Shown here one piece after another: positions 1 to 54,990 of a stretch of DNA of 54,990 nucleotides. Positions within the stretch are counted from its first letter, which is position 1; the number at the start of each line of letters is the position of its first letter. The stretch covers positions 92,561-147,550 of the forward strand of contig DUOD01000013.1 in assembly GCA_012838995.1 (NCBI GenBank), given 5' to 3'. The notes beneath the pieces are model-generated. The model ran no database searches. It saw nothing but the letters and a program-made list of their open reading frames with translations, and had not been told where the DNA came from. A program made the position numbers and the translations under genes. Source of the DNA: Clostridiales bacterium. GTDB taxonomy: Bacteria > Bacillota > Clostridia > DUOD01.

Positions 1-569
1 TCTTTCATTAAAGATATTATGGTATGAACAGCCCGGTTTTCATCGGACAGCGGTACTTTATAACCCTTTTTTAGCAGTATTTCGTTGGTAATGTCATGGT
101 AGATTGCCCTACCCTCTAACAAGTGCTCCATTGTCCTCAGCCTTATACCCGCCGCCAGGGTGGCTACGGTAGTAACCGATTTTAGAACCTTGCGTTTTCC
201 GAGAGTATCCTCCTTTAGGATCTGGGATACATATTCATCCCTATAGGCATTACAGTTGGCTACCCTGTAACCCTTGTCTTTAAGTCTCTTCAACAGGCTA
301 TGCTCCATTATCAAGTGCCTTAATTCTTTGTTGGGAAATCCGTGCAGGTGTCTGCCCAAAAGCTGCGAAGCATTTATTCCGGTAAATAATGTGGTCTGGC
401 CGGTGGCGCTTTGGGGCAGTCCTTCTACACCCAGAGTGGCATCGGTAGGCACCATATTGTCCCTCATTAAAGCCTTGAAATTCGGGATAAAGGCTCTGAC
501 AAAGGGGTTTATACCTGCATCCTCGTCGCCTAGGCCCATGCCGTCTATAAACAATAAAAATAAGCCCAT
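1..569 (-). CDS. Alkaline-phosphatase-superfamily metalloenzyme, C-terminus outside window
   Basis: Partial: 189 codons are visible and the rest lies beyond base 1. The N-terminus reads MGLFLLFIDGMGLG, the first metal-binding segment of the alkaline phosphatase/phosphoglycerate mutase superfamily (a hydrophobic strand followed by D-G-x-G). A further stretch GLPQSATGQTTLFTG at about residues 50-64 matches the nucleophile Ser/Thr and TGxTxLFTG pattern of that superfamily. The start ATG has GGAGG eight bases upstream. Substrate cannot be told from this fragment; phosphopentomutase-like or nucleotide pyrophosphatase-like activity are both possible. It precedes no other gene on its strand within the window, so its operon context is unknown. 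Confidence 0.75.
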   Translation of the reverse strand, partial: MGLFLLFIDGMGLGDEDAGINPFVRAFIPNFKALMRDNMVPTDATLGVEGLPQSATGQTTLFTGINASQLLGRHLHGFPNKELRHLIMEHSLLKRLKDKGYRVANCNAYRDEYVSQILKEDTLGKRKVLKSVTTVATLAAGIRLRTMEHLLEGRAIYHDITNEILLKKGYKVPLSDENRAVHTIISLMK

Positions 570-589
570 AAACAACCTCCGGTTTATAT

Positions 590-636
590 ATGGTACTAAC
601 CTTCCGTAAGGGCATAGAAGTACCATAAATATTATA
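590..636 (-). promoter_or_regulatory. Possible promoter and 5' UTR inverted repeat of the gene at 1-569
   Basis: On the minus strand a TATAAT -10-like hexamer lies at 631-636; no good -35 is visible. Downstream of it a perfect eight-base inverted repeat (ATGGTACT at 590-597, AGTACCAT at 619-626) would form a hairpin in the leader or act as an operator. The assignment is inference from sequence only. Confidence 0.3.
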
Positions 637-700
637 CTATATAATATTTGGTGTTGTCGGACTTATTAAAAAAGTATATTCAATTAAACACTAATTAAAT

Positions 701-1009
701 TTAACGCCTGTTTCTACGGGGAATATCGACTTTAGCAGAGTAGTTACTTCTTTGGCTTTCCTGTAGGGAAGCAAATTCCTTTTTCAACTTTTCATGTTCA
801 TCTTGGAGCTTAAGAAGTTCATCGGCCAAGTTTAAAGCAGCCAACACCGATAGCATATTGGTACTTAATTTGGGATTCCTTTCTGCTATCTGTTGCATTT
901 TTTTATCGACACAAATAGCCACTTTATGGATGTATTCTTCCGTTTCATAGCCTTTAAGCACATATTCGGTACCGTTTATCCTGACTACGGCTCTCGTCTT
1001 ATTATCCAT
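701..1009 (-). CDS. zapA: Cell division protein ZapA
   Basis: 102-residue ZapA-family protein, which binds FtsZ filaments and promotes their bundling at the division site. The globular N-terminal part (VRINGTEYVLKGYETEEYI, then a helix with VDKKMQQIAERNP) is followed by NMLSVLAALNLADELLKLQ and a C-terminal coiled coil from about residue 60, as expected. The start chosen is MDNKTRAVV: a longer frame begins at 1048, but a TATAAT-like -10 ends about ten bases upstream of that ATG, so transcription probably begins after it. Firmicute zapA genes commonly lie just downstream of pheT, as here. The tail is basic (PRRNRR). Confidence 0.85.
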   Translation of the reverse strand: MDNKTRAVVRINGTEYVLKGYETEEYIHKVAICVDKKMQQIAERNPKLSTNMLSVLAALNLADELLKLQDEHEKLKKEFASLQESQRSNYSAKVDIPRRNRR

Positions 1010-1170
1010 AATACGCCTATACCCCCATACTCGATGTATATATATCATTATATATTATATGACAAATTGTTACAACACCGTTATACAAAATACGCCGTAT
1101 TTCTTGGAAAGGATGTAATTTTTTTCTACAATGGTTAAATAGCATGTAAATCCATCGGAGGAAAGTAAAA

Positions 1171-1209
1171 ATTTTATAACTAAAAGGCATGTAGTGTTAC
1201 ATGCCTTTT
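1171..1209 (-). terminator. Rho-independent terminator after pheT
   Basis: A perfect 12-bp stem (AAAAGGCATGTA at 1182-1193 with TACATGCCTTTT at 1198-1209) and a four-base loop lie about 90 bases beyond the pheT stop. On the minus strand the stem ends in TTTT and continues into an A/T-rich tail. The A-tract and T-tract symmetry would let it work in both directions. Confidence 0.7.
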
Positions 1210-1301
1210 GTGATATGCTCCTAGGTCCGTCGATTGTCCATTGAATCGATTATAGCCGGCCGGCTTTATTTGAATTTTGAGGCAAATCTGACAGCGGGAT
1301 A

Positions 1302-3701
1302 TCAGCTTCTTAGTTTTGCCGCCAACTCCTCTTCCAACGCCTTAAGGATTTTAGCTTCTATTTTGTTCACCCGATCGTCGGTTAAAGTCTCCTTGTCAGA
1401 CCTATAGGTGATGGAATATGCCATGCTCTTTTTGCCCTTCTCGATTTGAGCGCCTTTATACACGTCAAAAAGCGTAATGCTCTCTATCAACTCCCCACCA
1501 ATTTGATAAATTATGTTCTGGATATCCAAGGCCCTTACCTCATCACTGACAATTAAGGCCAAATCCCTGGTAACGGCGGGGAATTTGGGCAACGGCTTGT
1601 ACTTCTTCCTTTTGACCGGCAAGGCCAACAGGTAAGAAAGATCCAGCTCTGCAACATACAGTCTTTCGTCTATGTCGAATTTCTCTGTTACGGCGGGATG
1701 TATCTCACCGATTTCGCCTATGGCAGTACCGTCATTATAGATAACAGCACTTCTACCGGGATGGTAATAAGGGGAAGCCTTTGCTTCATACACGGGATTT
1801 TGTACGTTCAAAAGGGAGAAGACGCTGTGGATAACACCCTTTAAACGGAAAAAATCTGTTCCCGGTCCGTATATCCCGACACACAAGTTTAGAATCTCGT
1901 GGGGCAACTGTTTCATGGGCAGTTCCTTCGGTAGAAATACGTTGCTTATTTCGAAGAAACCACCTTGGGTAATGTTTCTGTTAATGTTCCTGGCCATTAC
2001 CTCCAGCATACTGTATACAAGGGAGGTACGCATGGCGCTCTGGTCTTCGCCTAAAGGGTTATGCAGCCTTACCATATTGCGCCTCTTATCACCCTCGGGG
2101 ATTCGCAGTATATCCACCGTCTTGGGACTTACGAAAGAATAGGTGGCTATTTCATATAAACCTTGGATGCTCAAAACATCCTTTAACCTGTCCATCAGTC
2201 GTTGGGTATGGGTCTTACCGCCTACTGAGGCGCTGCCTGTTATCAAAGTGGCGGGAATGTTATCATAACCGTACATCCTGGCCACCTCTTCCCCTATATC
2301 GGCTATGCCCTCTATATCATCCCTGAAGCTGGGCACCTGTATAACCAATTGCCCACCCTTTGCCTCCACGACAAAACCCAGTCGGGACAAGTACTTTGAC
2401 ATCTCTTCCGGGGTTATGTCTATTCCCAACAGCCTGTTGATGCTATCGGCCTGCACTTTAAGAACACGGTTTTTCTTGGGGTTGGGATATACATCTATTA
2501 TACCCCGTACGACACTACCGGCGGACAGTTGGTTTATTAATTGGGCAGCCCTGTCAAGGGCGGATACTGTCATATTGGCATCCAGTCCCTTTTCAAATCT
2601 TGAGGATGCCTCGGTCCTTAAACCCAGTTTCTTGGAGGAAAGCCTTATATTCGTCTTTTCAAAGGTAGCCGATTCCAGCAATATATTGACGGTGTCCTCC
2701 GTTATTTGGGTATTCAAGCCGCCCATTATCCCCGCCAAGCCTATGGTCTTTTGCTCATCTGCAATAACCAGCATATCCTTGTCCAAAGGCCGTTCTTGGT
2801 TGTCCAGGGTGACCAAGGTCTCCCCTTCCCTTGCCCTTCTAACCACTATTTTACGGCCCTCTATCTTATCCAAATCAAAGGCGTGCATAGGCTGGCCGTA
2901 TTCCAGCATTACGTAATTGGTTATATCCACTATATTATTTATGGGCCGTACTCCGGCCTGTTTTAATCTGTTTCTCAGCCATTTCGGTGAAGGTTGTATT
3001 CTTACGTTTTCTATCACACGACTGCTGTATCTAAAACATAAATCGCTGTCTTCTATTACAACGGATGCCAGGTCTTGTATTTCCTTTTGAGAATTCTCCA
3101 CCACCCTTACATCAGGCAACTTTAATTCAGTAGCCAAGGTGGCCGCCGTTTCTCGGGCCATGCCTATTATGCTGAGACAGTCAGGTCTATTGGGAGTGAT
3201 CTCGAAATCAACCACATAACCGTCAATACCCAACACTTCCTTAATATCCTGTCCAACCTTACAGTCCTCGCCCTCAAGTACAAGAATACCCTTTTGCCCG
3301 GCACCGGGATAATCATCTTCCGTCAGCTGTAGTTCCTGACCGGAACATAACATGCCTTCCGAGACCACGCCCCTTAGTTTGCTCTTTTTAATCTTTATAC
3401 CGTTGGGTAGACTTGACCCGTGAACGGCAACGGGAACGCAGTCGCCTTCCTTGACATTGTTTGCACCGGTTACTATCTGGAGTACCCGGCTGCCGATATC
3501 CACCTGACAAACCAACAGTTTATCGGCATTGGCATGGCGCTCAACGGATAGTATCTTGCCAACCACTACCCCTCGGATTTCCTCGCCTAACTTATTAACA
3601 GCCTCCACATTATTGCCGGACATTGTCATCTTTTCGGCGAACTCCCGGATATCGCAATCTATATCAACATAATCCTTTAACCAGTTTATGGGTACCAGCA
3701 T
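1302..3701 (-). CDS. pheT: Phenylalanine-tRNA ligase beta subunit
   Basis: 799-residue beta chain of the alpha2-beta2 phenylalanyl-tRNA synthetase. Domain order follows the family: N-terminal domain, EMAP-II-like tRNA-binding domain at about 40-150 (VVVGKILSVERHANADKL), B3/B4 editing domain (about 210-390), B5 domain (about 405-480), catalytic-like core, and C-terminal anticodon-binding FDX-ACB domain (about 705-799, starting near KFPAVTRDLALIV). The start is the ATG at 3701, eight bases after an AAGGAGGG site; a TTG codon directly before it could also initiate. It follows pheS after only 13 bases and must be co-transcribed under the same T-box. Confidence 0.97.
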   Translation of the reverse strand: MLVPINWLKDYVDIDCDIREFAEKMTMSGNNVEAVNKLGEEIRGVVVGKILSVERHANADKLLVCQVDIGSRVLQIVTGANNVKEGDCVPVAVHGSSLPNGIKIKKSKLRGVVSEGMLCSGQELQLTEDDYPGAGQKGILVLEGEDCKVGQDIKEVLGIDGYVVDFEITPNRPDCLSIIGMARETAATLATELKLPDVRVVENSQKEIQDLASVVIEDSDLCFRYSSRVIENVRIQPSPKWLRNRLKQAGVRPINNIVDITNYVMLEYGQPMHAFDLDKIEGRKIVVRRAREGETLVTLDNQERPLDKDMLVIADEQKTIGLAGIMGGLNTQITEDTVNILLESATFEKTNIRLSSKKLGLRTEASSRFEKGLDANMTVSALDRAAQLINQLSAGSVVRGIIDVYPNPKKNRVLKVQADSINRLLGIDITPEEMSKYLSRLGFVVEAKGGQLVIQVPSFRDDIEGIADIGEEVARMYGYDNIPATLITGSASVGGKTHTQRLMDRLKDVLSIQGLYEIATYSFVSPKTVDILRIPEGDKRRNMVRLHNPLGEDQSAMRTSLVYSMLEVMARNINRNITQGGFFEISNVFLPKELPMKQLPHEILNLCVGIYGPGTDFFRLKGVIHSVFSLLNVQNPVYEAKASPYYHPGRSAVIYNDGTAIGEIGEIHPAVTEKFDIDERLYVAELDLSYLLALPVKRKKYKPLPKFPAVTRDLALIVSDEVRALDIQNIIYQIGGELIESITLFDVYKGAQIEKGKKSMAYSITYRSDKETLTDDRVNKIEAKILKALEEELAAKLRS

Positions 3702-3714
3702 CAATCATCCCTCC

Positions 3715-4743
3715 TTAAAATTGCTGTAAAAACCTTATATCGTTATCAAACAACAATCTTACATCATCTATTTCATATTTCAGCATGGTTATCCTATCCA
3801 AGCCCATACCAAAGGCAAAACCGCTGTACACTTCCGGGTCAATGTTGCATATGGACAATACCTTCGGGTGAACCATACCGGCACCCAGCACCTCTATCCA
3901 ACCGGTATTGGAACACACCCTACACCCCTCTCCCCCGCACACCACACAGCTGACATCCATTTCCGCACTGGGTTCGGTGAAAGGAAAATGGTGGGGTCTG
4001 AACTTTGTCTCTATATTATTGCCGAATAACTTTCTTGCCAAAACCTCCAACACACCCTTTAGGTTACCCATGGTGATACCCCTATCCACCACCAGTCCTT
4101 CAATCTGGTGAAATATCGGTGAATGGGTGGCATCCACCTCATCGGATCTGTAAACCCTGCCGGGGACGATGATCCTGATGGGCGGCCGATTTTTTTCCAT
4201 TGTCCTTATTTGGACGGGTGATGTCTGTGTTCTGAGCAGGATATTTTCGTTTATATAAAAGGTATCCTGGACATCCCTGGCGGGATGGTCTTTGGGTATA
4301 TTAAGGGCCTCAAAGTTATAATAATCGTACTCCACCTCAGGCCCTTCTGCTATCTCAAAGCCCATACCGATAAATATATCCTTAATTTCATCCAATACCA
4401 ATGTTAGCGGGTGTTTTCCGCCCAAAACGCCTCCCTTAGCCGGAAGAGTTACGTCTATTGTTTCTTCTTTTAACCGCTTTTCCATTTCCATATTTCTTAT
4501 AATTTGCCTCTTTTGGGAGATTAGGTCTTCAATATTATTTCTTACGGTATTGGCCAGTCGTCCGATAACAGGCCGTTCGTTAGCATCGAGATTTGCCATG
4601 CCCCTTAGAATTCCGGTTATTAAACCCTTCTTGCCCAAATATTTCACCCTTACGGCTTCCAGGTCGCTATACGTGGTAACGTTATTTATTTCTTGGGATG
4701 CTTGCTCCATAATATTGTTTAATTTTTCTTTCAAAATTTTCAC
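3715..4743 (-). CDS. pheS: Phenylalanine-tRNA ligase alpha subunit
   Basis: 342-residue catalytic subunit of PheRS. It has the N-terminal coiled coil with VKYLGKKG at about 30-37, then class II motif 2 around [17 protein letters not shown] and motif 3 [14 protein letters not shown] near the C-terminus. [10 protein letters not shown] is the phenylalanine-pocket segment. The annotated start is GTG; an in-frame TTG nine bases further in has a better-spaced GGAAGGTG site and could be the true start. It is the first gene of the pheS-pheT operon, with a T-box terminator hairpin lying about 30 bases upstream. Confidence 0.96.
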
Positions 4744-4771
4744 CTTCCCTTAAACCAATATTCCATAAAAT

Positions 4772-5030
4772 AAAAACCTTCGCCAAAGGGACGAAGGCTT
4801 TAACCACGTGATACCACCCAAATTTCGTCCATTATACGGCCAGGCCGTATAATGGACCTCATTTTTTCGCTAACGGGAGTCCGATAAGGCCTACTACCAT
4901 TTCAGCCCATGGCTCAGAAGTGAACATCTACCACCATCCCATGGAAATGCTTGCAGCCCATGGCATTTCCTCTCTTTATGGGCACGATTTGTGATAGAAT
5001 CTCTTCATCACAGCCTTTAATATATTCTAA
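4772..5030 (-). promoter_or_regulatory. T-box leader (tRNA-Phe responsive) of pheST
   Basis: Minus-strand leader with all main T-box parts. The T-box motif TGGGTGGTATCACGTGG is at 4804-4820. The terminator hairpin (CCTTCG / CGAAGG, then TTTTTATTTT) is at about 4772-4798. A long Stem III (15-bp, GTCCATTATACGGCC) is at about 4829-4857, and a Stem I region runs from about 4910 to 5025. The specifier appears to be TTC at 4922-4924 (Phe): aligning with the thrS leader puts TTC and ACC at the same place before ACYTYTGAGC. Uncharged tRNA-Phe would favour read-through into pheST. Confidence 0.88.
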
Positions 5031-5182
5031 TGTACTACCGACAACATTTTGTACAATAAATATACCTTTAAAGACCCGGTCTTTTCAAATATCTTCCACA
5101 ATAAATCTATACTTGACACGGAATAGACCCCTTTCCCCTGCTGGAAATGGTAAATTTATTATAGCATACCGGTTTTATATAT

Positions 5183-5995
5183 TCAAGGAAGTATACCCAT
5201 TCTCTGACGTACTAATTCATATACCACAATCCCGGCGGCTACCGACACGTTAAGGGATTGGGCCTTGCCCAACAGGGGAATGCTGACGGAATGGGTACAC
5301 CGACCGGAAATTTCATCGGTAATGCCACTGCCTTCGTTACCAAAAACCAGAGCACACCGACGGCTAAAATCAAACCCCCATACATAATTGTCCTTTTCTA
5401 TTTTTGTTGCTATGATTTGATATCCTGCCCCGTACAAAGTATCTATAACGCCAACCAGATTCTGTTGGCAAATGACGGGTATATGAAAAATTGAACCCAT
5501 GGTCGACCTTACCACCTTGGGACTGAAAGGGTCGGCACTGTCCAACGACAGTATAACGGCTTGCAAGCCGGCGGCATCGGCAGTGCGGATTAGAGTGCCG
5601 ACATTGCCTGGGTCCTGGATATTTTCGCCGATAAGAAGACAGACGTTGTCCTGGGCAATAATATAGTCAATGGAATATTCCGGCTTTTGTACAAAGCCGA
5701 TAACGCCTTGGGGTGAAACGGTATCGCACATCGATTCCAAAACCTCGTCGGTTGTCCTGATCAACCTGACACCTTTTTCGGAACAAAAGCTTTTCATCCT
5801 TTGAACAAACTCCGGAGGAATTGATGGGGTGTATAACATATACCGGATATCAAAACGTGAAGCCATGGCTTCTTCGATAGATTTCTTGCCTTCAACCATA
5901 AAAAGGTTAAGCCTGTCCCTATCCTTTTTTCGTTTGACACCTTTGAGCATCTTAACCAACTTATTATTTCTACTGGTTATTAATTCCTCTTTCAT
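5183..5995 (-). CDS. TrmH/SpoU-family RNA 2'-O-ribose methyltransferase
   Basis: 270-residue SPOUT methyltransferase that uses SAM on rRNA or tRNA. The N-terminal substrate-binding domain (about 1-100) begins with ITSRNNKLVK, common in this group. The knotted C-terminal domain carries motif 1 GENIQDPGNVGTLIRTADA at about 137-155, motif 2 LVFGNEGSGI at about 215-224, and motif 3 IPLLGKAQSLNVSVAAGIV at about 236-254. Firmicute homologues often lie upstream of pheS, as here. The exact RNA target cannot be inferred. The start ATG follows GGGGGTAAG. Confidence 0.9.
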   Translation of the reverse strand: MKEELITSRNNKLVKMLKGVKRKKDRDRLNLFMVEGKKSIEEAMASRFDIRYMLYTPSIPPEFVQRMKSFCSEKGVRLIRTTDEVLESMCDTVSPQGVIGFVQKPEYSIDYIIAQDNVCLLIGENIQDPGNVGTLIRTADAAGLQAVILSLDSADPFSPKVVRSTMGSIFHIPVICQQNLVGVIDTLYGAGYQIIATKIEKDNYVWGFDFSRRCALVFGNEGSGITDEISGRCTHSVSIPLLGKAQSLNVSVAAGIVVYELVRQRMGILP

Positions 5996-6115
5996 AACTT
6001 ACCCCCGTGCTATCTTTTACCTTAACAATCCATTGCTTAATATGTATTATACACCCACTTCACCCTCTTTTTATTATATCCCTTATTTTTAAATCCTTTA
6101 TTTCCGAGACTTAAC

Positions 6116-6146
6116 AAAAAATTACCGCAATTTGCGGTAATTTTTT
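6116..6146 (-). terminator. Terminator of the infC-rpmI-rplT operon
   Basis: Strong hairpin 18 bases past the rplT stop: AATTACCGCAA pairs with TTGCGGTAATT, flanked by A- and T-tracts on both sides, so it would terminate in either direction. Confidence 0.85.
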
Positions 6147-6163
6147 AGGTGGTTAATACGCTT

Positions 6164-6523
6164 TTAAGCATTGATTTTCTGCTTTGCTACTTCTACCAAT
6201 TGTGTAAAGGCTTTAGCGTCATTAATTGCCAACTCCGAAAGCATCTTTCTGTTTATGTCTATTCCTGCCAATTTAAGTCCACTTATGAATTTGCTATATG
6301 ATAAGCCGTTTAATCGGGATGCTGCGTTAATTCTGGTTATCCACAACTTTCTAAAATCCCTTTTCCTTAATTTTCTTCCTGTATATGAATAGGCTAAAGC
6401 TTTCATAACAGCTTCATTTGCCGCTCTAAACTGCTTACTTTTAGCGCCTCTATAGCCCTTAGCCAGTTTAAGTATCTTTTTATGTTTCTTACGGGCATTA
6501 ACGGCATTTTTTATCCTTGCCAT
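6164..6523 (-). CDS. rplT: 50S ribosomal protein L20
   Basis: 119 residues, the full usual length. The basic N-terminal arm ([19 protein letters not shown], then [13 protein letters not shown]) threads into 23S rRNA and the globular C-terminal domain (about 60-119) is the part that binds mRNA in autoregulation. GGAGG lies seven bases before the ATG. It is the last gene of infC-rpmI-rplT. In Bacillus, free L20 represses this operon through its leader, and a matching leader is present here. Confidence 0.98.
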
Positions 6524-6543
6524 AACATTACCTCCTCTGCTAC

Positions 6544-6741
6544 TTATTTATATGGTATCAATTTCTTTATAATGCTTGCTTCAGCAGCACTGACATACGT
6601 ACCCTTTCTTAAACCTCTTTTCCTTTTGCTGGACTTCTTTGTTAAGATATGGCTTTTGTATGCTTTAGCCCTTTTTACTTTTCCGTTCTTTGTCAAACAA
6701 AACCTTTTAGCTGCACCCCTATGGGTTTTAATTTTAGGCAT
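6544..6741 (-). CDS. rpmI: 50S ribosomal protein L35
   Basis: 65-residue basic ribosomal protein. The start [14 protein letters not shown] and later [18 protein letters not shown] are the family signature. GGAGGAGG precedes the ATG. It lies between infC and rplT, 20 bases from each, in the normal gene order. Confidence 0.98.
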
Positions 6742-6762
6742 TGTGTTTCCTCCTCCCTTAAG

Positions 6763-7275
6763 TTATTCTTGTTTTGGAGATATAAACATTACCATGTTTC
6801 TGCCTTCCATTTTGGGCTTCCTTTCTACCTGCCCAACTTCTTCGATCAAAGCAGTAAATCTATCCATAACACCATACCCTATATCAGTATGACGCATTTC
6901 CCTGCCTCTAAACCTTATTGTAACCTTTACCTTGTCTCCCGATTTCAAAAACTTAATGGCATTTCTTGCCTTTACTCCCAGGTCGTGGTCTTCTATCGAC
7001 CCGGACAACCTAATTTCCTTTACATTGATTACCCTTTGATTCTTTTTGGCCTCTTTTTCTTTTTTACTTTGTTGGAATTTGTATTTGCCGTAATCCATTA
7101 TCTTACACACTGGCGGCTTAGCATGAGGAGCTACCTTGACCAAATCCAATTGTCTTTGGTCTGCAAGTTGTAGAGCCTGTTTTATGGGCATTATCCCCAA
7201 TTGTTCACCGTTGGAATCGATGACTCTAACTTCCTTATCCCTTATCTCCTCATTAATTAACAAATCTTTACTAAT
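6763..7275 (-). CDS. infC: Translation initiation factor IF-3 (ATT start)
   Basis: IF-3 binds the 30S subunit and controls start-codon and initiator-tRNA selection. The N-terminal domain (about 1-75, LINEEIRDKEVRVIDSNGEQ), the linker with KKEKEAKKNQ and the C-terminal domain (about 85-170) are complete. The start proposed is ATT at 7275-7273. It gives the N-terminus (M)SKDLLINEEIR, closely matching the B. subtilis protein that also starts at ATT. GGAGGTG lies nine bases upstream, whereas the in-frame TTG at 7263 is about 20 bases from that site. Non-standard infC starts allow IF-3 to limit its own translation. Length is 170 residues. Confidence 0.93.
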   Translation of the reverse strand: MSKDLLINEEIRDKEVRVIDSNGEQLGIMPIKQALQLADQRQLDLVKVAPHAKPPVCKIMDYGKYKFQQSKKEKEAKKNQRVINVKEIRLSGSIEDHDLGVKARNAIKFLKSGDKVKVTIRFRGREMRHTDIGYGVMDRFTALIEEVGQVERKPKMEGRNMVMFISPKQE

Positions 7276-7299
7276 ATCTGTTCACCTCCGGAATTATTA

Positions 7300-7410
7300 A
7301 AAAAACAAATAAGTGGGTAAAACCTACCCACTTAAAGACAGCATCAACTGGCGCATATTAACCTACAATCATCGACTGTAAGGTGAGAAGTGGATAGCTT
7401 CTACTTTGTT
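7300..7410 (-). promoter_or_regulatory. L20-type attenuator leader of infC-rpmI-rplT
   Basis: The minus-strand leader contains a terminator with stem AAGTGGGTA / TACCCACTT at 7311-7333 followed by a T-run (ATTTGTTTTTTT). Upstream, CTATCCACTT at 7388-7397 can pair with AAGTGGGTAG of the terminator's 5' arm (one G-U), giving a mutually exclusive antiterminator. The same upstream segment can instead fold locally (AGAAG / CTTCT). This matches the known L20-controlled attenuation of the Bacillus operon; L20 as the effector here is inferred. Confidence 0.8.
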
Positions 7411-7421
7411 TTACAAACCTT

Positions 7422-7451
7422 ATATTAGCATACTATACATTATTAAGTCAA
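7422..7451 (-). promoter_or_regulatory. Promoter of infC-rpmI-rplT
   Basis: TTGACT at 7446-7451 and TAATAT at 7422-7427 on the minus strand, with 18-base spacing. It lies immediately after the thrS stop and before the L20-type leader, so the operon has its own start separate from thrS. Confidence 0.65.
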
Positions 7452-7458
7452 TAGCTAG

Positions 7459-9372
7459 TTAATCAATTTCCTTGTTATCGATTTTCTTACGAAGAAGGGA
7501 TATAAATTCTTCCACGTCCATCACTCCGGCATCGCCGCCCTTCCTCATCCTTACGGCCACTTTTTGGCTTTCAACTTCCTTGTCGCCGATGACAAGCATA
7601 TAGGGTACCTTTTCCATCTGAGCTTCCCTAATTTTATATCCTATCTTTTCGTTCCTTAAATCCGTTTCCACCCTAAACCCGGCTTCCTTAAACCTTTTCT
7701 CCAACTTCAGGATATACTCGTTGGACCTGTCGGTGATGGACAGGAGTTTTACTTGTACGGGCGAAAGCCAAACCGGGAAGGCACCCGCAAAATGTTCAGT
7801 TATTATAGCAATGAACCTTTCTATACTGCCAAATACTACCCGGTGTATCATAACCGGTCTGTGTTTTTCGCCGTCCTGGCCAATGTATGATAAGTCAAAA
7901 CGTTCCGGCATTTGAAAATCCAGTTGTATGGTACCGCACTGCCAAGTCCTGCCCAAACAATCCTCCAGGTGGAAATCGATTTTTGGGCCGTAAAAAGCAC
8001 CGTCGCCTTCGTTTACCTTATAATCCAAATTCTTGGCCCTTAACGCTTCTTCCAATGCGTTGGTAGCCATTTCCCATTCTTCATCCGAACCCATGGAATT
8101 GTCCGGTCTAGTGGACAGTTCGATGTGATACTTAAACCCAAATACCCCGTACACATAATCCACCAGTTCTATTACACCCAGTATCTCATCCCTGACCTGG
8201 TCGGGGGTCATGAAAATATGGGCATCATCCTGGGTGAAGTTCCTGACACGCATCAAACCATGGAGGGTACCCGACAGTTCATGGCGATGCACCAGCCCCA
8301 ACTCCCCCATCCTTATAGGAAGATCCCTGTAACTGTGGATTTTTCGCTTGTAAATAATCATGCTGCCCGGACAGTTCATGGGCTTAACGGCGTAATCCAT
8401 ATCGTCGATCTGGGTAAAATACATGTTTTCTTTATAATGGTCCCAGTGACCGGATTTTATCCAAAGCTCACGGTTGAGGATAATAGGTGTTTTTATTTCC
8501 TGATACCCCCTTTTGGCATGTTCTTCCCTCCAAAAGTTTTCCAGGGAGTTTCTTATTATCATGCCTTTGGGGTGGAAAAATGGAAACCCCGGTCCTTCTT
8601 CGTGGATGCTAAATAGGTCCAGTTCCTTGCCAAGTTTTCTGTGGTCCCGTTTCTTTGCTTCTTCCAAGCGTTTAAGGTATTCATTCAAAAGGGACTTTTT
8701 GCTGAAGGAAGTGCCATATATCCTCTGAAGCATCTTGTTGTTCTCATCACCCCGCCAGTACGCCCCGGCAACATTTAAAAGTTTCATGGCTTTTATCTTG
8801 CCGGTGGACGGCAGATGGGGCCCTGCACACAGGTCCACAAAATCCCCTTGCTTGTAGAAAGATATGACGGCATCATCATCCAATTCTTTTATCAGCTCCA
8901 CCTTATAGGGCTCATTCATTTGCTCCATCAATGTAATTGCTTCATCCCGGGGCAGTTCATACCTTTCCAGCTTTAAATCTTCCTTAACTATCTTTTTCAT
9001 TTCCTTTTCAATGGTTTCCAAGTCCTCTGCGGTAAAGGGTTTGTCCACGTCAAAGTCATAATAAAAACCGTTTTCTATGGAGGGACCGATGGCCAGCTTA
9101 GCCTGTGGGAACAGACGTTTAACCGCCTGGGCCAGTACGTGGGCGGTGGTGTGGCGATAGACCGACATACCCTCGTCACTGTCTAAAGTTAATATATTAA
9201 GGGTGTGCTCACCCTCCTCCACCGTGGTATTCAGGTCGGTGACCCTGCCGTCCAGTTGTGCGGCAACGGCCGCCCTGGCCAGCCCGGGGCTTATATCCTT
9301 GACTATTTCCTGAATTGTCACCGGATGGTCATAATTCTTCCTTGAACCATCCTTCAAAATTATTGTAATCAT
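7459..9372 (-). CDS. thrS: Threonine-tRNA ligase
   Basis: 637-residue class II synthetase. TGS domain at about 1-62; N2 editing domain with HTTAHVLAQAVKRLF at about 73-87 and a zinc-type CAGPHLP motif near 185; catalytic core with motif 2 RHELSGTLHGLMRVRNFTQD; active-site zinc ligands including the Cys of MNCPGSM; motif 3 HRVVFGSIERF; C-terminal anticodon-binding domain at about 535-637. The start is the ATG at 9372 with GGAGG eight bases upstream; a longer frame beginning at 9405 would start before this ribosome site. A single-gene unit under a Thr T-box, followed by the infC promoter. Confidence 0.97.
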   Translation of the reverse strand: MITIILKDGSRKNYDHPVTIQEIVKDISPGLARAAVAAQLDGRVTDLNTTVEEGEHTLNILTLDSDEGMSVYRHTTAHVLAQAVKRLFPQAKLAIGPSIENGFYYDFDVDKPFTAEDLETIEKEMKKIVKEDLKLERYELPRDEAITLMEQMNEPYKVELIKELDDDAVISFYKQGDFVDLCAGPHLPSTGKIKAMKLLNVAGAYWRGDENNKMLQRIYGTSFSKKSLLNEYLKRLEEAKKRDHRKLGKELDLFSIHEEGPGFPFFHPKGMIIRNSLENFWREEHAKRGYQEIKTPIILNRELWIKSGHWDHYKENMYFTQIDDMDYAVKPMNCPGSMIIYKRKIHSYRDLPIRMGELGLVHRHELSGTLHGLMRVRNFTQDDAHIFMTPDQVRDEILGVIELVDYVYGVFGFKYHIELSTRPDNSMGSDEEWEMATNALEEALRAKNLDYKVNEGDGAFYGPKIDFHLEDCLGRTWQCGTIQLDFQMPERFDLSYIGQDGEKHRPVMIHRVVFGSIERFIAIITEHFAGAFPVWLSPVQVKLLSITDRSNEYILKLEKRFKEAGFRVETDLRNEKIGYKIREAQMEKVPYMLVIGDKEVESQKVAVRMRKGGDAGVMDVEEFISLLRKKIDNKEID

Positions 9373-9412
9373 ATAATATACCTCCGTATTACATTTTTCT
9401 GTCATATCATAA

Positions 9413-9640
9413 AAAGGAAAATCCCTGTCCCTAAAGGGACGGGATTTTATCCCGCGGTTCCACCCTAATTGATACGTGTATCCAACTCATGATGTTATAA
9501 CCCTACCGGGGTGTTTTGCTCAAAGGTGGTTTTCGAAAATCCATACCTGTGCCGGTTTTCAGCCAAGCCTGGCACTCTCTTTAAGGCTGGGTTCAATCTA
9601 CTCGTCCTTTTCATCGCAAATAATCATCATTCAATTTTAT
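9413..9640 (-). promoter_or_regulatory. T-box leader (tRNA-Thr responsive) of thrS
   Basis: The conserved T-box sequence AATTAGGGTGGAACCGCGGG is at 9451-9470. The terminator (ATCCCGTCCC / GGGACAGGGAT) is at about 9421-9446 with a T-rich tail. Stem I begins near 9630 with GCGATGAAAAGGACGAGTA. The specifier is ACC (Thr) at 9528-9530, followed by ACCTTTGAGC, the same context as the Phe specifier in the pheS leader. Uncharged tRNA-Thr should block termination. Confidence 0.92.
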
Positions 9641-9644
9641 CCTA

Positions 9645-9673
9645 ATTATATGAATAATATTTCCATATGTCAA
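9645..9673 (-). promoter_or_regulatory. Consensus promoter of the thrS leader
   Basis: TTGACA at 9668-9673 and TATAAT at 9645-9650 on the minus strand with exact 17-base spacing: a perfect sigma-A-type consensus, placed just upstream of the thrS T-box. Confidence 0.9.
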
Positions 9674-9986
9674 TATTTAAAACAAGCCTGCTGCTTACCT
9701 GTATTCTTCGCCAAAACACGGTAACAACTTTCATAGGTCTTTAAACGGCGACAACTCTGCGCAGTGCAAAAACCCGGTAAATCCATGCCGTAAGGTGATA
9801 TCTTTTTTTAGTAATACCGTGTCTTTTACCACTGCCAATGTTTTACCCAAGCTTAGCTTATGCCTGATGGCCGGTATGCTACTTTAACAATAAAAACAAG
9901 GATTCCCCAACATTAAAGCTTTGGCAAAAAGCCATTGAAAAAATTCATTGCCCGGAAATCCTTTGCTTATAATAAAAAAACTGCTT
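9674..9986 (-). other. Gene-free gap between ytxC and the thrS promoter
   Basis: No confident gene. On the minus strand a 50-codon open frame (9731-9883) reads plausibly (for example LGKTLAVVKDTVLLKKDITL) but lacks a standard start near its beginning and a ribosome site; it may be a relic or chance. No clear terminator for ytxC was identified apart from T-rich sequence near 9970. Confidence 0.35.
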
Positions 9987-10892
9987 TTATTCATTATTAT
10001 TTATATTGTTCTGGGTGCTCACCACGTTCACCCTACCGTAAAAAACGTTATTTATGGTGTCTATAAGTTCCTGGTTTTTCATCCTTTCCTTATTGTGTAT
10101 TATAATTTTATTTGGTGCTATGGTAATTAATGAACTTATAAGCAAGTCGTCATGGCTGATATCGTCATTGGAAATTTCCTTAGCCAAGTCCTCTAAAATA
10201 TCATTATCTATGATCTCCATTTCTGAGTTAAGCAGGGTGTATTTCCTGTCCAGTCCCACCAGTACATGTACCTCTTCGAACTTAGGTTCCTGGATTTCCA
10301 CAAAATATCTCAGCAACTTAATAAAGTCATTATACTCCCTTTCTATGAGATATTCATCCACAGCCATGGCCACACATTCACCGATGTCCTGCATGAAATC
10401 CTTCATTCTGAACCGAATAAAACCGTCTACTATTATACGGTCGCTATTATCAAAGTGTGAAAGCAGGCGTTGAAAAAGGATATCCTTCCATAATCTTTTA
10501 TAGTCTTCCCTTTTTTTCTCGCCCCTGGAGCCGTTAAATACCTTGCAGGCAAGATCACCTATCTTTTGACGCTCCTCCTTTGTAAAGTAACAATATTCGC
10601 TGTTTAGAATACGGTTTATTAATATACAATCCATATCTTCCAATATTACATCGGATAATACATCCGAAATATGCATTATCGCCTTTTGTTTTAATAAATC
10701 TTCACTTACAAATTCAACTTGGTCCTTACCGTATATATGCTTATCTATATTGAGCCGGCATCGGCAAAAATCTAAATTTTCGGTTTCACATACTTCAAAA
10801 TCTATATATATACCCTGGGATTGCAGTGCCTTGATTTTATCGATAAAAGTTTGTTTGACCGTCTTATCAAGTCCGATGGTACATACTTCCAT
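9987..10892 (-). CDS. ytxC: YtxC-like sporulation-associated protein
   Basis: 301-residue protein resembling the YtxC family of endospore formers, which has no defined biochemical role. There is no signal peptide or membrane segment; it is acidic and mostly helical. The more conserved C-terminal half includes FIRFRMKDFMQDIGECVA near 175-192 and DEYLIEREYNDFIKLLRYF near 196-214, the pattern I associate with this family. The start is MEVCTIGLDK at 10892, which has AAGGGAG upstream; a longer frame from 10952 lacks one. It lies 86 bases downstream of the DUF6873-like gene. Family assignment is from memory of its pattern. Confidence 0.7.
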   Translation of the reverse strand: MEVCTIGLDKTVKQTFIDKIKALQSQGIYIDFEVCETENLDFCRCRLNIDKHIYGKDQVEFVSEDLLKQKAIMHISDVLSDVILEDMDCILINRILNSEYCYFTKEERQKIGDLACKVFNGSRGEKKREDYKRLWKDILFQRLLSHFDNSDRIIVDGFIRFRMKDFMQDIGECVAMAVDEYLIEREYNDFIKLLRYFVEIQEPKFEEVHVLVGLDRKYTLLNSEMEIIDNDILEDLAKEISNDDISHDDLLISSLITIAPNKIIIHNKERMKNQELIDTINNVFYGRVNVVSTQNNINNNE

Positions 10893-10978
10893 GAAATCAC
10901 TCCCTTCTTGTAGTATTATATGAACTACAATATTTTTGTATACTGCAATCATATATGTTCAAATAATTACATAGGAAA

Positions 10979-11713
10979 CTATAGGGGAATAATGCTGCCT
11001 ATATCTTCCAGGGGGCCTTTATGTATAATGCTGGCTTTTATACCGTATTTATGTAAAAATTTTATGATGGAATCCCCGTCCGGATGGCTGTATACATCAC
11101 CGTAGAAGGCTATAACATCCCTTTTTATAAACCCGCATGTGCCGCCAATAAATCCATAGGGCATACCCTCAAGCTTTATATGCCCCGGCCTTATTAACAG
11201 TACATCCAGTCCTGCCCTGTAACCCGCCTTCTTCAATCCCATATCTGAGGTGATGAAAGCATTTTGGTCAACCGGCACGACGGAACACTTTCCATAACCC
11301 TGGTTAACATGTATAAGCCTAATCCCGTCTTTAAAATAACATTTCTTAATGACAGGGTCGGTATATTTTACGTTATGGAAGGCCGTTTCCCCGATTCTTG
11401 CTACATTATATGCAATATTGAAGGGATAGTTTCTTTTCAAAAAGGTATCCCCCACAATAAAATCTATTCCACAGGCCCTAAGGCTGTCCTTTAACGATTC
11501 ATCAATATTGGGAGCAACTATGACACGATGCCGTTGTATGGGATGGATAACTATGTCAGGATGGTAGGCAATACTGTCGTACAAATGGGAAACACGGGTG
11601 GTCTTGATTACGGCAATCCCCATATCTTCAAGGATACCGACTGATTTTTTGTTCGCTTGTCCGGATACCACAACGGCGCTAACGTTTTCACGTGCCAAAA
11701 ACGGTATGTACAT
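10979..11713 (-). CDS. DUF6873-like hypothetical protein (GME-fold candidate)
   Basis: 244-residue cytoplasmic protein of unknown function. It resembles the clostridial DUF6873 group, thought to have a guanidine-modifying-enzyme-like fold. Visible landmarks are ADIVIHPIQ-like (HPDIVIHPIQRHRVIVAPN), a segment VNQGYGKCSVVPV, and GGTCGFIKRDVIAFYGDV near the C-terminus, with conserved-looking Cys residues (GKCS, GGTCG) that could be catalytic. The start at 11713 is fixed because a longer frame to 11758 would begin inside the tRNA terminator hairpin. With no room for its own promoter after that hairpin, it probably relies on read-through from the tRNA operon. Function unknown. Confidence 0.65.
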   Translation of the reverse strand: MYIPFLARENVSAVVVSGQANKKSVGILEDMGIAVIKTTRVSHLYDSIAYHPDIVIHPIQRHRVIVAPNIDESLKDSLRACGIDFIVGDTFLKRNYPFNIAYNVARIGETAFHNVKYTDPVIKKCYFKDGIRLIHVNQGYGKCSVVPVDQNAFITSDMGLKKAGYRAGLDVLLIRPGHIKLEGMPYGFIGGTCGFIKRDVIAFYGDVYSHPDGDSIIKFLHKYGIKASIIHKGPLEDIGSIIPL

Positions 11714-11730
11714 AACCCTAACCTTTCTAA

Positions 11731-11761
11731 GAATTAAAAAAAAGTGATGAACCATCACTTT
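11731..11761 (-). terminator. Terminator of the tRNA operon
   Basis: Perfect 9-bp hairpin AAAGTGATG / CATCACTTT (11741-11761) with a three-base loop, followed on the minus strand by a run of eight or more T. It lies 30 bases beyond tRNA-Leu and just before the DUF6873-like gene. Confidence 0.85.
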
Positions 11762-11791
11762 CGTTGTCTTTATGCTTATTAAGATTTATGC

Positions 11792-11881
11792 TGGTGCCGG
11801 AGACCGGAATCGAACCGGTACGGTCTTATGGGGACCGCAGGATTTTAAGTCCTGTGCGTCTGCCAGTTCCGCCACTCCGGC
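11792..11881 (-). tRNA. tRNA-Leu (UAA)
   Basis: Type II tRNA of the minus strand with a long variable arm. Acceptor GCCGGAG pairs with CTCCGGC and the gene encodes the CCA end. The anticodon loop reads ACTTAAAAT, anticodon TAA (reads UUA/UUG). Last tRNA of the cluster. Confidence 0.96.
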
Positions 11882-11891
11882 AAAAAAAATA

Positions 11892-11966
11892 TGGAGGCGA
11901 CACCCGGATTTGAACCGGGGAATAAAGGATTTGCAGTCCTCTGCCTTACCGCTTGGCTATGTCGCC
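11892..11966 (-). tRNA. tRNA-Cys (GCA)
   Basis: Acceptor GGCGACA with TGTCGCC; TPsiC arm CCGGTTCAAATCCGG; anticodon stem-loop GGACTGCAAATCC gives anticodon GCA. CCA is encoded. Confidence 0.96.
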
Positions 11967-11976
11967 TCGAAAGAAA

Positions 11977-12051
11977 TGGAGCGGAAGACGGGATTCGAAC
12001 CCGCGTCATTCGCCTTGGCAAGGCGACGCTCTACCACTGAGCCACTCCCGC
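11977..12051 (-). tRNA. tRNA-Gly (GCC)
   Basis: Acceptor GCGGGAG with CTTCCGC; TPsiC arm GCGGGTTCGAATCCCGT; anticodon stem-loop CGCCTTGCCAAGGCG gives anticodon GCC. CCA is encoded. Confidence 0.96.
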
Positions 12052-12090
12052 AAGTAAAACCGTACAATTTTTAAGATTTGTATCTCAAGA

Positions 12091-12166
12091 TGGTGCCTCG
12101 GGGCGGAATCGAACCACCGACACGAGGATTTTCAGTCCACTGCTCTACCAACTGAGCTACCGAGGC
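12091..12166 (-). tRNA. tRNA-Phe (GAA)
   Basis: Acceptor GCCTCGG with CCGAGGC; anticodon loop ACTGAAAAT gives anticodon GAA; TPsiC arm GGTTCGATTCC. CCA is encoded. This is the cognate of the pheST T-box found elsewhere in the window. Confidence 0.96.
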
Positions 12167-12171
12167 TAGTA

Positions 12172-12248
12172 TGGCGACCCAGAAGGGACTCGAACCCTCG
12201 ACCTCCAGCGTGACAGGCTGGCATTCTAACCATCTGAACTACTGGGCC
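12172..12248 (-). tRNA. tRNA-Asp (GUC)
   Basis: Acceptor GGCCCAG with CTGGGTC; anticodon stem-loop CCAGCCTGTCACGCTGG gives anticodon GTC; TPsiC arm GGGTTCGAGTCCC. CCA is encoded. Confidence 0.96.
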
Positions 12249-12262
12249 GTTTTTTTATTACA

Positions 12263-12338
12263 TGGTGGGCGCAACAGGGCTCGAACCTATGACCCCCTGC
12301 TTGTAAGACAGGTGCTCTCCCAGCTGAGCTATGCGCCC
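12263..12338 (-). tRNA. tRNA-Val (UAC)
   Basis: Acceptor GGGCGCA with TGCGCCC; anticodon stem-loop CCTGTCTTACAAGCAGG gives anticodon TAC; CCA is encoded. First tRNA of the Val-Asp-Phe-Gly-Cys-Leu operon. Confidence 0.96.
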
Positions 12339-12370
12339 CCCTTATTCAGGCCGTTTTAACGGCAAGTATT

Positions 12371-12399
12371 AGTATATATCACATAATAAATAAAGTCAA
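12371..12399 (-). promoter_or_regulatory. Promoter of the tRNA operon
   Basis: TTGACT at 12394-12399 and TATACT at 12371-12376 on the minus strand, 17-base spacing, about 33 bases upstream of the 5' end of tRNA-Val. Confidence 0.8.
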
Positions 12400-12553
12400 A
12401 AATCACTTTTTTGCTTTTTTCACTGTTTTTTTTGATTTTCTCCTGGTTTCGTATTAATACTTATTATTACTTCCTGTTTTATCACTGTAACTAAGACCGG
12501 AAAATATTCTTTAATCCGGCCTGATGACAGAATTATGAGAATAATCCCACAAA

Positions 12554-13198
12554 TTACCTTCTTTTTTTTAGTTCGGCAGCTATATCCTCAAGTTCTACTC
12601 CTTGTTCCACCAATAGCACAGTTAAATGGTAAAACAGATCGGCTACCTCGTATGTTATCTCCTGTTTATCTTTGTTTTTGGCTGCTATGATGGTCTCGGC
12701 CGATTCTTCGCCCACTTTCTTCAATATTTTATCCAAGCCTTTATCAAATAAATAATTGGTATAGGAACCTTCCTTGGGATTTTCCCGGCGGTCTTTGACC
12801 ACGGCATACAATTCCTTTAATATATTCCCCAATTGATCGGAACCAGGGCCGTACCTTTGACGGTCGGTTTTTCCATCCCCTGCCAACCTGTTATGAAAAC
12901 ATGAATAATAACCGGTATGACAGGCATTGCCAACCTGATCCACCTTTATCAGAAGTGTATCGCCGTCGCAGTCGTAGTCTATTGACTTAACCAACTGGAA
13001 GTGTCCGGAGGTTTCACCCTTGTGCCACAGAACCTTCCTGCTCCTACTGTAGAAATGGGTTTGTCCCGTGTCAATGGTCTTTTGGAGTGATTGCTCGTTC
13101 ATATAAGCCATCATCAGTACCTGATTGGTGTTAACATCCTGGACAATGGCGGGAATTAATCCATTATCATCAAATTTGATTTTATCCAAAGATATCAT
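12554..13198 (-). CDS. hisIE: Bifunctional phosphoribosyl-AMP cyclohydrolase / phosphoribosyl-ATP pyrophosphatase
   Basis: 214-residue fusion performing histidine steps 2 and 3. The HisI part (about 1-115) shows the metal and substrate signature [14 protein letters not shown] and early GLIPAIVQD. The HisE part (about 118-214) is an all-alpha NTP pyrophosphohydrolase with [16 protein letters not shown] and [14 protein letters not shown], supplying the acidic Mg-binding residues. It is the last gene of the his operon, 18 bases after hisF. Confidence 0.97.
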
Positions 13199-13216
13199 AT
13201 TTAGTCCTCCATTTAT

Positions 13217-13975
13217 CTATAGCCTTACAGGTATGCCCTTTGAATTTAGGTATTCCTTTACCTGTTTTATTTCCAGCTCCCGATAATGAAACAACGAAGC
13301 TGCCAATACGGCATCCGCCCCGCCACGGGTTATTACATCATAAAAATGTTCAAGCCTGCCGGCGCCGCCCGATGCTATGACCGGTATTTTTACAGCATTA
13401 GCCACGGCTGCAGTCAACTCGACGTCGTACCCGTCCTTTGTACCGTCTGCGTCCATGCTGGTAAGGAGTATCTCACCTGCTCCGGCCTGTTCAACCTCCA
13501 CCGCCCAATCCAGCACATCTCTACCTGTATTCACCCTGCCGCCGTTTAGGTATACATCCCAGCCGCCCTCTTTCCTCTTTTTCGCATCTATGGCCACCAC
13601 CACGCATTGAGATCCGAATTTTTCGGCTATTTCGGTTATCAATCGGGGACGTTTCAACGCGGCGGAGTTTATGGAAATTTTTTGGGCACCTACCTCCAAA
13701 ATATTTTCAACATCCTCAACGGTCCTTATACCGCCTCCCACCGTAAGGGGTATAGATACTTCCCGGGCAGTGCGCCTTACAACATCTGTCATTATGTCTC
13801 TACCCTCGGCGGATGCCGTTATATCCAAAAATACCAATTCATCCGCCCCCACCCGGTTGTAATGCGAAGCAATTTCCACCGGATCGCCGGCATCCTTTAA
13901 GTTTTCAAATTTCACGCCCTTTACCACCCTGCCCTTGTTCACGTCCAGACAAGGTATTACTCTCTTTATCAGCAA
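13217..13975 (-). CDS. hisF: Imidazole glycerol phosphate synthase, cyclase subunit HisF
   Basis: 252-residue (beta/alpha)8 barrel that cyclises PRFAR with ammonia normally delivered from the HisH amidotransferase. The catalytic aspartates fall in [12 protein letters not shown] at about residues 9-20 and VVAIDAKK at about 126-133; phosphate-binding loops are [13 protein letters not shown] and [13 protein letters not shown]. The start is TTG, six bases after a GGAGGG that overlaps the end of hisA. No hisH lies in the operon, so here HisF would need free ammonia or a HisH encoded elsewhere. Confidence 0.97.
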
Positions 13976-13977
13976 TT

Positions 13978-14697
13978 TTATCCCTCCTGTATCCTTAATG
14001 CCTCCCTTAAGTCTATCTTTCCGGTGTACAATGCCTTACCGACAATTACCCCGGATACGCCTATGGCTTTAAGTCTGGATATGTCCTCCAAACGGCTGAC
14101 ACCGCCGGAGGCGATAATGTCCATACCGGTGTTTTCCACCAGCGCTTTTGTGGTTTCCAGATTGGGACCTGTAAGCATTCCATCCTTTGCAATATCGGTA
14201 TAAATGACGGTACTGACGCCCATATCCTCCATATCCCGGGCAAGGGCCAGTACATCCAGCCGGCTGTTCTTTACCCAGCCACGGGTAGCCACCTTTCCAT
14301 CCTTAGCATCCAGCCCCACGGCTATCCTGCTACGGTAGGTATCCACCGCCGCTTTTACCATACCGGGTACCTCCACTGCTGCAGTCCCGACTATAACCCG
14401 GGCCACCCCGATATCCTCCAGCATCAGTTTTATCCTGTCTAAATCCCTAATACCGCCCCCTACCTGTACCGGAATGTCTACCGATTGGACTATATCTTTA
14501 ATTATGTCCAGGTTGGGATTATCGCCGGAAAAAGCACCGTCCAAATCCACCAAATGCAAAAACTTGGCACCGAGGGCCTCCCATCTTTGGGCCACTTCAA
14601 CCGGATTTTCACTGTAGACGGTGGTTTTATCCATATCACCCTGGAGCAGTCGCACGCATTTCCCTTGTTTAAGATCAATTGCCGGATATATGATCAT
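13978..14697 (-). CDS. hisA: ProFAR isomerase HisA
   Basis: 239-residue (beta/alpha)8 barrel catalysing the Amadori rearrangement of ProFAR to PRFAR. Catalytic residues lie in [18 protein letters not shown] at about 4-21 and in the middle strand [17 protein letters not shown]. Phosphate loops are [11 protein letters not shown] and [12 protein letters not shown]. The start is ATG at 14697, with GGAGGG about eight bases upstream; that ribosome site lies within the tail of the apparent hisH remnant. A longer frame to 14715 has no such site. Confidence 0.97.
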
Positions 14698-14701
14698 ATA
14701 A

Positions 14702-14749
14702 CTACAGCCCTCCAAAATCCTTCAGTATTTTAAATCCTAACGTTTGAAA
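14702..14749 (-). pseudogene. hisH: Apparent C-terminal remnant of hisH
   Basis: The hisB-hisA gap, where hisH normally lies in this operon order, is only 72 bases. Its minus strand can be read FQTLGFKILKDFGGL followed by TAG. This closely resembles the last helix of HisH proteins, which end in a (L)GLKILKNF-type sequence after the conserved FHPEKS segment. The rest of the gene (about 190 codons, including the Cys-His-Glu triad) is absent. The surviving tail contains the GGAGGG ribosome site of hisA, which could explain why it was kept. The match is from memory of the family pattern and short, so chance cannot be excluded. Confidence 0.5.
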
Positions 14750-14769
14750 AACATCTATGAGCCCTTCCT

Positions 14770-15360
14770 TTATAACACGCCCTTGGTAGAAGGTATGCCC
14801 TCCATTTTATCGTCTATGGCCACCGCCTGCCTCACCGCCCTGGCCAGGGCCTTAAAAACCCCTTCTATTATATGGTGGGTATTGATACCGTAGTGTATGT
14901 TAATATGGATGGTCATACCGCTGTTATGGGCAAAGCCCCTGAGGAATTCTTCCAATAATTGTCCGTCGAACTGCCCCACCATACCATGGGGCACCTCACC
15001 CTTAAGTACCAGCAAGGGACGGCCGCTTACATCCACACAGGCAGAAACCAGGGCCTCGTCCATGGGCAGGGTTATTTGTCCGTACCTGTTGATGGACCTT
15101 TTATCGCCCAGGGCTTTTTTCAACGCCATACCCAGTACAATGCCGACATCCTCCACCGTATGATGACCGTCCACCTCAAGATCGCCTTTGCATGTAATGC
15201 TGATATCCATCAGACTGTGCTTGGCAAAGATAATGAGCATGTGATCAAAAAAACCTATCCCTGTATCAATGTCGGCTTTGCCACCGCCATCCACGTCAAG
15301 GGTGAGCTTTATATCGGTTTCGGCCGTCTTTCTGTTTACTTCCGCGCACCTGTTTTTCAT
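14770..15360 (-). CDS. hisB: Imidazoleglycerol-phosphate dehydratase
   Basis: 196-residue monofunctional HisB that dehydrates IGP to imidazole acetol phosphate. The two similar halves each carry a manganese-binding His cluster: FFDHMLIIFAKH at about 37-48 and DGHHTVEDVGI near 65-75 in the first half, and HYGINTHHIIEGVFKALA near the C-terminus in the second. There is no fused phosphatase domain; the phosphatase step is covered by hisJ nearby. The start is at 15360, just inside the hisC stop region, with AGGAGG upstream. Confidence 0.97.
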   Translation of the reverse strand: MKNRCAEVNRKTAETDIKLTLDVDGGGKADIDTGIGFFDHMLIIFAKHSLMDISITCKGDLEVDGHHTVEDVGIVLGMALKKALGDKRSINRYGQITLPMDEALVSACVDVSGRPLLVLKGEVPHGMVGQFDGQLLEEFLRGFAHNSGMTIHINIHYGINTHHIIEGVFKALARAVRQAVAIDDKMEGIPSTKGVL

Positions 15361-15361
15361 T

Positions 15362-16435
15362 TTATCCGTTACCTCCTGTTATGGCCTTTAAAGATCTTAA
15401 CAAGGCATTATTTTGGACCGGGGTGCCGATTGATACCCTGATACAATTGCTCAATGCACCTTTGGAACCGAAGTTCCTGACCAGTATACCGTCCTCCAGC
15501 AATTTTTCATAAACTTCTTGTCCATTATCGCATTTTACCAGAATAAAATTCGCCGAGGAAGGATAAGGTTTTATGCCCGCCATCTCCTTAAGGGCGTTAT
15601 ATACTCTGCGCCTTTCGGCCACAATGGTATTTATTCTTTTTCTTATTATGTCCCGGTGTTTCAGTATGGCCATCGCCGCCTGTTGGGAAAAGGTACTTAA
15701 ATTATATGGCGGCTTTACCTTATAAAGCTGGCGGGTTAGATCTTGGCAGGCTACCGAATAACCAACCCTCAGCCCCGCAAGCCCAAAGGCCTTTGACAGG
15801 GTCCTGAGCACTATCAGGTTGTCATACCGGTTTATATTATCAACCAGTGTCGTGCCATGGAACTCATAATATGCCTCATCCACCACCAAAGCAGTGTCGG
15901 GAAAGGCCTTTGCTATCGACAATACCCGGTCTTTGGTCAGTACACACCCCGTCGGGTTATTGGGTATACAGATAAAGGCTACCCTGGGCTTGTGTTTATC
16001 CAATGCCTCCATATATTTATCCAAATCGTATTGGAATTCATCGTCCAAGGACACCTCCACCGGTTTTGCCCCTGCAATTACGGTAGATATTTTATACATG
16101 CCAAAGGAAGGGGTCGGACATACCACCCGGTCACCGCTACCGGTAATACTGCTTATTATTATCTTTATTAGCTGATCCGAACCGTTGCCCACCAGGATAT
16201 TTTCATCTTCAACACCGAGATACTCGGCTATAACCCCCCTGAGCCTGGTACTGTCAGAGTCGGGATATAGGTTATAGTCCCATTCACCCTGCAGAGCGGC
16301 CAATATCTCTTGCTTTACGGCATCGGGAACATCGTAGGGACTTTCGTTGGCATCCAATTTTACCCGACAGGCTACTTGGTTGGCATTATAAGGTACAAAA
16401 TCCCTCAAATCTTCCCTGATAAACCTATTCATCAT
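15362..16435 (-). CDS. hisC: Histidinol-phosphate aminotransferase
   Basis: 357-residue fold-type I PLP aminotransferase converting imidazole acetol phosphate and glutamate to histidinol phosphate. Substrate-binding LDANESPYDVP at about 28-38, the PLP-binding segment VDEAYYEF near 177-184 and the Schiff-base lysine in LRTLSKAFGLAGLRVGY are present. Two adjacent ATG codons could start; both overlap the end of hisD by about ten bases, implying translational coupling. Confidence 0.96.
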   Translation of the reverse strand: MMNRFIREDLRDFVPYNANQVACRVKLDANESPYDVPDAVKQEILAALQGEWDYNLYPDSDSTRLRGVIAEYLGVEDENILVGNGSDQLIKIIISSITGSGDRVVCPTPSFGMYKISTVIAGAKPVEVSLDDEFQYDLDKYMEALDKHKPRVAFICIPNNPTGCVLTKDRVLSIAKAFPDTALVVDEAYYEFHGTTLVDNINRYDNLIVLRTLSKAFGLAGLRVGYSVACQDLTRQLYKVKPPYNLSTFSQQAAMAILKHRDIIRKRINTIVAERRRVYNALKEMAGIKPYPSSANFILVKCDNGQEVYEKLLEDGILVRNFGSKGALSNCIRVSIGTPVQNNALLRSLKAITGGNG

Positions 16436-17726
16436 CGTCCAACCTCACTTTTACCGAAGCGGCATGGGCCGTAAGCCCCTCCGACTTAGCAAAGGCTATT
16501 ATCTTGGGCCCCACCTTCTTGAGAGCACCCTTGTTGTAATAAATGATGCTGCTTTTTTTGATGAAATCATCAACGCTTAAGGGTGAAAAGAACCTGGCCG
16601 TACCACCGGTGGGTAGCACGTGATTGGGTCCGGCAAAATAATCCCCCAAAGGCTCGGGTGAATATCCGCCTAGGAATATGGCCCCGGCATTTTTTATCTT
16701 GCCCAGCATTTCCATGGGCCTATCCACCATAATTTCCAGGTGCTCAGGGGCAATAATATTGGCTATTTCTACAGCTTCTGCCATATCCCTTACCACAATT
16801 ATAGCGCCGTACTCTTTTAAGGACTCTTTTATCACGGTTTTGGTACTTAAAACCTCTGACTGGCTTATCAGCTGCTCCTTGACCTTTTCCGCCACTTGGT
16901 AGCTGTTGGTAACAAGTATGGCCGAAGCCATAGGATCGTGTTCGGCCTGGGACAGCAAATCGGCAGCAATGTATTTCGGGTTTGCACTTTCATCGGCCAG
17001 CACCAGCACCTCGCTGGGCCCGGCGATCATGTCGATGTCCACATAACCGAACACCCTTCTCTTGGCAGAGGCCACGTATATATTCCCCGGGCCTACTATC
17101 TTATCAACCTTTTTTATGGTCTGTGTGCCGAAGGCCAGGGCGGCTATTGCCTGAGCACCGCCTATCTTGTATATCTCGGTCACTCCCGCTTCATTGGCGG
17201 CCACCAGTGCATTGCTGTATACCTCACCCTCCTGGGAAGGCGGTGATACCATAACAATATCCTTAACGCCCGCCACCTTGGCAGGAATTACGTTCATAAG
17301 CACCGATGACGGATAAGCAGCCCTGCCACCGGGTACGTATACCCCCACCCTTTCCATGGGACGGTACAGCTGGCCCAGAAAGGTACCGTTATCTTTGGTA
17401 TCTATCCAGGATTTTTCCAGCTGCTTTTCATGGTATTGTTTAATGTTTAAGGCAGCTTCCTTCATAACTTCTATCAGATAATCATCCACCCTGTCGTATG
17501 CCCTTTCTATCTCATCTCGGGTAACCTTAATGTTGCCCGCGTTAAGCTCCACCCCGTCAAATTCCAGAGTATATTGAAAGAGGGCCTCATCTCCCAATTG
17601 TTTAACATTTTCTAAAATTTCTTCTACCTTGGCCCCGATATCTTCACTTTCCAGCCGTGAACGGTTTTGGATCTTTTCCAATAGGACATCTTTGCCTTGG
17701 GCATAACAATCAATAATCTCTATCAT
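16425..17726 (-). CDS. hisD: Histidinol dehydrogenase
   Basis: 433-residue zinc enzyme carrying out the last two oxidations from histidinol to histidine with NAD. Visible signatures: [15 protein letters not shown] near 130-144, the NAD-binding [12 protein letters not shown], and [15 protein letters not shown] followed by [11 protein letters not shown] with the catalytic and zinc-binding His/Asp/Gln residues; [12 protein letters not shown] near the C-terminus. It overlaps both hisG (17 bases) and hisC (11 bases), so the genes are tightly coupled. Confidence 0.97.
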
Positions 17727-18366
17727 TGCCTTCCTCCTTCAAAACACCGTCTATTCGTGTAATCAAGTTATTTATCTTTGAGCTTTCCATCTTCAGGCTT
17801 ACACGATTGACCACCAAACGGGCGCTTATATCACAAATTTCTTCCAATACCACCAATCCATTTTCCCTGAGGGTATTGCCGGTTTCCACTATATCCACTA
17901 TGACATCGGAAAGCCCCACTATGGGACCCAGTTCCACCGAACCGTTTAGCTTTATTACTTCAATGGTCTCCCCCTTGGCCCTGAAATAGTTCATGGCAAT
18001 ATTGGGATACTTTGTGGCCACTCGTTTATTGGCCAATGTTATGGGCCTGGTTCTATGCCGGGGAAAACCTGCTACCACCATCCGGCACCGACCAAAACCC
18101 AAATCCAGCATTTCGTACAATGGCTTGGACTCCTCCAAAAGGGTATCCTTTCCCACAATACCTAAATCCGCCGCCCCATACTCTACGTATGTGGGCACGT
18201 CGCTGGGCTTAACCAATATAAACTTAAGACCTTGATCCTCATCCACCAGCACCAGCTTTCTTGTGGGCTTTTTTAATGCTTTACAGTCTATTCCCGCCCT
18301 TTCGAATAATTCAACCGTCCTTTCGGCCAGTCGGCCCTTTGCCAAGGCGATGGTCAAATAACTCAT
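17710..18366 (-). CDS. hisG: ATP phosphoribosyltransferase catalytic subunit (short form)
   Basis: 218-residue short-form HisG, which joins ATP and PRPP in the first committed histidine step. It lacks the C-terminal regulatory domain and therefore needs HisZ, encoded directly upstream. [19 protein letters not shown] at the N-terminus and [15 protein letters not shown] near 160-174 (the PRPP-binding loop) are diagnostic. Its ATG overlaps the hisZ stop as ATGA. Confidence 0.97.
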
Positions 18367-19643
18367 CCTTCATTCCCCCAATACTGTTTATCCAATTCCC
18401 ATAGCCATTTACCTATATCTTCAATCATGCACCCACCGTCTTGGGAATCCAATGTCTTAATCTTCAGATCTTGACCTATCTCTATAATCGTATCCGTCCC
18501 TCCGCGCTGCTTTAAAATTTCCTGCGCCGGTCTGCCTTCCAGGTCGACCTCCACCCTATATCCCATATCCCTGAGACGATCGGCTATCTTTACGGCAACG
18601 GCGTATCTTTCTCTGTGATAGGTCACTAAAAAATCCACCGCCGGTTTTTTTACAAGCATGTCCTGCTTTCCAAGGGCTACCAAAATACGTTTGATGCCCA
18701 CTGCAAAGCCGGTTGCCGGCATATCTTGACCGAAATTTCCCATTAATGCGTCATACCGTCCTCCACCCAGCAGCGTAAACCCCAACTCCCTGGTAAAACC
18801 CTTAAAGACGGTCCCGGTGTAGTATTGCAGACTGCTGACCATACCCAGGTCTATGGAAATATATTGCTCCAGACCACTGTCCCTCAACAGACAGTATATA
18901 TCCTTAAGATTGTCTAGGGCCTCCAGGGCTTTTTCGTTATTGGTAAGTTTGGCCGCCTCGTCTATTACTTCTATTCCACCGTACAGTTTGGGTAGCATAA
19001 AAACCGTTTCTCTAACCTTGTCGGGCAGTTCAAGGTTGTTTAAAAAACCTTCCAGGGCAACCATGTTCTTTTCTTCCACCAGTGCCCTAAACTTTTCTAC
19101 CTGCCCATCCGTCAAATTTATGCCGTCTATTATTGATTTAAAGAATTCCACCTGACCCAGCTCTACTTGGAAATTTTTAAGGCCCACCCTTTCAAGGACG
19201 GTAATGGCCAGCGAGACCACCTCCGCATCAGCTTGGGAACTTCGGCTGCCCAGCAGCTCCACACCGGCCTGGGTAAACTCCCGCTGGCGCGCGAACTGGG
19301 GCTCATCATATCTGAAAACGTTGGAAATATAGGACAACCTCAAAGGCAGGGGATTTGACTGCAGCTTGGTGGCAGCCATCCGGGCAATGGGCGTGGTCAT
19401 GTCCGGTCTTAGTACCATGATCCTGCCCCGCCTATCAAAAAACTTGAACATGCTTTCATCGTCTATTATGACATCATCGCCGGAAAAGACATCGTAGTAT
19501 TCGAAGGTAGGTGTATTTATTTCATCGTAACCATAGCTATCGAATATTTTTCTTATTTTATCTTCTATCAACAGCTTGTTGTACTGTTCATCCACCAGAT
19601 AATCCTGCACGCCTTCAGGAATTTGCAGTCTATACTTTTTCAT
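18363..19643 (-). CDS. hisZ: ATP phosphoribosyltransferase regulatory subunit HisZ
   Basis: 426-residue paralogue of histidyl-tRNA synthetase that binds HisG and gives histidine feedback control, without charging tRNA. The class II core is visible: IPEGVQDYL at the start, motif 2 region [21 protein letters not shown], and [22 protein letters not shown] where true HisRS has its histidine-A motif. The start at 19643 has GGGGAGG six bases upstream; a longer frame to 19676 does not. First gene of the his operon, behind a consensus promoter. Confidence 0.93.
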
Positions 19644-19714
19644 TAGCAGCCTCCCCTCAACCCTATGCTTTATCACGCTAAAGTTGTAACGTGGTAGTGA
19701 AATGAACTAACTCA

Positions 19715-19743
19715 ATTATATTATCTCGGTGGTGTTATGTCAA
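19715..19743 (-). promoter_or_regulatory. Consensus promoter of the his operon
   Basis: TTGACA at 19738-19743 and TATAAT at 19715-19720 on the minus strand with 17-base spacing. The -35 abuts the end of the preceding terminator. The leader to hisZ is about 65 bases; I see no T-box or attenuator in it. Confidence 0.9.
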
Positions 19744-19744
19744 T

Positions 19745-19780
19745 AAAAAAAGCAATAAAATTGCTTTTATTGCTTTTTTT
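19745..19780 (-). terminator. Terminator of the M18 aminopeptidase gene
   Basis: Hairpin of AAAAAAAGCAATAAAA with its complement around a four-base loop, ten bases past the aminopeptidase stop and ending in a T-run on the minus strand. It isolates this gene from the his promoter directly behind it. Confidence 0.85.
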
Positions 19781-19790
19781 ATTTTTGTTT

Positions 19791-21215
19791 TTAATTTATG
19801 AAAAACGCTTTATAGGCCTTGTAGGTGGCGTATACATCTCCCTTGCTGGATATCTCCAAGGGGGCGTGCATGCAAAGAAGGGGTACACCGCAATCCACCA
19901 CGTCCATGCCCTCATTGGCCAAAAACTGTGCAATGGTACCCCCGCCGCCGTGGTCTACTTTGCCCAGTTCGGCCACCTGCCATGGAATACCGTTTTTGTT
20001 AAGTAGGCGCCTTATATAGGCCATGAACTCGCCATGGGCATCACTGGCCCCGCTTTTACCCCTGGATCCCGTGTACTTATTCAGCGCCACGCCCATACCC
20101 AGGTAGGCGGAATTCAATTTATCGCTAACATCGGTATAGTCAGGGTCAATGGCATTGGTTACATCGGCCGACAGGGCCTTTCCATTGGTTAGACATTTGT
20201 TAAGCTTCAACTGGTCAAAACCTTCCTGGGTAGCGTCCATCAACTGGGCAAGGAAATTTTTTAGCATCCTGGACTGGGCCCCTGTATTACCCATGCTGCC
20301 CACCTCTTCTTTGTCCATGAATACGGCCACCGACGTAAATTGGGGTTTTTCTACCTCCAAAACGGCCTTAAGAGAGGTAAAGGCACACACCCTATCGTCC
20401 TGGCCATAGGCAGCTATCATTGATCTATCCACCCCCACGTCCCTTGCCTTATAGGCAGGAACTATTTCTATCTCTGCGCTCAGAAAGTCCTCTTCCTTCA
20501 ATCCGTAACGCTCATAAAAATAATTAAGCACCGTTAGTTTTACCCTGTCCTTTACCTTTTCGTCATGGCAGTAGGGTATATGGGCGGCAATAATATTGAG
20601 GTTTTCGCCGGTTATCACATCGGCAGCCTTTTTCTTCATCTGTTCCTGGGCAAGATGGGGCAATAAATCGCTGATGAAAAATATGGGCTGGTCGTCCTCC
20701 TCGCCAATGGACAGTTCTATCTTCTCACCGTTTTCCTTTATTATTACCCCGTGAAGGGCCAGGGGTATCGACGTCCATTGATATTTTTTTATGCCGCCGT
20801 AGTAATGGGTTTTAAACAGGCCTAAGCCTTCTGATTCATAAAGAGGGTTGGGCTTCAAATCCAGCCTGGGGCTGTCTATATGGGACCCTATCAGGCGGAA
20901 TCCTTGCTCCAAAGATTTATGACCTATTACGGCCAGGGCAACCGCCTTGCCTCTGTGACTTAAATATACCCTGTCTCCGGGTGAGATGCTCTTTTTTGTG
21001 TCGTTGATGTCGATAAATCCATTATCCTTTGCCATTTCCACTATCTTGTCGTGGCATTCCCGTTCAGTCTTGGAACTGTCCAGGAAGTCCTTGTATTCCT
21101 GGGCAAAGACCATAACATCCTCAACGCTCCATTTGACATCATCGCTCCATACGCTCTTTTTCTTGTAGGTTAAACTTTCCTGTAGTTCTAAAGCCTTGTC
21201 CTGTTCCTTGTTCAT
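19791..21215 (-). CDS. M18-family aminopeptidase
   Basis: 474-residue dinuclear zinc aminopeptidase of the M18 (aspartyl aminopeptidase-like) family. Metal and catalytic segments are visible in order: GSHIDSPRLDLKPNPLYE at about 109-126, YGQDDRVCAFTSL near 275, FMDKEEVGSMGNTGAQS near 302-318 with the Glu-Glu pair, and GASDAHGEFM / VDHGGGGTIAQFLAN towards the end. The sequence is closest in layout to the bacterial M18 subgroup. It is monocistronic: own terminator, and divergent from hisJ. Preference for acidic N-terminal residues is a family property, not shown here. Confidence 0.93.
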   Translation of the reverse strand: MNKEQDKALELQESLTYKKKSVWSDDVKWSVEDVMVFAQEYKDFLDSSKTERECHDKIVEMAKDNGFIDINDTKKSISPGDRVYLSHRGKAVALAVIGHKSLEQGFRLIGSHIDSPRLDLKPNPLYESEGLGLFKTHYYGGIKKYQWTSIPLALHGVIIKENGEKIELSIGEEDDQPIFFISDLLPHLAQEQMKKKAADVITGENLNIIAAHIPYCHDEKVKDRVKLTVLNYFYERYGLKEEDFLSAEIEIVPAYKARDVGVDRSMIAAYGQDDRVCAFTSLKAVLEVEKPQFTSVAVFMDKEEVGSMGNTGAQSRMLKNFLAQLMDATQEGFDQLKLNKCLTNGKALSADVTNAIDPDYTDVSDKLNSAYLGMGVALNKYTGSRGKSGASDAHGEFMAYIRRLLNKNGIPWQVAELGKVDHGGGGTIAQFLANEGMDVVDCGVPLLCMHAPLEISSKGDVYATYKAYKAFFIN

Positions 21216-21331
21216 TAACCAAACCTCCGTATTTATTTATTAGTTATAATATGTATATAACATTGACTTTTTATATCCACACATATAAAATACCATATGA
21301 CGCTGCAACATTAAATACCCGGAGGCAAAAA

Positions 21332-22123
21332 ATGATAGATTACCACATACACTCCAATTTTTCTTCCGACAGCACCATGGACATGGACAGTGCTTGCAAA
21401 AGGGCCATTGCTTTAGGCCTAACCGAGATAGCCTTTACCGATCATATCGATATTGACTACCCGGATCCCATATACACATTCCAACTTAATATACCCGAAT
21501 ACCTGGAGGCCATCGAAAGGGCCCAGCATTTAAATAGGGATATAAAGATAAGAAAGGGTATAGAGGTTGGCATCCAGCCCCATGTATTGGACGACACCCT
21601 TGACCTGATAAAGGATTATACCTTTGACTTTGTAATAGCGTCGGTCCACGGCGTTAACGGAGAGGACCTGTTCAACGGCGAATATTTTAGGTCGAGGACT
21701 ACAGACCGGGCCTACGAGGACTTTTTCCGAGAGCTGCTGGCCATGGTGGAAAAGTTTTCGGTCTTTAACGTAATCGGGCATCTGGATTCGGTGGCCCTTT
21801 ACAACCCCCAACCCTTAGTCTATAACCATTGCTGCGATGAATTGCTGGATAGGCTGCTTATGCTCCTGATATCCCGGGGCAAGGGCCTGGAGATCAATAC
21901 TTCGGGATACCGAAGGCAACCTAAGGGTCCCATACCCTCCCTGGATATAATAAAAAGGTATCACCGGCTGGGCGGGGAGATAATCACCATGGGCTCCGAC
22001 GCCCATCGTTTGCAGCATATTGGGTTCAAATTTGAACCCATCTTTGAAAAATTGAAGGAAATGGGCATTAAGTATATAACCACCTTTGAAGAAATGAAAC
22101 CTAAACAGGTTCCCATACCCTAA
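21332..22123 (+). CDS. hisJ: Histidinol-phosphatase, PHP family (HisJ/HisK)
   Basis: 263-residue PHP-type metallophosphatase, the penultimate histidine step missing from the his operon proper. PHP metal-binding motifs are in order: DYHIHSNFSSD (about 3-13), ITFTDHIDID-like AFTDHIDID (about 35-43), ASVHGVNG, NVIGHLDSV and ITMGSDAHRLQHIG. The start at 21332 has CGGAGGC seven bases upstream; a longer frame from 21251 lacks a site. It is the only clear plus-strand gene in the window and is separated from the his operon by the aminopeptidase gene. A weak TTGACT/TATAAA pair with 15-base spacing lies at 21263-21289. Confidence 0.9.
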   Translation: MIDYHIHSNFSSDSTMDMDSACKRAIALGLTEIAFTDHIDIDYPDPIYTFQLNIPEYLEAIERAQHLNRDIKIRKGIEVGIQPHVLDDTLDLIKDYTFDFVIASVHGVNGEDLFNGEYFRSRTTDRAYEDFFRELLAMVEKFSVFNVIGHLDSVALYNPQPLVYNHCCDELLDRLLMLLISRGKGLEINTSGYRRQPKGPIPSLDIIKRYHRLGGEIITMGSDAHRLQHIGFKFEPIFEKLKEMGIKYITTFEEMKPKQVPIP

Positions 22124-22470
22124 GGTTTATCCATATCCAAGAATATTGCAACATAAAGCCTACAGATATGGGTGCCACTTTTTTCATGATATAATTGACC
22201 AACCCCCGGTTATAATAACTGATGCAAGGGGTCCGTAATGGTCGAGCCAAGAGTATTATAGGGTGGAGGCTTTATAATATTCGGCCAAAGGTCGTTATTG
22301 GGTCATGTCCGGTTCAATACCGGCCGGCGGGCAGATTGTTGTATGTCCTGTATGGCTGTTGGTCAGCCCGACTGTTGTCCAATGGTCAAAAAGGATGTGC
22401 AATGATCGAGCTAAGGCTGTTAAGGGTTGCGAAGTTGCCTTAGGGTAGTCTGTTCGGTCAACGTGGGATG

Positions 22471-22494
22471 TGCTGCAGTCGGGAGATTGCAGTA
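22471..22494 (+). repeat. Hairpin repeat copy 1 (loop GTCGGGAGAT)
   Basis: Seven-base stem TGCTGCA / TGCAGTA around the ten-base loop GTCGGGAGAT. The second copy, 82 bases downstream, keeps the loop but has a different stem that still pairs, suggesting that structure has been preserved. Confidence 0.55.
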
Positions 22495-22550
22495 GGTTCC
22501 GTAGCTATCTTTAACGGCCGAGCGCAGGTAGATATGGGTTTTGTAATGCT

Positions 22551-22576
22551 TGTATGCAGTCGGAAGATTGTATATA
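22551..22576 (+). repeat. Hairpin repeat copy 2 (loop GTCGGAAGAT)
   Basis: Eight-base stem TGTATGCA / TGTATATA (with two G-T pairs) around GTCGGAAGAT. Compared with copy 1 the loop differs at one base while the stem differs at several positions with pairing retained. Confidence 0.55.
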
Positions 22577-22819
22577 GGTGTGTAAAGATTTATATCTGCC
22601 AAAGCGAAGATCATTACGGGCTTCTCCGCGCCATATTACGTACAAAAAATGCCGGTTTATCCGGCCCTTTATTTTGCTTAAGTTCAAAATCAGTGCTCTT
22701 ATATGAAAGTATAGTTAACAGTAAAAATTAGGCGTGCCACCGTTAAGACAAGACTAATGGCGGGACAGTCTTTTATCCTACCGCGTAAAAGGTTAAATTG
22801 AATAAACCGAGACCGGAAT

Positions 22820-25471
22820 TTAATTGATAAGGGGAGCTTCCATATAAGTCTGCTTTTTCAAAGTTTGTTCCATAGCCTTTGAATACTCTTTTATGATATC
22901 CAGTATAACATCCAATTTTTCATAAAATATTATTATCATATCCCCCGGCTGGGCATTGTACATGGCATGCTTTAAAGCTTCTTCTTCCCTTAATATAATC
23001 TTAACCGCTTTCCTGGACTTGCCGGAGGATATTACCCCCATTTCCAATAGCCGGCTGACCTCGCCCACCTTCCTGCCCCTGGTGTCCGAATCTTCCTTAA
23101 TTATTATCTCATCCAGCATTTGCCCGCATATTTTACCGATGTCCATTATGGACTCATTGTCCCTATCACCGGGCACGCCGATTATACCCACAAGTCGGGT
23201 AGCTCCCATCTTTTTTGCTCCTTCTAACACCGCCTTGTACCCGGCCTTGTTATGGCCGTAATCTACCACTACCCTGAAATTACCCACGTTAAATATATTA
23301 AACCTGCCGGGGTTTTGCAGTTCGTCGGTGTAAAAGGTCTTCAAGCCCTTGAATATTATATCCACCGGTATATTCAGGGCACAACACGCCGCCACCGCGG
23401 CCAAAGAATTTTCAATATTGTATTTTAGTCTTCCGCCCAGGGTGGCCGGTATCTGGTTTACTTCTATCACCTTTGTTGTGGTCTCCCCGTTTATAACCGT
23501 GATAAAGTTTTCCTTTAGAACCACACCGGTATTCCCTTGGGAAACATGTTTTTGCACGATAATGTTGTTACAGCATCGGGAGAAGTAAATTATGCTGCCC
23601 CGAGCCCGGGATGAGACGGACACCACTATGGGATCGTCGGCGTTAAGCACACTGTATCCGTCGTCCTTCACGGCCTCCACCACCAGGGATTTTACAAAGG
23701 CCATATCCTCCAGGGTATAAATACCGTCCACGCCCAGATGATCTTCCGAGATATTGGTTATTATTCCCACATTGGCCAGGTCATATCCCAACCCCGATCT
23801 TATAATACCACCCCTGGCAGTCTCCAATACGGCCGCTTCCACGCTCTTGTCCTGGAGCACTATCTGTGCGCTTTCAAAGCCGGTAGTGTCGCCTTTTAAT
23901 ATACATTTATCGTTAATGAAAATACCTCCGGTGGAGGTCATGCCCACAGTCAGTCCCATACCCCGTATTATGTGGCTAATCATCCTGGCGGTGGTTGTTT
24001 TGCCGTTGGTCCCGGTTACCGATACGATAGGGATGGTATAGTTCTTGTGGAGAGGATACAGCATATCCACTATGGCCTTACCCACGTTTCTGCCCCTGCC
24101 CTGGGAAGGGTAGTGATGCATCCTGATACCGGGAGCGGCATTGACTTCCAAAACCGCACCCCCCGTCTCCAACATGGGTAATGCAATGTCGGGGATTGAC
24201 ACATCAATGCCTGCTACGTCCAGCCCTATAGCCCTCGCCGCCCTGAGGGCTATGTCGATATTATAGGGATGAATTTTATCGGTAACATCTATGGCAATAC
24301 CGCCGGTGCTGAGGTTGGCATTGGGTTTAAGATATACAATACGGCCTTTGGCCGGAACGCTGCCTGTATCCAGGCCCTGTTTTTTAAGCAGGTAATGACT
24401 TATTTCGTCTATCTTGATTTTTGTCAGGGGTTTTTCATGGTCGTCTCCCCTATCATCCCTTTGGTTCACCCTCCGCACCAGTTGCTCAACCGTACTGTGT
24501 CCGTCCCCTACCACATGGGCGGGTATCCTTTGGGCCACCGCCACCACCCTGTCCTGGACTACCAGTATCCTGTAATCATTACCCGGGATATATTTCTCCA
24601 CGATGACGTTTTTATCTATCCTCTTGGCCAGTTTAAAAGCTAACTTAACCTCGTCGCTGCTGTTGATGTTCAGGGATACGCCCTTGCCCTGGTTGCCCTT
24701 CTCGGGTTTTATGACTACCGGATATCCTATATCATCGCATATTTCCAAGGCCTCCCTTAGTGAAGTACATACCCCGCCCCTTGGCACGGGTATGCCCACC
24801 GATTCCAATACTTCCTTGGTTATGGTCTTGTTACAGGCAATATCCACCGATATACAGCCGGTATTCTCGGATATGGTAGCCTCCAGCCGTTTTTTATACT
24901 TACCGTAACCCAATTGTACGAAATTACTCTTGCCTATCCTATTTACCGGTATACCCCTCTCCTTTGCCGCCTGGATTATTGCCTTGGTACTCGGCCCGAA
25001 ATCGTTCTCACGGCCGATTTTCTTCAATTTATTGAGCCTGCCCTTTATTTTGGGCACCCTGCCACGGGCCAGGGCATCAACTATCTCCACCGCCAGTCTC
25101 CCGGCGCCGATGCCCACCCGTTCTATTTCATAAGCATAAATTATAGAATAAACATCCCTTGTTTCCGTTTCCCTTGCCCGGCCAAAGGCAACGTCATAGC
25201 CCAGGATGTTTTGTATCTCCAGGGCAACATGTTCTATAACATGGGCCAGATATGTACCTTCTTCCAACCTTTGTACAAACCCGAGGGGGATGTCCTTGGA
25301 ACAATGATGCTCCTTAAGCCCTGGCAACAGCTTAATTATGTTTTTATTAAAGGACTTCAGCCTACTTGTGGGAGTCTCCCCGTATGGACTAATATCCACA
25401 ACCATCTTGATTACCGGGTTATGGCTGTATATATTTCTTCCCCGCAAACTGTTTATGCTGATAATCTGCAT
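22820..25471 (-). CDS. cphA: Cyanophycin synthetase
   Basis: 883 residues, the usual length. CphA alternately adds Asp and Arg to build multi-L-arginyl-poly-L-aspartate, a nitrogen and carbon store. N-terminal domain about 1-160; ATP-grasp domain about 200-475 with glycine loop KPEKGNQGKGV at 255-265 and VLEVNAAPGIRMH at 440-452 (Asp addition); Mur-ligase-like domain about 480-870 with P-loop VTGTNGKTTTARM at about 485-497 and YGHNKAGY further on (Arg addition). GGAGG precedes the ATG by six bases. It directly follows cphB, 25 bases downstream, forming an operon. Confidence 0.96.
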   Translation of the reverse strand: MQIISINSLRGRNIYSHNPVIKMVVDISPYGETPTSRLKSFNKNIIKLLPGLKEHHCSKDIPLGFVQRLEEGTYLAHVIEHVALEIQNILGYDVAFGRARETETRDVYSIIYAYEIERVGIGAGRLAVEIVDALARGRVPKIKGRLNKLKKIGRENDFGPSTKAIIQAAKERGIPVNRIGKSNFVQLGYGKYKKRLEATISENTGCISVDIACNKTITKEVLESVGIPVPRGGVCTSLREALEICDDIGYPVVIKPEKGNQGKGVSLNINSSDEVKLAFKLAKRIDKNVIVEKYIPGNDYRILVVQDRVVAVAQRIPAHVVGDGHSTVEQLVRRVNQRDDRGDDHEKPLTKIKIDEISHYLLKKQGLDTGSVPAKGRIVYLKPNANLSTGGIAIDVTDKIHPYNIDIALRAARAIGLDVAGIDVSIPDIALPMLETGGAVLEVNAAPGIRMHHYPSQGRGRNVGKAIVDMLYPLHKNYTIPIVSVTGTNGKTTTARMISHIIRGMGLTVGMTSTGGIFINDKCILKGDTTGFESAQIVLQDKSVEAAVLETARGGIIRSGLGYDLANVGIITNISEDHLGVDGIYTLEDMAFVKSLVVEAVKDDGYSVLNADDPIVVSVSSRARGSIIYFSRCCNNIIVQKHVSQGNTGVVLKENFITVINGETTTKVIEVNQIPATLGGRLKYNIENSLAAVAACCALNIPVDIIFKGLKTFYTDELQNPGRFNIFNVGNFRVVVDYGHNKAGYKAVLEGAKKMGATRLVGIIGVPGDRDNESIMDIGKICGQMLDEIIIKEDSDTRGRKVGEVSRLLEMGVISSGKSRKAVKIILREEEALKHAMYNAQPGDMIIIFYEKLDVILDIIKEYSKAMEQTLKKQTYMEAPLIN

Positions 25472-25496
25472 GCCTATCCTCCAAACTGCAGCTTAT

Positions 25497-26318
25497 TTAA
25501 ACCTTCGGTTCTTTATGCCCAATACACCTTCTGGTTTTTAAATCAAACTTATAACCAGGTGATAAAACATGGAGCCGGACATCGGTTATGGACAGAATTT
25601 CCTTTGGATTTAATTCCGATACGTTTGTATGGGATATATCCTTACCGTCCAATACCGTCACCGCCTGTGAACCCAAGACCTTAAACACACCGTCGGGCGT
25701 AACGTGTACCGCCGTATCTTCGTCAATACCTATGCCAAGGATATGGGGGTTTTGAGCAATGGCCGACAACAGGCGTCCTATCCTGCCCCTTTGGGCAAAG
25801 TGCTGGTCTATTACCACCCCTTCCAGCATTCCCAAGCCGGGAGCCATCTTAAGGGTACATTTCCGCGGCGCATCATCGTTTTCTCCTTCCACTATCATGG
25901 TTTCGCTCATTGCCGATGCCCCGGCACTGGTACCGGCCAGAACAACGCCCTTTTGATATTTTCTGAACAGTTCTTCATTCAGCCGGGTACCTCCTATTAA
26001 ACTGGTTATCCTTAACTGGTCACCGCCAGTGAAAAATATACATGTAGCATCATTCAATAGGGAAATAAGATCCCCGTCCTGGGCGTCCCCCCTGTCCCTT
26101 ATGTTGAGCAGCTTTATTTCCGGAACGCCCAGTCGGGAAAATATTTCCTTGTATTCACCACCCACCTTCTTAGGTGATGTGGCGGCGGCCGTTATAATAA
26201 CAAGGCAGGCTTTTTTGCCGCCTGCCAACCGGACAACTTCCTTTAGGATTTTGCATTCCCCGTCCTTGTCCTCGGCACCGCCTATGATGACCAGATTGCC
26301 TGCCACCTTTTGCTCCAT
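25497..26318 (-). CDS. cphB: Cyanophycinase
   Basis: 273-residue S51-family serine exopeptidase that cleaves cyanophycin to beta-Asp-Arg dipeptides. The nucleophile serine lies in LAGTSAGASAMS (about 127-138, S131); FFTGGDQLR at 95-103 and VVIDQHFAQRGR near 168-179 match the family's active-site and substrate-binding segments. There is no signal peptide, so it acts in the cytoplasm as expected for intracellular granules. GGAGG lies five to six bases before the ATG. Isoaspartyl dipeptidase, which would finish the degradation, is not in this window. Confidence 0.95.
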   Translation of the reverse strand: MEQKVAGNLVIIGGAEDKDGECKILKEVVRLAGGKKACLVIITAAATSPKKVGGEYKEIFSRLGVPEIKLLNIRDRGDAQDGDLISLLNDATCIFFTGGDQLRITSLIGGTRLNEELFRKYQKGVVLAGTSAGASAMSETMIVEGENDDAPRKCTLKMAPGLGMLEGVVIDQHFAQRGRIGRLLSAIAQNPHILGIGIDEDTAVHVTPDGVFKVLGSQAVTVLDGKDISHTNVSELNPKEILSITDVRLHVLSPGYKFDLKTRRCIGHKEPKV

Positions 26319-26621
26319 TTCAAACCTCCAACCAAAACTATTTCTATTTTTTGTTTTTTTGCCAATGTTTATACAAAAAAATAATCCTTACTATAAAAGA
26401 CAGCACAAAGAACGTTCATAAGTTTCTGATAAAAACCGTATTTACAGTTTGGCGGCTCAATTGTTCATTAAAATAAAAAAAATTAGTCCCTGGACTCTTC
26501 TCGACTCCAGGGACCTTACCCGAGCATGGCCAAGGGCTTTTCCGCAATTGAAGTTTTTAACTATTTAAAATAAAGTTTATAACAAATATAATTGCTTTTT
26601 TGTTATTAAAAATTTTTACAG
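26319..26621 (-). other. Gap between degU and cphB
   Basis: About 300 bases, A/T-rich. It holds the degU terminator (26486-26514, separate entry) and presumably the cphB promoter between 26340 and 26470, but I could not identify a convincing -35/-10 pair. No open frame of note. Confidence 0.5.
26473..26514 (-). terminator. Terminator of degS-degU
   Basis: A ten-base stem GTCCCTGGAC / GTCCAGGGAC-type hairpin (26486-26514; outer part perfect) is followed on the minus strand by TAATTTTTTTT. It lies about 110 bases past degU and separates the two-component genes from cphBA. Confidence 0.85.
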
Positions 26622-27275
26622 TTATTTTTTTAGATTGTGCTTTATGGCGTAGATGGCTGCCTGGGTCCTGTCACATACATCCAGCTTTTTGAAAATATTG
26701 GATACATGGTTTTTCACCGTCTTTTCGCTTATATAAAGGGTATCTGCAATTTCCCGATTGCTCAGTCCTTCGGATATCAGCATTAGCACTTCGCTTTCCC
26801 TCTGGGTAAGTCCGTTTTCATCGGCCTTATTTATAACGGCCGAATTGGGCAGACTGTCAAACTCTTTTATAATATCGCTGGTAAGGTTTGACTGTATGTA
26901 TATTTTGCCCCGGTACACCATCTTTATGGCCTCTATTAGATGTTCAACTTCCGCGTCCTTCATGATATAACCCGCCGCCCCCATTCTAATGGTTTCCAGT
27001 AGATATTCTTTATCCTCGTGAATGGTGAGCACTATAATCCTGGCGCTGGTGTTATTTTCCTTGAGCATCTTTATAGCCTTTAATCCGTTTATTATGGGCA
27101 TATTAATATCCATGAGCACAACGTCAGGTTTTAATGAGGTGGTCATTTCTATGGCCTGGCGTCCATCGGCCGCTTGACCTATCACCTCAAAATCCTTCTC
27201 CAACTCCAGAATCTGCTTTAAGCCCTTGCGCACTAATGAATGGTCATCGGCTATAAGTACGCGGATCTTATCCAT
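26622..27275 (-). CDS. degU: DegU-like LuxR-family response regulator
   Basis: 217-residue NarL/DegU-type regulator. The receiver (about 1-120) has acidic pocket D10/D11, phosphoacceptor D56 in VVLMDINMP, T83 and the switch lysine in YIMKDAE. The C-terminal LuxR helix-turn-helix is at about 150-215 (LTQRESEVLMLISEGLSNRE, then ISEKTVKNHVSNIFKKLDV). It is encoded three bases after degS, so the pair forms one unit. The C-terminal HTH marks it as a DNA-binding transcription factor; targets are unknown, though cphBA lie next downstream behind a terminator. Confidence 0.9.
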   Translation of the reverse strand: MDKIRVLIADDHSLVRKGLKQILELEKDFEVIGQAADGRQAIEMTTSLKPDVVLMDINMPIINGLKAIKMLKENNTSARIIVLTIHEDKEYLLETIRMGAAGYIMKDAEVEHLIEAIKMVYRGKIYIQSNLTSDIIKEFDSLPNSAVINKADENGLTQRESEVLMLISEGLSNREIADTLYISEKTVKNHVSNIFKKLDVCDRTQAAIYAIKHNLKK

Positions 27276-27278
27276 TGG

Positions 27279-28448
27279 TTAAACCCCCTTACGAGAATTA
27301 ATCGGTATTTTTACCGTTATCTCCGTACCCTTATCTACTATTGACTTTATGTTAAAGAAACCGTTTAACAGTTCCACCCTTTGTTTCATGCTATGTAACC
27401 CGAAGCCCCTCATATCGTCAAGGTAGATTTCCTTTAATGCCCTATCCACATCAAAGCCGACACCATTGTCCTTTATCTTCATGGTTACCGTTTCACCGTC
27501 ATTGTTAATGGTGATAATTACTCTATCCGCTTTGGAATATTTTTTGACGTTGCTTAGGGCTTCCTGTATTATCCTGAACAGTGCTACGTCAACAAGTCCT
27601 CTTGATTCCTTTATTTCGTCATTGTAATTAAATACCACATCTATGGAAGTATCCGTTTTGTAATTGGCGAGATATCGTTGAATGGTAGGAATCAACCCTA
27701 AGTCATCAAGGGACATGGGCCTTAGATCAAATATTATCTTCCTTATCTCACGTAGGCTACATCTTACCAATTCCTTAAGCTCTTTTAACTCTGCCTTGGT
27801 TTTATTCATATCTAAATCAATAAGTTTTTCACATATTTCTGCCTTGAGTACAATATTTGACATGGACTGGGCGGGTCCATCATGTATATCCCGGGCTATC
27901 CTCTGTCTTTCCTCTTCCTGGGCCCTTATTATCCTTATACCCATCAGCTCTTTTTGATGTATATCCTCCATGGTCTCGCCCAAGCTCGACAGATCGCCCG
28001 TTAGAAAATCCATGGCCACCGCAACGTGGGAAATAAGGTTTTGGGCCATTTCCAATATCTTCTGGGTATGTCTTAATCTCTTTTCTATCTCCTTCCTTTT
28101 TTGTATCATCTGTTGTTCCTGTTCCCGTTTTAAAGCCAACTGTACCTGGTAGTTTTTGGCTGTGTCGTAGGCTTTTTCTATGTCCTCCTCTGTGTAATAG
28201 CAGAAATTTCTGCTTACCTCCATTAAATCTCGCCTACTTTTCTTTTCAAGAATCTCCAGTTGCTCGGTCCCTTGTATTGTTTCCGTTATCCTCTTGTTTA
28301 TGGTGTGGAGGTCCTCCTTCAGTTCAAGGAGCTCAGTATGGGCCTGTTCATATATATCGTATATCTGCTGTTTACTTTCATCGATAGTTTTTACGGTATT
28401 CTTAATTATTTGTTCCAGTCTGCTAATGCTTACACTAGTGTATTTCAT
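27279..28448 (-). CDS. degS: DegS-like sensor histidine kinase
   Basis: 389-residue cytoplasmic kinase with no membrane segment. A long coiled coil fills about 10-170 (DegS sensor domain). Then the HisKA_3 dimerisation domain with phospho-His H189 in RQRIARDIHDGPAQ, and an HATPase domain with N box LFRIIQEALSNVKKYSKA, G1 DNGVGF and a late GFGLHSMKQRVELL. Alignment in memory with B. subtilis DegS supports the ATG at 28448; the frame extends to a TTG at 28502 with a weaker site. Partner of the adjacent degU gene. Confidence 0.9.
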   Translation of the reverse strand: MKYTSVSISRLEQIIKNTVKTIDESKQQIYDIYEQAHTELLELKEDLHTINKRITETIQGTEQLEILEKKSRRDLMEVSRNFCYYTEEDIEKAYDTAKNYQVQLALKREQEQQMIQKRKEIEKRLRHTQKILEMAQNLISHVAVAMDFLTGDLSSLGETMEDIHQKELMGIRIIRAQEEERQRIARDIHDGPAQSMSNIVLKAEICEKLIDLDMNKTKAELKELKELVRCSLREIRKIIFDLRPMSLDDLGLIPTIQRYLANYKTDTSIDVVFNYNDEIKESRGLVDVALFRIIQEALSNVKKYSKADRVIITINNDGETVTMKIKDNGVGFDVDRALKEIYLDDMRGFGLHSMKQRVELLNGFFNIKSIVDKGTEITVKIPINSRKGV

Positions 28449-28549
28449 TTTGACCCCACATTTTTCTAATTTGTTCGACAATTCATTTGAGTTATTCAAC
28501 AATTTTTTCGATATTCCTCTGTTATTTTTTTACATATGCCGGAGAATAC

Positions 28550-29830
28550 CTAAAATAGGTATAAAGACCCATATTTGTTGTAAGTCCTATAAAATTTTTC
28601 ATACTTAGGGACTACAGTCCTAATACCCGCTATACCGGGGTAATAGCGCAAGATATATTCCAATAACCGTTCGTTATCACCGTCAAAGACCACCGGATGG
28701 GTTAAACGGGTTTTTATTAAGCCTACCAGATCGTATGCCATCTGACGATCGTCCACCCCATCGGGCGAATTGGTAAACCTCAACAGCAGGACATCCTTGT
28801 CCGATTCTGTTTTCTCCGGTTCATATGTACCCGAGGAAAGGGCACTTAAATCGACAACCATCTCAGTCGCCTTGTCCTGCCAATTATTATCCAAAACTAC
28901 TGCCCTTCTACTGCTGGTTATTATCTTTTTGTCATCCCGAGGCATGTACGCCGACCCGGGACTGTCGCCCAACCTTCGGGCCATTGCGCCTATATGCTCC
29001 GGCCGGGTACCACAGCAACCGCCGACAATCCTTACACCCGCCTCGAGAATATCGGGTATAAAGCCTGCCATCTCCTCCGGCGTCAGGGAATATACCACCT
29101 TACCCTCCACCACCTCGGGCAGTCCGGCATTGGGCTGCATCACCAGGGGAACTTTGGAATATGGCCGCATTTCTTTGATAATCTCTATTAACTGCTGAGG
29201 TCCGCCGGAACAGTTAACACCCACGGCATGGGCCCCTACTCCCTGAAGGGTGGATATACAGGCAACGGGTGTATTGCCCATCAAGGTAGCCCCGCCGGCT
29301 TCAAAGGTCATGGTACACACCACCGGCAGGTCACAACTTTCTCTGGCAGCTATTACCGCCGTCCTTGCTTCTTCCAAGTCCGACATGGTTTCTATCCAAA
29401 TGACATCGCAGCCTGCCTCGGCACCGATGGTCACCTGTTCTTTGAAGGCGCTGTACGCCCTGTCCCAGTTAAGACTGCCATAGGGCTCAAAAAGTTCACC
29501 CGTCGGCCCGACGGATAACGCTACCCAACCGTCATTGCCCATAACCTCTCGGGCTATTTTGACCCCCGCTGTGTTCAATTCCCATACCCTGTCGTCCAAT
29601 CCGGACTTAGATAACTTTATTCTATTAGCTCCGAAGGTATTGGTTTGTATCACCTTAGAGCCCTGGTCCCTGTACACTCGGTGTACAGACCTTACCATAT
29701 CGGGATGTTCCACATTAAGCAGCTCAAGGCATTTTCCGCCGACGGCGCCTTGGTTCTGAAGCATTGTCCCCATGGCACCGTCCATAAGCAAAATATTATT
29801 GTATATATAATCGACAAAATCCAATAACAT
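28550..29830 (-). CDS. Homocysteine S-methyltransferase-domain protein (MetH N-terminal-like)
   Basis: 426 residues. About 1-300 form the zinc-dependent homocysteine-binding barrel of methionine synthase: LLMDGAMGTMLQNQG at the start, TNTFGANRIKL near 63, and zinc cysteines in GVNCSGGP and GGCCGTRPEH. The last 90 or so residues resemble only part of a pterin-binding domain (HPVVFDGDNERLLEYILRYY, similar to the D-S-x-x-P-E-x-L-E-A-A-L-R-x-Y pattern of MetH), so the folate and B12 modules of full MetH are missing or supplied by other genes. The donor methyl group is therefore uncertain. The start ATG follows GAAAGGATGA. Single gene in its neighbourhood. Confidence 0.85.
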   Translation of the reverse strand: MLLDFVDYIYNNILLMDGAMGTMLQNQGAVGGKCLELLNVEHPDMVRSVHRVYRDQGSKVIQTNTFGANRIKLSKSGLDDRVWELNTAGVKIAREVMGNDGWVALSVGPTGELFEPYGSLNWDRAYSAFKEQVTIGAEAGCDVIWIETMSDLEEARTAVIAARESCDLPVVCTMTFEAGGATLMGNTPVACISTLQGVGAHAVGVNCSGGPQQLIEIIKEMRPYSKVPLVMQPNAGLPEVVEGKVVYSLTPEEMAGFIPDILEAGVRIVGGCCGTRPEHIGAMARRLGDSPGSAYMPRDDKKIITSSRRAVVLDNNWQDKATEMVVDLSALSSGTYEPEKTESDKDVLLLRFTNSPDGVDDRQMAYDLVGLIKTRLTHPVVFDGDNERLLEYILRYYPGIAGIRTVVPKYEKFYRTYNKYGSLYLF

Positions 29831-30271
29831 TCATCCTTTCAAAAAATTTGACGGAAAACTTTCAAGTATTACACCCTTTAGTAGCATTTATTACCCTTTA
29901 TTTAAGTAGGATATTTATTATTATATATCGTATTGAATACAAAATCCAACAAGAAAATGGCAAGTTTAGACAAGTACAACTATATATTGCCAATATTATT
30001 TCATAATAACGAATAATTATACTCTATAAAGGATCTTTTTCCTTTATAAATACATAACCCCTCGCCCCAGTAGACGGTGAAACGAGGAGTAATTTCCCAC
30101 AACCGTTATATTCATTCTGTCTTACCATATCAAAGAAAATACCTGACTTAAAGTTTTTTCCAGCCACCTTTAGACGAAAAACACTTAAAAAACCGTCCTT
30201 AACAACCAGGGGACGACTTATTTTTGACGGTATATACGAATATATACCTAAATTTATAACCTTACATGCAT
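29831..30271 (-). other. 440-base gap containing a cryptic open frame
   Basis: No gene with a normal start. A minus-strand frame is open for 87 codons (30024-30287) and its 3' part reads like protein (for example SRPLVVKDGFLSVFRLKVAG and GKLLLVSPSTGARGYVFIKE). In-frame starts are only a GTG at 30167 and an ATG at 30128, neither with a clear ribosome site. A GGTATATA-TTCG-TATATACC hairpin lies at 30228-30247. Near 30027-30050 an AAAGGA/TCCTTT hairpin follows the frame. I found no SAM or B12 riboswitch before the methyltransferase gene. Confidence 0.4.
30024..30167 (-). pseudogene. Possible gene remnant or unannotated small protein
   Basis: The portion of the cryptic 87-codon frame from its GTG to the TAG stop encodes 47 residues with balanced composition (VAGKNFKSGIFFDMV, then NEYNGCGKLLLVSPS) and ends KEKDPL. 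I recognise no family. It could be the C-terminal relic of a lost gene, a small protein with an unusual start, or chance. No Shine-Dalgarno sequence supports the GTG. Confidence 0.3.
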
Positions 30272-30871
30272 TTATCCCACGCCCGCCCTAGCATCTATCA
30301 CACCCTTTTCGGTTACTATTAAGTCCACCGGAATATCGTGTTTATCCACCGGCAGCCGGGATACCAACTGGCAATGGAAAGCCAACCCGATCTTTACCGC
30401 TTCTTTTTTCATATGGGCCAAAAACCTGTCATAGTACCCACCGCCATACCCTATCCTGTAACCTAGTCTGTCAAAGGCCACCGCCGGAACCACAATTAAA
30501 TCAACTGCCTGTTTGTCAACCGGCCTTAAGAATTCCTTCTTGGGCTGTCTAATGCCAAAATACCCCTGTTCCACCTGTCGGAAGGAATGTATGATGGAGG
30601 GTATCATTCTTTTGGTTTTGGGTATGCATACCGGTACAACCACCCTTTTATTTTTATTCCAAGCCCATTCAATTATGTAATCGGCATTGACCTCGCTGCC
30701 AAAACTTAGATAGGCCATTATGGTAGAACTTCTTTGGACTTTGTCCAATTTAATAAAGGCATTGAATATGTCCTGACTCATGGACTGTATGTGATGGGGT
30801 GCAAGATTGTTTCTTACTCTTAGCATTTTTTCCCTTACACTGCTTTTTTCCCTACTTACATTATCCGTCAT
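30272..30871 (-). CDS. 5-formyltetrahydrofolate cyclo-ligase
   Basis: 199-residue MTHFS-family enzyme converting 5-formyl-THF and ATP to 5,10-methenyl-THF, a salvage step in one-carbon metabolism. The N-terminal KSSVREKMLRVRNNL matches the ATP/phosphate-binding arginine-lysine region; the substrate motif GYRIGYGGGYYDRFLAHMK is near 135-153, and VDLIVVPAVAFD precedes it. GAGGAG lies nine bases before the ATG. Often called ygfA or yqgN in other species. It lies upstream of the methyltransferase-domain gene on the same strand but 440 bases away. Confidence 0.93.
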   Translation of the reverse strand: MTDNVSREKSSVREKMLRVRNNLAPHHIQSMSQDIFNAFIKLDKVQRSSTIMAYLSFGSEVNADYIIEWAWNKNKRVVVPVCIPKTKRMIPSIIHSFRQVEQGYFGIRQPKKEFLRPVDKQAVDLIVVPAVAFDRLGYRIGYGGGYYDRFLAHMKKEAVKIGLAFHCQLVSRLPVDKHDIPVDLIVTEKGVIDARAGVG

Positions 30872-31010
30872 TGTCCTATCTCCTCGGCCTTGATGACACG
30901 GGTCACTTATTGATATGGAATTGTCAGTCTACTCCGCATCCTTTAAACATTAAATACCGTCCCATATCCGTTTACTTATGTAGGCAGAGCACCCGGTATA
31001 ATTGAAAATA

Positions 31011-31034
31011 AGAAACCTAGGGGAATTATCCCCG
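31011..31034 (-). terminator. Weak terminator after alr
   Basis: Five-base GGGGA/TCCCC stem at 31020-31033 just past the alr stop, followed on the minus strand by TAGGTTTCTTATTTTC. Short stem, so uncertain. Confidence 0.4.
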
Positions 31035-31039
31035 GCCGT

Positions 31040-32164
31040 TTATTTATATATACGGGGCACCCTTTTGGTAATGGTGGTTAAAATTTCGTAGCTAATGGTA
31101 TCAGCCCACATGGCCAGTTCATCGGCCCATATGGCCTCTTTCCCCTGGCTGCCCATGAGTACCACTTCATCCCCCGGCCTTACCCCCTCTATATCGGTAA
31201 CATCCACCAGACATTGGTCCATACAAACCCTGCCCACCACCGGCGCTCTCCTGCCCCTTACCAGCACCTGGGCTTTATTGCCAAAGGCCCGTTTATATCC
31301 GTCGGCATAGCCCACCGGTAAGGTAGCAATTCTGGACAACCTCTTTGTGGTATATGTGCCGCCATAGCTTAATTTACAGCCCGGCTGCACCTCCTTTAAA
31401 AAAATTATCCTGGTCTTCCATTCCATGGCCGGTTTAAGGTCAACGGTTTGACCCACTTCCCGGGAAGGATAGTAGCCGTATAGAATAATTCCCGGCCTTA
31501 CGGCGTCATAATAGGTATTCGGCATGTCCAGTATGGCGCCGCTGTTGGCCCCGTGAACCATGGGCTTTGCTATGTTTAATGCCTTTATCCTATCCAAACA
31601 TCCGGCAAAACATGACAGCTGCATATTGGTATAGGACTTGTCAAACTCATCGGCTGCGGCAAAATGGGTGTATACACCCTTGACGTTCAAATTTTTCAGT
31701 CGGCTTATTACGGACAATAATCGGTCAAGATCACGACCCGGCTGTACGCCCAACCTGCCCATACCGGTATCAATCTTTATATGTATATCCACCCTGCTAT
31801 TCTTTCCGGCCGCGTCGCTAAGGGCCTTGGCCGTCATCGGGTCAAACACCGTCGCTTCCAGGTTGTTTGATACCACCCTGGCCGCCTGCCTGGGTTCTAT
31901 GGCGCCCAGTACCAAAATTGGACAGGCAATGCCCCCCTGCCTAAGCTCCTCGCCTTCTTCCACCATGGCCACCGCCAGGTAATCCACCCCGGCATCCATC
32001 ACCGCCCTGGACACTGGCAATGCGCCATGGCCGTAGGCATCGGCCTTCACCACGGCTATTATCCGGCTGTCGGATACCTTTCTTTTTATGGACCTTACGT
32101 TATATTTTATGTTTTCTAGATGTATCTCCAACCAAGTAGGCCTTGATGTGTCCCGCCCTAACAT
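31040..32164 (-). CDS. alr: Alanine racemase
   Basis: 374-residue fold-type III PLP enzyme making D-alanine for peptidoglycan. The N-terminal barrel carries the PLP lysine K40 in VVKADAYGHGA; the second catalytic base is the tyrosine in LSYGGTYT near 265, and RVCMDQCLVDV near 312 belongs to the C-terminal beta domain contributing to the active site. GGAG lies seven bases before the ATG. It follows the ACT-domain gene by 27 bases and may be co-transcribed with it. Confidence 0.96.
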   Translation of the reverse strand: MLGRDTSRPTWLEIHLENIKYNVRSIKRKVSDSRIIAVVKADAYGHGALPVSRAVMDAGVDYLAVAMVEEGEELRQGGIACPILVLGAIEPRQAARVVSNNLEATVFDPMTAKALSDAAGKNSRVDIHIKIDTGMGRLGVQPGRDLDRLLSVISRLKNLNVKGVYTHFAAADEFDKSYTNMQLSCFAGCLDRIKALNIAKPMVHGANSGAILDMPNTYYDAVRPGIILYGYYPSREVGQTVDLKPAMEWKTRIIFLKEVQPGCKLSYGGTYTTKRLSRIATLPVGYADGYKRAFGNKAQVLVRGRRAPVVGRVCMDQCLVDVTDIEGVRPGDEVVLMGSQGKEAIWADELAMWADTISYEILTTITKRVPRIYK

Positions 32165-32191
32165 CAGCTCACTCCTTTGCCGTTACCGCCA

Positions 32192-32623
32192 TCACAAACC
32201 GTTAACCTCTTGCTCCGTTAATACGTTGATATTCTCCCTCTGCAGCGCCTCCGCCGCCCGTTGTATATCATCCACCTTAAAAAGGATATAGGCGCTGTCC
32301 AAAGTACGTTTTACAAAGGAATACAGATATTCTATGCTAATATTGTGTTTTTGAAATATCTCCAGTACCGGCACCAGCCCACCCGGCCTGTCGGGTACTT
32401 CCACCGCCAAAACCTCGGTGGTTTTGGCGGCCAGGCCTGCATCTTTTATAACCCTCAAGGCCTTATCCGGATCATTTACTATCATCCTAAGTATTCCGAA
32501 ATTGGCGGTATCGGCTATGGATAGGGCACTGATATCTATACCGTTCTCCCCTAATATCTTTGTTACCTTGGCCAGTCTACCCACCTTATTTTCCACGAAA
32601 ACGGAAATTTGTTTTAAAAACAT
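32192..32623 (-). CDS. Tandem ACT-domain protein
   Basis: 143 residues made of two ACT domains, about 1-70 (KQISVFVENKVGRLAKVTKILGENGIDI) and 71-143 (VEVPDRPGGLVPVLEIFQKH). ACT domains bind amino acids. This stand-alone form commonly accompanies phenylacetate-CoA ligase and indolepyruvate oxidoreductase genes in anaerobes, exactly the neighbours here. It is thus a candidate sensor of an aromatic amino acid for that group; the ligand is not shown by sequence. GGAGGTG lies upstream of the start. It lies about 90 bases after the CoA ligase gene. Confidence 0.85.
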   Translation of the reverse strand: MFLKQISVFVENKVGRLAKVTKILGENGIDISALSIADTANFGILRMIVNDPDKALRVIKDAGLAAKTTEVLAVEVPDRPGGLVPVLEIFQKHNISIEYLYSFVKRTLDSAYILFKVDDIQRAAEALQRENINVLTEQEVNGL

Positions 32624-32714
32624 GGGAACACCTCCCGTATTCCGGTTTTATTATCCACAGTTATATATTACCAGTATTTTGAAATAAATAAAAGCAAAAC
32701 ATAAAAAGTCGGTA

Positions 32715-34016
32715 TTATAAATTACGGTTATCCAAGACCCGTTTGGCCTTACCGCTGCTCCTTTCAAGGGTTTTGGGTTCCACCAGTTTAACGTCAACGC
32801 TAATCCCCAAGACGCTCTGGATCTCATGGACGATCTTTCGCTTAAGATCCTCCAAACGCCTGACCTCATCGGAAAACAGGCTTTGGGACACTTCCACCAG
32901 CACTTGAAGGGTATCCAGTTTACCTTCTCGGTTGACCACCAGTTGGTAATGGGGCTGGGTATCGCCAATGTCCACCAATATACTTTCAATCTGGGAGGGA
33001 AATACATTAACGCCCCTTATGATCAGCATATCATCCGTCCTGCCCACTACCTTGTTCATACGCACATGGGTCCGACCGCATTTGCAGGGTTCCTCTTTAA
33101 GTGAGGTGATGTCATTTGTCCTGTAACGGATGACGGGTAAGCCTTCCTTGTCTATGGTGGTTATTACCAGCTCACCTTCGCTGCCGGAGGGTAGTACCTC
33201 ACCGGTATCAGGGTCTATTATCTCGGGTATGAAGTAGTCCTCAAAAATGTGCAGCCCGTCCTTATATTCACACTCGCAGGCCACCCCCGGACCGATAACC
33301 TCGCTTAAACCATATATGTCAATAGCACTTATGCCCAGCCTGGTTTCTATCTCCCGGCGCATGTTGTCCGTCCAGGGCTCGGCACCGAAAATACCGCTTT
33401 TTAGGCGCAACTCCTCAGGCTTGATGCCCATCTCTTCCATTGTCTCGGCCAGATACAGGGCATAGGAAGGCGTACAGGCCAGCACAGTGGTACCAAAGTC
33501 CTTCATAAGCATTATTTGGCGCTTGGTATTACCCCCGGAAATGGGTATCACCAACGCACCCAGCCTTTCGGCACCGTAGTGCGCCCCCAGCCCGCCGGTG
33601 AAAAGGCCGTAGCCATAGGCTATTTGGACAATGGACTGCTTTGTAGTACCCGCACACACCAATGACCGGGCCATGAGCTCTGACCAGGCTGCTATATCGT
33701 TTCTGGTATAGCCTACCACCGTCGGCTTACCGGTGGTACCGGAGGAGGCATGGACCCTTACGATTTCACTTAGGGGCACGGCAAACAGACCGAAGGGATA
33801 GTTTTCTCTAAGGTCCTGTTTAGTGGTAAAGGGCAGTTTTTGCAAATGCTCCAGTTCTGTTATGTCTTCGGGTGCAATACCCTTTTTTTGCATCAGGTCC
33901 CTATAATAGGGTACGTTATGATAAACCCTACATACCGTCTTTATTAACTTCTCTCTTTTGAGCTCATCCAATTCCCGTCTGTCCATGCATTCATACCTTT
34001 TGTTCCAGTACAGCAA
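32715..34016 (-). CDS. paaK: Phenylacetate-CoA ligase family protein
   Basis: 433-residue adenylate-forming enzyme that activates an aryl acid to its CoA thioester with ATP. AMP-binding motifs are [20 protein letters not shown] at about 90-109, [18 protein letters not shown] near 236-253 and the hinge/C-terminal [19 protein letters not shown] near 334. The start is TTG at 34016 with AGGAGG eight bases upstream. It follows iorB by 17 bases. Paired with IorAB it may run in the ATP-forming or CoA-trapping direction on arylacetyl-CoA; phenylacetate and indoleacetate are both plausible substrates. Confidence 0.92.
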
Positions 34017-34033
34017 TGTGAATACCTCCTGTG

Positions 34034-34609
34034 CTACAGCATTTTATACCCGGCGTTAAAGGCCCTTTTATTTATATCCACCGTTTTGGGTGGAACGGTT
34101 TCCTCCAGGCACTTTAGCCAAATGTCCTTGTCTATGTCCATCCCGGCGGCTAACACGCCCAGAAGCACGGTGTTTGCCACCCTGCCGCTGCCACAATCCA
34201 AGGCTGGGGATAAGGCATCCACTACAACAAGATTACCCACCCGTTGCCGTATTTTCTCATATACATCCGACGGATATTCTTTGTCACCGGTGATGACGGG
34301 CATGGGCGCTATCCTTTGGTCGTTAACCAGCATGGTACCTCCACTCTTTAGATAGTCGCTCCATCTCAAGGCCTCAAGGCTTTCAAAGGCCAGTATTATA
34401 TCGGCATCGCCCAGACTGATGAGGGGCGAGTAAACTTTATCTCCAAATTTTACATGGGTGACCACGCTACCGCCCCTCTGGGCCATGCCATGGACCTCCG
34501 AAACCTTAACATCGGCACCCAGCCCGGCGGCCAGTCTGCCCAGAACACGGCTGGCCAGCAGCGTACCCTGGCCGCCTACTCCTACTATCAATATATTCTT
34601 ATTCACCAT
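34034..34609 (-). CDS. iorB: Indolepyruvate oxidoreductase subunit beta
   Basis: 191-residue gamma-type domain of the 2-oxoacid:ferredoxin oxidoreductase family. The N-terminal [18 protein letters not shown] and the [19 protein letters not shown] segment (about 38-56) are diagnostic. Together with IorA it oxidatively decarboxylates aryl pyruvates (from Trp, Phe, Tyr transamination) to arylacetyl-CoA, reducing ferredoxin. GGAGG lies upstream; it starts four bases after the iorA stop. Confidence 0.94.
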
Positions 34610-34613
34610 TTTG

Positions 34614-36365
34614 CTACTCCTCCCTTTTTATAGCTCCGGGTCTGCATACCTGGGCACAAAGGCCGCAGCCCGAACAGAGGGTATTGTTGATCCTTATACC
34701 GTCCTTTATATTCTCTATGGCAGGACAACCCATCCTCAAACACAACCTGCAATTGATACATAACTCGGCATCGCAGTGATAGGATATGCATTCTTTATTT
34801 TTATCCAGCAAAGCACAAGGCCGACGAGATATTATTACCGAAGGTTCCTCTGCCCGTATCTCTGTCCTTACTGCATTCTCCAGCTCCTTAAGGTCAAAGG
34901 GATCGACGACTGTCACCCTCTTAACGCCCAAAGCCTTTACCAGAGCTTCAAGATTTAGCATAGGAGCTTTCTTGCCCTTTAGGGTACAACCGGTGGCCGG
35001 ATGATCCTGATGCCCCGTCATGCCGGTGGTTGAATTATCCAGTATGATAACCGTACCGGTACTACCGTTGTACACCATATCGATAAGTCCTGTAATACCT
35101 GAATGAATAAAGGTGGAATCGCCGATCACCGCCACAAGATTTCTTGCAAACTCCCGGCCCCGGCCCAGTTCCATGCCAAAGGCCATACCGATGCTGGCGC
35201 CCATACACACACAGGTATCTATGGACTGAAGAGGCGGTAGTGCACCCAAGGTATAGCAGCCTATATCCCCGGTCACCCTTAGCTTCAATTTGTTGAGCAC
35301 GTAAAACACACCCCGATGGGGACAACCGGGACACAGTACCGGCGGTCGTAGGGGTATGTCCTCCTGGGCACCTTTGTCTGCTGGCTGCTTACTTCCGGTC
35401 TCTCCTTTAGTTCCAAGCAGCTTTTCTTTTATAATATCGGCGCTTAACTCGCCCAGGCGGGGGAACATCTCCTTACCCGTAACCCGGACACCTAATGATT
35501 TTATATATTCTTCTAAGAACGGTTCCAGTTCTTCTATTACGTAAAGTGTATCCACCTTCTGGGAAAAATCCTGTATGAGTTTATCGGGCAAGGGATGGAC
35601 CATCCCCAACTTCAAGAAGGATGCAGTCGGCAGCACTTCTTTTGCGTATTGATAGGCAATGCCGCTGGTTATGATACCGATTTTCCCATCATTGATTTCC
35701 ACGGTGTTTATATCCATGTCATTGGCCCGGATGCTTAAATCCTTCATCCTGTTATCAACATTGACGTGTCGCTCCCTGGCCATGGCAGGCATCATAACGT
35801 ATTTTCTGAAATCCTTTTTGTAGTCCTTAAGACTAATATCCATGCGGTCTTCCAGCTCCACCACGGACTGGGAATGGGACACCCTGGTGGTCAGCCGCAG
35901 TATTACCGGCGTGTCGTATTGTTCACTTATTTCAAAGGCCAGCTTGACAAAATCCTTGGCCTCCTGACTGTCGGAAGGCTCCAGCATGGGCAGGGCGGCC
36001 GCCTTCGCATAATACCTGCTGTCCTGCTCGTTTTGCGAGCTGTGCATTCCGGGGTCGTCGGCCACCACTATCACCAGCCCGGCGTTGATACCGGTATATG
36101 ACACGGTAAACAATGGATCGGCCGCCACATTTAAACCCACGTGTTTCATGCATACCATGGCACGGGCACCGGATATGGCAGCGCCAATGGCTACTTCCAT
36201 GGCCACCTTTTCGTTGGGCGACCATTGGGCGTATATTTCGTCATACTTGGCCGCTTCTTCGGCTATCTCGGTACTGGGCGTGCCAGGATAGGCGGTCACC
36301 ACCCTCACCCCACATTCATAGGCTCCCCGAGCAACGGCTTTGTTGCCTAACATTAGTTCCTTCAA
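34614..36365 (-). CDS. iorA: Indolepyruvate ferredoxin oxidoreductase subunit alpha
   Basis: 583-residue subunit. The N-terminal pyrimidine-binding domain (GNKAVARGAYECGVRVVTAYPGTPSTE split over about 7-33) is followed by a middle domain, the thiamine-diphosphate domain at about 345-500 (CPGCPHRG, GDIGCYTLG, VIGDSTFIHSG) and a C-terminal two-cluster ferredoxin domain with CINCRLCLRMGCP and CSGCGLCAQVCRPGA. The start is TTG at 36365 with GAGGAGG eight bases upstream; an ATG four codons later is the alternative. It is cytoplasmic and oxygen-sensitive by family. Confidence 0.95.
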   Translation of the reverse strand: MKELMLGNKAVARGAYECGVRVVTAYPGTPSTEIAEEAAKYDEIYAQWSPNEKVAMEVAIGAAISGARAMVCMKHVGLNVAADPLFTVSYTGINAGLVIVVADDPGMHSSQNEQDSRYYAKAAALPMLEPSDSQEAKDFVKLAFEISEQYDTPVILRLTTRVSHSQSVVELEDRMDISLKDYKKDFRKYVMMPAMARERHVNVDNRMKDLSIRANDMDINTVEINDGKIGIITSGIAYQYAKEVLPTASFLKLGMVHPLPDKLIQDFSQKVDTLYVIEELEPFLEEYIKSLGVRVTGKEMFPRLGELSADIIKEKLLGTKGETGSKQPADKGAQEDIPLRPPVLCPGCPHRGVFYVLNKLKLRVTGDIGCYTLGALPPLQSIDTCVCMGASIGMAFGMELGRGREFARNLVAVIGDSTFIHSGITGLIDMVYNGSTGTVIILDNSTTGMTGHQDHPATGCTLKGKKAPMLNLEALVKALGVKRVTVVDPFDLKELENAVRTEIRAEEPSVIISRRPCALLDKNKECISYHCDAELCINCRLCLRMGCPAIENIKDGIRINNTLCSGCGLCAQVCRPGAIKREE

Positions 36366-36424
36366 AATTTATTCCTCCTCAAGTTGTTAGATTATTATCT
36401 TATACTTTGGGTTGTTGTTTTATA

Positions 36425-36460
36425 AAAAGGCCGGGCTTTGGACAACAGCCCAAAGCCCTA
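36425..36460 (-). terminator. Intercistronic terminator between the symporter and iorA
   Basis: Stem GGGCTTTG / CAAAGCCC at 36433-36458, starting inside the symporter stop codon and followed on the minus strand by CGGCCTTTTTATAAAA. It would reduce but perhaps not abolish transcription into iorA. Confidence 0.75.
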
Positions 36461-37975
36461 TACAGTATCCTCTGCCGGTATAGCGCTCTTTACATCCTTA
36501 ACCTTTGCATGGGGATACATCTTGAATATATGCTCCCTGGAAAACTGCCTGGTAAATACGCTGACCACCGGCACCACCACCAACGGCAGCACAATGGCTG
36601 CAGCACTGAATATGGGTACATACTGGGCATCGAAGTTAAAATATATCGCACTGCCCAGAGAGGTGGCCACACCCGTACAAATGCCCGCCCATACCCCGGC
36701 ACGTGTAACGCCCTTCCAGAACAGACCGTACAAATACGGCGCCAACAGACTGCCGGCCACCACGCCCCAGGACAGGGCAGCCATGGTTAGAATGGGATTG
36801 GGCAGTACGGCAATTGCAAAGGACAATACCACAAAGACGGCGGTCAGTATCCTCATGATAAGCATTACCCTCTTCTTTGGCATATCCGGCTTTAACGCAC
36901 CCTTGATCAAGTCAATGGCAATGGCCGAGCTTGATGCAAGTACCACCGATGCCAGGGTGGACACCGAAGCCGAAATAATCAGTATCATTATAATTCCCAG
37001 CATAAAATCCGGCTGGGTTTGGCCCAGTATCTGGGGTATTATTAAATCCGGGTTAGCAACGCCTCCGGCCGTAGGCATGGCCTCGGGGAAAAACAACCTG
37101 CTCAACGACCCGGTATAATACGCACTGAAAGTGATTACCAAGGAAAATATGGTGGATACAACGGTTGCATATTTTATCGACCGTGCATCCCTTATGGTAT
37201 AAAATTTATGGACCATCTGGGGCAGTCCCCAGCTGCCAAGGCTGGTGAGCACTACCAACGACACCAAGGGAAGAAGCCCCGGTGGGCCTACCGGTGCCAC
37301 CAACATCTCGTTCAATGCCTTAAGATTTTGGTAGGCATTGACCATGCCTCCTACCTTGGAATGGGACAGTACAAAAAACACCATAAGTATCGATCCTGCC
37401 AGCATTACCAGTCCCTGGACGAAATCCGTCCGTGTGGCGGCTATAAATCCGCCCAACAGAAGGTACCCGGCGGTTATTGCCACCATGATTATCATGGCAA
37501 CCATATAGGGTACATTGAACACCTGTTCAAATAAATAGCTTAGCCCCATGAACACCGACGCCGAATAGGGTACCAAGAAAATAAAAATTATAAGAGCGGT
37601 TACTATTTTCAACGCCCGGCTGTTGTACCTGATGCCTATAAACTCAGGCATGGTAGAAGCGTTCAGCCGTTGGGTCATCTCACGGGTACGCTTGCCCAAC
37701 ACCTTCCAGGCCAGTAAGGTACCTACCAAACAGTTGCCTATAACTATCCACATAGTGGACATACCGAAGGACCAACCCAGTTTACCGGCATAGCCGATAA
37801 ACACCACGGCAGAAAAATACGCCGTGCCATAGGAAAAGGCCGACATCCAGGGATTAACCGCCCTGCCGCCCAGGTAATAGTCTCCCAAACTCTTAACCTT
37901 TCTCATACTGGTAAGACTAATGATGACAATGACGGCTACGTAAATAAAAATAAATAACAACTTCAAATCTTCCAT
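36458..37975 (-). CDS. Sodium:solute symporter family protein
   Basis: 505-residue SSS-family carrier with about 13 hydrophobic segments, using a sodium gradient to import a solute. DYYLGGRAVNPWMSAFSYGTAYFSAVVFIG at residues near 32-61 (quoted in two parts: DYYLGGRAVNP, then SAFSYGTAYFSAVVFIG) is the SSS unwound first core helix; RTDFVQGLVMLAG near 184-196 is the other signature. The ATG abuts the GGGAGG site, so a TTG three codons later, at nine-base spacing, may be the true start. Its place before iorAB suggests an aromatic amino acid or aryl acid substrate, but pantothenate/proline-type carriers look similar. Confidence 0.88.
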   Translation of the reverse strand: MEDLKLLFIFIYVAVIVIISLTSMRKVKSLGDYYLGGRAVNPWMSAFSYGTAYFSAVVFIGYAGKLGWSFGMSTMWIVIGNCLVGTLLAWKVLGKRTREMTQRLNASTMPEFIGIRYNSRALKIVTALIIFIFLVPYSASVFMGLSYLFEQVFNVPYMVAMIIMVAITAGYLLLGGFIAATRTDFVQGLVMLAGSILMVFFVLSHSKVGGMVNAYQNLKALNEMLVAPVGPPGLLPLVSLVVLTSLGSWGLPQMVHKFYTIRDARSIKYATVVSTIFSLVITFSAYYTGSLSRLFFPEAMPTAGGVANPDLIIPQILGQTQPDFMLGIIMILIISASVSTLASVVLASSSAIAIDLIKGALKPDMPKKRVMLIMRILTAVFVVLSFAIAVLPNPILTMAALSWGVVAGSLLAPYLYGLFWKGVTRAGVWAGICTGVATSLGSAIYFNFDAQYVPIFSAAAIVLPLVVVPVVSVFTRQFSREHIFKMYPHAKVKDVKSAIPAEDTV

Positions 37976-38121
37976 CCTCCCGTTCTACATTGAAACTTTA
38001 TCAATTTACATATTTAATTTTTAAAACCATACCACACTACCGTGCTACAACATATATACAGAATTTATTATAATATATTTGGGAATAAAAATAAAGACAC
38101 TTTTGAAGAAGCCCGCCGGTG

Positions 38122-38787
38122 CTATCGTATGGCAGTCCATTTAAGAAGCTTTTTCCTTATTAGAATGGGCACCACAATTGCTACGATATACAATATCCCA
38201 AAGGTTAACAAGCGCTGTAGAGACATGCTTCCTATGGCGTTGCCCAGGTAGGTAAATACTATGGTGCCGGGTATTATACCGATCAGCGTACCCAGGGCAA
38301 AGTCCTTAAAAGATATATCGCACATACCCATGCCGTAGCTGACAAAGTCCACCGGGAATATGGGCAGCACCCGCATGGTTAGTACTATCTCAAAACCCCG
38401 CTTTGCGTTTATTTTATCCAAATAGGGTATTTTATCCTTGACTAAGGACATTATAAAATCGCTGCCCAGTACCCGGGCGACGCCAAAGGCCACAAAACAG
38501 CCCAGGATTATACCGGTATAGGCAAAGACACTACCATAGAGACAGCCGAAAATAATGCCCCCGGCAATGGAAAATGCGCCCACCGGTACCAGAAAAAAGG
38601 GACGGATCGTGCCGATTGCTATGAACACCAACGGTGCCCACCTACCATATGACAGCACCACTTCTTTAAGTCGGTGGGCGTTTAAATAGGACGTCAAATT
38701 ATAAAAGCGTTCCAGTAATACAAAGGATAGTAGGATTAAAACAAATATAAGTATCTTTAACCCGGCCTTACTAAACAGCCTTGTCAT
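38122..38787 (-). CDS. TVP38/TMEM64 (DedA-like) membrane protein
   Basis: 221-residue inner membrane protein with about five hydrophobic segments (near 8-25, 50-80, 82-100, 150-180, 190-210). The family core GRWAPLVFIAIGTIRPFFLV and PVGAFSIAGGIIFGCLYG (about 47-84) and the later RVLPIFPVDFVSYGMG (about 140-155) match the SNARE-associated/VTT domain. Relatives are linked to lipid scrambling or membrane homeostasis; a function here is not shown. The second ATG at 38787 is chosen because it lies six bases after GGGGGAAGG. It follows the phosphoglucomutase by 76 bases with no terminator between. Confidence 0.88.
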   Translation of the reverse strand: MTRLFSKAGLKILIFVLILLSFVLLERFYNLTSYLNAHRLKEVVLSYGRWAPLVFIAIGTIRPFFLVPVGAFSIAGGIIFGCLYGSVFAYTGIILGCFVAFGVARVLGSDFIMSLVKDKIPYLDKINAKRGFEIVLTMRVLPIFPVDFVSYGMGMCDISFKDFALGTLIGIIPGTIVFTYLGNAIGSMSLQRLLTFGILYIVAIVVPILIRKKLLKWTAIR

Positions 38788-38863
38788 GATCATCCTTCCC
38801 CCAGGCTTTTCTTTACACTATATTATTGTCTCCCCGGGAAAGAATAATCAAAGATTTTAATTT

Positions 38864-40594
38864 TTAATCCGGCTTAATACGCGCCATGACACCCTCCATC
38901 AATTGTTCGCATTTACATCGGGCATGCTCCAAGCTATTACCCACCACCGATACGTATATCTTTATCTTGGGTTCGGTACCCGACGGGCGAATACAAAACC
39001 ATGATCCGTCCTCCAGGGTAAAATGCAGTACGTTCTCTCGGGGTAGGGTTATCTCCTGCCGGTTACCGTCCTTTAAAAAGTATCTCTTGCCCAGTAAGTA
39101 GTCCTCCTTTACCACCAGATCAATACCGTTAATGGCAACCGGTGGGTTTTGCCTAAGCTGGGTCATTATCCGGTCCATGGTCTTCATGCCGTCCCTACCC
39201 TCCAGGGTAAGACTGGTAAGCTGTTCCTTGTAATACCCGTATTTTTCGTACAGCTCCATCAGGCCTTGGTAAAGGGTCATGCCCTTTGCCTTGTAGGCCG
39301 ACGCCATTTCGCAAATAAGCACCGTAGCGCCCACTCCGTCCTTGTCCCTTGTATAGGTGCCGGCCAAGTAACCGTAACTTTCTTCATAGCCGAACAAAAA
39401 CTTTTTGTCCCCGGTTTGTTCGTATTCCAGTATCTTTTCCCCTATATATTTAAAACCCGTAAGGGTATTTACCGTTTCTACACCGTAACCGGCTGCTATG
39501 GCATCCCCCAGCCTGCTGGTAACGATGGTCTTTATCATTACACCCCTTTGGGGCAGTCGACCACTGTCCTTTAAGCTGGATAGGATGTATTCCAACAGCA
39601 ACGCCCCGGTCTGATTGCCGGTAAGAACTATAAACTTGCCGGTGTCGTCCTTTACCGCCACTCCCACCCTATCGCAATCGGGGTCTGTGGCTATCAAAAG
39701 GTCGGCATCCTCCTGTGCGGCCATTTCCATAGCCAGGTCAAAGGCACGGGGATCTTCCGGGTTGGGATACTCCACCGTGGGGAATCGGCCGTCGGGAGCG
39801 GCCTGAGCCTTTACCACCCGCACCTGGCTGTATCCCAGCCTGTCCAGCGCTCGGGTGATCGGGCGGTATCCGGTACCGTGGAGGGGCGTATATATCACCC
39901 TTAAACTGCCGGCCATGTCTTTAACAACATCACGGTTGAGGGTCAAAGCCACCACCCGGTCCAGGTATTTGTCTACCATATCGTCCTTTAAAATATTAAT
40001 AAACCCCTTATGCCTGGCCTTTTCCACGCCCATCACCGGTATGTCCGACAGGCTGTCTACCCTTTTAATGACCGCCGTTATTTCCTTTGCAATACGAGGA
40101 ACTATTTGACCACCGTCCTGCCAGTAAACCTTATACCCGTTATATTGGGGCGGGTTATGGCTGGCGGTGATAACCACCCCGGCTATGGCGCCCAACTCCC
40201 TCACGGCAAAGGACAGCAGGGGTGTAGGTGCTATGTCCTCAAAGATATAGGCCTTAATACCGTTACCGCTTAGCACCTTGGCCGCCTCATAGGCAAACTC
40301 CTTTGACTTTATCCTGGAGTCATAGGCTATGACCACGCCCAAATGGGCATAGTCGCTTTGGGCCTTGATATAATCTGCCAGCCCCTGGGTGGCCCTTCTT
40401 ACGGTGTATATGTTCATCCTGTTGGTACCGGCCCCTATTTTACCCCTAAGACCCCCGGTACCGAACTCCAGGTCCTTGTAGAACCTATCCTCTATCTCCC
40501 CCGGATTGTCCTTAATCGATAACAGTTCCCGTCTCGTTTGCTCGTCGAAGTACGGATCCTCTATCCATTGTTCATATCGCTTAATATAGTCCAT
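38864..40594 (-). CDS. pgcA: Alpha-phosphoglucomutase / phosphomannomutase
   Basis: 576-residue four-domain alpha-D-phosphohexomutase interconverting glucose 1- and 6-phosphate. FGTGGLRGKIGAGTNRMN at about 44-61, the phosphoserine loop VITASHNPPQYNGYK (S145), the magnesium loop ATDPDCDRVGVA near 300 and the sugar/phosphate-binding IRPSGTEPKIKIY near the C-terminus are all present. Long-form length matches Bacillus PgcA. With galU directly upstream it supplies glucose 1-phosphate for UDP-glucose. GGGAGG lies six bases before the ATG. Confidence 0.95.
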   Translation of the reverse strand: MDYIKRYEQWIEDPYFDEQTRRELLSIKDNPGEIEDRFYKDLEFGTGGLRGKIGAGTNRMNIYTVRRATQGLADYIKAQSDYAHLGVVIAYDSRIKSKEFAYEAAKVLSGNGIKAYIFEDIAPTPLLSFAVRELGAIAGVVITASHNPPQYNGYKVYWQDGGQIVPRIAKEITAVIKRVDSLSDIPVMGVEKARHKGFINILKDDMVDKYLDRVVALTLNRDVVKDMAGSLRVIYTPLHGTGYRPITRALDRLGYSQVRVVKAQAAPDGRFPTVEYPNPEDPRAFDLAMEMAAQEDADLLIATDPDCDRVGVAVKDDTGKFIVLTGNQTGALLLEYILSSLKDSGRLPQRGVMIKTIVTSRLGDAIAAGYGVETVNTLTGFKYIGEKILEYEQTGDKKFLFGYEESYGYLAGTYTRDKDGVGATVLICEMASAYKAKGMTLYQGLMELYEKYGYYKEQLTSLTLEGRDGMKTMDRIMTQLRQNPPVAINGIDLVVKEDYLLGKRYFLKDGNRQEITLPRENVLHFTLEDGSWFCIRPSGTEPKIKIYVSVVGNSLEHARCKCEQLMEGVMARIKPD

Positions 40595-40701
40595 GGTCGA
40601 CCTCCCTGTTTGTTCTATGCTTTAGTCAGCTATCCTATAGACTGCACATAAGAATGGCTTTTTATTCCAAAGACACAAAAAGTTGTAATTATTCAGGCTG
40701 C

Positions 40702-40744
40702 AAAAAAAGGGTGGTCCGGGAGATTGCTCCGCCGGCCGCCCTTT
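40702..40744 (-). terminator. Terminator after galU
   Basis: Imperfect GC-rich hairpin (AAAGGGCGGCCGG with CCGGACCACCCTTT, two mismatches) about 45 bases past the galU stop, followed on the minus strand by TTTTTTTGC. Confidence 0.75.
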
Positions 40745-40789
40745 CACTCCAAAGGTCTAAACTTTTCAGTCGACTGGTTGACAAAATGC

Positions 40790-41704
40790 TTAATTATTGT
40801 CTTGTACAGCAGCCCCTTGGTAGATATCCTTATATACCTCTTCCCTCATGAGCTTTATAAGATAATTTTTGAACTCCTCGCCCAGGTCCTCCCTCATTAG
40901 GGCAAATTCCACCGTGGCTTCCAAAAAACCCAGTTTATTGCCCACGTCGTACCTCTTGCCTTCAAAGTTATAGGCGTACATGTCCTGGAGCCGGGCCAGT
41001 TCTTTGAGACCGTCAGTCAGCTGTATCTCACCGCCCGTACCGGGCGGGGTGTTTTCCAGTATGTCAAATATCTCCGGAGTTATGATATACCTGCCCATTA
41101 TGGCTATATTAGAGGGCGCGTTGTCTATATCCGGTTTTTCCACCATGGTGTTTACCTTAAATAGATTATCCTCCACCTTGATACAATCCACGATACCGTA
41201 TTTGCTAACATCGGCCCAGTTAACCTGCTGTACACCGATTATGGAACACCGCTTATCATCAAACACATCCATCAGCTGACTTAAACATGGCCTCCTGCTA
41301 TGGACTATATCGTCTCCCAACAGCACGGCAAAGGGTTCGTTGCCCACAAAGGTACGGGCGCAGTAGATGGCATGTCCCAGGCCTTTGGGCTCCTTCTGCC
41401 GTATATAATGTATGTTGGCCAGATTGGACAAGTCTTCCACCAAGTGAAGCAGATGTTGGTTGTTTTTTTTCTTTAATTCCATCTCCAGTTCCAAAGACTT
41501 GTCAAAATGGTCTTCTATAGATCTTTTATTTCTGCCGGTAATTATTAATATATCCTCTATCCCGGAAGCGATGGCCTCCTCTACTATGTATTGGATAGTG
41601 GGCTTATCCACTATGGGTAGCATTTCCTTCGGCTGGGCCTTTGTAGCCGGAAGAAAACGGGTGCCCAGCCCGGCAGCCGGTATGATAGCCTTTTTCACCT
41701 TCAT
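40790..41704 (-). CDS. galU: UTP-glucose-1-phosphate uridylyltransferase
   Basis: 304-residue nucleotidyltransferase making UDP-glucose for envelope polysaccharides. The UTP-binding loop [20 protein letters not shown] lies at the N-terminus (about 4-23), with [10 protein letters not shown] near 115 for metal and substrate, and VEKP near 180 for the sugar phosphate. The start at 41704 is preceded by AAAAGGAGG; the frame is open upstream to 41803 but the added residues do not belong to the family. galE at the right end of the window could use its product. Confidence 0.95.
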
Positions 41705-41808
41705 TGGCAAAGATGCCTCCTTTTCCCAAGTTCCAACATTTTCAACATTTTCATTATACAACATATTGGGATTTTCAACAATATTAACAAAACCAGCCGC
41801 CATAATCC

Positions 41809-42270
41809 TTATTCTTCAATGGCTATATTTAATTCCAGCTCATTCCCACCGGCGTCAACTTCGAGGGCGGTGGTTTCAACGGTACTTATAATTGCGTATA
41901 TATCACCGCCGGACAATACAAAGGGAAGTGATACCGCCGCCGCCTTGCCCTGCTTTTCAAAAAGGGTGAGGGCATTGGCGGTAACCATATTGAACAGCTC
42001 GCCGGCAGCGCTCATGGCCATGTCATCCATGGTCTCCACCGGCGCACCCATCATCATGGCGGAAACCAGTTTCCTAGCCGTGTCGCTCGAGAAGGAATAG
42101 GCTATGTTGCCCTTTACATCGCCGGTGATACCAATTACTACGGTAAAGTCCCTGTCTATAAACAGCTGATCCTTTGTACTTTCCTTATTAAGGGTTACTC
42201 CGCCGAACCCGAACTGGCTCAGTACGCTCTCAAGGGCTGTTAAAAAGATATCGGTATGTTTTTGTTCCAT
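41809..42270 (-). CDS. cheX: CheX-like chemotaxis phosphatase, copy 1
   Basis: 153-residue CheX/CheC-type protein expected to dephosphorylate CheY-P. The family's E-x-x-N active motif is at [12 protein letters not shown] (about 89-100). An N-terminal helix, central sheet and the phrase [17 protein letters not shown] fit the fold. It is the last gene of the che operon, one base after the second CheX-like gene. Only one E-x-x-N motif is present, as in CheX rather than CheC. Whether both copies are active phosphatases is not known. Confidence 0.8.
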
Positions 42271-42271
42271 A

Positions 42272-42748
42272 TCATAAACTCCCTTCCCACGCGATAATTA
42301 ACCTTAAACTGCCCTTTGGGGTATCAATATCCACCGTAGCTTCCTTAACCTGGCTGGAGTACATGACCACCTTCCGGCCGGTGAATACCACCGGCGGGGC
42401 CAGTCTCAGCCCCGTGCCAAATTCGTTGTTGAGCTTGGTAATACTGTCCCCGGCGATTATATTATTTAGCTCGGATATGGTATAAAGGACCATAAGTTCC
42501 TTTAAATTATCATACCTGGTACCCATAATATTTTCCACGACGTCCAGCGCCACCTCTTGCTCCATGTCGATGATACATCTGCCCTTTATCTTGTTGCCGG
42601 AAAAGGATACCACCGATGCAATGCCCTGGGATGTCTGCTGTCCACCGGCTTCCTTGGGAGCGCCTATTTTGTCAACGGTTAACCCTGCGGTCTTTTTCAG
42701 TATACTAACCACACTGTCCACAAAAGTGCGATGCAGTTTTTCTTCCAT
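42272..42748 (-). CDS. CheX-like chemotaxis phosphatase, copy 2
   Basis: 158-residue paralogue in the CheC/CheX/FliY superfamily. The E-x-x-N motif is at ISELNNIIAGD (about 93-103). It is diverged from copy 1 (different N-terminus, FSGNKIKGRCIIDM instead of [14 protein letters not shown]), so it may bind another partner or act as a heterodimer with it. It lies between cheY and copy 1 and has a G-rich ribosome site. Confidence 0.75.
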   Translation of the reverse strand: MEEKLHRTFVDSVVSILKKTAGLTVDKIGAPKEAGGQQTSQGIASVVSFSGNKIKGRCIIDMEQEVALDVVENIMGTRYDNLKELMVLYTISELNNIIAGDSITKLNNEFGTGLRLAPPVVFTGRKVVMYSSQVKEATVDIDTPKGSLRLIIAWEGSL

Positions 42749-42762
42749 GCCACTGTGCCCCC

Positions 42763-43119
42763 TTAGCTTAATTTTGAAATTGCGCTTATTATTTTATAAG
42801 CGTCAAAGGGTTTTTTTAGGAAAATATCGACACCCAATTGACGGGCATCATCCATTATATCCTTATCGCCCATGGCGCTTAGCATTATTATATTTTGATG
42901 GGGGGCCTCTTTCTTAATAATCCCGACCGCCTCAAGGCCGTCCATAACCGGCATGGTTATGTCCATAAATATTATATCGGGCGACAACTCCCGAAACTTG
43001 TCCACCCCTTCCTTGCCGTTGTATGCATGACCGCATACGGTATACCCGTTCTCTTCCAACACCTTGCCCAATAGCTTGTGTATCATGGGCGAGTCATCCA
43101 CTATTAAAACTTTTTTCAT
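42763..43119 (-). CDS. cheY: CheY-like single-domain response regulator
   Basis: 118-residue stand-alone receiver. Acidic pocket D8/D9, phosphoacceptor D53 in IIFMDITMPVMDG, the Thr/Ser switch in MLSAMG, and K in FLKKPF. No output domain, so it works by binding a partner. Phosphate would come from the CheA in the same operon, and the two CheX-like proteins encoded next are candidate phosphatases. The start follows GGAGG by 11 bases. Confidence 0.9.
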   Translation of the reverse strand: MKKVLIVDDSPMIHKLLGKVLEENGYTVCGHAYNGKEGVDKFRELSPDIIFMDITMPVMDGLEAVGIIKKEAPHQNIIMLSAMGDKDIMDDARQLGVDIFLKKPFDAYKIISAISKLS

Positions 43120-43154
43120 GGCTTTTTAAACCTCCTTGTGATGTATTTACCCGG

Positions 43155-44036
43155 CTACAAAACAGGTATATGGTTTGTTTCATCCGTTGTTTCCTTGAGC
43201 TGGTAGTATACAACATTATCTTTAACATGTCTTTTATACTGCCCGTGGTAATCTATAAAAACCTCTGAATTGCCTACCAGTAGGACACCATCGGGGTTTA
43301 AAACATGGGCCATCTTCTTTAAAACGCCGGACTTCATGGCCTGAGAGAAATATATCATGACATATCTTAAAAATACCAGATCAAAGGTGCCCAGACCGCT
43401 GAAGCTTTTTTGCAGGTTAAACTGCCTAAACTCTACCATATTTCGTATATTTTCACTGATAACCCACATGTTGTCCTTTTGGACAAAATACCTGTTTCGA
43501 TAAAACAGGTCCATGCCCCGGGCCATTGAAATATTGTCGTAAACACCCCGCCGTGCCTTCTCTAAGACGCTGTGTGAAATATCGGTGGCCAATATCTGAA
43601 ACCTGTGCCTGTCTATATCCGTTATTCCGTGTTTTCTAAAATAGCTGTCTATAGTCATGGCTATGGAATAGGGTTCTTGACCGGTGGAACAGGCAGCGCT
43701 CCATATCCTAACCCTATCCCTGCTACCCGTTCTAAGTTCCCTTATATACTTGGGAAGAAAGACATCCTCCAGCAACGTCCACAGGGACCTGTCCCTAAAC
43801 CACATGGTTTCGTTGGTGGTAATGGCATCTATAACACTGTCCTGGAGCTGTTGATCATGCCGGGTGGTTATCTTGTTGTAAAATTCCCCGAAAGTACTGC
43901 AGCCCGCTTGTTCCACAAGATTGGACAGCCTTCCTTCTATTAGGTACTGTTTATCTTCATCTACCAATATACCGCAGTTTTTTTCTATATAGTCCTTTAG
44001 CTGTTCAAATTCCTTTTTTGTTATGCTAGGTATCAT
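43155..44036 (-). CDS. cheR: Chemoreceptor methyltransferase CheR
   Basis: 293-residue SAM-dependent methyltransferase that methylates glutamates of chemoreceptors. N-terminal helical domain about 1-75 (NCGILVDEDKQYLIEGRL), then the Rossmann domain with IWSAACSTGQEPYSIAM at about 108-124 and the later LVFLRYVMIYFS and GVLLVGNSEVF segments. The last 20 residues extend past the usual fold. Its ATG directly follows the cheB stop (TAG-ATG), so translation is coupled. Confidence 0.95.
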   Translation of the reverse strand: MIPSITKKEFEQLKDYIEKNCGILVDEDKQYLIEGRLSNLVEQAGCSTFGEFYNKITTRHDQQLQDSVIDAITTNETMWFRDRSLWTLLEDVFLPKYIRELRTGSRDRVRIWSAACSTGQEPYSIAMTIDSYFRKHGITDIDRHRFQILATDISHSVLEKARRGVYDNISMARGMDLFYRNRYFVQKDNMWVISENIRNMVEFRQFNLQKSFSGLGTFDLVFLRYVMIYFSQAMKSGVLKKMAHVLNPDGVLLVGNSEVFIDYHGQYKRHVKDNVVYYQLKETTDETNHIPVL

Positions 44037-44672
44037 CTACTTCTCCTCTCCGATGCCCAAGTAGTTTATTCTCATTGCTATCTTGTCAAGGTCCAAAATC
44101 TCATCGGACAGGCCGGCTTCTTCCACCCGCCGCGGCATACCATAAACCACGCATGTCTCTTCGCTCTGGGTTATGCAGTAGCATCCAACCTCCTTTAATG
44201 CCTGGACGCCCCGGTATCCGTCACTGCCCATGCCCGTCAATATAACGGCCAGTATATTCTCACCGACGCAAACCCTGCTGGCTTCTTCGAACAACGCATC
44301 GGCCGAAGGTTTGACACCGTTTATGGGTTTATCATCATAAAGGCGGAGGTAATACCTGCCCCGTTTATTTTTGACAATGCCCATATGAAAACCGCCGGGG
44401 GCGATTATCACCTCGCCGGGCTGCAACATATGTCCGTGGGCCCCCTCCCGGACCGATACCTTGGATTTATTATCCAGGCTTTGGGCTAGGCTTTGGGTAT
44501 AACCCTTAGGCATATGCTGCACCACCAGTACATAGGCCTGCAGCCGCGGGGATAGTTGAGGTATTATGGCATCCAAGGCCTTGGGTCCGCCGGTGGATGA
44601 GGCAATCAATACAAAGCTTGCTCTTCTAAAGGGTGGTATGGCCACCTTTACTATTTTATTCTTTAGGTCCAC
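44037..44672 (-). CDS. cheB: CheB-type methylesterase domain without receiver
   Basis: 211-residue protein-glutamate methylesterase/deamidase. The catalytic triad is visible as Ser in IASSTGGPKALD (about 23-34), His in VVQHMPKGYTQSLA (about 51-64) and Asp in ILTGMGSDGYRG near 148. Standard CheB is about 350 residues with an N-terminal CheY-like receiver that restrains the esterase; here that domain is absent, and cheY is a separate gene. The start is GTG with GGAGG eight bases upstream. It lies between mcp and cheR. Confidence 0.92.
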   Translation of the reverse strand: MDLKNKIVKVAIPPFRRASFVLIASSTGGPKALDAIIPQLSPRLQAYVLVVQHMPKGYTQSLAQSLDNKSKVSVREGAHGHMLQPGEVIIAPGGFHMGIVKNKRGRYYLRLYDDKPINGVKPSADALFEEASRVCVGENILAVILTGMGSDGYRGVQALKEVGCYCITQSEETCVVYGMPRRVEEAGLSDEILDLDKIAMRINYLGIGEEK

Positions 44673-44703
44673 AAATATAATCCTCCGTTTACGTCAATCT
44701 TGT

Positions 44704-47031
44704 CTATACCTTGAATTGTTTTACCATTTGGCTGAGTTTGTTTGCTATTTGTGCAGTCTTTTTGGCTTCCTCGCTGGTGCTTGCGGCATTGGCGGCCACC
44801 TCGGAAGATGCTTCGCTTATCTCCATTATGTTGTGAGATATCTCATTGGAGCCTATGGACATCTCACTGGCCGATCGGGCTACTTCGGATATACTGGATG
44901 ACATCTTTTCGGTATTGCCGGCAATATCATTGGCAGCCACCGACAGCTCGGCTGCGGAACGGGCTATCTCATTAACGGCCTTTGTAGATTCTTCGGAATT
45001 GGCGGCCGCTTCCTCAACACCCTGGGCCACGTCCTTAATATCAATTGACACGCGCTCTACCTTTTCGGCCGCCACGGTAACCGCCTGGGCAATATCGGCA
45101 GTAACGGCACTCTGTTGGGTAACCGCAGAGGCTATGGTATTGGTGATGTCTATGGTCTCCCCAATCACCGAGGTAATGGTACCCACGGCGGTCACGGCAT
45201 CGTTCATATTATTTTGCATGTCTTCTATCTGCTGTTCTATTTCCTCGGTGGCTTCGGCAGTCTGTCGTGCCAGTTCCTTAACCTCATTGGCCACCACCGC
45301 GAAACCCTTGCCGGCCTCTCCCGCCCCTGCCGCTTCTATGGCCGCGTTAAGGGCCAGCAAATTGGTCTGATCGGCTATATCATTTATTACGTTTACTATC
45401 TTGCCTATTTGTTTGGACGCCACGCTAAGCTTTTCTATGATCTTATTGGTCTCGTCCACCCTCATGGCCGCGTTATTGGTAATGGAGATGGAACGTTCAC
45501 AATTTGCGGACACTTCGGACAACGACTGGTTTATTTCCTTAACGGCCGACGCCACGTTATTGACGGCTTCGGATATGTCGGTGGAGTTTGTCGCCACGTT
45601 GCTAATCCTTTCGGCTGCACTTGCCATTAGTTCGCTTACCTGGTTAACCCCAGTGGAGGTCTGTTCCGAGGCTGAGGCCAGGCTACGTATGGTAGCCGAC
45701 ATCTGCTCCACCGCCGAAGCTATGGTGGCTATATTTTTGTTAATTTCAGCAGTACTTTGGGCGGAATCCGAGATGGTGGCGCTTATCTCCTCCGCCGCCG
45801 AGCTGACCTGCTCGGTCTTTGCGGTAGTCTCCTCGCTGATGGAGGCCAGGTTTTCCGCGGTTTCAGATAAAGAACCCGACGCCTGATTGAGTATCTCGGT
45901 ATTTCTGGCTATTTCCCTCACAATGTCCTGTATCTTTTGTATAAACTGGTTAAAATAATTACCCAATTCACCTATCTCGTCTTGGGTGGTAACGCTTATC
46001 CGTTTGGTAAGGTCACCTTCGCCCTGGGCTATTTCTTTTAGCATACCGGTGGTCTGGTAAAGGGGCTTTAAGCTCCTGGCGGTAAACAGCCACATCACTA
46101 ATGCGCCCGAAACAACTATGATCACGCCAATTATTAAAACGTTGGTTATCAGTCGGTTAACCGGAGCCATGAGCACATCATAGTTGAGGGTGGCAGCCAT
46201 GGACCAACCCATACCGTCGAAATTCCCCACCTCCCGCACGGGGCTATAGGCAACCATTTTTTCTACGCCCTCGAAAACATAGTCATCTACACCCTCGAGA
46301 CCCTGTATCATCTTTTGGCCTACCTTCCCTAAGTCGTCCTCCCTTTCGGCTATATTCAACGTTCCTACATACTCTTCCTTAGGGTGCCACACAATCATTC
46401 CCCGGCTGTTGACCAGATAGGGGTAGCTGCCTACAAGGCCTGCTTCTTCAAATTCGCTTTGCATTTCTCCCAATATAGTGTTGAATGCCTCCCTGCCCAT
46501 CCGTGCGGTAACCACCCCTAACAACTCTCCCGAGGGTGATTTTACGGGACTGCTAAAGGTCATTAGATAATCGTTATGATCAACACTTTTTCTAAATTCG
46601 TAATGGATACCGTCCTTTTTCAAGGTCTCCCTAAACCAAGTGGTATTACCGTAAAAACCCTTGGCCCTATCGCCGGTGGCAGTAATAATGTTGCCTTCGG
46701 CATCCATAAGCAAAATATCCAGGTATGTACTACCGTAGCTGGCCTTTAGGTTTTCCAGTACCTGCTTTTTTTGATATGGATTTGCCAAGCTGTCGGTTAT
46801 AATATTATTGGATGCAAGTACGCTTATATCCCCCACCCTTTCGCTTAAGTACCTGCTAAGCATTTCGTTGTGGGAATCCATTATCATATCCAGGTTATGG
46901 CTGGACTGGTTTATAAGGGTGTTTCTGCCCACGTTGATAGCTCCTATGGCAACAACGATAATAGAAAAAATAATGGCAAGGGATGTTATTAATATGAGTT
47001 TCACTTTAAGGCTGATCTTTTTTCTTTTCAT
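44704..47031 (-). CDS. Methyl-accepting chemotaxis protein with dCache sensor
   Basis: 775-residue receptor. TM1 about 10-32; a dCache-type periplasmic/extracellular ligand domain about 33-290; TM2 about 295-317; HAMP about 318-372 ending in [10 protein letters not shown]; then a long cytoplasmic coiled coil with the signalling hairpin containing [19 protein letters not shown] (near 565-585). The hairpin has [10 protein letters not shown] rather than the commoner AARAGEHGRG. EIGE/EEV-type methylation segments are likely on both helices. The ligand is unknown. Encoded between cheW and cheB, so it is presumably the dedicated receptor of this system. Confidence 0.94.
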
Positions 47032-47044
47032 ACTGTCCTCTCCC

Positions 47045-47464
47045 TTATTCGATAATTTTTTCCATATCCAGAATAAGCAGTAAACGGTCCTTTAACTTTG
47101 CCACACCGGCCAGGTATTGGTTATCCATATCCCTGATATTGGCCGGCGGCGGCTGGATATCGCCATCTTCAAGATCTATTACGTCACCGGGTTCATCAAT
47201 GGTAAACCCCACTATATCGTCGTCTTCCCATCTTTTTTTAAGGATAATGCATAAATTTCTTTCCTTGGAGGGCCGGTCGGCATATCCGATAAGACTTGCC
47301 AGGTCCAGCAGCGTCACCACCTGCCCCCTTAGGTTTAACAGCCCGATTACGCATTTGCTTGCACATGGAATAGGGGTATATTGTATATTCCTGTATAGTT
47401 CCTTTACCATGGTTATGTCCACGCCAAAGAGGCTGTCGTTTATTAGAAAGGTTATAACTCTCAT
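47045..47464 (-). CDS. cheW: Chemotaxis coupling protein CheW
   Basis: 139-residue SH3-like adaptor linking receptor to CheA. Signatures are [19 protein letters not shown] (about 31-49) and [11 protein letters not shown], with a C-terminal [15 protein letters not shown] strand. Its ATG overlaps the cheA stop by four bases, giving coupled translation. Confidence 0.94.
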
Positions 47465-49812
47465 AGCTCTTCACTTCCTTGTCGATCAGTGACATCATCC
47501 ACCCTGTTAGCGAGTTCTAAAATATCTATAATGAGTACGATTCTTTCATTTATGATTGCGCTGCCTGCCAAGCCCTTGGATTTTATGTTCGTTTTGTCCA
47601 ACTCAACCTCGGTCTCAACGGTGTCCAATATGACATCCACCAGAATACCCACGGGTATATGGGTATCCTTGGGTATTATTACGTAGGCAATATCATTACC
47701 GCCCTCCGCCCGGGTAATGGGCAGATATTCATCCGGCCTGAATACCCGTAAAGGCTTTTCCCTGAACCGGATAAAGGTTTTAGGGCCTATTATCTCGATA
47801 TCCGATCTTTTTATCTTTTCCACCCTGTTGACATCGTTTAGGTCCACCGCCATCAACTCAGGACCGCCGCATTTAAAAATCAGCAGACTTTTAACAGCGC
47901 CGTGACGGCCTCCGGTACCGGCAACCTCAAGGCTGTGGCCGTTATCCACCTCCCCAGCCCTGTCCTCGGGGAACTTAAGCATGCCCTCTGCCGCAATACC
48001 GTCAGGGTCCAGGATAAGGGCTATCCTGCCGTTACCCAAAATGGTGGCACCGGAATATGCCTTGCATTCCTTTATAAACCTGGGCAAAGGCTTGACCAAT
48101 ATCTCTTCACTGTCGTACACCCTGTCCACCACCAGGCCAAACCTTTTGCTGCCGGCCTTTAAAACCAATACCCTGGTTATATCCTCCTCCCAGGAAGAAG
48201 TGTCCCCGGCCTGGCACTCAAAGCCCAATAGGGTGGCCAGCCTAACCAAGGGCAGCAACCTCTCCCTTAGCCTGATAACCTCAGCGTTGTTTATATGTTC
48301 TATCCTTATCGAGGGATTGTCCTTTTTCACCCGTACCACTTCCTGAAGGTTAACCTGGGGCAGCGCAAACCGTTGGTCGCACACCCCCACGATCAACGAC
48401 GGTATGATGGCAAGGGTAAGGGGCAGGGTGAGTATAAACTTGGTACCCCGGCCGATGGTGGATTCTATGTCTACCACACCGCCCAGTTTTTCTATATTAG
48501 TCTTTACAACATCCAGGCCTACACCCCGTCCCGATACATCGGTTACTTTTTGGGCTGTCGAAAAACCTGGCCTAAATATCAGCTCCAGTATCTCGCCCTC
48601 CGTCATGTCTTCGGCTTCCTGGGCGGTTATAACACCGCTGTTTATGGCCCTTTCCTTTAATTTGTCAACGTCTATCCCTGCACCGTCATCCGCCACCTCC
48701 ACCTTTACCTGACCGCCTTCGTGGTATGCCTTCATTTGTATAAGCCCGGCGGCCGGTTTGCCCTTCTCCACCCTGACCTCGGGTTTTTCTATGCCATGGT
48801 CGGCGGAGTTTCGAACTATATGGGTAAGGGGATCGCCTATAGCTTCTATTATCGACTTGTCCAGTTCAACATCGGCACCTTCTATCGACACCTCTATCTT
48901 CTTACCCATGGATCTGGACATATCCCTAATAATCCTGGGAAAGCGGTTGAACACGTTGGCAATGGGCTGCATCCGGGTTTGCATTATCTTTTCCTGCAGT
49001 TCGGTCGTGATGCGGTCAATATTCTGTAGCAGGGCATTTGTCTCGGGATTGTCCTTTACATAATCCTCAAGTTTCCTTAATAACTGATTTCTACCCAGCA
49101 CCATCTCACCGGCCAGATCCATAAGATCGTTGAGCAGCCCTACGCTTACCCTAAGGCTTTCGTCCTTGCCGTTTTCCCTCTTTGCGCCGGCAATGTCTGT
49201 CCTGCCGTTTTTCTTACCCGTACTACCGGTGTCCTCAGCCTTAACGTCGACCTTTTCTACACTGCCGGTATCATCCGTCTTGGCATCTTCCTTCCTATAG
49301 CTTGCGGTACCGTCCGCCTTACCGCTTTCCTTCTCTAAACTTACGGCACCCTCCGCCTTATTGTCTTCATTTGCTCCACTTACGGCTGCATCCGTCTCCT
49401 TTTTTGTATCCCGGGCCCGGTCAACGGCGCCGGTATTTTCATTTAAAATCCTTTCTATCTGCCCCTTTATCGATGATATGTCCATTTGCTGGCTGTCCTT
49501 TACATTTTCCACCATGGACCTTAGAGTATCGTTTCCCAAAAGCAAAATATCCACTATTTCAGGGCCGGTCTTTATACGCCCCTCCCTCATACGGCTCAAC
49601 AAATTTTCCATGCTGTGGGAAAGCTCGGATATGTTACTTAAACCGAAAAAACCCGCCGTTCCCTTTATGCTGTGTACCGCTCTGAAAACCTCGTTTAGTG
49701 CACCGGTATCGTCGTCCCCGGCCTCGATGCCCAGCAGTCGTTCCTCTATTAGATTTATATGTTCCGTTGATTCTTCTATAAAATCATTTATAAATTCTTC
49801 GTTTTTTATCAT
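47461..49812 (-). CDS. cheA: Chemotaxis histidine kinase CheA, with repeat linker and two CheW-like domains
   Basis: 783 residues. P1 HPt domain about 1-110 with phospho-His H47 in VFRAVHSIKGTAGF. Residues 139-216 are six tandem 13-residue repeats of low-complexity charged sequence (for example KADGTASYRKEDA, KTDDTGSVEKVDV, KAEDTGSTGKKNG) where the CheY-binding P2 domain is normally found. P3 dimerisation about 217-300; P4 ATPase about 300-475 with N box THIVRNSADHGIEKP, G1 DDGAGID and G2 GRGVGLDVV; P5 CheW-like about 475-620; a second CheW-like domain about 640-775. First gene of the operon; CheY-P transfer may not rely on P2. Confidence 0.94.
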   Translation of the reverse strand: MIKNEEFINDFIEESTEHINLIEERLLGIEAGDDDTGALNEVFRAVHSIKGTAGFFGLSNISELSHSMENLLSRMREGRIKTGPEIVDILLLGNDTLRSMVENVKDSQQMDISSIKGQIERILNENTGAVDRARDTKKETDAAVSGANEDNKAEGAVSLEKESGKADGTASYRKEDAKTDDTGSVEKVDVKAEDTGSTGKKNGRTDIAGAKRENGKDESLRVSVGLLNDLMDLAGEMVLGRNQLLRKLEDYVKDNPETNALLQNIDRITTELQEKIMQTRMQPIANVFNRFPRIIRDMSRSMGKKIEVSIEGADVELDKSIIEAIGDPLTHIVRNSADHGIEKPEVRVEKGKPAAGLIQMKAYHEGGQVKVEVADDGAGIDVDKLKERAINSGVITAQEAEDMTEGEILELIFRPGFSTAQKVTDVSGRGVGLDVVKTNIEKLGGVVDIESTIGRGTKFILTLPLTLAIIPSLIVGVCDQRFALPQVNLQEVVRVKKDNPSIRIEHINNAEVIRLRERLLPLVRLATLLGFECQAGDTSSWEEDITRVLVLKAGSKRFGLVVDRVYDSEEILVKPLPRFIKECKAYSGATILGNGRIALILDPDGIAAEGMLKFPEDRAGEVDNGHSLEVAGTGGRHGAVKSLLIFKCGGPELMAVDLNDVNRVEKIKRSDIEIIGPKTFIRFREKPLRVFRPDEYLPITRAEGGNDIAYVIIPKDTHIPVGILVDVILDTVETEVELDKTNIKSKGLAGSAIINERIVLIIDILELANRVDDVTDRQGSEEL
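49165..49398 (-). repeat. 39-bp coding tandem repeats in cheA (six units)
   Basis: Six in-frame units of 39 bases encode the 13-residue repeats at CheA 139-216. Units share the pattern K-x-[DE]-x-[TA]-x-S-x-x-K with the first and last most diverged. Seen directly in the translation; expansion and contraction would preserve frame. Confidence 0.8.
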
Positions 49813-49833
49813 CTTTGTACTCCCGCCATCTTG

Positions 49834-49912
49834 CCTAATTTATGTTGACAACCTAATTTCTTTATATACCACCATACTCCACCACTCAAACATAAAAAGT
49901 CCAAATTAGGCA
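49834..49912 (-). promoter_or_regulatory. Promoter region of the che operon with CCTAATTT repeats
   Basis: A TTGAGT/TATAAA pair (49884-49889 and 49861-49866, 17-base spacing, minus strand) is the best promoter for cheA. CCTAATTT occurs at 49834-49841 and 49852-49859, 18 bases apart, and in inverted form within AAATTAGGCA at 49903-49912, flanking the promoter. The outer copies form a ten-base inverted repeat (TGCCTAATTT/AAATTAGGCA). This layout suggests an operator; the regulator is unknown. Confidence 0.5.
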
Positions 49913-49924
49913 TATCGGACCAAA

Positions 49925-49961
49925 CAAAAAGACCGGGTCGCTATGGCTTGCAACCCGGTCT
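49925..49961 (-). terminator. Terminator of the MBL nuclease gene
   Basis: Nine-base stem AGACCGGGT / ACCCGGTCT at 49930-49961, 36 bases past the stop, followed on the minus strand by TTTTTGTTTGG. Confidence 0.85.
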
Positions 49962-49996
49962 AAATGGCCTTTTACCGCTATTTGGGCACGTCCCTT

Positions 49997-51649
49997 TCAA
50001 CCGGCCAGGGTTTTTGAATTGATTATCATGTTCAAATCCGATATATTCTTTTGCAGCTGAATCAGCTTATTAACCAGCTCTTCTAGTTTGCCCGCTTCTT
50101 GCCCCAGCCCTGTCTGGCCCTCCAGTCTCTGCATGGCTACATAAAATTCATACTTTAACTGATCTATATTTTCCCTCAGCTCCTTCAGCTGTTCCATCGA
50201 TCTTAATACTCCGACATCGGCACGGCCGCTCTGATAGCCGTCAACGTCGTAGACTTGACCCATGTCAGGCACTTCAACGTCCAGGCCCTGTTGTTCCCTT
50301 AACAAACCGGCCAGGGTGTCCAAAGCCTCCTGCTCCCCATGAACCAGAAACACCTTTTTGGGTTTGTGTTTCATGGCGCCTATCCAGTCCAAAAGACCCT
50401 TTTGATCTGCATGGGCGGAAAAACCCTCCAGTGAGTGTACCTCGGCCCGGACCGCTATCTCTTCGCCGTATATCTTGACAGATGAGGCACCGTCCTTGAT
50501 GATCCTGCCCAGGGTGCCCTGGGCCTGGTAGCCTACAAATATTATACTGCTTTCCTCCCGCCACAGGTTGTGCTTCAGGTGATGTTTAATACGCCCGGCA
50601 TCACACATGCCGCTGGCCGATATGATTATCTTACTGCCGGCGTCCTCGTTTAAGGCCTTTGATTCCTCCACGGTCTTTACCAGTTTTAGCTTGGGAAACT
50701 CCAGGGGATTGTCTCCCTTTAGGATAAAATCCCTGGCCTCGGCGTTAAAACAGTCACTGTGCCTTTTGAATATGTTGGTGGCCGAAACCGCCAAGGGACT
50801 GTCTATATACACCGGAATGGACAAGAACTCGTCCACCTCGGCCTTCTCGAAATGGTCGTAATATTTGTTAAGTTCGTATATTATCTCCTGGGTACGCCCC
50901 ACGGCAAAGGAAGGTATGACCACCGTCCCGCCCCTGCGACAGGTATTGTTTATGATATTTAAAAACCGTTTCATATCGGTGGAGGGGTTTTGATGTAGCC
51001 TGTCGCCATAGGTGCTTTCCATGATGACCAAGTCCGCCCCGTCAATTATCTCGGGGTTTCTGATGATGGGCCGATCTTGGCTGCCCAAATCGCCGGAGAA
51101 TACCAGCTTGGTCGTCCTTTGTCCTTCCCTTATCCAAAGCTCAATGATGGCCGAGCCCAGTATGTGACCGGCATCGGCAAACCTCACCGTCACCCTATCG
51201 TTAAGGCTGATTATCTGGCCGTATAGCACCGGCTGTACATGCTTCATGGCCTCCTCGGCATCCTGGACCGTATACAAGGGCTGCTGGGGCGGAAGCCCGG
51301 CCCGTAAGTTTTTACGGGTTTGCCACTCGGCTTCCATTTCCTGTATGTGTCCGCTGTCTTTCAGCATAATATCCAGTAAATCAGCAGTCGCGCTTGTGCA
51401 TATTATACTGCCTTTAAATCCGTCCTTTACCAGCTTTGGTATCCTGCCGGAATGGTCTATATGGGCATGGGTAAGCAGTACAAAATCTATTTCCGAAGGG
51501 TCGAAACCAAAGGATTGGCGGTTAAGCTCCTCCAAAACCTTGGGCCCCTGGAACAACCCACAGTCCACCAATAACTTCAAATCATCGGTCCGAATGAGGG
51601 TACAGGACCCGGTAACCTCCCTGGCCGCACCTAAAAAAGTTAAGTCCAT
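49997..51649 (-). CDS. MBL-fold/beta-CASP RNA-processing nuclease
   Basis: 550-residue metallo-beta-lactamase with a beta-CASP insertion, resembling CPSF-73-like RNA nucleases such as the YSH1 group. Zinc motif 1 THAHIDHSGRIPKL is at about 64-77, further metal residues in FADAGHILGSAI and FSGDLG, the beta-CASP domain at about 210-400 (VVIPSFAVGRTQEIIYEL, SASGMCDAGRI), and motif C FSAHADQKGLLDW with VHGEQEA. The C-terminal ~80 residues add a helical coiled-coil tail. The ATG at 51649 is chosen for its eight-base spacing to GAGAGG. A likely role is RNA 3' processing or decay, not proven by sequence. Confidence 0.9.
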   Translation of the reverse strand: MDLTFLGAAREVTGSCTLIRTDDLKLLVDCGLFQGPKVLEELNRQSFGFDPSEIDFVLLTHAHIDHSGRIPKLVKDGFKGSIICTSATADLLDIMLKDSGHIQEMEAEWQTRKNLRAGLPPQQPLYTVQDAEEAMKHVQPVLYGQIISLNDRVTVRFADAGHILGSAIIELWIREGQRTTKLVFSGDLGSQDRPIIRNPEIIDGADLVIMESTYGDRLHQNPSTDMKRFLNIINNTCRRGGTVVIPSFAVGRTQEIIYELNKYYDHFEKAEVDEFLSIPVYIDSPLAVSATNIFKRHSDCFNAEARDFILKGDNPLEFPKLKLVKTVEESKALNEDAGSKIIISASGMCDAGRIKHHLKHNLWREESSIIFVGYQAQGTLGRIIKDGASSVKIYGEEIAVRAEVHSLEGFSAHADQKGLLDWIGAMKHKPKKVFLVHGEQEALDTLAGLLREQQGLDVEVPDMGQVYDVDGYQSGRADVGVLRSMEQLKELRENIDQLKYEFYVAMQRLEGQTGLGQEAGKLEELVNKLIQLQKNISDLNMIINSKTLAG

Positions 51650-51675
51650 AAACATTACCTCTCCCCGTTTTGTTT

Positions 51676-52860
51676 TTATTCACTGGCATAGTTATCGAAA
51701 TACCCCTGTATCAGCACTATGGGCGTGCCCTTATCGCCACTGCCGCTGGTTAGATCGCACAGGCTGCCCAAAAGATCGGTCAGCTGCCTGGGTGTTGTAC
51801 CCATGGACTCATCTCCGCATACCGTGCCCTTCTTTTTTTGCCTTATACGTTCTTTTATGGCCTCACCGGCGCTGTCGCCTTCCATCTCCTTCAGCTGGTT
51901 GTCGACAATATATTTTAGTTTCACCTCGTTGGGTGTGCCCTTAAGACCTGACGTGTAGGCAGGGGATACCACCGGATCGGCCAGTTCCCAAATCTTACCC
52001 ACCGGATCTTTGAAGGCACCGTCGCCATATATCATTACCTCAACCTGCTTGCCGGTAAGTTCCTTTAGCCTTTTCTGTATACTTTCCACGTACATCTGAC
52101 CGTCCCTGGGAAACAGTTTCAGTTTCTCATCGCTGGCGGTATTGGAACCCAAAAGACCGTACTGGCTGTTGTAACCCCCTCGGCCTTGGGGCTGTGTGCA
52201 GATGTCATCCAAACCGTATATAACCTTGGCTCCCGCCTTTTCCAGTTTTCTCCTTGTCCTGTGCCTTGAATGAATATCACACACCAGCACCCTGTCGGTG
52301 AATCTTAATATGGCCCTGGGATTATTGGCCAGGTAAATGGAGATATTGTCATTGTTGCCCAAAGCCTTGTACAATGATACGTAGTCTATGCCGGTAAATT
52401 TATGTTTAACCACCGGTCCAAAATATTTTCTGTAATCCTCTTCGCTTAATACATCGGTATAGGGGTTTATACCTAAATCCTCCAGCATATCCGGGTCCAT
52501 AAGATGATTACCCACCTCGTCGGCTGGATAGCTTAGGAGTACGTATACCCTGCCACATCCCCGGGCTATGCCTTTAAGTATTAACGCAAACCTGTTTCTG
52601 CTTAGTATGGGAAATACTACCCCTACCTCATCACCAAATTTGGATTTTATATCGGCGGCTATATCGTCCACCGTCACGTAATTGCCCTGGGCCCGGGCTA
52701 TCAACGACTCGGTTATACCTACAACGTCGCCGTCCTTCAAGGAATATCCTTCTGCCTCCCAGGACGCTTTGAGGGATTCTATCACTACCTCAACCACGTC
52801 GTCCCCTTCTTTTACTATAGGTGCCCGTATACCCCGGACCAGTGTTCCTGTCCTTCGCAT
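51676..52860 (-). CDS. Coenzyme F420-0:L-glutamate ligase-like protein
   Basis: 394-residue protein of the F420 ligase (CofE/FbiB-type) family. [17 protein letters not shown] at the start and [20 protein letters not shown] (in two parts, [16 protein letters not shown] and GNYV, about 43-62) match the GTP/metal-binding N-terminal core. It is longer than archaeal CofE (about 250 residues) and typical of a clostridial subgroup of uncertain activity. No other F420 biosynthesis genes are near. It lies 26 bases upstream of the MBL nuclease and behind an extended -10 promoter. A general gamma-glutamyl ligase role is an alternative. Confidence 0.75.
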
Positions 52861-52910
52861 TCCTTTGCCCCCTAATCAAAGATTATTTGGCTTTTTGATC
52901 TACCCGATAT

Positions 52911-52919
52911 ATTATACCA
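52911..52919 (-). promoter_or_regulatory. Extended -10 promoter of the F420-ligase-like gene
   Basis: TGGTATAAT on the minus strand: a perfect -10 with the TGn extension; the -35 position is poor. It lies about 50 bases before the start codon. Confidence 0.7.
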
Positions 52920-53053
52920 TAGGGCACAATAAATCTCATAAAAAATCAAACCAACAGGTATAAACATATTTTAACGTTATACATTAACAAAACCCTAAAC
53001 CCCAGTATTATCAAGGCCTGGACGGGTTAATGAAGTGCTTTAACCTTAAATAA

Positions 53054-53080
53054 AAAAATCCTGCAATAGGCAGGATTTTT
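53054..53080 (-). terminator. Terminator of the VanZ-like gene
   Basis: Eleven-base stem AAAAATCCTGC / GCAGGATTTTT with a five-base loop, 55 bases past the stop; symmetric A/T tracts allow use in both directions. Confidence 0.85.
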
Positions 53081-53135
53081 ATTAATACTTTAACTGCTAC
53101 TTGGCTACCGGCTAATTATCCCACATTTTTATTTT

Positions 53136-53612
53136 TTAATCAGAACTCATTCTTAAACGTTTCTTTGGAATAGCTACAAGCAGTCTATATACCCCCGTGC
53201 CGGCAAGGGCGCCGCAGCTATCGATTATCACATCCCTAACCTGCCCCGCCCTGCCGGGTACACAAAGCTGATGGACTTCATCGGATATGGCATAGGCCCC
53301 ACAAAGGACTAAAGCCAAGGCAATGGCTTTGTACCTCCTAAAGCCGCTTCTCCTTAAAGAGCCCAGCACCAAGATGCCCAATACAAGATAGGACAAAAAA
53401 TGGGCGCCCTTTCGTACGATAAAGTTGAACCGGTTCATATCCATATGGCTCTGGGGAAAGATTTTGCGGATTAACCCTACAATAGCCTGTGCCAAGCCAG
53501 TACTGAGTGCGTCAGATTGTATAGATGTTTGATGGGAAAGGTAGAATATCACCACCATCCAAAGTATTGCCCCAATCCAAAAGAGGATGGCTGTCAGTTT
53601 TTTATTGGGCAT
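53136..53612 (-). CDS. VanZ-family membrane protein
   Basis: 158-residue integral membrane protein with about four hydrophobic segments (near 8-27, 66-85, 92-112, 128-148). The signature acidic loop ISDEVHQLCVPGRAGQVRD at about 110-128 and the earlier VRKGAHFLSYLVLG (about 66-79) are typical of VanZ-like proteins (E-x-x-Q and K-x-x-H-x-x-x-Y patterns). VanZ gives low-level teicoplanin resistance in Enterococcus, but most chromosomal homologues have no known role. Monocistronic here. Confidence 0.88.
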   Translation of the reverse strand: MPNKKLTAILFWIGAILWMVVIFYLSHQTSIQSDALSTGLAQAIVGLIRKIFPQSHMDMNRFNFIVRKGAHFLSYLVLGILVLGSLRRSGFRRYKAIALALVLCGAYAISDEVHQLCVPGRAGQVRDVIIDSCGALAGTGVYRLLVAIPKKRLRMSSD

Positions 53613-53719
53613 TGTTCATGTTGTCTCCTCTATCTTACATCAAAATTTACTATAACTTCGTTACTCAAACATTTTTAAGTCCCTAGCATCATTTTATCCA
53701 GCACAAAAATTTTTATAGC

Positions 53720-54193
53720 CTAAAGGTCAGATGTTTCTTTTACCCTTATGATAAATCTTTCTGCTTTTTTTATATCTTTATCATTGGGATGTCCCTGTGA
53801 AAATCTGCCTATTATATCAAAAAGTTTGTTGTTACTGAACTCCCGCGCCATAAAGCTTCCCTTACATGCAAAGCTACCGATAATCTTAGCACCCTTTGAC
53901 ACGAGAAGCTTAATCAGTTTATTGTTGTAAAATGTGATACCAACCCCGCTGGTTGAAAATACAAAAACCTTTTTATCCTTTAAATTAAATTTCTCAACCA
54001 AATTAAACAGCTTTGGTGACAGGTTCTCCTTGTACACTCCGGAACCGAACCCTATGAGCTTATACTTGTCTATGTCAACATCGCCGGCATCTTTTATATT
54101 TATAAGCTCCGAACCGGTTTCTTCTGCAAATACCCGTGCAATTTTTTCAGTGTTATTCCTATAGTCAGAACAATATATAATTAAGGATTTCAT
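53720..54193 (-). CDS. Flavodoxin-domain protein
   Basis: 157-residue FMN-binding flavodoxin-like protein. The phosphate-binding loop lies in IIYCSDYRNNTEKIARVFA (about 4-22), with SxxxNT in place of the commoner S/T-x-T-G-x-T, and FSTSGVGITFYNNKL near 80-94 is the second flavin-contact loop; GFGSGVYKENLSPKLFN is the middle loop. It probably acts as a small redox carrier or quinone-type reductase. The start at 54193 follows GGGTGG by eight bases; a longer frame to 54214 lacks one. Confidence 0.85.
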   Translation of the reverse strand: MKSLIIYCSDYRNNTEKIARVFAEETGSELINIKDAGDVDIDKYKLIGFGSGVYKENLSPKLFNLVEKFNLKDKKVFVFSTSGVGITFYNNKLIKLLVSKGAKIIGSFACKGSFMAREFSNNKLFDIIGRFSQGHPNDKDIKKAERFIIRVKETSDL

Positions 54194-54288
54194 ATTTTTT
54201 GCCACCCAACTCATACAATTACGTTACCCGGACACTTCAAGTCCCTACATTATTTTTAATATGTCTTTATGATGGTTTTCCCATTCAT

Positions 54289-54990
54289 TCATGTATAATT
54301 CTTCTCAAAATTCCATGCATCACGAACCATTTCTTTTATACCTCGTTTTGCTTTCCAACCCAGTTCCCTCTCAGCCTTACTTGCGTCGGCATAACATTCT
54401 GCAATATCACCCGGTCTGCGACCTACTATTTCATAGGGCACCTTTATCCCGTTCACTTCTTCAAAAGCGTGTACCAGTTGAAGGACTGAAGTTCCCTGGC
54501 CAGTACCAAGATTGTAAATATGTACACCTTCAGTTAGTTTCTCTATAGCTGCGACATGGCCTTCAGCCAGATCAACCACATGAATATAATCCCTAACCCC
54601 TGTACCGTCAATTGTTGGATAGTCGTTTCCGAAAATCTTTAGTTTTTTCAGTTTACCTTTAGCCACTTGAGTTATATATGGCATAAGATTGTTTGGAATA
54701 CCACGTGGTGCTTCGCCTATTAACCCGCTTTCATGGGCACCTATAGGATTAAAGTAGCGGAGTAATGAGACTGAAAACTTTGGATTGGTCTTTGCTGTAT
54801 CCATTAGTATCCTTTCACTAATTGCTTTAGTCTCCCCATATGGATTGGTAGCAGGCAATAATTCCATGGTTTCAACAAAGGGAACCTTGTTTTCTCCATA
54901 CACAGTAGCGGATGAACTGAATACAAATTTGTTAACCCCATATTTCAGGCAAGCCTTGGCTAAAACCATGGTACTGACAGTATTGTTGTA
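54289..54990 (-). CDS. galE: UDP-glucose 4-epimerase, N-terminus outside window
   Basis: Partial: 233 residues including the C-terminus; the NAD-binding N-terminal glycine motif lies beyond base 54990. The catalytic Ser/Thr segment FSSSATVYGENKVPF and the Tyr-x3-Lys motif NPYGETKAISE are present, as are the substrate-binding RYFNPIGAHESG, GTGVRDYIHVVDLAEGH and RRPGDIAECYAD. GalE interconverts UDP-glucose and UDP-galactose and would use the product of galU encoded in this window. The stop is followed by a 95-base gap before the flavodoxin gene. Confidence 0.95.
   Translation of the reverse strand, partial: YNNTVSTMVLAKACLKYGVNKFVFSSSATVYGENKVPFVETMELLPATNPYGETKAISERILMDTAKTNPKFSVSLLRYFNPIGAHESGLIGEAPRGIPNNLMPYITQVAKGKLKKLKIFGNDYPTIDGTGVRDYIHVVDLAEGHVAAIEKLTEGVHIYNLGTGQGTSVLQLVHAFEEVNGIKVPYEIVGRRPGDIAECYADASKAERELGWKAKRGIKEMVRDAWNFEKNYT

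Follow-up and report, generated by a model that had tools for sequence, protein, structure and literature searches.

The histidine operon of this clostridial genome has lost hisH, and we propose with good confidence that this is one part of a wider pattern in which class I glutamine amidotransfer has been lost repeatedly and in concert, and in which HisF and several other synthases would be fed by free ammonia. The broader proposition is that free-living anaerobes have repeatedly and concertedly abandoned this chemistry, with the HisH, GuaA, PurL, CarA and TrpG glutaminases deleted or inactivated together and free ammonia serving as the nitrogen source in most of the steps that introduce nitrogen on the way to histidine, purines, pyrimidines and tryptophan; this we hold with fair confidence.

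The window, i.e. the whole 54,990-nt stretch of DNA that was analysed, corresponds to G000:C61:92561-147550, where G000 labels the source genome (1.92 Mb in 70 contigs, 98.1% complete). Open reading frames (ORFs) on its minus strand define an operon in the order hisZ-hisG-hisD-hisC-hisB-hisA-hisF-hisIE:

18363-19676, minus strand: hisZ (ORF; tblastn matches to hisZ of relatives)
17710-18366, minus strand: hisG (ORF; conserved synteny)
16425-17726, minus strand: hisD (ORF; conserved synteny)
15362-16435, minus strand: hisC (ORF; conserved synteny)
14770-15360, minus strand: hisB, ending STKGVL-TAA (ORF; NCBIfam HisB)
14698-14769, minus strand: hisB-hisA spacer, the site of hisH in relatives (sequence; gene order of relatives)
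13978-14697, minus strand: hisA, starting at ATG (ORF; a longer ORF from TTG at 14715 is mechanical)
13217-13975, minus strand: hisF, full length (TIGR00735, 380 bits; alignment to T. maritima HisF)
13682-13684, minus strand: HisF codon 98, Gln (HisF comparison)
12554-13198, minus strand: hisIE (ORF; conserved synteny)

In gene order the spacers measure -4, -17, -11, 1, 72, 2 and 18 nt, such that the hisB-hisA interval is the sole long one, the others ranging from -17 to +18 nt. An earlier note on this DNA had described the same gene order without hisH and a 72-base gap at this point; the ORFs and a genome-wide search for HisH agree with the former, and the gap spans exactly 14698-14769. In most of the clostridial relatives listed, hisA is immediately preceded by a HisH reading frame whose end resembles ...HPEKSGxxGLKILKNFGxx. 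Three features can be placed within the spacer:

14702-14749, minus strand: putative fossil of the HisH C-terminus, FQTLGFKILKDFGGL-stop (profile score, shuffles and genomic windows)
14708-14713, minus strand: GGAGGG, the hisA Shine-Dalgarno sequence, inside the fossil tail (sequence)
14737-14769, minus strand: possible weak remnant of the hisH start (AGGAAGGG at 14762-14769; ATG of the 5-codon ORF MFFKR* at 14737-14754)

One minus-strand frame of the spacer reads EGLIDVFQTLGFKILKDFGGL, its stop falling 4 nt ahead of the hisA ATG, and the reading VFQTLGFKILKDFGGL, which ends just ahead of hisA, resembles the C-terminus of HisH. The core QTLGFKILKDFG obtains 12.6 bits on a 12-column profile derived from the C-termini of 93 HisH proteins, a value reached by 6 of 20,000 first-order Markov sequences of the gap (mean -8.1, sd 4.6), and the gap is the top scorer among 8,052 real 75-nt windows of the same genome (runner-up 11.4). 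These results bear out the suggestion of the earlier note that the frame represents the last HisH helix followed by a stop, and the position of GGAGGG confirms that this tail holds the ribosome site of hisA. Intact HisH tails, in a sample of ten, score 24-33 bits, so the spacer match is a decayed one, and what remains of the HisH pseudogene is its last ~15 codons only, in place. The same shortfall could indicate a chance match in plain intergenic DNA, with hisH missing all the same; we consider this unlikely in view of the shuffled sequences and genomic windows, and because place, strand and stop are all right. The spacer is best read as a hisH deletion that spared a C-terminal remnant, a reading supported by a tail that stands out statistically, occupies the place of the hisH 3' end in relatives and bears the hisA Shine-Dalgarno sequence. 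The deletion would have occurred in an ancestor of the organism, the last helix and stop being left, at least partly, because GGAGGG serves hisA. AGGAAGGG and the ATG opening MFFKR* may possibly represent the old hisH start. Inspection by eye of the hisH gaps in G019, G020, G072 and G006, four other genomes lacking HisH, yielded no obvious tails.

The earlier note had reasoned that HisF would lack an ammonia supply unless hisH lay elsewhere or free ammonia sufficed. The first escape is closed within the assembly: the best score to the HisH model TIGR01855 is 14 bits (cut-off 105.4), leaving HisF without the HisH subunit of a glutamine-dependent HisFH imidazole glycerol phosphate (IGP) synthase, and PF00117 is represented by just three proteins, PyrG, GuaA and a PuuD-like hydrolase, none being a hisH product or other suitable class I amidotransferase. 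The second appears to be the leading mechanism. It is very unlikely that a different amidotransferase or dedicated glutaminase feeds HisF: the one candidate, the PuuD-like class I protein encoded near glnA, best matches a PuuD-type model (108.9 bits, short of the cut-off set for it) and has no HisH match, HisF residue 98 is altered and not kept, and any such partner would need to serve GuaA, PurL and CarB too.

HisF itself scores 380.4 bits against TIGR00735, above the curated cut-off of 294.55, and alignment to T. maritima HisF indicates that the catalytic residues D11, D130 and D176 and the ammonia-gate residues R5, E46, K99 and E167 are kept (roles as assigned in PMC11350729 and PMC10115891 and as generally known). 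It is in these respects a full-length member of the HisFH system, from which it differs in an assembly without any HisH found and in the replacement of Asp98 by Gln. Position 98, which we presume to be in direct contact with HisH, is Asp in all HisFs without evidence of HisH loss: 129 of 130 comparison HisFs carry it against 7 of 12 HisH-less ones, while Gln at position 123 is found in 129/130 against 5/12 (Fisher p of 1e-5 and 3e-8, respectively, for related sequences and uncorrected for phylogeny). Membership of the comparison set is not limited to HisH bearers, as it includes five Nitrospirota loci with no hisH in the stretch covered, and its lone exception at both positions, L073, is a contiguous hisB-hisA-hisF operon without hisH. 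The substitution D98A is reported to alter HisF allostery (PMC10115891). Judged from sequence, HisF appears to bear the changes that one would expect once HisH is gone. Gene loss within a 1.9-Mb genome and a hisB-hisA spacer that is still open might instead signal a histidine pathway in decay and an organism turning histidine auxotroph, which is quite unlikely given a single compact operon in which all eight of the remaining his genes have their full length, and a HisF that retains its catalytic and gate residues.

Further losses were found among the other glutaminases of the source genome. Its GuaA (GVWFYPED, INCKGSI) keeps the Cys and Glu of the catalytic triad and carries Tyr in place of His181, with the MSH motif lost; the H-x-E and MSH motifs are present in 31/31 sampled HisH-bearing relatives. 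Its PurL reads GIGDGFH, without the catalytic Cys of a glutamine-hydrolysing amidotransferase domain that 8/8 sampled HisH-bearing relatives carry in GICNGFQ. The carB gene lies in the arrangement pyrB-pyrC-pyrF-(~300 nt)-carB-pyrK-pyrD-pyrE, names that we assume from reading the sequences, and CarA was found neither beside it nor elsewhere. A search of the ~300-nt pyrF-carB gap for a carA fossil gave nothing above chance; what this gap (L206:3811-4113) does contain is a sequence resembling a ribosome site, along with a very short ORF. PyrG (GICLGMQ, QFHPE) and PurF (CGVFG) retain their motifs and look intact, so glutamine use has not been abolished in this genome. The absence of TrpG/PabA was considered as a further part of the loss and rejected, the genome having no chorismate-binding enzyme at all.

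These losses bear directly on whether an intact hisH has merely escaped the assembly. The earlier note had allowed for an assembly collapse, and with 70 contigs a mis-assembly is conceivable; it is rendered extremely unlikely by the altered HisH-linked residue 98 of HisF, by three further glutaminases dead or missing in the same genome (GuaA, PurL, CarA) and by the recurrence of the same hisH-less arrangement in other families of the class. An intact hisH within the unassembled ~2%, completeness being 98.1% and not 100%, is hardly credible on the same three grounds, residue 98 being Asp in every sampled HisF without evidence of HisH loss, even at the Nitrospirota loci with no hisH in the stretch covered.

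To place the loss in context, 99 class relatives were searched, own genome included; the relatives found belong to the same class only, and no second genome of the source genus was returned. HisF scores above cut-off in 79 of the 99, accompanied by HisH in 71; the remaining 8 of the 79 (G000, G006, G019, G020, G048, G069, G072 and G082, 93-99% complete) lack HisH, and in each the stretch from hisB to hisA or from hisB to hisF is contiguous, with no hisH inside. Across these eight genomes, no GuaA, PurL/PurQ, CarA or TrpG glutaminase that could be examined is complete: each is either missing or without a residue that is catalytic or part of a conserved motif. For GuaA, Cys86 is Gly in G006, the domain is absent in G019, G020 and G082 and internally deleted in G069, and searches of G048 and G072 found no GuaA. 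The catalytic Cys of PurL/PurQ is Gly in G000, G006, G020 and G069 and Ser in G072 and G082; G048 PurL keeps Cys but reads SSSEGR instead of SHGEGR, and no PurL/PurQ glutaminase domain was found in G019. CarA is absent beside a present CarB in G000, G048 and G069 and altered at catalytic residues in G006, G019 and G072, neither subunit being present in G020 and G082, while the Cys or His of TrpG/PabA is altered in G006, G019, G069 and G072.

Comparison with sampled HisH-bearing genomes gave intact glutaminases in 0/6 versus 31/31 cases for GuaA, 0/7 versus 8/8 for PurL/PurQ, 0/6 versus 14/20 for CarA and 0/4 versus 20/20 for TrpG, the controls being non-random (30 of the 31 GuaA best-scoring; CarA made up of 14 with high and 6 with low scores; TrpG drawn from the upper range of the list). 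The six low-scoring CarA proteins are all triad-damaged (G017, G052, G060, G076, G078, G088), indicating that dead carbamoyl phosphate glutaminases are more widespread than HisH loss; CarA is missing from HisH-bearing G018, G040, G051, G079 and G083. About a dozen HisH-bearing genomes, including G017, G018 and G051, also carry a PPase-only GuaA. Such partial losses place HisH loss at the far end of a gradient, of which it is an imperfect marker; glutaminase death throughout is predicted from motifs. The damaged CarA triads at L261-L266 (G060, G078, G052, G076, G088 and G017, in that order) read, for example, GIGLGHQ, AMGLGHQ or QYEPE.

A tree of HisF, which also includes the HisH-less loci of G011, G015 and L045, needs 8 label changes, of which at least 5 are forced by well-supported branches, so that HisH loss is recurrent, the tree requiring several independent events. 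One same-genus pair illustrates the contrast: G044 has hisH between purC and hisA and intact GuaA, PurL, CarA, TrpG and HisH, whereas G072 has a short spacer there and lacks both HisH and the PurL, CarA and TrpG triads (GuaA not found). G072 and G006 have wide hisB-hisA gaps whose extra frames were considered as a replacement glutaminase and rejected; they read as what we take, from their sequence, to be SAICAR synthetase (PurC). In these two genomes purC sits within the his operon between hisB and hisA (L150:5404-6294 and L152:4850-5740), and in G044 it lies ahead of hisH. At L154 (G048) and L157 (G011), hisF directly follows hisB with neither hisH nor hisA between. L156 (G015) and L157 (G011) are second, HisH-less his clusters beside a HisH-bearing hisF in the same genomes, possibly reflecting bin contamination (4% and 3%, respectively).

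Together these observations suggest that histidine, purines and pyrimidines would be built mostly from free ammonia in the source organism. After deletion of hisH, HisF would remain a working cyclase, taking ammonia from solution instead of from HisH, as we infer because its catalytic residues are conserved and HisF alone is known to be ammonia-active. The change would be genome-wide: with the GuaA and PurL glutaminases lacking catalytic residues and CarA gone, their synthases too would depend on free ammonia, with PyrG and PurF, by their look, staying glutamine-dependent. The same combination would have arisen several times in the class, the driver probably being persistently high ammonia. 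HisF without HisH uses ammonium in vitro at basic pH (PMC11350729), and GMP synthetases take external ammonia with NH4+ Km values of 26 to 174 mM in the part of that source consulted (PMC10526850), values high enough to imply that ammonia is abundant in the habitat or inside the cell. Data from aerobic E. coli class hisH as non-essential (PMC3423039), and C. glutamicum can dispense with it in minimal medium (PMC3896937); against this, older work reports S. typhimurium and E. coli hisH mutants to be histidine auxotrophs despite ammonia (PMC3896937).

Elements of this scenario have precedents. The C. glutamicum hisH deletion strain, in which HisF is inferred to use ammonia in vivo as proposed here, differs in that native hisH is present and functional and the deletion laboratory-made (PMC3896937). 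In Blochmanniella, hisH is a pseudogene and, in the portion of the report available, histidine synthesis is thought to continue with ammonia as the proposed substitute, as here; the host bacterium is an ant endosymbiont, and that portion does not mention concerted loss of other glutaminases (PMC12779916). Among other synthases of glutamine-dependent families, single enzymes are affected, whereas four are in the source genome. CPS1 is such an ammonia-dependent synthase, its glutaminase dead or missing. Single-domain NAD synthetase likewise uses free ammonia (PMC3376133), and guaA, purL, carAB or trpDE without a glutaminase do not occur in Table 1 of that survey, at 490-886 genomes per family. 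That HisF can use ammonia, and that an ant symbiont carries hisH as a pseudogene, is already known; no report of the concerted pattern was found in the literature searched (subscription papers and preprints lay outside its scope), nor of hisH-less operons in work on how his genes are organised or on gaps in amino-acid pathways.

To our knowledge, channelling of ammonia from glutamine is regarded as near-universal in these enzymes, and genomes without it in several of them offer natural experiments on why channelling exists. HisF positions 98 and 123 are indicated as mattering only with the partner present, and automated predictions of auxotrophy would be misled wherever they require hisH or carA. 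Multi-enzyme loss of channelling may furthermore mark high-ammonia life, e.g. in anaerobic digesters. The AS23ysBPME names of the public HisH-less loci L045 and L073 follow the style of a biogas-reactor collection (PMC7038595), which would fit a high-ammonia habitat for those two loci. L073 (positions 4820-5110) derives from an Alcaligenaceae (betaproteobacterial) MAG in which hisB and hisA lie only ~260 nt apart and HisF carries Ala and Glu at positions 98 and 123, a case of hisH loss outside the Clostridia.
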